Position numbers and translations under genes: made by a program
Notes under the pieces: generated by a model
Told to the model about the DNA's origin: nothing
What the model saw: the letters and a program-made list of their open reading frames with translations, nothing else
Databases searched by the model: none
Shown here: positions 1 to 30,382 of the stretch, one piece after another
Position numbering within the stretch: position 1 is the stretch's first letter
How the letters are laid out: every line of letters starts with the position of its first letter
Source: a virus
Strand: one strand, 5' to 3'
DNA: 30,382 bases
IMG/VR virus record: IMGVR_UViG_3300048588_001026
Span: 1 to 30,382 of that record

Positions 1-415
1 GTGAGAAGTGCTCGATGAGATCCTTGAGCAGCGCATCGGACAGGCGATCCTTGTTCGACCACTGGGCATCGCCGAACACGCCGTACAAGGTCTCCGGGTT
101 CGCGCGCTCGATCTCGCGCATGGCGTGCTGCAAGCCCGTCCCGACATTGCTGGCCTTGGTGCGGACGTCGTTCCAGTGGCAGTTCTCGGGGATCTGGAAA
201 CGATGCGACTCCGGGAACCAGGCCAGCTGCTCGTCCCCGGTCTCGTCAATGATCTCCTGGTACTCGTCGTCCCAGACATCGCAGATGCGTTTGAAGAATA
301 GCAGCGGGAAGATGTAGGTCTTGAAATCGGCCGCATCCACCGGGCCGCGCAGGATGTTGGCGGATTCCCATAGGTGAGCTTCGAGCTGGCTGAGGGTTGT
401 TTGCTGGTCGCTCAA
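1..415 (-). CDS. hsdM: Type I restriction-modification DNA methyltransferase subunit M, N-terminal part (cut by window edge)
   Basis: The minus strand reads an N-terminal HsdM helical domain of about 138 residues before the window edge. Recognisable are LWESANILRGPVDAAD and then YIFPLLFFKRICDVW, the classic start of type I M subunits. HsdM binds S-adenosylmethionine and, with HsdS, methylates adenines in a bipartite target; with HsdR it forms the restriction complex. The catalytic SAM-binding and NPPF motifs would lie beyond the left edge, so activity cannot be judged. I choose the TTG at 415 because AAGGA sits about five bases upstream and an in-frame TAA lies ten codons upstream, with no ATG between. 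hsdS and hsdR, if present, should follow to the left. The gene points away from the large helicase gene, so the two are divergent. Confidence 0.93.
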   Translation of the reverse strand, partial: MSDQQTTLSQLEAHLWESANILRGPVDAADFKTYIFPLLFFKRICDVWDDEYQEIIDETGDEQLAWFPESHRFQIPENCHWNDVRTKASNVGTGLQHAMREIERANPETLYGVFGDAQWSNKDRLSDALLKDLIEHFS

Positions 416-1152
416 AAGCGTTCCTTGGTCATCGATGCGTTACGGCTACGACTCTCTTCGGCCTTCTTCGGTCCCGGACGTTGGCGGGCCTCTCTTCGTT
501 CCGAGCAGCGAGTGCGAATTACCTCATTGGGCCAGCAAATTCCAAAGCATGAGACCGTGGTCAGTGCGGAAATAGTCGGGGCGCATCAAGTGGACTTGCA
601 GCGGCGCACTGGAGGCGGGCCTGTCTAACATCGTCCTTCCCATGTCTTACACTGTCGGGCGAAGGCCCAACAGTGAGGACGGCTCCGCTACGGACCCACT
701 TTCGAACCTCCAGCGAGTTGCTGATCGGCCCAGCGATTTCTCTCCAACACCGTTCGCTCAGTATTGCTGAGACGAGCGACCACCGCAGCCGGAACCTGCA
801 ACTAGCCACAACTAAACGTCTAGCGCTCCGTGCGGTTGCCCTGACGATCTTTGGTTACGCACCCCTGACCGCCTCAGACGCCATCATTGCAATGCGAGCC
901 CAGATGAGGACTATCCCCACAACTGGCTGCCGCACCGCTACTAGCGCCCACTTGTTGACATTACCGTCGAGCCCCCGCGTTGCGCACCCGGCCCAGTCGC
1001 CGGGCGACCTTCTCGCCGAATGATGCGTTACCCTGCTGCTGCCGACGTGGGACCAGCGCCGAGCGCAAACCTGCAAACGATGTCGTTGCCAGGTCGAGAC
1101 TGTGACATCGGCGAAGAGCCGCGTTGGAGACCAAACAGAGAGGTGAGACGCA
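416..1152. other. 737-base gene-free region between hsdM and the helicase gene
   Basis: No convincing gene is seen here on either strand. The open frames are short, arginine- and serine-rich and look like non-coding GC-rich DNA. The region must hold the divergent promoters for hsdM and the helicase gene, but I see no good paired -35/-10 hexamers. The clearest structure is the hairpin at 650-675. The helicase gene start at 1153 is supported by AGAGGTGAG about five bases upstream. Confidence 0.5.
650..675. repeat. Inverted repeat / hairpin in the divergent intergenic region
   Basis: CACTGTCGGGC and GCCCAACAGTG can pair as an 11-bp stem with one internal C-A mismatch around a GAAG loop. There is no T-tract on either side, so it is not a standard intrinsic terminator. 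GTCTAACA lies a few bases upstream (about 623) and a second partly symmetric stretch (GGCTCCGC/TACGGACC) follows. It could be a dispersed REP-like or degenerate cassette-recombination element; that is a guess. Confidence 0.4.
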
Positions 1153-4100
1153 ATGGAGCAAGATGCCTCAAAGGATGCTCTCGATCCGCCATCGGCGAAT
1201 CTGAAGATCGAGGTGACGCTTGTTGCCAAGCTGAACCTGGCAGATTTCCAGAATTCGGTCCCCTTGCTCAGGGAACTGGTGATCGCCAACGAATCCGCTT
1301 CCGTTTTCGCCGACATCGAGATCCGGATCAGCGCAACGCCGGCATTCTTGAAGCCAAAGACCTGGCGTCTGGACGAAATAGCCGCCGGTGTTCGCTGCAG
1401 AATCTCAGACCTTGATGTGCAGCTGGACGGGAGTGTGCTCGCACGCCTGACCGAGGCTGAACAAGCGACGGTGTGCCTGACGCTGCATCATCGCGGCAAA
1501 GGGGCAACTGAGCTGGCCCGCCGCGAGTGCGTAGTCGAGCTGTTGCCTCGTAATCAATGGGGCGGCATCGGGCATATGCCGGACCTGGTTGCGGCATTCG
1601 TGCAACCCAACGACCCTGCAGTCGATCGCGTGCTCAAGCGCGCGGCTGAGATCCTGCGGCAGAACGGCAAGATGCCGGCGCTCGATGGCTACAGCGGTGG
1701 CAGCAAGCGGGCTTGGGAGCTGATGTCCGGCATCTGGAGCGCGGTAGCGGCGATGCGCCTGGACTACGCCCTTCCTCCAGCGAGTTTTGAGCACGCTGGC
1801 CAGAAGGTCAGAGGCCCCGGACAGATCGAAGAAAGCGGACTCGCCACCTGTCTTGATCTGGCGCTGCTGTTCAGCGCGGCAATCGAGCAGGCGGGCCTTA
1901 ACCCGGTCGTCGTCTTCACCAAGGGGCACGCATTTGCGGGCGTGTGGCTGCGAGCGGAGGAGTTCTCGAATACGGTAGTTGATGACGTCACTGCACTGCG
2001 CAAGCGCATCAAACTCCAAGAACTGGTGCTGTTCGAGACGACGCTGGTCACGCAACAGCCTGCGCCAGGGTTTTCCTATGCGAGCCAACTTGGCGCGCAG
2101 CAGGTTGCAGATGAGAAAGATGAGGCGTTCGAGCTGGCTGTCGACATTCGCCGGGCACGCCTTCAGCGCATCAAGCCCCTCGCGGCGGCGGAAGCGCCAG
2201 CGACCACGACTGCGCCTCAGGCGACGGATCCGCCTGTGGTCCCCTTTGACGAAGCACCTGATCTCACCGAGACCGAGGTACGTGCCGATCCGGCAACACT
2301 GAATCCCAAGGATCGACTGGCGCGCTGGCAGCGCAAGTTGCTGGACTTGTCGCTGCGGAACAATCTTCTGAACTTCAAATCGAGCAAACAGAATCTGAAG
2401 ATCGAAGCGCCGGACGCTGGCCTTCTTGAAGACACCCTTTCCGAAGGACAGGCCCTGAAGATTCTTGCTCGCCCGGATCTGATGGATGGTGCCGATCCCA
2501 GGAATCGAGCGCTCTATGAGAGTCGTGAGCGGGAGGACGTGCGGCGCAATCATGCTCTCGACGCGCTGAAACGACGCGAGATCTATGTTGGCCTGCAGCC
2601 CGCCGAGTTGGAATCGAGGCTGGTCCAACTTTTCCGGTCAGCGCGAATGACTTTGCAGGAGGGCGGAGCCAACACGCTCTACCTGGCGCTGGGATTCTTG
2701 TCCTGGACTCGCGATGGCAAGGCCGAACAAAAATACCGTGCGCCGCTCGTCCTGATTCCGGTAACTCTGAGTCGGCGAAGTGTTCGATCCGGCTTCACGC
2801 TCACCCTTCACGATGACGAGCCCCGCTTCAATCCAACCCTGGTGGAGATGCTGCGCCAGGATTTCAAGCTCAATCTCGGCGTCGCCGAGGGCGAACTGCC
2901 CAGGGACGACTCCGGCCTCGACTTGCGAACCATTTGGGATACGGTGTCCCGAGCGATCAAGGACATCAAAGGCTGGGAGATTTCGGAAGAAGTCACGTTG
3001 GCGATGTTCTCGTTCGCCAAGTATCTGATGTGGAAGGATCTGACCGAGCGCACCGATCAGTTGCGCGAAAACCCGGTGGTCAGGCATCTGATCGACACGC
3101 CGAGGGAGCCCTATCCCCACGGCGTGGCCTTCCCGAATCCGAGGCGACTCGATCAGGACTTCACGCCGGAACAGACCTTCTGCCCCTTACCGGCGGACTC
3201 GTCGCAGTTGTCGGCCGTCATGGCAGCGGCGCGAGGCAAAGACTTCGTGTTGATCGGACCGCCGGGGACGGGCAAGAGCCAGACCATATCCAACGTGATT
3301 GCTCAGTGCCTCGCCGAAGGGAAGCGAGTTCTGTTCGTTTCCGAGAAGATCGCGGCGCTCGACGTCGTGTATCGCCGCTTGCGCGAAGTGGGACTGGGCG
3401 ACTTCTGCCTTGAATTGCATTCGAACAAGGCGCGCAAGCTGGATGTGCTCGCGCAGTTGCAGAAGTCCTGGGAGTCCAAGGGCGAAGTCGATGCATCCGC
3501 TTGGCGCGCGGAGGCGCAACGTTTGAAACGCATGCGCGATGACCTGAATGTCTATGTCGAACGGCTACACCTTCGCCATGCGAACGGCATCAGCATTTTC
3601 GACGCCATCGGTCGCGTTGTGGCCGCCGACAGCTCCTTCGCGCCGACGCTAAGCTGGTCGTCGCCAAGTGATCACGACTCGTCGTTGATGGAAGCCATGC
3701 GTGATGTCGTCGATCGCCTTGGCGTGAATGCGCTAGCGGTGGGCCACCAAAGCCTGCTGGCGCATCCGTTGGCGGCAGTGGGCAGTTGCGAGTGGTCGCC
3801 CACGTGGCAGCAGACCGTCGTCCAGTGCGCTCGCGATCTGATCTCGGCGGCGCGTCAGGTGGATTCCACTTATCGAGGGTTTCTGAATGCGTCTGGGCTT
3901 CCGCAGATTCCTGCGACCCGCCGTGCGAGAGGCGCGATCAGTGTATTGGCGCGGACATTGCCACATGCCGCGGGGCGAGATTGGCGGTTCGTCGTTCGGG
4001 ACGATGCACAGGCTATTGTCGATCGCCTCAAAGCAGGGGCGGAACTGCTGCGGCAACACGCCGCACTATGCGGACAGCTCTCGCCTGCTTGGACAGAGTC

Positions 4101-7100
4101 CATCGCTGGCGCTTGTCGCCGCGGCTTGGCGTTGCTTGAGAAGCGGCGGAGTGTTCACGCCGAATTGGCTCCTTCCTGGCCCCCCGGTGTTATTGCCGAT
4201 CTCAGAAAGGGTCTGGGGTTGCTCGACTCGCTCGCGCAAACAGCCGGTCGTATGTCCGCCAAGTACAGCGATGTCGTCGAACAGATCAACGTTCATCAAC
4301 TGCAGCGCGAATGGACCAAGGCCGAAAAGGCCATGTGGCCAATTTCTTGGCTTGGGAAGCGCAAAGTGCGGTCGACGCTCGAAGCAGCAGTCGTCGGCAG
4401 CGGGGAACCAGACGTCGCCAGCGACCTTCAGGCATTGGTAGACATCCGGCAGTTGCGCGCGGAGATCAGCAAGTTCGATCCGGGCGTACAGACTGCCGGG
4501 ATGTGGGATGGTCTGAAGACACGCAAGGAACTCGCGAATGCGTGCTTGAAGTTCCAGTTTGCACTCGACGCAGCCCGCCACGAGCGACCCTGGCAAGACC
4601 ATGGGCTGGAAGCCATCGCCGACGGTCACTGCGGTGAGCGCCTTGCCGCAGACTTGGCGCGGATGCGCGCAATTAGAGCGCTCGACGCAGAGATTGAGAA
4701 ACTGGGTCCGTTGGCGCAGGCAACCGGTGGCCTTTGGGCGGGACTCGCGACGGATAGCGCGCGTCTGGCGGCCGCACTGAGCTTTCATTCAGCGCTGCAG
4801 GGAATCCGCGAGCAAGGACCGCTGGTGGGAGACCACCAGAGCGTGGCAGATGGCGATTGCGGAACGTCGCTGCAGGCTGACCTGCGAACTATTCGGCAGC
4901 GCGAATCTGTAGAGCGCAGCATTGCCGCGCTCGAAGATCTTTCTGCTCTCACGGGTGGTTTGTGGCGCGGAGTTGGAACCAATCCAGGCGCGATCGACAC
5001 GGCGCTCAAGTTCCATGCGTACATTTCTGCTGCCGTTGCGGGCCTCACCAGCGAACCGCCGCTCCTGTCGGACATCAAGGCAGCCCTCGATCATCTTCTT
5101 GAACCGAACGACACCCGCTTGGGACCAGCCGGATCGGTTCGCTCAACAGGGCAGGCCTACGTCGACGCACTGAACGTGTTCCAGCCGAAAGTTGATTTGC
5201 TCGCCGCAGCTGGCGAGTTCACTGAAGCATCGAAATTGCGCTTCAATGAGATTGCGATCAGCGAGCTGACGGATAGCTGCAAGGGAATCGAAGCATCCGA
5301 ACCGCGAATGAACGCTTGGTGCGCCTGGCGCAAGGTTCGACAGCAAGCGGTCGCGCTCGGACTGTCGCCTTTGGTGCTGGGGCTCGAGAACGGTGCCATC
5401 GCCCCCGATCATGTGCGGCCAGCTTTCGAGGTTGCATATTGCCGATGGTGGTTGAATGCCGTCGTCGACCGTGAGCCGATCATTCGATCGTTCGTGTCCG
5501 CTGAGCACGAAAAGCGCATCCACGACCTTCGAGCGCTCGAGGGGCGGTATACGCGTCTCACGCAGGCGTGGGTTCGGGCGTCGCTATGCGGAAACCTGCC
5601 TGATCAAGACTCGGTGGCTCGCAGCTCCGAGTGGGGAATTCTTCGACACGAGATGAGCAAGAAGAAGCGGCACATGCCACTTCGCGAACTCATGAAGAGC
5701 ATCCCATCGGCGCTGACGAAATTGACGCCGTGCTTGCTGATGAGCCCACTATCGATAGCGCAGTACTTGAGCGCTGACGCGAGCGCCTTTGATGTGGTGG
5801 TGTTCGACGAGGCCTCCCAGATCCCTGTATGGGACGCCATCGGTGCTATCGCCCGTGGCAAGCAAGTGGTGATGGTCGGTGATCCTAAGCAGTTGCCACC
5901 GACCAATTTCTTCGATCGAGCGGAATCGGCGGCCGATGAGGAGGACGTCGAAGGGGACCTGGAGAGCATTCTTGACGAATGCCTGGGCGCCAACCTGCCC
6001 ACCATGAACTTGGCTTGGCACTATCGCAGCCGCAACGAAAGCTTGATCGCGTTTTCGAACCATCGCTATTACGGCGGCTCGCTGGTGACTTTCCCGTCAC
6101 CAATGACCGAGGACCGCGCCGTGAGCTTCCACTATGTGCCGGGCACCTATGAGAAGGGCGGCGCGCGCATCAACAAGGCTGAAGCCAAGGCTGTCGTCGC
6201 GGACATCATCGAGCGGTTGAGGATGCCGGGATTCCGGGAATCGAAACTGACGATCGGCGTTGTCACGTTTAACGCCGAACAGCAGGGGCTGATTGAGGAC
6301 CTGCTGGACGAGGAGCGGCGACGCGATCCCTCCATCGAGCCGTTGTTCGCAGAAGTTGAGCTGGAACCCTTGTTCGTCAAGAACCTTGAGAGCGTTCAGG
6401 GCGACGAGCGGGACATCATGTACTTCTCGATTACCTACGGGCCTGACCTGCACGGCGCAGTCTCGATGAACTTCGGGCCCTTGAATCGCGATGGAGGCGA
6501 GCGGCGATTGAATGTGGCCATCACGCGAGCACGGCACGAACTCAGGGTGTTTTCGAGCCTCAAACCGGAGCAGATGGACCTTGCGCGAACCCAGGCACTG
6601 GGTGTTCGTGATCTGAAGCATTTCCTGGACTTTGCTGATCGTGGTCCTCGGGCGCTGGCAGAAGCAACTCGGGCCAGCCAGGGTGATTTTGAGAGTCCCT
6701 TCGAAGAGGCGGTCGCTGCAGCACTCACTGCAAAGGGATGGGCTCTGCAAACCCAGATCGGCGCCTCCAAATTCCGCGTGGACCTCGCGGTTGTCCACCC
6801 CGATGCACAGGGGATCTACCTTGCAGGGGTCGAATGTGACGGAGCGACTTACCATCGCTCGGCGACTGCGCGCGATCGCGACATGCTTCGCGAGCAGGTG
6901 CTGCGAGGACTCGGCTGGGAAATCCTTCGTGTGTGGTCGACCGATTGGTGGGTCGACCGTGACAGCACGCTCAGGCGTCTTGACGAAAAGCTGCACGGGC
7001 TGCTCACTGATAGTCGCGCAAGGCGTGCGGCCGCTGCCGAGCAAGAAGCGGCTCGTCTGGCGGTTGCTGCTGCTCTGACCAAAGCTAGTGCGGAAGCCAC

Positions 7101-7770
7101 TGTCGAGCCTCCGCTGCCTCTGGCAGAGGGTGAGATTGGCGACGGAATCAATCAATCAGATGCGGTCCCGGGCAAGCCTGAGCAGCAGCGTGTTGCCATC
7201 GTCTCAGGCGTGGAATTGGAGTCCTACGCACGCAACACCAGCAGTGAGAAGTTGGAATCCTCTGCGACTTATCTTGAGGTGGACCCGGCGACGGCCGTCG
7301 CGGCTGTCGCGCCGGGCCAGTTCTTCGAACGCAGTTATGACACGGTGCTCCTCGAAATGATTCGGCACGTTGTCGAGAACGAAGGCCCAGTACTCGACGA
7401 CGTCCTGGCACGTCGCATTGCTCGCGCGCACGGTTGGCAAAAGACCGGCAGCCGGATTCAGGAAAGGGTCGAAGGACTTGCTGCGACGGCATTCCAAACA
7501 ACCACGGAGGACGTAGGCAAATTCTATTGGCCCACGTCGAAGGTCCCCGGCATTCCATTTGCATTTCGTCGTCCCGCAGATGACGCGGGGCGGGCACTCA
7601 ATGAGATCTGCATCCCGGAACTGGTAGCCCTTGCTCGCGAAGTGCTCGCCAGGGATCTAGGGGCTGACGCGGCAATCGTCGCGATGGCGAGAGACATTGG
7701 CTTGCAACGGCTCCGCGCTGCCAGTCGCGGGAGGCTTGAGCAAGCGATTGAGCTTGCCCGAAGCACTTGA
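1153..7770 (+). CDS. Giant transglutaminase-like / DUF4011 / SF1 helicase / Vsr-like nuclease / DUF3320 protein, probable defence protein
   Basis: A 2205-residue cytosolic multidomain protein. Residues 220-280 carry a transglutaminase-like patch: Cys233 (TCLD), His259 (GHAF) and Asp277/278. A DUF4011-type segment starts near 385 (LLDLSLRNNLLNF). The helicase core follows: Walker A GPPGTGKS at 702-709, DEASQ at 1552-1556, GDPKQLPP at 1576-1583, HYRS at 1623-1626, VQGDERD near 1748-1754 and NVAITRAR at 1787-1794. This is an Upf1/DNA2-like SF1 order with about 840 residues between motifs I and II. Residues 1846-1940 look like a PD-(D/E)XK nuclease of the Vsr/MTES_1575 type: FESPFEE, Asp1877, then Glu1894-Cys-Asp1896. 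A DUF3320-like region starts near 2057. This family is known from defence islands, often near restriction systems, which fits the divergent hsdM. The expected role is ATP-driven remodelling and cleavage of foreign nucleic acid; the real target is unknown. Start ATG has AGAGGTGAG upstream. The gene appears intact. Confidence 0.88.
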   Translation: MEQDASKDALDPPSANLKIEVTLVAKLNLADFQNSVPLLRELVIANESASVFADIEIRISATPAFLKPKTWRLDEIAAGVRCRISDLDVQLDGSVLARLTEAEQATVCLTLHHRGKGATELARRECVVELLPRNQWGGIGHMPDLVAAFVQPNDPAVDRVLKRAAEILRQNGKMPALDGYSGGSKRAWELMSGIWSAVAAMRLDYALPPASFEHAGQKVRGPGQIEESGLATCLDLALLFSAAIEQAGLNPVVVFTKGHAFAGVWLRAEEFSNTVVDDVTALRKRIKLQELVLFETTLVTQQPAPGFSYASQLGAQQVADEKDEAFELAVDIRRARLQRIKPLAAAEAPATTTAPQATDPPVVPFDEAPDLTETEVRADPATLNPKDRLARWQRKLLDLSLRNNLLNFKSSKQNLKIEAPDAGLLEDTLSEGQALKILARPDLMDGADPRNRALYESREREDVRRNHALDALKRREIYVGLQPAELESRLVQLFRSARMTLQEGGANTLYLALGFLSWTRDGKAEQKYRAPLVLIPVTLSRRSVRSGFTLTLHDDEPRFNPTLVEMLRQDFKLNLGVAEGELPRDDSGLDLRTIWDTVSRAIKDIKGWEISEEVTLAMFSFAKYLMWKDLTERTDQLRENPVVRHLIDTPREPYPHGVAFPNPRRLDQDFTPEQTFCPLPADSSQLSAVMAAARGKDFVLIGPPGTGKSQTISNVIAQCLAEGKRVLFVSEKIAALDVVYRRLREVGLGDFCLELHSNKARKLDVLAQLQKSWESKGEVDASAWRAEAQRLKRMRDDLNVYVERLHLRHANGISIFDAIGRVVAADSSFAPTLSWSSPSDHDSSLMEAMRDVVDRLGVNALAVGHQSLLAHPLAAVGSCEWSPTWQQTVVQCARDLISAARQVDSTYRGFLNASGLPQIPATRRARGAISVLARTLPHAAGRDWRFVVRDDAQAIVDRLKAGAELLRQHAALCGQLSPAWTESIAGACRRGLALLEKRRSVHAELAPSWPPGVIADLRKGLGLLDSLAQTAGRMSAKYSDVVEQINVHQLQREWTKAEKAMWPISWLGKRKVRSTLEAAVVGSGEPDVASDLQALVDIRQLRAEISKFDPGVQTAGMWDGLKTRKELANACLKFQFALDAARHERPWQDHGLEAIADGHCGERLAADLARMRAIRALDAEIEKLGPLAQATGGLWAGLATDSARLAAALSFHSALQGIREQGPLVGDHQSVADGDCGTSLQADLRTIRQRESVERSIAALEDLSALTGGLWRGVGTNPGAIDTALKFHAYISAAVAGLTSEPPLLSDIKAALDHLLEPNDTRLGPAGSVRSTGQAYVDALNVFQPKVDLLAAAGEFTEASKLRFNEIAISELTDSCKGIEASEPRMNAWCAWRKVRQQAVALGLSPLVLGLENGAIAPDHVRPAFEVAYCRWWLNAVVDREPIIRSFVSAEHEKRIHDLRALEGRYTRLTQAWVRASLCGNLPDQDSVARSSEWGILRHEMSKKKRHMPLRELMKSIPSALTKLTPCLLMSPLSIAQYLSADASAFDVVVFDEASQIPVWDAIGAIARGKQVVMVGDPKQLPPTNFFDRAESAADEEDVEGDLESILDECLGANLPTMNLAWHYRSRNESLIAFSNHRYYGGSLVTFPSPMTEDRAVSFHYVPGTYEKGGARINKAEAKAVVADIIERLRMPGFRESKLTIGVVTFNAEQQGLIEDLLDEERRRDPSIEPLFAEVELEPLFVKNLESVQGDERDIMYFSITYGPDLHGAVSMNFGPLNRDGGERRLNVAITRARHELRVFSSLKPEQMDLARTQALGVRDLKHFLDFADRGPRALAEATRASQGDFESPFEEAVAAALTAKGWALQTQIGASKFRVDLAVVHPDAQGIYLAGVECDGATYHRSATARDRDMLREQVLRGLGWEILRVWSTDWWVDRDSTLRRLDEKLHGLLTDSRARRAAAAEQEAARLAVAAALTKASAEATVEPPLPLAEGEIGDGINQSDAVPGKPEQQRVAIVSGVELESYARNTSSEKLESSATYLEVDPATAVAAVAPGQFFERSYDTVLLEMIRHVVENEGPVLDDVLARRIARAHGWQKTGSRIQERVEGLAATAFQTTTEDVGKFYWPTSKVPGIPFAFRRPADDAGRALNEICIPELVALAREVLARDLGADAAIVAMARDIGLQRLRAASRGRLEQAIELARST
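4441..5130 (+). repeat. Three-copy tandem protein repeat (about 77 residues) inside the helicase insertion
   Basis: At protein level, residues about 1097-1172, 1173-1249 and 1250-1326 align as successive units. Each begins with a short helical stretch (RQLRAEI, RALDAEI, SVERSIA), then a GMW/GLW motif with Trp at 1118, 1195 and 1271, then a helix such as LKFQFAL, LSFHSAL or LKFHAYI. Copies 1 and 2 share an ADG(H/D)CG element that copy 3 lacks. Trp spacings are 77 and 76 residues. DNA identity is low, so the duplication is old. Confidence 0.7.
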
Positions 7771-7780
7771 ATCGAGCAGC

Positions 7781-7804
7781 CCCGGCAGCCGGCAAGCTGC
7801 CGGG
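7781..7804 (+). terminator. GC-rich hairpin just after the helicase gene, possible terminator
   Basis: CCCGGCAGC and GCTGCCGGG form a perfect 9-bp stem around CGGCAA, starting ten bases after the TGA of the helicase gene. No T-run follows, so efficient intrinsic termination is uncertain. The helicase transcript and the phage late transcript converge here. The remaining bases to 7938 hold no gene I can support and are where the phage or prophage end would be expected. Confidence 0.45.
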
Positions 7805-7938
7805 AGGCAAGGTGCAACCCTGGCAACCGTGGCGGACATGGGTGCCCTGGGCGCCGGTGACTCAGAGCATCCTCGCCAGCCAAGCTCTTCCAAACGGTTC
7901 CGTATCAAGCGTTGCGATGCAGCCAAGCCAAGCGTCGA

Positions 7939-8436
7939 TTACTGGGTGGTGGATGCCATCTCCCTGACCCACGTTTGCAGCGCCCTCAGTTGCTCCGCCG
8001 TCTCGTGGCAGGTCTGGTAGTTGGTGGCAACAGTCCCGGCGACGGTAGAGAGCGCAATGTCTGCGGCGGCCGCATCAGTATTTCGGGCGGGCTCGGGCAG
8101 TGCACCGGCGGCCGCAGCGTCGTGCAGGCGCACAAAGCCAAGGTTGATAGTGCAAGCAGCATCGGCTTGTACGGGCACATAGACGGGTATCTCCTTGATG
8201 ATGGTGTCGCCCTTTTCGCGGACGACACGAACGCGGTCGACGTACTGGGTGACGACCTTGACGGTGGCTTGTGCCTGCTCCTCGCGGACAGCGGTGGCCT
8301 GCTGAGCTTGTTGCTTGACGGCGGCATCCCACTGCGCTTGAACGTGGCCCGCGCCCTTGACCCAGCCGAAGCCGACCAGGGTGAGGCCGAGCGCCGCCAA
8401 GGCCAGCAGCCGGTACGTCCACGGAATCACGCTCAC
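7939..8436 (-). CDS. i-spanin (Rz-like inner-membrane spanin)
   Basis: A 165-residue protein with a short cytoplasmic start, one N-terminal membrane segment (about residues 9-26, LLALAALGLTLVGFGWV), then a Gln/Ala-rich helical stretch typical of the periplasmic coiled coil of Rz-type spanins. Two cysteines occur in the C-terminal half. Together with the o-spanin it would fuse inner and outer membranes in the last step of lysis. The GTG start at 8436 has GGGGAGG upstream and overlaps the endolysin stop by four bases (GTGA), indicating translational coupling. A GTG 18 bases further upstream is a weaker alternative. A complete o-spanin frame lies inside it. The family is fast-evolving; assignment rests on topology, position and the nested partner. 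Confidence 0.82.
   Translation of the reverse strand: MSVIPWTYRLLALAALGLTLVGFGWVKGAGHVQAQWDAAVKQQAQQATAVREEQAQATVKVVTQYVDRVRVVREKGDTIIKEIPVYVPVQADAACTINLGFVRLHDAAAAGALPEPARNTDAAAADIALSTVAGTVATNYQTCHETAEQLRALQTWVREMASTTQ
7986..8180 (-). CDS. o-spanin (Rz1-like outer-membrane lipoprotein), fully embedded in the i-spanin gene
   Basis: A 64-residue reading frame in the +1 frame inside the i-spanin gene. It begins MCPYKPMLLALSTLALCAC, a lipoprotein signal with lipobox Leu16-Cys-Ala-Cys19. The predicted mature part is 46 residues with 12 prolines (RPP, CPSPPE, MRPP, LPP), exactly the character of Rz1 proteins. The ATG at 8180 has AAGGAG about ten bases upstream; an internal ATG at 8162 is the alternative. 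The mature lipoprotein would sit in the inner leaflet of the outer membrane and meet the i-spanin across the periplasm. The complete embedding repeats the lambda Rz/Rz1 arrangement. Automatic annotation usually misses such genes. Confidence 0.85.
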   Translation of the reverse strand: MCPYKPMLLALSTLALCACTTLRPPVHCPSPPEILMRPPQTLRSLPSPGLLPPTTRPATRRRSN

Positions 8437-8942
8437 GACGCCTCCCCGATGCACTGCCGATACTCGGCCTCACGCCGTTTGGCCAGTCCGCCGCACAGCC
8501 GCGCATTGGCGGGCAGCGCGCAGTCCTTACCCTGGAAAAATCTCCAGCGCAGCAACTCGGAACACGCCCCGGCGTAGTCCTCGGCGTTGAGTATCTTTAC
8601 CAGCGTGGACCGGCAGAACGCATGGCTGCCGACGTTGTAAGAAAAGCTCACCAGCGCGTCGTACTCGTGCTGGGCCAGCGGCACGGTCACGCATTGCTTG
8701 AGCGCACCCTCGAACTTCTGCACATCGGTGAGCGCCCGAGCCAGCGCCTTCGGCGGCGTGGTGGTGTCGCCAGGCTTCACCCCTGTGGTGGCGCCGAAGC
8801 CAATGGTCGGGACATCGCCTTTGACCGGGATAACCGCGCGGTCGGTATAGCCCTCGTGCAGCAAGATGCCGACCAGGGCTGCGGCGGACAGGCTAAGACC
8901 GGCCACCGTCCTGCGCACCGCTGGAGTTGGCGGCGGGATCAT
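8433..8942 (-). CDS. Endolysin, GH24 lysozyme family with signal-arrest-like N-terminus
   Basis: A 169-residue muramidase that would cut the glycan strands of peptidoglycan. The N-terminus has a weakly hydrophobic Ala/Gly/Ser-rich stretch (residues 13-29) that looks like a signal-arrest-release segment, so export may not need the holin. Glu30 (LHEGY) is the expected catalytic glutamate, and GDVPTIGFGATTG (42-54) matches the GH24 active-site region with Thr46 in the place of T4 Thr26; Asp43 is the nearest acidic candidate. Further family signs are LVSFSYNVG in the middle and C-terminal cysteines. The ATG at 8942 overlaps the holin stop by four bases (ATGA), and its own stop overlaps the i-spanin start. 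Confidence 0.92.
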   Translation of the reverse strand: MIPPPTPAVRRTVAGLSLSAAALVGILLHEGYTDRAVIPVKGDVPTIGFGATTGVKPGDTTTPPKALARALTDVQKFEGALKQCVTVPLAQHEYDALVSFSYNVGSHAFCRSTLVKILNAEDYAGACSELLRWRFFQGKDCALPANARLCGGLAKRREAEYRQCIGEAS

Positions 8943-9160
8943 CGATACATCCCCGGCTGCGCCACGATGCGGGCAATCGTCGCGCCGATGCTGCAAGCAA
9001 AGGCCAACAGCACAAACGCGCCACGCGGCAGCTCGTCGCCGAACAGTGGCACCACCACTTCCGCCGCCGTGAGGGCAGCCGCCATAAGCGAGAATCGGAC
9101 GCTCCAGGCACGGCGCAGAACCTGCCGCCAGTCGTCGAGCAGGCAGAGCTTGGGTTTCAT
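8939..9160 (-). CDS. Small two-helix membrane protein, probable holin (DUF7940-like)
   Basis: A 73-residue protein. It starts with a short cytoplasmic part (DDWRQVLRRAWSVR) seen in a phage family often labelled holin-like, then two hydrophobic helices at about 22-40 and 48-66, and a short basic tail. It would form the membrane lesion that times lysis. I chose the ATG at 9160 because it overlaps the stop of the upstream gene (ATGA) and matches the natural start of the family. Longer in-frame extension upstream would run through the neighbouring gene in another frame and looks non-coding. Its stop overlaps the endolysin ATG. Confidence 0.75.
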   Translation of the reverse strand: MKPKLCLLDDWRQVLRRAWSVRFSLMAAALTAAEVVVPLFGDELPRGAFVLLAFACSIGATIARIVAQPGMYR

Positions 9161-9456
9161 TGCGTGCCTCCCAACAGCTTGAGCTTGATGGCGGCACCGA
9201 CCAGCAGCGCGGCCAGGATGCCGGTGGTGATGACCTTCACCGTGGTTTGCCACGCTGTGCGACGGGCATCGCGCCACGCTTCCAGGAGGTCGCGCAGTTC
9301 GCGGATGTCCTTCGCCGCGTGTCCGTTTTCCAGCCCAAGATGGGCGAGGCAACGCTCCGCGCCCCGTTGGGCAGCAATGTTCAGCAGCTCATCAAAGTCC
9401 TCGTGCCGCAGCAGCAGCGTGGATTCGATCGGCGGTACATCGGTTTCTTCGTTCAT
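9157..9456 (-). CDS. Single-pass membrane protein of the lysis cassette (DUF6127-like, holin-associated)
   Basis: A 99-residue protein with a soluble N-terminal part, a charged helix (DIRELRDLLEAWRDARR) and one C-terminal membrane segment (about 74-95, TTVKVITTGILAALLVGAAI). The shape matches a phage family found before holin and endolysin genes (DUF6127-like), sometimes called a holin or a holin accessory. ATG 9456 has TGGAG eight bases upstream; the frame extends upstream but without a comparable signal. It is the first gene of the lysis cassette and is coupled to the next by an ATGA overlap. It may be the holin itself or an antiholin-type partner. Confidence 0.68.
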   Translation of the reverse strand: MNEETDVPPIESTLLLRHEDFDELLNIAAQRGAERCLAHLGLENGHAAKDIRELRDLLEAWRDARRTAWQTTVKVITTGILAALLVGAAIKLKLLGGTQ

Positions 9457-9470
9457 GGTCGGTCTCCAGA

Positions 9471-9493
9471 AAAAATTGTCCGGAACGATTTTT
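9471..9493. promoter_or_regulatory. Imperfect 23-base palindrome before the lysis cassette
   Basis: AAAAAT and ATTTTT arms flank a central CCGG with imperfect inner symmetry (four mismatched positions over 23 bases). It ends about 15 bases before the ATG at 9456 on the minus strand. It could be an operator or an mRNA hairpin controlling lysis gene translation. No convincing promoter hexamers were seen beside it. Confidence 0.35.
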
Positions 9494-9542
9494 CGCGTCT
9501 GCCCCAGAGGGGTGAGGCGCAGGGATGCGCCGAACAAATGAC

Positions 9543-9575
9543 GAAACCCGCCCAGCCGCAGCCGGAGCGGGTTTC
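9543..9575 (-). terminator. Probable transcription terminator or attenuator between tail genes and lysis cassette
   Basis: GAAACCCGC and GCGGGTTTC form a perfect 9-bp stem around a 15-base loop, 25 bases after the stop of the 74-residue gene. The stem ends in T residues on the minus strand and is followed by GTCATTTG, a weak T-rich tail. It lies where a late tail operon would end, so the lysis genes may have their own promoter or depend on read-through. Confidence 0.6.
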
Positions 9576-9600
9576 AGGTGTGAAGCGGAAGGGGTGCGGC

Positions 9601-9825
9601 TTAGATCTCGATGACTTCCAGCGGCAATGAAGGCGCCTCGCCATCGATGCGACCGTCGCGGACGAACACCCGCGTGCCTTCGACAGCGCTGCCGGCGACG
9701 CGCAGCAGGCCACCGTCGAGCAACTGGACGCTGACGGTGTGGTCGGCATGCGTCGCCACGACGGTGCCGATCAGCGTGACGCTGGTCGGCAGCAGATCCT
9801 GGAACTGGCGCCAGAGATTGGGCAT
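9601..9825 (-). CDS. Small beta-rich phage protein at the end of the tail operon
   Basis: A 74-residue protein without membrane segments. Alternating hydrophobic and polar residues with glycine turns (SVTLIGTVVATHADHTVSV, then DGGLLRVAG) suggest a small beta barrel. Similar short proteins sit at the distal end of the tail module in related prophages, but I cannot assign a role. ATG 9825 lies 18 bases after the preceding gene, and GGAG occurs about 11 bases upstream. A hairpin terminator follows. Confidence 0.72.
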   Translation of the reverse strand: MPNLWRQFQDLLPTSVTLIGTVVATHADHTVSVQLLDGGLLRVAGSAVEGTRVFVRDGRIDGEAPSLPLEVIEI

Positions 9826-9843
9826 GGGTAGCGGACTCCGATC

Positions 9844-11688
9844 TCAGTACGCCAGATGCCGCTCGACCTCGACGGTCTGGCGCACGATCAGGCTCTGACT
9901 CCAACTGGCGGACACGGTGGTGCCGCGGACGAGGCCGCGCCAGCTCTGGCCGCTCTCGCCGACCGCGATCAGGCGACCGGGATCGAGCAGACCGATGTTG
10001 GGCAGCATGGGTAGTTCGAGGGTCACCAGTGCTTGCCGGCCGACGTCCGCCAGCACAGCGCGGCCGCGTTCGCGAGCGGCGTCTGCGTGGGTGATCAGCG
10101 GATCGACGATCATCGGGGCGAGCAGATCACCTGCCGTTCCGCTGCGGACCACGCGAGCCACCAGACCTTGGCGCTCGCCGGCGACGAAGACAGCGTTGAA
10201 CGCGGGCTTCTCCTGCCAGCGCGCACTGAGTGTCTTGACGACATCGATCGGCAGCGTCCGATGCGCCACCTGATTGGACCATTCCCACGGCAAGCTCGGA
10301 TAGCGACTCTTCGCCATCAGACGACGCAGGTGCGGATGGGCATTGAGCGTGCCGCCGACGGACTCCACCAGTCGGGCGATGACCTGGACCGGCGACAAGG
10401 ACTCGTAACTCCACGCGCCTGCCGGGACCAGCCAGTCCGGCAACTGCCAGTCGAGATCGAAGCCGGTGATGAGCCCGGCGCGCTCAAGTTCCAGTTCCGC
10501 CAACTGCCGCGCGGTGAACGCGGCGGTCGGCGTGAAGCTGCGCTTGGGCGCATACGGATCGGCGAGCCACGCTACGGACGATCGACCCCGAATGCTCGCT
10601 TCGCTCGACCCAAACTCGCGGCGAATGTCGAAGCCTTCGACCAGCATCACCCAGGTGAGCCCGTTGATCGTGATCTCGATCTCGGTTGGCCCGGCGGCCG
10701 TGGGCTCGACCATCTCAAGGGCCGCGTACGGGATGGCGGCGGTAAATCCCCAGGCCCAACTGTCGGCGTCGATGTTGAGGTTGATCGACTTGACCGGGAT
10801 GGGCTCGCGCCCGGGCAAGCGCACGACGTCGACCGAGTTGCTCACGAAATAGACCCTGAATGCGGGGATGACCACGCCGGTGCCGGTACACGGCTGGCGA
10901 GTGAAGTTGAGCGTCAGCGCCGGTCGCCAGCGCCGCCCGGCCTGTGTGGCCGGGCAGTAGAAATTGAGGTTGGGGTGCATCCGAAAGATCGGCGGCGGCT
11001 CGATTGGCGGATCCACCGGAAGCGAGGAACGACCGACGCGCGGACGGGCGGCTTCGTCCCACGGCAACACTCGGGTGATCCGCCGACGCATGCCGACGGA
11101 ATGCGCGCTCGACCAAAAGGTGCTGACCGGCGAGGTCGTCTGGTGGCCGAGCCTGACCGACTTGCGTGAACCGATCAGGAGCACGAAGTGATCGGCGACC
11201 GACTGCGCGATCGGCGCACCTCGCTCAAACCCGATGCGGGTGCCGATTCGACAGGAACTTAGCGGCTTGAACTGATGCTCAACGTTGTTGGCGACGGGAC
11301 GCGCAGACCGCCAATCAATCGATGCGTTCTGACGCGATTGCCCCAAAGCGCGCATCCGACTGTCGATTGTCGCCGGCGTCGACGATGCCGCAGACCAGCC
11401 ATCCACCACGGTCTGCCAGGCACGCAGCGTGTTGCGCCACTCGGCTGTGTTTCCCACGACTTCCGCACGCGCGCCGCGCCACAGGGCGCCCGTGCGCGCC
11501 ACCGTGGGGCGCGAGACGCGCAGGTCGTGGCGTGCTCGCGCGCGCAGGCTCGGCGGGCCCAGAACGCCACGTAGCGCGCCGGTGCTGACCACTGGAACCG
11601 GCCCAGATGCTGGTCGAAACTCCAGCCGCACCTCGGCCGAACTGGGCGCTCCCAGGCTCTGCCGGAAGTCGAGATCGCTGCTGCTCAC
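9844..11688 (-). CDS. Phage tail-tip / hub-like protein
   Basis: A 614-residue protein in the tail-tip cluster. The middle contains long beta-rich stretches. Residues about 375-460 have a helix-strand pattern (AARQLAELELERAGLITG, then LPDWLVPAGAWSYESLSP, then ARLVESVGGTLNAH) that resembles processing-hub or gpD-like tail proteins. The C-terminal part (GLLDPGRLIAVGESGQSW) looks like an OB or beta-barrel tail. The role is probably structural, at or near the tail tip, and may involve host contact. The GTG start at 11688 overlaps the previous stop as GTGA. No enzymatic motif is visible. The hub assignment is inference from pattern and position; the CDS itself is certain. Confidence 0.78.
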   Translation of the reverse strand: MSSSDLDFRQSLGAPSSAEVRLEFRPASGPVPVVSTGALRGVLGPPSLRARARHDLRVSRPTVARTGALWRGARAEVVGNTAEWRNTLRAWQTVVDGWSAASSTPATIDSRMRALGQSRQNASIDWRSARPVANNVEHQFKPLSSCRIGTRIGFERGAPIAQSVADHFVLLIGSRKSVRLGHQTTSPVSTFWSSAHSVGMRRRITRVLPWDEAARPRVGRSSLPVDPPIEPPPIFRMHPNLNFYCPATQAGRRWRPALTLNFTRQPCTGTGVVIPAFRVYFVSNSVDVVRLPGREPIPVKSINLNIDADSWAWGFTAAIPYAALEMVEPTAAGPTEIEITINGLTWVMLVEGFDIRREFGSSEASIRGRSSVAWLADPYAPKRSFTPTAAFTARQLAELELERAGLITGFDLDWQLPDWLVPAGAWSYESLSPVQVIARLVESVGGTLNAHPHLRRLMAKSRYPSLPWEWSNQVAHRTLPIDVVKTLSARWQEKPAFNAVFVAGERQGLVARVVRSGTAGDLLAPMIVDPLITHADAARERGRAVLADVGRQALVTLELPMLPNIGLLDPGRLIAVGESGQSWRGLVRGTTVSASWSQSLIVRQTVEVERHLAY

Positions 11689-12086
11689 GGCTCATGGAAT
11701 TCGATCGACGTGATGCGCACCGCCCCGCCCGCCAGCAGATCGATCTGATCCAGTTCCAGTTCCGCACCGCTGCCTTCGAGGCCGACATCCGCATCCAGGA
11801 CGGCTCGCCCGCTGCCATCGAGCATGCGAGCCCATGCGGCCTGCCCCGAGCGCAGACACAGTCGATCCGGCGGCGCGACCAGCGTCATCACGCCCTCCGC
11901 AAGACTCAGCAGGCACGGGCGTGCCAGATGCAACTCGACCAGCAGTTGCTGCCCGCTCAGCGGGCTGCCCGGATCGGGTCGCGGGCCGGTGTAGATCCGA
12001 ATCTGACCGCCCTGTGTACCCGCATCGAGCGACGTCGCGATGGCCTGGAGCCGAAGGTGGCGGACGGCCTCGGCAAGGACGATCAC
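11685..12086 (-). CDS. Small tail protein of unknown function
   Basis: A 133-residue soluble protein starting with MIVLAEAVRHLRLQAIATSL and then GGQIRIYTGPRPDPG, a pattern I associate with small structural proteins in this kind of tail-tip cluster. The rest is beta-rich (LLVELHLARPCLLSLAEG, then LEGSGAELELDQIDL). The GTG at 12086 is chosen because it overlaps the stop of the preceding gene by four bases (GTGA); an upstream in-frame extension is arginine-rich and looks non-coding. Its stop overlaps the GTG of the hub-like gene. The exact role is unknown. Confidence 0.75.
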   Translation of the reverse strand: MIVLAEAVRHLRLQAIATSLDAGTQGGQIRIYTGPRPDPGSPLSGQQLLVELHLARPCLLSLAEGVMTLVAPPDRLCLRSGQAAWARMLDGSGRAVLDADVGLEGSGAELELDQIDLLAGGAVRITSIEFHEP

Positions 12087-12487
12087 GCGCGCCGCTCGGG
12101 TCTTACCCAATCGGCGATTACGGCGTTGAACTGCCGCTCGTGGTCGTGGGCCAGCACGATGTATTCGCGATCTGCATTGATGGTGTTGAACCGATAGCGT
12201 CCGTCCGTTGCTGACCACACCTCCGCAATGATCAGGGTGGTGCGCCCGTCCAATAGTCGAACTTGGCGACTGGCTGGCACGCCTTCGATGGTCACGTGTC
12301 CCGTCACGAAGCCAACACCGAAGTACTCCAGAGTCCGGCGTGCGATGACCTGCGAGCGTGGACGCGGGTCGGTACCCAGGTGCTCAGGGATGGGCGATCG
12401 GTTGTGGAAGGCGCGAGCGATCGGCTGGCCTGCGATCGCCGCTGCCGTGACTCGAGAGACTCCGGGCAGCACGATCTGGTTCGGCAT
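12083..12487 (-). CDS. Small tail protein with a carboxypeptidase-regulatory-like beta domain
   Basis: A 134-residue protein. The C-terminal half (GHVTIEGVPASRQVRLLDG, then SATDGRYRFNTINADREYIV) has the pattern of a CnaB/carboxypeptidase-regulatory-like beta sandwich: a short insert-and-turn strand followed by DGRYRF. Such domains in phage tails are structural or help in adhesion. ATG 12487 lies one base after the stop of the previous gene; the 3' end overlaps the next start (GTGA). The fold call is by eye and uncertain. Confidence 0.77.
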   Translation of the reverse strand: MPNQIVLPGVSRVTAAAIAGQPIARAFHNRSPIPEHLGTDPRPRSQVIARRTLEYFGVGFVTGHVTIEGVPASRQVRLLDGRTTLIIAEVWSATDGRYRFNTINADREYIVLAHDHERQFNAVIADWVRPERRA

Positions 12488-12488
12488 G

Positions 12489-13652
12489 TCAGTCCCAGGG
12501 TCCAGTCAGATCGAACGCCATTCGCGATGCGCCGTTTCCTTGCGTGCCAGGCACGATCAGCAACTCGCGCTCGGTGCCGTCGAGCACAAAGCCGGGGTAT
12601 CGCGTGGGTTGGTCGGCAGCAATGGCGTGAAGTGGCGTCAACAGTCCCGGCAGACGGCCACGCAGCGTCGGTCCGGTGCGCTCCTGGATCAGCATCGGCA
12701 TGACATAGATGCCGTTGTCGCACGGGTTGGGAAAGGGGATGTTGGTCATGCCCATGCTGGTGCCCGTCGGATAGCCGACGCCACTCACCCAGAGAACGGA
12801 TGCCGAACTGCCCAGTTGCGTATGCGCGCGCGGCATCCAGGCGCCGTTGCCGGCGTGGGCCGTGCCGACCGCCGCCACCCAGTCCAACAAATGATTGTCG
12901 GACGGGTTGTGGTGGTTGTGGCCCAACTCGGTATACCCGGCGAGCAGGTAGTTGTAGGCGTCACCCGCCTTGAACGAACTGAAGTTGCCGAAGCAGTAGG
13001 GCATGTAGTGATCGAGGTAGTACTGGCTCCATGACACGCACAGCCAGAAGCGCTTGCTGTCGCCCACCAGCAACCAACCACGAGGGTCGCCGTTTTGAAC
13101 ATTGCTCTTGCGCCAGTAGGTCTGGGTCATGCCTAAGCCATTGTCGATATCGGTGAGCGATTCCCACATCTGCGCGGCGCAGGACAAGGTGCCACGACCG
13201 TAGTTCACGTCGCCCGTCAGCGGCGTCTCATCGATGCGCAACTGGACCGTCGCTGCGCTGGGATCGCTTGAGCGGTAGACGGCGCGGTCGTTGGTGGCGA
13301 AGGGTTGCTCCCAGCCGATCGGCGCGATCTTCGCCGACAGCGATCCGGTGGCCGGCGACTGCGGCTCGCCGTCGACATCGAACTGAAAGGTGTTGGTGGT
13401 GACCGCGCGGATGCGCTTGGGGCCGTTGTAGGCGACCTGGTTGGCGCCAGCGATCAGCACGATGTCCTGCTCACGATAGCCATGCCCGCCGTCGGCGGTG
13501 ACCGTCGCGACGTTGCCGTCCCGGGTGATGCCGGTGAGCGTGCGCAGGTTGAAGCCGTTGATCAGGCATGCGTTGAGGATGGCGATGACGCTGCCGCCGA
13601 GGCCCGTGAGTTGCGGGGCGCCGGCTTGGGTCGATTGGAAGTAGTGGATCAT
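12489..13652 (-). CDS. Phage tail-tip structural protein, 387 residues
   Basis: This protein starts with MIHYFQSTQAGAPQLTG and LIAILNACLINGFN-like residues, a pattern found in proteins encoded next to the large tail protein in related prophages. The N-terminal 130 residues are beta-rich (VATVTADGGHGYREQDIVLI, then RIRAVTTNTFQFDV). The central part has aromatic and histidine-rich runs (RFWLCVSWSQYYLDHYMPY, then ELGHNHHNPSDNH), suggesting a compact surface-exposed or metal-binding fold. ATG 13652 follows the large tail gene by 15 bases. It is a candidate for a host-facing component, but no receptor-binding family was recognised. Confidence 0.78.
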   Translation of the reverse strand: MIHYFQSTQAGAPQLTGLGGSVIAILNACLINGFNLRTLTGITRDGNVATVTADGGHGYREQDIVLIAGANQVAYNGPKRIRAVTTNTFQFDVDGEPQSPATGSLSAKIAPIGWEQPFATNDRAVYRSSDPSAATVQLRIDETPLTGDVNYGRGTLSCAAQMWESLTDIDNGLGMTQTYWRKSNVQNGDPRGWLLVGDSKRFWLCVSWSQYYLDHYMPYCFGNFSSFKAGDAYNYLLAGYTELGHNHHNPSDNHLLDWVAAVGTAHAGNGAWMPRAHTQLGSSASVLWVSGVGYPTGTSMGMTNIPFPNPCDNGIYVMPMLIQERTGPTLRGRLPGLLTPLHAIAADQPTRYPGFVLDGTERELLIVPGTQGNGASRMAFDLTGPWD

Positions 13653-13667
13653 GGTGGCTCTGCGGGT

Positions 13668-16600
13668 TTAGCGATCCACGTCGCCGCGGATCTGGACCTG
13701 GAAGGAATCGCGATCTTCGGTGGCTGGACCCTGCAATACGGTGCGGGCGACCCATACCGGGAAGTTCGCGGCGGCGGTGTTGAAGCGCAGCACATTGCCG
13801 GCCGACCAACCGGCGCCCCAGCCCATCGCGCGCAGGCGGAAGTACGGCGCCTGCGTCTCCGGGTTGATCGGCGCGAGATCGTTGGTGGTGTTGCCGATGG
13901 CGATCTGGCCTACCGACTCGCCGATTACCCGGTACTCGGTCGTGCCGGTGAAGATCAGCGCCCAGCGTTCCTCGATCGCGCCGCGGTTGCTGACGGCGAT
14001 CGGGTAGACGGCCCGGTTGTACTGGGCGATCGTGGCTGCGCCGATGCGGCTGTCCTTCCACTCGCCGGTCCAGGTCTGCTGCGCAAACAGCGTGTGCGCG
14101 CGGGCTTGCAGGTCGCCAATGATCAGCGCCGACGACACGCGCGTCTCGCCACTGGGGAACTCGTGCGTCAGCGGGCGCGTCAGCGACAACACGCCGTTGA
14201 TCTGGGTGTCCGAGATCAGCGCCATGTCTTCGACGCGGTGCTCGGCTACCAGCGGCTGCGAATAGCCGGTCAGGTCGATCGGCGTCTGCAGCGTCAGCGA
14301 ACCCTGGTCGAGATCGACGACGTATCTCTCCGGTGGCAACACGTGGCCCTCGGCATCGAGAACGCGAACGCCAGCAAGGCGCACCCGACCGAGGTCGAGT
14401 ACGTCGCTGGTGGCCGGATTGGGAAACGGCGTACGCACCGTGTGATGAACCACGGCGACATCGCCAGGCCGATAGATCGGCACCTTGCCGTCGGGCGGAA
14501 GGCGCACCGGATCGAGGCCCAGGACGTCGGCGCTCAGCGGCAGATAGGTGAACGCGACGGCATTGAAGCGCAGCGTATCGGCCAGCACCGGCAGCGGCTT
14601 GAAGATGCGTCCGTTGACGATCGCCTCGGGCGAATACCAGACCTGCCCCTCATTGCCGGCGGCATCGACCCAACGCCCGAAGCGCACGCGCGCGACGCCA
14701 GTCTGGTAGTCGACGCTGCCCTGCATGGATTGGGTGTCGATGGCGCCGGTCGTGTTTGCGGTTGCAGTGATCGAGCCACCATTGAGCGGCGTGGCGCGGA
14801 TCTGCAGTGAGCCTGGACGCACCGGTGCGGCGGGTACTCGGAAGCACACCTCATCGACTGGCTGCCCGGTGAGTTCGGTCAGCAGCGACTGCAACTGGAT
14901 GGTGTTCGGTTGGCCGGGTTGGTAGACGCGGATCTCGCAACTGCCCGAGGCGTAGTCGATGGTCCCCGCCAGCGTGCCGGCGCCGGTGTTCGCGTCGATA
15001 TCGACGTAGAGCTTGCCGAGGCGATCGACGTAGACCTTCTCGCCCAGTTGGAAGCGCACCGACCCGGGCACGATGCGCTCGGCGTAGCGATCGGTCAGAT
15101 CGACGCGCAGGTCGGCGGCAACGATGGTCTCTTGCGCCGCGCTCGGCGAGTCGGTCGCGCGGTAACGCACTTTGACCCAGCCGGACTCGTCGAGCGGCAT
15201 GTAGGCGGCCGCCGGCACGTACTCAAAATGCGTGAAGGTGTTGCGGTAGACCGGCACCAGTTCGTTGTTGACCCGCGTGACACCGATCTGCACCACGCTG
15301 TAGCGCGGGAACGGAATCGAAATGGTCAGATCCGGGCGAAAGGTGATCGAGCCTGCCGCGTAGTCGATAGTGCCCGTGACACTCTGTCCGAAGGTGCCGG
15401 TGGTCGGGTTCGGACCCGTCGCAGGCAGATCGCGCGCGATCTTGATCGGATCGATCGGCCGCACCAGTTGCATCTCGGCCGGTGTGGTCGAGATCGGGTC
15501 GTAGTCATCGATGACCAGGTTGAACTCGAGTTCGACAGAGTTCTGTCGCAGGTCGCCCTGGGCCAGGTTGAGCGAGATCGTGCCGTTGGCGTTGCGCAGC
15601 GGGTGCGGAAAGGTCTGCTCGATCGGCGGACCATGCTGATAGGTCAGCACGTACTCCGCGCCGCCTGCGGGCAGGACGCCAGGCGTGAATGACAGTTCCC
15701 CTTGGGCGTAGCGCACCGTGCCACTGGCATCGCCGGTGATCGCGCCCCTGCCGTCATCGTTCGCGGTCTTCGTTGTGGTTCCCGTGGTCCAGCTGATCGT
15801 CAAAGTCCCCGGCACCAGCCCCGCGTTCGCACAGGTGTGCGTGATGCGCGGTGCCGGTACGATGGCATTCGAACGGTTGAAGTAGCTGGCGGCCGTGCCC
15901 CAGGCAAACAGCACCTCGGTGTTGGCATCGGCCAGCGCTCCGGTGGTCACCGTCACCGTACCCGTGACGAAATCGATGCTGCCCGCGCCGAAGGCAGAAT
16001 CCGCCGCGCGCAAAGCGCCATCGCCACGATCACGCAACTCGTACCACTTGGCCTGCGCCATGTAGGCGACGATCAGGCTGCCGGGCTTCGGGGGCGGATC
16101 CAGCGTGATGGTGTAGGTATAGCCGCGGCCCTCGGCCGGCACGGCGATCGCCGCGGTGTCGGCAATCCGGATGGGTTGCGCAGCCGGCCGGAAGTTGACG
16201 GTCTTCCAGCCCGAGTAGGTGGGCGATTCCGGTGCGAAGGTCAGGATGCCGCGACCGTAGTCGACGGTACCGATGGCGGTGCCGGCGACCTTGATCTGGC
16301 CGGCATCGTCGACCAACTCGGTGCCCCAGTTGGTCACGCGCAAGGTGCCGGGAACCACGCCGGAGCCGACGTGCAACGGGAAGTCCGGTCCGATGCGGGC
16401 CGCCGTCTGAAACGTCACGATGGCTGACCCGGAATCGACCAAGGGCTGGGATTGGCCCGATGCGTTGAGGTCTACCAAAGGCACCTCTGCTTGCGCCGAA
16501 GGCACCAGTTGCCCGAATAACGAAGCCACCTGGACACGCAGGTCGCCGATGCCGGCAGGTGCGACGGTAGGCTGCACGCCAAAGTAGACAGCAGCATTGG

Positions 16601-17270
16601 CGACCACCGTGTCGCGGGCCACCGCGCGTTGTGCACCGTCGTCCCGAAACAACGGCGCCGGACCGTCGAAGTCATAGCGCAGCGCATCCGCGATTTCGCA
16701 GGTGGCGACGGTTCCTCGGAACCGGTCCTGTCCCAGCTGAAACTCGCGCTCGACGGTCGAGATCCGCGTGATGCGAACGTACTGCTCCACCTCGGTCGGC
16801 TTGGCTTCGTCCTGCACCAGCACCAGCGTCTGCCCGACGCGCGGCAACGGATCGCCCGTCTTCAGCAGCAACGCGATGGCGCGCTGACCGGTGAGTTGGC
16901 GCTCCAGCAACTGGCCGGGCCAGCGCACGCCACGGGCGAGGTAGCGTTCGATTCGATCTTTGGCCGCCTCGCGTTGATCGACCCAAGAGCGCGTCGTGAA
17001 CAGCGTCACCGCGACACGCGGGTCATCCGGCGCATCCGCCACGATGGCATGTGCGCCGAAGTAGCTGTCGGTGGAGTCCGTCAGCACGCCGACAAAGCAT
17101 TTACGCAAGCTCACCCGGCCATAGGTGCGATCAAGCTCGGAAATGTCCGGGAACAGATTGTTCGACTGACCATCGACGATGACGCGGCCAGTCATGCGAC
17201 CGCCGCCATCGAAAGTGTCGGACAGCCGTTCGGAGGCGAGCAATTGAATGTCGCCGGTGAGGATGGGCAT
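13668..17270 (-). CDS. Very large beta-repeat tail-tip protein, 1200 residues
   Basis: The largest tail-tip protein. The N-terminus (MPILTGDIQLLASERLSD, then VNNLFPDIS-like NNLFPDISELDRTYGRVSLR) is shared with large tail proteins of several proteobacterial prophages. The N-terminal 230 residues look globular. Residues about 230-1000 are almost entirely beta strands and contain at least six copies of a short motif G-(T/S)-(I/V)-(D/R)-(Y/F)-x-x-G near residues 334, 427, 515, 632, 768 and 849. The C-terminal part includes SETRV-like and beta stretches ending in FQVQIRGDVDR. It is likely a tail-tip or fibre-like structural protein. ATG 17270 has no strong ribosome site. The gene follows a plus-strand moron, so it either needs read-through from the tape-measure side or its own promoter in 17271-17433. 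Confidence 0.8.
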   Translation of the reverse strand: MPILTGDIQLLASERLSDTFDGGGRMTGRVIVDGQSNNLFPDISELDRTYGRVSLRKCFVGVLTDSTDSYFGAHAIVADAPDDPRVAVTLFTTRSWVDQREAAKDRIERYLARGVRWPGQLLERQLTGQRAIALLLKTGDPLPRVGQTLVLVQDEAKPTEVEQYVRITRISTVEREFQLGQDRFRGTVATCEIADALRYDFDGPAPLFRDDGAQRAVARDTVVANAAVYFGVQPTVAPAGIGDLRVQVASLFGQLVPSAQAEVPLVDLNASGQSQPLVDSGSAIVTFQTAARIGPDFPLHVGSGVVPGTLRVTNWGTELVDDAGQIKVAGTAIGTVDYGRGILTFAPESPTYSGWKTVNFRPAAQPIRIADTAAIAVPAEGRGYTYTITLDPPPKPGSLIVAYMAQAKWYELRDRGDGALRAADSAFGAGSIDFVTGTVTVTTGALADANTEVLFAWGTAASYFNRSNAIVPAPRITHTCANAGLVPGTLTISWTTGTTTKTANDDGRGAITGDASGTVRYAQGELSFTPGVLPAGGAEYVLTYQHGPPIEQTFPHPLRNANGTISLNLAQGDLRQNSVELEFNLVIDDYDPISTTPAEMQLVRPIDPIKIARDLPATGPNPTTGTFGQSVTGTIDYAAGSITFRPDLTISIPFPRYSVVQIGVTRVNNELVPVYRNTFTHFEYVPAAAYMPLDESGWVKVRYRATDSPSAAQETIVAADLRVDLTDRYAERIVPGSVRFQLGEKVYVDRLGKLYVDIDANTGAGTLAGTIDYASGSCEIRVYQPGQPNTIQLQSLLTELTGQPVDEVCFRVPAAPVRPGSLQIRATPLNGGSITATANTTGAIDTQSMQGSVDYQTGVARVRFGRWVDAAGNEGQVWYSPEAIVNGRIFKPLPVLADTLRFNAVAFTYLPLSADVLGLDPVRLPPDGKVPIYRPGDVAVVHHTVRTPFPNPATSDVLDLGRVRLAGVRVLDAEGHVLPPERYVVDLDQGSLTLQTPIDLTGYSQPLVAEHRVEDMALISDTQINGVLSLTRPLTHEFPSGETRVSSALIIGDLQARAHTLFAQQTWTGEWKDSRIGAATIAQYNRAVYPIAVSNRGAIEERWALIFTGTTEYRVIGESVGQIAIGNTTNDLAPINPETQAPYFRLRAMGWGAGWSAGNVLRFNTAAANFPVWVARTVLQGPATEDRDSFQVQIRGDVDR
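14688..16261 (-). repeat. Repeated G-T-x-D-Y-x-x-G beta module in the 1200-residue tail protein
   Basis: Six related units can be read: GTVDYGRGILTF, GSIDFVTGTVTV, GTVRYAQGELSF, GTIDYAAGSITF, GTIDYASGSCEI and GSVDYQTGVARV. They are spaced by about 80-135 residues. Each is preceded by a strand-rich segment, with PGTLRV/PGSLQI-like phrases before several copies. The pattern suggests serial beta-sandwich domains derived from one ancestral unit. Confidence 0.65.
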
Positions 17271-17433
17271 GGGGCTGGTGTGCTGTGGTTGCTGTTTGCG
17301 TAACGGTGTTCGTCGAGTCGATGGTCACTTCACCGGGGTGAGGTACTGCCAGTGCAGCACCCGTCCGTTTCAGAGCGCCGACCCTGGTGCCAGAATCCAG
17401 CCAGTGCGCATACGTGAGGCTTGGCCATAGACG
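17271..17433. promoter_or_regulatory. Divergent intergenic region upstream of the moron and the 1200-residue tail gene
   Basis: 163 bases between two outward-facing starts. This is the only place for a promoter serving the plus-strand moron. TCACC-GG-GGTGA is a short inverted repeat near 17330-17341. I see no clear -35/-10 pair. No strong Shine-Dalgarno precedes the ATG at 17434; GAGG lies about 20 bases upstream, which is too far to be convincing. Confidence 0.35.
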
Positions 17434-17946
17434 ATGAACCCCCTCTATGTTGGTGATTCATACGACCTCGTGAAGCGCTTCTTCGGCCAAGAGCTTGGAA
17501 AGCTCGGGTACGAGGTCGCAGTTGACCCGCGATTCACGGGTGAGTGGAGCGGCCGGGAGGCGAGCTTCTTTCGCCTGATTGGCGCGAGACACGTGCAGGA
17601 TCTGGTGACACCGAACGCGCGGAGAGCGCTGCTCATTGATCCTGACACCGGCATCAATGCGGCAGGCGGCCCAAAACATGTCTCGTTTGATCAGATCCGA
17701 AAGGCTGCGGACGAGCACGAGATGGTCTTCGTCTTCGATCAGTCGTTCTCAAGGCAGCACGATCCCGCGGAGGTCATGTTCACGAAGCTCGCCGAGCTGA
17801 GCCGAACTGGCCTGCACGCGATGTACTACGACTCACACGCGCACTTTGCGTTTGCTTCCAAAGATGGATCTGCAATCAACGAGTTGCATCGGCATCTGGT
17901 TAGCACTGGGTTGCCTGAATCAAGGCTTGTTCTGGGGAACCCGTAG
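17434..17946 (+). CDS. Moron: uncharacterised 170-residue protein on the strand opposite to the late operon
   Basis: A soluble alpha/beta-looking protein without signal peptide or membrane segment. Distinct phrases are YVGDSYDLVKRFF at the start, ALLIDPDTGI in the middle, EMVFVFDQSFSR, and MYYDSHAHFAFAS near the end. The regular strands ending in acidic residues suggest a Rossmann-like or nuclease-like core with Asp/Tyr/His clusters; this is a pattern guess. I recall similar solitary hypothetical proteins but no function. It sits inside the tail module yet faces the other way, its stop touches the stop of the next minus-strand gene with no gap, and its base composition is visibly less GC-rich than its neighbours. 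These are signs of an inserted accessory gene. A role in superinfection exclusion or lysogenic conversion is possible but unproven. Confidence 0.82.
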   Translation: MNPLYVGDSYDLVKRFFGQELGKLGYEVAVDPRFTGEWSGREASFFRLIGARHVQDLVTPNARRALLIDPDTGINAAGGPKHVSFDQIRKAADEHEMVFVFDQSFSRQHDPAEVMFTKLAELSRTGLHAMYYDSHAHFAFASKDGSAINELHRHLVSTGLPESRLVLGNP

Positions 17947-18342
17947 TCAGACCTGCATCAGTCGAATCGCAACTCGCCAATGGCTGTCCGGTGCCAGCCC
18001 GCCAAAGCCCAGCACCGGCTGCGCCTCGATGGCCCCGTCCTGGTGTCGGAACGCGACGGTGAGAGGGCGACCATCGACAAGTTGCAACTCGAATGTTCGT
18101 TCCGGCATCGAGGCCCACTCGTAGAGTCGGTCGACGGTCGTGCGCGAAACCCACGCCATATCGTCGGGCGCCTGCAGCGTGATCGGTCGGCCGGCCTGGC
18201 GCGTAGCGCTCTCGATCAGCAGTGCACCGGTCAGCAAGTAGCTCGTGCTAGCGACAGCAGGCGTCCACAGATGCTCGTCGATCCACTGGAGATCGTCCGG
18301 CAAAGTCAGCGTTTGGCCGGAAGGTAGTTGGCGCAGTTCCAT
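17947..18342 (-). CDS. Small tail protein after the tape measure
   Basis: A 131-residue soluble protein, beta-rich (MELRQLPSGQTLTLPDDLQW, then RTFELQLVDGRPLTVAFRH, then HWRVAIRLMQV). It directly follows the tape measure gene, three bases after its stop, the place of minor tail proteins L/M in lambda. Function is probably in tail-tip assembly; I recognise no named domain. Its stop codon abuts the stop of the convergent moron, so no terminator separates them and the transcripts can collide. Confidence 0.77.
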   Translation of the reverse strand: MELRQLPSGQTLTLPDDLQWIDEHLWTPAVASTSYLLTGALLIESATRQAGRPITLQAPDDMAWVSRTTVDRLYEWASMPERTFELQLVDGRPLTVAFRHQDGAIEAQPVLGFGGLAPDSHWRVAIRLMQV

Positions 18343-18345
18343 GGT

Positions 18346-21300
18346 TCAGGTCCGGGCTTGCGCCTCACGCAGCAAATCCAGCAATCGCGATTCGTCACGC
18401 GCGGGGATCGTCGCGCTCACGGTACGTGCGCCGCTGGAGAGCTCGACACGAATGGTCTTGCTGTGCGGTGGCGCGTCGTTCCAGTCGAGCCGCGGTGAAC
18501 GGCGCGGCCGCAAGCCTGACGATGCCACGTCATCGAAATCGGTCGGCATGGTGCGCAGCACCGTCGCCACGCGCGTCGATGCGTCCGGATTGACCAAACC
18601 CCCGCGTGCAAAGCCCTGAACTTTGGTGGCGATCTCGCGGGCTGGTGCTTTCATGGCGTTGATCGCGGCAAAGAATCCCGCACCCAGCCGTTTGACGGAT
18701 TCACGGCTGACCACGAACTCACCGGGCGTCAGCATGGCCGGCACGGTGTCTGACTTGGCCAGGCCGCCGCGGGCGAAGTACATCTGTCGCTCGGTCTCGC
18801 GTTCGATGTACTCCGTCAGTTGCCGCTCGAGATCCACGCCGGCGACCTGCGCTTGCGCCATCGCCGTGCGCCAGCGTCCCTTGATCGTCTCGACTGAGCC
18901 CGACTCCAGGCTGGTCAGCTTGCGGACTCGCAGCAGGCGCTGAAGATAGTCGCGGTCGTGGAACGCCTGGATATCGATGGGGTCAGTTTTGAGGCTTTGG
19001 TTGCCGATCGGGATGATCCGATTTACCCGCTCCACGTGCGCCCGGCCGATCCTCGCGCCTTGCAGGCCAAGTTCGATCAGCTTGAGCGCTTCGGACACAT
19101 CGCGATTGACCTTCTGCGTCGCGGGCACAGGCTTCGGTTTCGGAGGCGTCGGACTCGGCGAGCCCGCGGGGCTCGCGCCGGCGGGACTCGACGACCAGGT
19201 CCCTGTCGAACTGCCCGGCACGGACCCACCGGTTGCAAAGCGCGCGACGCCAGCCAGCTTGCGCAGCGTCTCAGCGCCGTACTTGCGCACAGCGGCCTTG
19301 CGGATCACGAACGCGCCGGCCTCCAGCGCACGCGGCACCGTGTCGCCGTCGCCGGATCCGGGAACCACGCCCGACTTCATGCGTGAGAAGGACAGTACGG
19401 AGCCTCCCTTCGCGTAGCCGCGCGCGAGTGGCATCCCGGATCCGACCAGACCGCCCGACGCATTCTGTTCGACCCGTTTCACGTAGATGGTGTGGGTTGA
19501 ACTCGTGTTCACGCCGTCGAGCGACTGGATCTCGCTGCGGGCCTGGTTGGCGTTGGTGCTGATCGCGTGTTGTGACTCGGTGCGAATCTGATCCAGGGCG
19601 CGGATCTGGCTGTCGACCAGGCGCAACGAGGTCTGCGCTTTTTCGGTAGCCACTTTCAGATCGATCTGGCCGGTGCGATCCGCATAGGTCTGCAGCGTTT
19701 CCAGCGCTGACTTGGCGCGACTGATATCGGCGTTGACCAGCAGCGTCTTGCCGTCCTTCAGTTGCGCCTCGAGATCGCGCATTTGTGCATGGGCCGCCTT
19801 GAGGTCGGCGTCGATGCGCACCAGGTATTCCTTCTCGCGCAGTGCCTCTTCGAGTTGGCGCAGCGCCGCGTCGAGCTTGCTGCTGTCGACATCGATGACG
19901 AACTTCAGCCCGGTCTCCAGTTGCGCCTGAATCTGCTCGATCTGCGCCTGGGTGCCGCGCAGCGCAGTCTCGATCTGGCTTCGGGCGGACGTCGCCTCAC
20001 TGGCGGCCTTCTGATGCGCGCGACCCTCGCCTTCAAGGGCCTGAATCGCCAGTTGCTCGCTCTCGCGCATCGCATCGATGGCGGCCTTCACCGCCTGCTT
20101 CTGCGAGACGATGGTCGCATCGCCGTCCTTGACCGCTTTGGCGGTCTGCGCAGCCAGATCCTGGGCCTGCTTGGCGTACTGAATCGCCAGTTCGAACTCG
20201 CCCTCGGAGATCGCGGCCCGCGCTTTGCGCTGCAGTTCGGCGACCTGGGTCAACTTGTCCTGATAGGCCTGGTACTCGCCCATCGTCGAGCGTCGCAGTT
20301 CGCGGATCCGGTCCTCGGTGGTTTGCGACAGCGCGCGCTTCTCGTCCTCGATGCGCCGAATCTCCGCCAGATGGCGATTGGCTTCGGCATTGAGTGCGTC
20401 GACATGGCGCACATAGTCGGCAGCCGCCTGCGCCAGCGCCTGCTGCTTGGCGACCAGGATTTCATTGTCGACGCGCAGTGTCGCAGCGCGGCGCGCTTCG
20501 TCGGTTTCCGCTTGGCCTTGCGCGGCGAACCGACGCGCCTGGCCCTCCTGCTCGATCAGGCGCAGCGTCTCGGTGAGCGCTTGGGCGCGCAGATCGGACT
20601 GCTGCTGCACCGAATCCACCAGCAGCTGCGTGGTCTCCTTGATCAGTTTCGCTTCAGAGGCGTTCGACTGCTCCAGCAAGACCTGCTTCTGCGCGTAGTG
20701 CGCCTGCGTGCTGGCCAACTGCTGCTGCAGGGTCGCGTCGACGATTCCGGTCAGGCCTTGATAAGCCTGGGTGATGCCTGAGATCGCTTGGGTCGCCCCT
20801 TGCTGCGCCGCAGTCACCACCTGCTCGATGGCGGTGATCTGACTCTTGAGCTTGTTGAGGGTGGCATCGATGGCTTCGATGCCGCGACCGACCGCTTCTT
20901 GCGTTCCCTGGCGCACGGCTTCCAGCCTACGTGCCATCTCCTCAGCGCCGGCGGTAGCCAGCGCCGCCGCCTGCTGCGCCGCGCGGCCTGCCTTCGATGC
21001 ATCGACGTACATCTCGGCGAAGATCGCGTTCATCTGCCGCAGCCTTTCCTCGTGGCGCTGCGTGGCCGCCGCGATGGTGTCGCCGGTGAAGATCGCGGCG
21101 AAACGTTCCCAGGAAAACTTGAGCATCTCCAGGCCGTTTTCCAGCACCTGAATCATGGCGATGCCGGCCTTGCGCACAATCTCGAACTTCTCCGACAACC
21201 AGGTGCCGATCTCCCAGCCGATCAACGCGGCCGCCAGCACCGCGAACGATGTCTTGAGCAGTCCCGCTGTGGCCACCGCCGCCGACATTGAAAGGTTGGC

Positions 21301-22326
21301 GGTATTCCATGCCGCCGCCGTGGACGCAGCCGCCGTAACCCCCGCCGTGCCGGCCAGTTGCCACGCCGTGATCAGTGCCGGGATCAGTCGGTAGATCAAC
21401 ACCGCCAGGCCGATCTCGGCGATGACCTTGAGCCAACCCATCACCGTCTCGAAGTTGCGCGCCAACCAATCGAGCGCGGTCGCCAGCTTCTGTGTGATGC
21501 CGGTCGACTCGTCGACCTTGGCGATCCACTGGGCAAACGCATTCTTGAGCCGCTCGAACGCCGTGCCGACCGTCACCGGCAACTGCGCGTATTCCGCGGA
21601 GAGCTTGTCCTTCTGCGACATCAGCGCATTGACGACGACGTCCGCCGTCAGTTGCCCTTGCTCGGCCAGCTTGCGCAAGCGACCGATCGGCACGTTCAAC
21701 CCATCAGCCAACGCCTGCGCGAGGCGCGGCGAGTTCTCGACGACCGAGTTGAACTCCTCGCCGCGCAGCACGCCCGACGCCAGCGCCTGCCCAAACTGCA
21801 GCAGCGACGACTGCGCCTCCGACGCCGAGGCGCCGGAGATCTTGAGCGCCTGACTGATCGACTCGGTCAGCGACAGCGCCGTCTTTTGCTCGCCACCCAA
21901 TTGACGAACGGCTTGCTGCAGCTTGCCGTACAGCGTCGACACCTCCGCCAGCGGCACACCGATGCGCTGCGCGATGGCGAAGAGCTCGCCCTGCGCGATC
22001 ACGAACTCGCGCTGGCCTGCGGTCGCGAGTTTCAAACGCGCCACCATCAGGTTCCACTGGTCGGCGACCTGCACCAGTTGCGTGACCTGCTGCGTCGCCC
22101 AGGACACGCCGACGAAGGCAAGCAACTGCGTCCGCGCACGAGTCAGCTGATCGCCGAGCGCTGCCGTTCCCGCCTTGAGCTCCGCCATCCCCTGCGCAGC
22201 CTTAGCGCCCGCGGTCTTCGCGGTCGCCGACATCTCGTTGAACGAGCGCTCGGCCGAAGAAATCGCGCGTTTGAGGCCCTCATCCGCGCCCTCCAGGGCG
22301 ACGAGGAGGGAGATGCGGTTGGGCAT
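18346..22326 (-). CDS. Tail tape measure protein
   Basis: A 1326-residue protein. Residues about 70-270 match the phage tape-measure N-terminal domain (VADQWNLMVARLKLATAG, then SQALKISGASASEAQSSLLQ, then GEEFNSVVENSPRLAQALADG). A hydrophobic region follows at about 290-385 (LKVIAEIGLAVLIYRLIPAL, then AVLAAALIGWEIGTW). A long Gln/Ala/Glu-rich coiled coil runs from about 430 to 930. Two DTVP-x-x-L-x-x-G-x-FV(I/V) motifs lie near residues 995 and 1195, a common C-terminal tape-measure feature. The protein fills the tail tube, sets tail length and may help DNA entry. Using the general rule of about 1.5 angstrom per residue, the tail would be near 200 nm. The ATG at 22326 has only a weak ribosome site. 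Confidence 0.95.
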   Translation of the reverse strand: MPNRISLLVALEGADEGLKRAISSAERSFNEMSATAKTAGAKAAQGMAELKAGTAALGDQLTRARTQLLAFVGVSWATQQVTQLVQVADQWNLMVARLKLATAGQREFVIAQGELFAIAQRIGVPLAEVSTLYGKLQQAVRQLGGEQKTALSLTESISQALKISGASASEAQSSLLQFGQALASGVLRGEEFNSVVENSPRLAQALADGLNVPIGRLRKLAEQGQLTADVVVNALMSQKDKLSAEYAQLPVTVGTAFERLKNAFAQWIAKVDESTGITQKLATALDWLARNFETVMGWLKVIAEIGLAVLIYRLIPALITAWQLAGTAGVTAAASTAAAWNTANLSMSAAVATAGLLKTSFAVLAAALIGWEIGTWLSEKFEIVRKAGIAMIQVLENGLEMLKFSWERFAAIFTGDTIAAATQRHEERLRQMNAIFAEMYVDASKAGRAAQQAAALATAGAEEMARRLEAVRQGTQEAVGRGIEAIDATLNKLKSQITAIEQVVTAAQQGATQAISGITQAYQGLTGIVDATLQQQLASTQAHYAQKQVLLEQSNASEAKLIKETTQLLVDSVQQQSDLRAQALTETLRLIEQEGQARRFAAQGQAETDEARRAATLRVDNEILVAKQQALAQAAADYVRHVDALNAEANRHLAEIRRIEDEKRALSQTTEDRIRELRRSTMGEYQAYQDKLTQVAELQRKARAAISEGEFELAIQYAKQAQDLAAQTAKAVKDGDATIVSQKQAVKAAIDAMRESEQLAIQALEGEGRAHQKAASEATSARSQIETALRGTQAQIEQIQAQLETGLKFVIDVDSSKLDAALRQLEEALREKEYLVRIDADLKAAHAQMRDLEAQLKDGKTLLVNADISRAKSALETLQTYADRTGQIDLKVATEKAQTSLRLVDSQIRALDQIRTESQHAISTNANQARSEIQSLDGVNTSSTHTIYVKRVEQNASGGLVGSGMPLARGYAKGGSVLSFSRMKSGVVPGSGDGDTVPRALEAGAFVIRKAAVRKYGAETLRKLAGVARFATGGSVPGSSTGTWSSSPAGASPAGSPSPTPPKPKPVPATQKVNRDVSEALKLIELGLQGARIGRAHVERVNRIIPIGNQSLKTDPIDIQAFHDRDYLQRLLRVRKLTSLESGSVETIKGRWRTAMAQAQVAGVDLERQLTEYIERETERQMYFARGGLAKSDTVPAMLTPGEFVVSRESVKRLGAGFFAAINAMKAPAREIATKVQGFARGGLVNPDASTRVATVLRTMPTDFDDVASSGLRPRRSPRLDWNDAPPHSKTIRVELSSGARTVSATIPARDESRLLDLLREAQART

Positions 22327-22407
22327 GAGCTTGTCGGCTTAAGGTCGAGTGCTGGTGCCTGGCGAAAAGTCGGGCAACTGTGGTGAACCTTTGTGTGCAG
22401 CACCAAG

Positions 22408-22431
22408 CGAAAAGCTGGCCTTCGCTTTTCG
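22408..22431 (-). terminator. Hairpin between the two-gene cassette and the tape measure gene
   Basis: CGAAAAGC and GCTTTTCG form an 8-bp stem around TGGCCTTC in the 193-base gap 22327-22519. No T-run follows on the minus strand, so full termination is doubtful; it may act as an attenuator or processing site. The rest of the gap holds no gene that I can support. Confidence 0.4.
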
Positions 22432-22519
22432 GTGAGTAATGGGCAAGGAACGGATGCGGCTGAGTCCTCTTGCCGACATCGAAGCCAATTCGCTGGGCGA
22501 AGCGCCCCCTGAGGCACTC

Positions 22520-23044
22520 CTACTTTCTTTCGAGCAACTTCCGATTCGCCACAAAGTGGGAGATCGGCTTTCCGTCGCGGACTTTGGCGTACCCTTTCCG
22601 GAGTTCCCCCGACTCTCCGAGCGTTGAAAACGACCACAGCTCGTCGGACTCGACGTGATCGTCGAGAAATCTGCGCCAAACGACGTTGAGGTGACCGAAG
22701 GGCAAATCGGGAACTGCGCTCAGCGGATCGATGATCATCTCCCGCGTCTCAATCTCCCCCACCGTGAGCCTTTCACGGAGATCCTCAGGCGTTAGGGTGC
22801 ACTCATGCGCTTGCTCCTCAAGCCACGAGAGAGAGTCTTCTCCGGACGTTGTAGTAGGTTCACTTTTTGCCGCGAGCCTGGTTTTTGTGAACCCGTACAG
22901 CAGCACTGGCCAGACGGCTATGAAGAAAATCCAGACCCACAGAGGTGGCAATGACTCTGGATCTTGCCGATCCCGGCGAGCCACGACGAACAACAAGGCA
23001 ATAACGATGAAGCCCAACCCGAAGTACCAGCCAACGTAGGTCAC
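22520..23044 (-). CDS. Two-pass membrane protein of unknown function, cassette gene 2
   Basis: A 174-residue protein with two membrane helices near the N-terminus (about 4-21, WYFGLGFIVIALLFVVA, and 36-52, WVWIFFIAVWPVLLYGF), joined by a charged loop. A soluble C-terminal domain of about 115 residues follows (LTPEDLRERLTVGEIETRE, then NVVWRRFLDDHVESDELWSF). The GTG at 23044 overlaps the previous stop by four bases (GTGA), and GGGGGAAA lies upstream. It forms a coupled pair with 23041-23535. A membrane protein inside the tail operon is not needed for particle assembly, so it is probably cargo such as a superinfection exclusion or immunity-type factor. The function is unknown. Confidence 0.8.
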   Translation of the reverse strand: MTYVGWYFGLGFIVIALLFVVARRDRQDPESLPPLWVWIFFIAVWPVLLYGFTKTRLAAKSEPTTTSGEDSLSWLEEQAHECTLTPEDLRERLTVGEIETREMIIDPLSAVPDLPFGHLNVVWRRFLDDHVESDELWSFSTLGESGELRKGYAKVRDGKPISHFVANRKLLERK

Positions 23045-23535
23045 GATTTCCCCCGGTCGCCTTCGCCCGTTTCCCCTGACGACTGATTTGTGCCGCCATT
23101 TCCATCGTCGCCCATTGCGGCAAAGGACGCGTTGTGTCGCACCCTGGTCGTCTCAATCACCCCACGGTCGACATCCAGAAGCACGTCCCGCTCGTAGATG
23201 CTGCCGTAGCCTGCATGGACATACTCGAGTTCGTTGCCCTGAGAGAGGCGGATCGTGCCCGAATACCAATGCGCGAACACCCGGTTCGGGAAATCGGGAA
23301 ACACCGTCGCCAGTGTTGCCTCGGCACCATCCACAAGCGTTCCACGAAGACCGATGAGGTAGAGGCGGTCGTCGACAATCTCCCAATGACCCTGGTAACC
23401 ACGCCACAGAGCTGAACAGTTGCCGACGAACCCGGGGTCAAACCCTCCGAGAGAAAAGTACTCGCCCAGGGGCTCTGTGCACATCGACACATCCCTCCCC
23501 TGATAGCGCAGTGTCTCCGTGAACTGAGCCGTCAC
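23041..23535 (-). CDS. Uncharacterised 164-residue soluble protein, cassette gene 1
   Basis: Conserved-looking phrases are MCTEPLGEYFSLGG, CSALWRGYQGHWEIVDDRLY, FPDFPNRVFAHWYSGTIRL and LEYVHAGYGSIYERDVLL. I recall a scattered bacterial family with this layout of Trp/Tyr-rich blocks, often as solitary genes, but with no known function. The last 25 residues are Gly/Ser/Glu-rich and disordered. I choose the GTG at 23535 because GGAGG lies six bases upstream; the ATG at 23541 overlaps that ribosome site directly, and the GTG at 23556 is less likely. It lies between the minor tail and tape-measure genes with a coupled membrane protein, and is less GC-rich than the tail genes. Confidence 0.8.
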   Translation of the reverse strand: MTAQFTETLRYQGRDVSMCTEPLGEYFSLGGFDPGFVGNCSALWRGYQGHWEIVDDRLYLIGLRGTLVDGAEATLATVFPDFPNRVFAHWYSGTIRLSQGNELEYVHAGYGSIYERDVLLDVDRGVIETTRVRHNASFAAMGDDGNGGTNQSSGETGEGDRGKS

Positions 23536-23585
23536 CGTCATCCTCCGAGTCATCACCTATTGGTCGCGTGCCATAGGGTGCAGCG

Positions 23586-23606
23586 GGCTGCCACCGAGTG
23601 GCAACC
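23586..23606 (-). terminator. Hairpin between the DUF6441-type tail gene and the inserted cassette
   Basis: GGTTGCCAC and GTGGCAGCC pair (one G-U wobble) around TCG, with the stem starting at the stop codon of the preceding gene. No T-tract follows. With the hairpin at 22408-22431 it brackets the two-gene cassette. It may lower read-through or protect mRNA ends. Confidence 0.4.
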
Positions 23607-24250
23607 TACAGAGCTTGAACAAGAGCGCGCTCAATCGCCGCCGACATCGCTGGCACCTGCCTCGCGATCACCGCATACACATCCAGCCGCTTTTTGATCG
23701 TCACCCGCGGCACCAGCACGGCGATCGGCACGTCGGCGCCGCGCTTGAGTCGCCCGCCGCCAGTCGCGCGTCGATGACGGCGCTTGTACGGCGCGAGTGT
23801 GCGGTCGTACTCGCGTTGGTTCTCGGCCATCAGCACCAGGTTACCGCGGGCGTTGCGGATGAAATAGGCGTTGCCGCCGCGCATCAGCGCGGTGACGTGC
23901 GCTTTGAATGCTTTGCGTCCCACGCGCGCGTAGAGCGGGATCAGCAGCTTGCCCTGGATGGTGCCACCGGACTCGTGGATGCCGATCCACGGGATGCGCG
24001 AGCCGATGTGCAGCGCCGGCAAGCGGCGCGTGTCGCGATCAATGACCTTGGCCGTAAAGCTGCGCGGGAAGGAACGACGCACGACCTTGAGCTTGTTCGC
24101 GACGTGGCTTTGCACCTCGGCTTTGATCGCAGGAGCCTCGGCACGCATGGCGGTACCGACCGCCTTGCGCACCTTCTCGCGCAGCTCTCCGCCCCACTTG
24201 CGCAACTTGGCGCTCGCCGCGGCGCTGTCGAGTTTGATCCTGGTTCGCAT
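23606..24250 (-). CDS. Minor tail protein, DUF6441-like
   Basis: A 214-residue basic protein. The N-terminus (MRTRIKLDSAAASAKLRKWG) and the central part (ALHIGSRIPWIGIHESGGTI, then NAYFIRNARGNLVLMAENQR) fit phage tail proteins of the DUF6441 type. Many Arg/Lys residues in the middle and a final helix (VIARQVPAMSAAIERALVQ) resemble tail-completion proteins such as lambda Z. If so, the gene is displaced to a position after the chaperones, where lambda has the tape measure. ATG 24250 lies three bases after the frameshift product stop. The assignment to tail completion is inference. Confidence 0.8.
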   Translation of the reverse strand: MRTRIKLDSAAASAKLRKWGGELREKVRKAVGTAMRAEAPAIKAEVQSHVANKLKVVRRSFPRSFTAKVIDRDTRRLPALHIGSRIPWIGIHESGGTIQGKLLIPLYARVGRKAFKAHVTALMRGGNAYFIRNARGNLVLMAENQREYDRTLAPYKRRHRRATGGGRLKRGADVPIAVLVPRVTIKKRLDVYAVIARQVPAMSAAIERALVQAL

Positions 24251-24253
24251 GGG

Positions 24254-24864
24254 TCAGCCCAAGTCGGCCTGCTTACGTAGCGTGTCCTCAAGCCGTTCGA
24301 CGGATTTCGCCTCGCCACGGGTGCCGAGGAGAACGAGATTCAGCAGGCGCAACTCGCGCGTGGCCTCCGCACGATCAATAGCCCGAAGAAACCCGCGCAG
24401 CTGGCCGAGCGTCATCTGCAGGATCTCCTCGTACCCATGCCCGCCCGCGATCAGGCGCTGGGCGGCGTCGAACCAGCAGTCCCGCTGGCTGACGCGAGGG
24501 TCCTGGCGCTGTCGAACAGCGTCTCGATCCGCGGGATCACCCGACGGGCGAAAAAATCCGCGTTGACCTCGACCACTTTCGCAGCCAGCAGCAACGCGTC
24601 GTCGGGCGCCAGTCCGTCGACCCAAGCACGCGTCTTGCCGCTGCCGATGGCGACCGCATCGAGCAGCGCATCGCCGTGTTCGGCGAGCAGTTGCAGCCAG
24701 TCGATCGGATCTCGCTGCAGGTGACCGGCGAGGCCACCCACTGCACGCAGCATTGCCGGCAACTGGCCGACCTTGAGCGGGTAAAGGACCACCGTGTCGT
24801 TGGCAACCGACACCTTGGTGCCCTGCGGGATCAGTTGTTCAAGTTCATCGGTTGGTGTGCTCAT
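24254..24864 (-). CDS. Tail assembly chaperone fusion (GT-like) made by -1 frameshift
   Basis: Reading 24864 to 24550 in the first frame (105 codons) and then slipping back one base gives a 203-residue fusion. The second part continues (QRDCWFDAAQRLIAGG, then EEILQMTLGQLRGFLRAIDR, then SVERLEDTLRKQADLG). No good ribosome site or natural start exists for that second part alone, yet it looks like real protein and has the position of lambda T. In lambda, G and the less abundant GT bind the tape measure and recruit tube subunits. The ratio is set by frameshift efficiency. The slippery heptamer is at 24556-24550. The fusion is not verified experimentally. Confidence 0.85.
24451..24864 (-). CDS. 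Tail assembly chaperone G-like, unshifted product
   Basis: A 137-residue soluble protein with MSTPTDELEQLIPQGTKVSV at the start, then TVVLYPLKVGQLPAMLRAVG and a helical middle (DWLQLLAEHGDALLDAVAIG, then PDDALLLAAKVVEVNADFF). It lies between the tail tube and tape-measure side of the operon, the place of chaperone G, and its length is close to lambda G (140). In the zero frame it ends with a low-complexity tail (ASASGTAGSTPPSA) that looks like read-out of the overlapping frame. It ends 197 bases before the end of the fusion frame. A similar family is listed as DUF6631 as far as I remember. Confidence 0.85.
   Translation of the reverse strand: MSTPTDELEQLIPQGTKVSVANDTVVLYPLKVGQLPAMLRAVGGLAGHLQRDPIDWLQLLAEHGDALLDAVAIGSGKTRAWVDGLAPDDALLLAAKVVEVNADFFARRVIPRIETLFDSARTLASASGTAGSTPPSA
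24550..24556 (-). promoter_or_regulatory. Programmed -1 ribosomal frameshift site (T_TTT_TTC)
   Basis: In the G-like frame the codons GAT-TTT-TTC give the heptamer T TTT TTC, a perfect X XXY YYZ slippery sequence. Slipping back by one base there enters the frame that encodes the T-like domain, and that frame stays open from the site to 24254. No Shine-Dalgarno-like or pseudoknot stimulator was identified with certainty; the following bases are GC-rich and could fold. Confidence 0.85.
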
Positions 24865-24872
24865 GGTCGGGC

Positions 24873-25643
24873 CTAGATCTGAACAATTTTGCCGAACTGC
24901 CCGAGCACTGCATCGACCGGCTTGGTGTTGTCTGCCAGCAGCGAGCCTTCGAGTTCGAACTTGTTGTACTCGTCGGAGATCAGGTTCAGCTCCTTCAGCG
25001 GATCGAACGCCACCCGATAGAGCTCGACCAGCACCTTGGCGTTGCCCTGCGCGGTGTTCAGACCCTCCAGGCGCAGGAAGCGCTCCGGCAGCGGCTGCGT
25101 GAAGATGCCGATTTCAGTGGTCACGCCGAACCCGTAACTGGCCTTCAGCGGAGCCATGAACGGCACAGGCGTCGCGGCGCCGTCATCCAGTCGCAGCAGT
25201 TGGACCGCGCCGAAGTCGAGATCGGCGGTGTAGTCCGTGCCCAGCACCAGCGTCTTCGCCGGCGTCGCGCTGTCTTTCAGCACCAAGGTCGACACCTTGG
25301 GATGGGCCAGCAGGTAGCGATGGCCAACGGCCAACGGCGCGCCGATCGGCTCGACCTGCACGGTGCCGCTCTGCGTGTCGATGTGGTTGCCGTAGAGCGC
25401 CAGGGACAGGTTCTCCTTGGTGAACTCTTCAATTGTCAGCATGATCGTCGCCGACTTCTGCTTGACCATGCGGTGATCGAGCGTGCGCTGGCCGGTCTGC
25501 GATTCGAAGTGCTCCAGCACGTCGGTCTTCAGCGACAACTTGAGTTCGGCGACGTTGCCGGGCGAGCGCACTTCGATGGGGTTGCCAGCCGCGTCGCGCC
25601 GGCCAAGGTAGACGCGGCCCTGGAATGAGGCATAAGTGGACAT
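24873..25643 (-). CDS. Major tail tube protein (V-like)
   Basis: A 256-residue protein in the position and size class of lambda V (246). The sequence is beta-rich with tube-protein character: SYASFQGRVYLGRR-like start (MSTYASFQGRVYLG), AELKLSLKTDVLEHFESQTG, IMLTIEEFTKENLSLALYGN, and TAQGNAKVLVELYRVAFDP near the end. Subunits stack as rings around the tape measure. The ATG at 25643 has AGGAG seven bases upstream, better than the in-frame start at 25658. Chaperone genes follow after eight bases. Confidence 0.85.
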   Translation of the reverse strand: MSTYASFQGRVYLGRRDAAGNPIEVRSPGNVAELKLSLKTDVLEHFESQTGQRTLDHRMVKQKSATIMLTIEEFTKENLSLALYGNHIDTQSGTVQVEPIGAPLAVGHRYLLAHPKVSTLVLKDSATPAKTLVLGTDYTADLDFGAVQLLRLDDGAATPVPFMAPLKASYGFGVTTEIGIFTQPLPERFLRLEGLNTAQGNAKVLVELYRVAFDPLKELNLISDEYNKFELEGSLLADNTKPVDAVLGQFGKIVQI

Positions 25644-25700
25644 GAGGTCTCCTGCCACCGGCGCGAAGCCAATGGATTGTTGGGGTTCAAGGTGGGTGGC

Positions 25701-26141
25701 TTAACCGAGCTGCGCGAGATCGCAGCTCAGCGTTCGGTAGGTGATGCGGTAGCGCTGCGGGATGGCCGCCGCCGTGGCGTCGGCGTCTTCGATGTCGAAC
25801 TCGGCGTCGATCTCCCGAACCCCGAGCGCCAGGCCGGCCAGGTTCACATCCAGCATCACCGCCGCATGCGCAGCGGTGAGCAGCCCGTCGGCCTCCGTCT
25901 CGGCGACCAGCGGCGGGATCGCCCTGGCCAGTGCGGTGATGCGGACCGTGAGTTCGCGCGTCACCCGATCGTTGGCCCGCTCGGTGATCTGATCGGCTTC
26001 CGGAAACAGCACCAGTGCGGGACAGTGCTCGCGCTCGATGGCCACCGTGGGTGACCGATGGACGCTGGCGCTATGCGCGGCGGCCACCACCCCGAGCACG
26101 CCCGCCAGGCGCTGCAGAATCTGCTCGCGGATTGAGTTCAC
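25701..26141 (-). CDS. Tail terminator protein (U-like)
   Basis: A 146-residue protein beginning with a helix (MNSIREQILQRLAGVLGVV), then HRSPTVAIEREHCPALVLFP and ELTVRITALARAI, the helix-strand pattern of tail terminators such as lambda U (131). It lies between the head-tail joining gene and the tail tube gene, as U does in lambda. The hexameric terminator stops tube growth and offers the surface for the head. The GTG at 26141 is the natural start; no strong Shine-Dalgarno is visible. The family call is by position and pattern. Confidence 0.75.
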   Translation of the reverse strand: MNSIREQILQRLAGVLGVVAAAHSASVHRSPTVAIEREHCPALVLFPEADQITERANDRVTRELTVRITALARAIPPLVAETEADGLLTAAHAAVMLDVNLAGLALGVREIDAEFDIEDADATAAAIPQRYRITYRTLSCDLAQLG

Positions 26142-26147
26142 AGCGGA

Positions 26148-26471
26148 TCACAGACGCGTCAGCTTGGTGCGCAGTTCGGCCCCGTCGCCAACGGCTCGGA
26201 TCTCGCGCACCTGGTAGCGCTGGCCTTCCAGTTCCACGGTCTCGCCGGCCTTGAGGCCGAGGAAGATCGTGCACGGGTAGCTGATGGTGGTCTCCTTGCT
26301 GCGGCTCAAGTTCTCCAGAATCGAGTCATCGGGCGCGCGCAAGCCGACGTGATGGACCAGCGGCATGTCGGGCGGGTTGCGCAGCCAGGTGCAGCGCTTC
26401 AGCAGGCCCGCGTTGGCGGCGGACTCGTAGACGCGACCAACCAGATCCAGCGGTGGCGTGAGCTCGTTCAT
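26148..26471 (-). CDS. Head-tail joining protein (FII-like)
   Basis: A 107-residue protein between capsid and tail terminator genes, similar in length to lambda FII (117). The C-terminal half is beta-barrel-like (ISYPCTIFLGLKAGETVELE, then QRYQVREIRAVGDGAELR). The start MNELTPPLDLVGRVYESA is chosen because its ATG (26471) overlaps the capsid stop by four bases; an upstream in-frame start is inside the capsid gene. It would sit at the head neck and let the tail attach. Homology is not proven by sequence alone. Confidence 0.75.
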   Translation of the reverse strand: MNELTPPLDLVGRVYESAANAGLLKRCTWLRNPPDMPLVHHVGLRAPDDSILENLSRSKETTISYPCTIFLGLKAGETVELEGQRYQVREIRAVGDGAELRTKLTRL

Positions 26472-27469
26472 GCGGTCAGTTTCACCAGCACGCCCGGCCG
26501 GTGACACATCGGCAGCGGGTTGCTCTGCGTGTGCAGATCGGTACCGCGCTCGAACTTACGCGGCTCCTGCTTGGCATAGAGCGGCTGGCCGAGGGTGTTC
26601 ACGGTCTCGTTGAAGTCGGCCGGCGCCACGTAGGTCGCGAAGGTGTCGACCGTGCCCATCGGGAAGCAGTGCGCTTCGCCAGCGGCGATGAAGCGTCGGG
26701 TACGGCCCTCGACGTCGGTGGCCTGTCCTCGGTACTCCTCGAACGTCAGCCCGCCAAAGGTGAAGCCCGAGCGCAGGTCCTGCACCAGTCCGGCGCCCTG
26801 CTGCCAGTTCTCAAAGGCCTTCTGCACCCTGTCGTGGCCCGTGAAGGCGTCGAAGAACTCAGGGCTGCAGAGCACGTGGGCGCCGGTCATGATCTCGCCG
26901 CGCAGGCTGTCTTCGATGTGCCGCAGCACATCGGCACACTTGGCCTTAATGTTGGTGGTCGGCGTGGTGAGGGCGAAGCTGATCACCTTGGGCGTGATGT
27001 CGAACTCGGCATAGAGGTCGTAGAGCTCCGACCCGTCGGAGTCCAGGATCACGCCCTTCAACGCGCCCATGCGCAGGTGCTCAAGCGTGATCGCATGCTT
27101 GCTGCGCATGGTCTCCAGATGCTGCGCGATCACGTTGGCGACGGTCTCCAGTTCGGTCTCCGACCCGAATCCGCGGATGCCGTTGACCTCCTCGGGCAGC
27201 ACCACGTCATCGTGGGGGATGTGGGGCACGACGAACGAGCGCATCTTGCGCTTGCCGCGCACACCGACGGTGCCCGGCGAGCCCGGCGGCAGCGTCGGCA
27301 GCAGCGCCAGGACGCCGTTACGCTCCTCCACCAGCACCTGGCGAAAGCGCACCGATTTCTCCGGCATCAGCCGCAGGGCTTCCAACTTGCCGTAGCGATT
27401 CGGGATCTGGTTGATGGCCGCCGTGAGGTTGGCCATCGAGAACGCGGGGTTGTGAAAAGGGTTCTGCAT
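26468..27469 (-). CDS. Major capsid protein, lambda E family
   Basis: A 333-residue protein, close to lambda E (341). Clear family phrases occur: FSMANLTAAINQIPNRYGKL, VLVEERNGVLALLPTLP, KRKMRSFVVPHIPHDDVVLP, EEVNGIRGFGSETELETVAN, then HAITLEHLRMGALKGVILDS. This is the HK97-fold phage major capsid E family. It forms the icosahedral shell and is stabilised by the decoration protein encoded just upstream in transcription. ATG 27469 has TGGAG seven bases upstream. No cleaved N-terminal scaffold domain is present; scaffolding is expected from the nested gene in the protease. Confidence 0.96.
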   Translation of the reverse strand: MQNPFHNPAFSMANLTAAINQIPNRYGKLEALRLMPEKSVRFRQVLVEERNGVLALLPTLPPGSPGTVGVRGKRKMRSFVVPHIPHDDVVLPEEVNGIRGFGSETELETVANVIAQHLETMRSKHAITLEHLRMGALKGVILDSDGSELYDLYAEFDITPKVISFALTTPTTNIKAKCADVLRHIEDSLRGEIMTGAHVLCSPEFFDAFTGHDRVQKAFENWQQGAGLVQDLRSGFTFGGLTFEEYRGQATDVEGRTRRFIAAGEAHCFPMGTVDTFATYVAPADFNETVNTLGQPLYAKQEPRKFERGTDLHTQSNPLPMCHRPGVLVKLTA

Positions 27470-27470
27470 C

Positions 27471-27842
27471 TCAGACTCCAGTGCGGACCAGTACGCCGAT
27501 CGCTCGCAATTGCGCGACCGCGGTGGCCTTCTGTTCGGGGGTGATAGCGGCGGGCCACTGCAGCGCGCGGTCGGACACGATCGCGTGGCGACAGACCATC
27601 AGTGCATCGCGCTCGGCGAGGGTGGCATCGGCATCGACGATGAGCACGCCGACCGCGACCTTGGTGCTGTCGCTGGCGGCGGGCGCCAGGGCCTTGAGGG
27701 TCCCGGTCGGCGTGAACGCGACCACGGCGCCGAGGCGCAGGTTGGATCCGGCGGCCACAGTGACCGTGTCACGCGAGTACAACTGCGGCGCTTCGAACTT
27801 GAGCAGATCGCCCAGGTTCTGACTTTCGAGAATGGCGGGCAT
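27471..27842 (-). CDS. Head decoration protein (lambda D-like)
   Basis: A 123-residue protein between the protease/scaffold and the capsid gene, exactly where lambda D (110) lies. The sequence fits the decoration protein family: NLGDLLKFEAPQLYSRDTVT, then AAGSNLRLGAVVAFTPTG and KVAVGVLIVDADATLAE. Trimers bind the expanded capsid at threefold sites and stabilise it after DNA filling. ATG 27842 has AAAGG about eight bases upstream. One base separates its stop from the capsid ATG. Confidence 0.92.
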   Translation of the reverse strand: MPAILESQNLGDLLKFEAPQLYSRDTVTVAAGSNLRLGAVVAFTPTGTLKALAPAASDSTKVAVGVLIVDADATLAERDALMVCRHAIVSDRALQWPAAITPEQKATAVAQLRAIGVLVRTGV

Positions 27843-27845
27843 GGG

Positions 27846-28286
27846 TCAGCCTTTGCGCAGTTTGGCGACTGCAGCGAGTACGGGGTTGTGGGTGGGCGAG
27901 GCGGCGGCCGCTGCGGGGTCCGAAGGCGTGGCGCTCTTCCGATGACCAATAGGCGGCAACAGCGAGCCGATCTCGGGGCCTGCGGCCAGTTCCGACAGGA
28001 GCGTGCGACGCACCTGGTCGACACCGGCGTTGGCGTCGAGGAAGCCGAGCGCACGGTCAGCGCGACCGGCGAGCACGCACATCTCGACGATCAGACGGGC
28101 GTCAGCAAAGCTGCGGGTGACCTGGGCCGCGGCAGTCGGTGTGGCTGACGCCGAGGGCGTAGCCGGCGCCACGTCGACCTTCTCGATGTCCTCGTCGGGA
28201 ACGTCGATGGGCTCCGACCCGTCGGGCGTGGAGGCGGGTTGTGCAGGCTTGTTCGGAAAGGGAATGTCGTTGGGTACAGTCGACAT
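27846..28286 (-). CDS. Nested scaffold protein (Nu3-like) from an internal in-frame start
   Basis: Inside the protease gene an ATG at 28286 has AAGGAC seven bases upstream and begins MSTVPNDIPFPNKPAQPAST, in frame with the parent. The 146-residue product would contain only the scaffold region: a disordered Pro/Glu/Ala-rich part, then a helical domain (FADARLIVEMCVLAGRADRA) and a short C-terminal helix. Lambda Nu3 is made in the same way within C. The scaffold binds capsid subunits during assembly and is then removed by the protease. The internal start is predicted only from sequence. Confidence 0.75.
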   Translation of the reverse strand: MSTVPNDIPFPNKPAQPASTPDGSEPIDVPDEDIEKVDVAPATPSASATPTAAAQVTRSFADARLIVEMCVLAGRADRALGFLDANAGVDQVRRTLLSELAAGPEIGSLLPPIGHRKSATPSDPAAAAASPTHNPVLAAVAKLRKG

Positions 28287-29180
28287 GGTGATGTCCTTGA
28301 TCGTGGGGGTGGGGGTCAGCAGTTCGGCGTGGTGCCCAAGCCGGTTGACCGGCTTGGGGTGCAAAAGGAACTGGGCGAACTCGGCCAGCGTGTCGTCGAA
28401 ACCGCCGACCGCGTCGGCCAGGCCGGCGTGCACCGCGTCGTCGGCGAAGTACAAGCCGGCCTCAGTCGCGCGGATCGCATCGCTGTCGAGTCCGCGCATC
28501 GATACAACGTGGTCGACGAACAGGTCGTAGAGGCGATCCACCTCGCGCTGCAATCGAGTCAGTGCCTCAGGCGCCAGCACCGCGTGGGGTGAGAGGTCAG
28601 CCTTGTGCGCGCCTGCCAGAACCGGCGTGTAGCGGTAGCCCTGTTGCGCATCGCGGGCGGACTGATCGATGTGCATGGCGATGACGCCGATCGAGCCAAC
28701 GCCCGCCGTGCGCGTCACCACGACCCGATTGGCGGCGGCTGCGATGGCGTAGGCCGCTGACAGCGCGGAGTCGACGGCCACGGCCCAGACCGGCTTGTGC
28801 TGCGCCAGCGTGCGCACGTGCTCGGCCAGTTCAAACACACCGCCGGCTTCGCCACCAGGCGAGTCGATCTCGAGCAGGACGCCGCGGACGGCCTGATCCA
28901 CGGATGCGGCCTGCAGCCGCGCCGCGAGTTCGGAGTAGCTGGTCAGACCGGACGCTGCTTCCAGTCCGTTGGTGCGTCGGACCAGCGTGCCGAACACCGG
29001 GATCACGGCGATCGACGATTGCGTGCGCACACTCGGTGCGATGACCGGCTCGAAGGCTGCGACGCTGACCTGCGGTGCGCCGATGCGTTCGCCGAGCACG
29101 GCGAGCAGAACATCGAGTTTGGCGCGCGCGAGCAGCAATGGCGTGCCGATCAATCGGCCCGCCAGATGAGGAAGGAACAT
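27846..29180 (-). CDS. Head maturation protease, S49 family, with C-terminal scaffold domain (lambda C-like)
   Basis: A 444-residue protein, close to lambda C (439). Residues about 55-260 form a ClpP/SppA-fold S49 peptidase: IAVIPVFGTLV, VLLEIDSPGGEAGG (about 101-114), Ser141 in SAAYAIAAAANRV as the likely nucleophile, and TAGVGSIGVI (158-167). Lys193 (GAHKADLSP) is the likely base. Residues 299-444 are Pro/Ala/Thr-rich and then helical, forming the scaffold part. The protease removes the scaffold and trims the portal during prohead maturation. It follows the portal gene by three bases. A second start at 28286 would make the scaffold alone. Confidence 0.92.
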   Translation of the reverse strand: MFLPHLAGRLIGTPLLLARAKLDVLLAVLGERIGAPQVSVAAFEPVIAPSVRTQSSIAVIPVFGTLVRRTNGLEAASGLTSYSELAARLQAASVDQAVRGVLLEIDSPGGEAGGVFELAEHVRTLAQHKPVWAVAVDSALSAAYAIAAAANRVVVTRTAGVGSIGVIAMHIDQSARDAQQGYRYTPVLAGAHKADLSPHAVLAPEALTRLQREVDRLYDLFVDHVVSMRGLDSDAIRATEAGLYFADDAVHAGLADAVGGFDDTLAEFAQFLLHPKPVNRLGHHAELLTPTPTIKDITMSTVPNDIPFPNKPAQPASTPDGSEPIDVPDEDIEKVDVAPATPSASATPTAAAQVTRSFADARLIVEMCVLAGRADRALGFLDANAGVDQVRRTLLSELAAGPEIGSLLPPIGHRKSATPSDPAAAAASPTHNPVLAAVAKLRKG

Positions 29181-29183
29181 GGT

Positions 29184-30382
29184 TCAGGCGCCTGGTGAGG
29201 TTGTGGCGTCGGACAAACGCTCGGGGTCGCGGCGCGGATCGGTGTCGAGCACCAAGCCGAGTTGATCCGCGCGCTGGTTGTCGGCGGCGATCTCGCGATC
29301 GATATCTTCGGCGTCGTAGCCGAAGGCGCTGATCGCTTCGGAGCGGCTGAGCAGCCCGCCACGAATCGCGGTCTTCACCGCATTGAATTCCTTCTGCGGA
29401 TCCACCCACTGCCAGCCCTGCGGGATCCATTTCACCGCCTGTACCTCACGCTGCCGACGCGTGTAGTCAGCGATCGGCAGTGACCCTTCCAGCACAACCT
29501 GGGTCATCCAGGCCTTCCAGATCGGACGGCACAACTGGTGCACGATGACGCCGTGCTGGATGGCCTCGACCCGGCGCCGAAACTCCAGCAGCCCGGCGCG
29601 AATCGAGCTGTAGTTCACCTGGGTCAGATCCCCGGTGAGTTGCTCATAGGTCACGCCCATCGCCGCTGCAACCGCGCGAAACTGCATGCGCAGGAACTCG
29701 GCGTAGCTGGCGCCGACGTCTGCAGGCTGGCTGAACTTGATGTCCTCGCCTGCCTCCAGGATCTGCATCGTCCCAGGCTCCAGGCCCGCCAGTGCGATGC
29801 CGTTCGCGTCCGGCAGGCCTTCGCCCATCAACGGGTCTTCGGGCTGCACGCGCGTGATGAACCCAGCGAACATCGCTGCCGTCTTCTTGCGCACCAGTTC
29901 GGCATCGTCGTATTGGTCCAGCTCGTTGAGCTTGACCAGCGCGCGAGCCAACCAGGGCTCGCCGCGGATCTGCCCCGGACGCAGCGGACGAAACAGATGC
30001 ACGATCTCGTGCGCCGGTACGCGCACGGTCTCCGAGCCGCTGCTGGACGACATCGGCGCCAGCGCACCGTCTTCCGGATGCTGGCGGTAGAGGTGATAAG
30101 CCACGCGGCGCCCAAGCGCATCGAACTCGATGCCCGCACGAATGGTGTTGCCGGTCGCGGTGGTCGTGTTCAACGCCACCGGGAGGTGTTCGGGTTCGAG
30201 CAGTTGCAGCTGCAGGCCTACGACCAGACCATCTTCCGGGCGTCGCTGACGCAGGCGAATCAGGCACTCACCGCCTTCGAGCATGGCCCGGCACGCGAGT
30301 GCTTGAAGCCCGTAGAAGTCGGTCAACCCTGCGGCGTCGGCGTCGGCGACCCACGCCGACCACAAGCGATGGATGGCCTCGC
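29184..30382 (-). CDS. Portal protein (lambda B-like), N-terminus beyond the window
   Basis: A partial gene of about 398 residues, cut at the right edge; the frame stays open to position 30382 (LWSAWVADADAAGLTDFYGL is close to the visible start, preceded by EAIHR). It matches lambda-type portals: ALACRAMLEGGECLIRLR, VPAHEIVHLFRPLRPGQIRG, EPWLARALVKLNELDQYDDA, then QLTGDLTQVNYSSIRAGLLE. The dodecameric ring lies at one capsid vertex and lets DNA in and out. The C-terminal tail after residue 350 is charged. The missing N-terminus and the terminase genes should lie to the right of the window. Confidence 0.95.
   Translation of the reverse strand, partial: EAIHRLWSAWVADADAAGLTDFYGLQALACRAMLEGGECLIRLRQRRPEDGLVVGLQLQLLEPEHLPVALNTTTATGNTIRAGIEFDALGRRVAYHLYRQHPEDGALAPMSSSSGSETVRVPAHEIVHLFRPLRPGQIRGEPWLARALVKLNELDQYDDAELVRKKTAAMFAGFITRVQPEDPLMGEGLPDANGIALAGLEPGTMQILEAGEDIKFSQPADVGASYAEFLRMQFRAVAAAMGVTYEQLTGDLTQVNYSSIRAGLLEFRRRVEAIQHGVIVHQLCRPIWKAWMTQVVLEGSLPIADYTRRQREVQAVKWIPQGWQWVDPQKEFNAVKTAIRGGLLSRSEAISAFGYDAEDIDREIAADNQRADQLGLVLDTDPRRDPERLSDATTSPGA

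Follow-up and report, generated by a model that had tools for sequence, protein, structure and literature searches.

An antisense gene inserted in the late operon of a tailed phage

The DNA analysed here, which we refer to as the window, is a virus record of 30,382 bases from IMG/VR. Its late genes lie on the minus strand and include those for the portal, protease, major head protein, major tail protein, tail chaperone and tape measure protein, as well as a 131-aa gene, a 1200-aa gene, tail proteins and the endolysin. This late operon contains one antisense open reading frame, intact from an ATG start to a TAG stop (Table 1). As an earlier note on this DNA had described, it is a single reversed gene situated between the small gene that follows the tape measure gene and the gene for the 1200-residue protein. 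Its stop was also said to abut the neighbouring stop exactly, and the coordinates agree: the last base of the frame is 17946, and the stop codon of the convergent 131-aa gene ends at 17947. Codon periodicity across the interval was detected in the frame of this gene only. The GC content of the gene was 57.5%, compared to 63.6-67.9% in the late genes tested, which confirmed the lower GC content remarked on earlier. A consensus scan found neither a sigma-70-like promoter nor a terminator for the gene.

Table 1. Coordinates of the features at the locus
Feature	Position in the window	Strand	Remarks
Moron coding sequence	17434..17946	+	170 aa; based on the ORF, Chlorobi MAG relatives, model and fold matches; predicted RlmJ-like Rossmann fold
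Late gene, 131 aa, phrog_4408	17947..18342	-	Late-operon gene adjoining the moron; the two stops abut
Late gene, 1200 aa, phrog_6128	13668..17270	-	Next late gene past the insertion
Tape measure protein gene, 1326 aa	18346..22326	-	Relatives carry cargo at a second site, its junction to 18342
Leader, 163 bp, non-coding	17271..17433	+	Precedes the moron; on its far side the 1200-aa gene starts in the opposite direction; presumed to hold a promoter for the moron
Segment of 673 bp	17274..17946	+	Missing in sister contig L002; 37 bp (L002:5397-5433) stand in its place there
GDSYDLVK, residues 7-14	17452..17475	+	Register of RlmJ motif X (G11..D15..K18); invariant G, D, Y, D, V, K
DPDTGI, residues 69-74	17638..17655	+	Follows a predicted core strand, where RlmJ has motif IV (DPPY)
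VFDQSF, residues 100-105	17731..17748	+	End of the next predicted core strand

The gene is missing from related records

Comparison of the window by blastn with the sister contig L002 (IMG/VR 3300048587_001057) revealed ~90% DNA identity on both sides of the gene. The borders of the alignment paired 17273 with L002:5434 and 17947 with L002:5396, and delimited the segment that is missing from the sister. In L002 the 131-aa gene ends at 5396 and the 1200-aa gene starts at 5437, so that the two genes are 40 bp apart, compared to 676 bp in the window. We measured the same junction in 63 related records (sets of 12 and 52, with one contig in common). The moron protein was encoded in none of the 63, two GenBank records among them having been checked additionally, and the gap between the 131-aa and the 1200-aa gene ranged from -4 to 78 bp in 62 of them and was 383 bp in L021. 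An inserted mobile element was considered and rejected, because the borders carry no direct repeats or paired ends; one imperfect 12-nt inverted pair, 748 nt apart and within the flanking genes, was judged to be due to chance. The gene is a single-gene moron of a tailed phage and has taken the place of 37 bp that separated two late genes. The earlier note had read it as a reversed single-gene moron, and this reading is well supported by the empty site in the closest sister, by the absence of the gene from the 63 records and by its shifted composition.

Further evidence for a moron came from four relatives in which other antisense cargo occupies the same junction or that between the tape measure gene and the 131-aa gene. 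In L021, the 131-aa/1200-aa junction holds an antisense ORF (5618-5863, minus strand of that record) that matches phrog_5079 over its C-terminal 80 residues; here, too, the stop abuts that of the neighbour. Relatives of this ORF occur in phage records of Streptococcus, Latilactobacillus and Acinetobacter. At the tape measure/131-aa junction, the gap is 49 bp or less in nearly all related records (for L020, where the script failed to locate the start, tblastn hits leave ~20 bp). It reaches 650-1252 bp in four of them, L021, L022, L054 and L114, and the best ORF of each runs against the late operon. Two of these ORFs have no homology that proves their status as genes: a 177-aa ORF without a family in L021 (4576-5109, minus strand) and a 339-aa ORF in L022 (4369-5388, minus strand), which has a lipoprotein-like start, an Ala-rich end and no clear family match. 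The close relative L054 carries a pair of Gp49/HigB-like and HTH_37/HigA-like genes (14510-15096, minus strand; PF05973, 7e-26, and PF13744, 9e-12), and L114 a DUF6037 gene (13697-14332, minus strand; 1e-26). All six insertions seen at the two junctions are antisense, for which random orientation gives a probability of 1/64 by our own arithmetic. The 131-aa late gene is flanked by a hotspot of antisense cargo.

These observations bear on whether the gene serves the phage itself, in anti-defence, superinfection control or as an aid to replication, and is expressed in infection and not as lysogen cargo. It is located in a phage genome and its open 163-bp leader could serve early, but it opposes the late operon, is missing in every relative and shares its hotspot with typical lysogeny cargo, such as the toxin-antitoxin pair. 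We consider this explanation improbable.

The phage is probably temperate and carries a second cargo gene

No integrase was found in this fragment, but integrases are present in four related records, which suggests that the phage has a temperate lifestyle. Past the endolysin gene, at 1153-7770 on the plus strand, lies a gene for a 2205-aa protein that matches the NCBIfam family 'anti-phage protein ProA' (NF058533) with 2360 bits, the cut-off being 1500. The protein comprises DUF4011, two helicase AAA parts, an MTES_1575 nuclease and DUF3320, and also matches PDC-S37/Hhe in PADLOC. The presence of a ProA-type gene fits a temperate phage with protective cargo, but does not by itself establish the function of the moron.

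The moron product belongs to an undescribed protein family

Searches of Pfam, PHROGs, PADLOC and NCBIfam returned no match to the moron protein up to E values of 10 or 1. No relative was found by tblastn in phage and plasmid records at E 0.01, the plasmid matches seen at E 10 being unrelated and partial. Scans of IMG/VR, whether by the protein itself or by profiles of its two halves, yielded no confirmed relative, and the sequences of the PDB gave chance matches only. A genome-wide pattern scan detected a relative in one Chlorobiales MAG, and searches around it detected further copies. A profile search confined to the phylum of these Chlorobi MAGs placed relatives in 3 of 394 genomes. The Chlorobi proteins are 29-37% identical to the moron protein (E 2e-16 to 4e-9), match it over most of its length and begin at the same start Met, and we therefore regard the moron as a real gene and not a chance ORF. 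Judged by its sequence, the moron product is a member of an undescribed protein family that is absent from the libraries searched. Hypothetical proteins with similar GDSYD...DPDTG...DQS motifs may also occur elsewhere.

Three motifs, GDxYDxVK, DP[DN]TGI and V(F/Y)DQSF, are conserved across the relatives. In a four-sequence alignment the invariant residues included G7, D8, Y10, D11, V13, K14, P32 and T35, as well as D69, P70, T72, G73, D102, Q103, S104 and F105; when two further copies were added, one Thr (DPDKG) and the Gln (DESF) varied. The earlier note had picked out GDSYD, LIDPDTG and YYDSHAHF as conserved-looking phrases. All three are present and the regions of the first two are indeed conserved, but the third is mostly not, since one Tyr and the last Phe alone are kept among the relatives.

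In the MAGs, the genes are chromosomal and lie beside genes for a PAP2-type phosphatase and a transporter, as read from their translations. These surroundings are ordinary chromosomal ones and not defence islands. Two of the Chlorobi genomes hold more than one copy, in multiple or tandem arrangement: G001 on contigs C56 and C275 (L007, L006 and L018) and G204 on contig C118 (L015 and L017). The L006 copy has an extra helical insert. The relatives being chromosomal genes in distant bacteria, and the moron itself a single occurrence, it could be a recent bacterial capture that has no selected function in the phage and is heading for loss. We regard this as very unlikely, given that the frame of 170 codons is intact, the start is conserved and all family motifs are kept.

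The predicted structure resembles RlmJ

An AlphaFold2 model of the moron protein, built from two sequences with the Chlorobi relative as the second row of the input, had a pLDDT of 73.9 and a pTM of 0.72. Its elements follow the order helix-strand-helices-strand-helix-strand-helix-strand-strand-helix. When the model was compared with the PDB by Foldseek, the first four ranks were occupied by RlmJ (E 2.1-2.5e-3, probability 0.95-0.98), with low global TM-scores of 0.41-0.46 and no match as strong as E 0.001. In VIA-align, ranks 1-10 belonged to the RlmJ family (Z 8.2-8.8, 141-151 residues, rmsd 3.4-4.1) and the next fold, spermidine synthase, scored Z 7.8, which leaves RlmJ a lead of ~1. For the Chlorobi relative, intended as an independent check, a poor model (pLDDT 52) was obtained, which failed to bring up RlmJ. 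Taken as a prediction, the model of the moron protein supports a reduced RlmJ-like Rossmann fold of the methyltransferase type, and because the margin is small and the global TM-scores are low, 'methyltransferase-type Rossmann fold' is the firmer part of this assignment and 'RlmJ-like' the less firm one. The earlier statement that the protein has no recognisable domain thus holds for family searches but not for the model.

No virion-like fold was among the best structure matches, and no PHROGs match or occurrence in relatives places the protein among phage virion proteins. Neither of the observations that the earlier note had named as contrary to its reading, a structural gene fixed in the relatives or a virion-like fold, was made.

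The protein resembles RlmJ on its putative substrate side and differs on the cofactor side

We compared the start of the moron family with 10 RlmJ sequences. RlmJ begins with H-A-G-N-x-A-D-V-x-K-H and the moron family with x-x-G-D-x-Y-D-x-V-K-[KR], which brings the Gly, Asp and Lys into register. In a post hoc test, column permutations reached as good an agreement in 0 of 5000 cases for the family and in 9 of 5000 for the moron alone. In RlmJ, D15 positions K18, and both K18 and the D164 of DPPY are essential (PMC3814359). D11, K14 and D69 (of DPDT) of the moron protein stand in the register of D15, K18 and D164, respectively.

Other parts of RlmJ have no counterpart. The moron protein lacks equivalents of Tyr4 and His6 and carries DPDT in place of DPPY, and the SAM motif I of RlmJ (DTHAGxG) is replaced by PRFTGEW in the moron and PMFTDTF in the Chlorobi relatives. 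Strand 1 and the DPD strand are only ~30 residues apart, and the stretch of motifs II and III is missing. The PF04378 profile matched neither the moron protein nor its relatives, and hhalign against RlmJ was not significant (P 0.12). By these sequence comparisons, the moron protein falls outside the RlmJ family. A three-Cys-motif partner (TIGR04474), considered for its similar order of elements, gave no match either (hhalign P 0.23 against 12 members).

It is conceivable that the moron encodes an active but divergent methyltransferase, which would bind SAM in a non-canonical way and modify host or phage RNA or DNA, for instance to mask a nuclease target. The fold matches are overwhelmingly to SAM-dependent enzymes, and two of the three residues in RlmJ register correspond to essential ones. 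However, the glycine motif I is absent in the Chlorobi members (PMFTD) and partial here (PRFTG), the short distance to the DPD strand leaves no space for motifs II-III, and DPDT has taken the place of DPPY. This makes such activity quite unlikely. Because it has kept neither the SAM loop nor the PPY or the motif II/III segment, the protein is probably not a canonical methyltransferase.

A different activity on the same type of scaffold would be that of a metal-dependent nuclease or phosphodiesterase, or of a toxin-like effector, with a metal bound by the Asp residues, RNA, DNA or a nucleotide signal as the target of cleavage, and a role in abortive infection or against phages. Most of the invariant polar residues are acidic, and the set is placed at the ends of core strands or on a helix expected nearby; moreover, the cargo of the hotspot includes the toxin-antitoxin pair and DUF6037, and the same record encodes the ProA-type anti-phage protein. 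On the other hand, no nuclease or PADLOC family matches the protein, the neighbouring genes include none that resembles an antitoxin, and the clustering of these residues in space is presumed. We rate this explanation as unlikely.

Proposed function and expression of the moron

The reading that we favour, with moderate confidence, is that of a moron in an antisense hotspot whose product has a reduced RlmJ-like fold, is non-canonical and directed at nucleotides or RNA, and would be expressed in the lysogen, silenced late and of benefit to the lysogen. Based on the model, the protein may have kept an RlmJ-like substrate side, G-x-x-x-D-x-x-K and the motif-IV Asp-Pro being on the substrate/catalytic side of RlmJ, and appears to have lost the cofactor side, that is, the motifs I-III that hold the cofactor. 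Rather than act as a SAM methyltransferase of the canonical type, it would bind or act on nucleotides or RNA through D8, D11, K14, D69, D71 and D102.

The orientation of the moron would favour expression of the cargo while the late genes are silent. In the lysogen, the gene would be transcribed from its own leader, opposing the silent late operon, and upon induction convergent late transcription would shut it off. This proposal of silencing is modelled on a case described in S. aureus prophages, where an antisense gene within an operon makes two expression states exclusive and forms a lysogeny/lysis switch (PMC11087260). The lysogen would most likely be the one to benefit, for instance when attacked by other phages; a protective function is plausible, and the moron is probably a host-modifying or protective passenger gene. 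A more specific version, in which a methyltransferase scaffold deprived of its cofactor site has retained its substrate side and become a prophage anti-phage effector that acts on RNA or on a nucleotide signal, occupies an antisense cargo site and is therefore switched off by late transcription when its own prophage is induced, has in our view little chance of being correct.

The moron product enlarges the repertoire of prophage cargo by a protein family that none of the searched libraries contains. The findings also single out, within a widespread tail module, two neighbouring junctions that recurrently receive cargo, always antisense in the cases seen, which makes the site a practical one for finding new accessory or defence genes. 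Whether cargo placed against a late operon is thereby switched off upon induction becomes a testable question.

Comparison with known systems

Like other prophage morons, the gene in the window is single and intact, has a shifted GC content and a leader, is absent from sisters and sits between two undisrupted late genes. Unlike them, it opposes the late operon, has no recognisable promoter or terminator and encodes a protein of an undescribed family. With the Chlorobi MAG family (L006, L007, L010/L014, L015 and L017) it shares the start, the three motifs and 29-37% identity, whereas the Chlorobi genes are chromosomal, sometimes in tandem, and encode proteins of 198-264 aa with inserts.

RlmJ, the 23S rRNA m6A2030 methyltransferase (PF04378), is the best match in fold and shares G-x-x-x-D-x-x-K and the motif-IV Asp-Pro. 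It is a protein of 280 aa, compared to 170 in the moron, which lacks Tyr4/His6, the motif I glycine loop, PPY, the motif II/III segment and the helical insertion, and has no significant sequence match to it.

The noncontiguous operons of S. aureus (ith/tha, PMC11087260) differ in that their antisense gene encodes an inhibitor and lies in the lysogeny operon, whereas here cargo lies in the late operon, as known from sequence. What the two systems have in common is an antisense gene within an operon, where opposing transcription could make the two states exclude each other.
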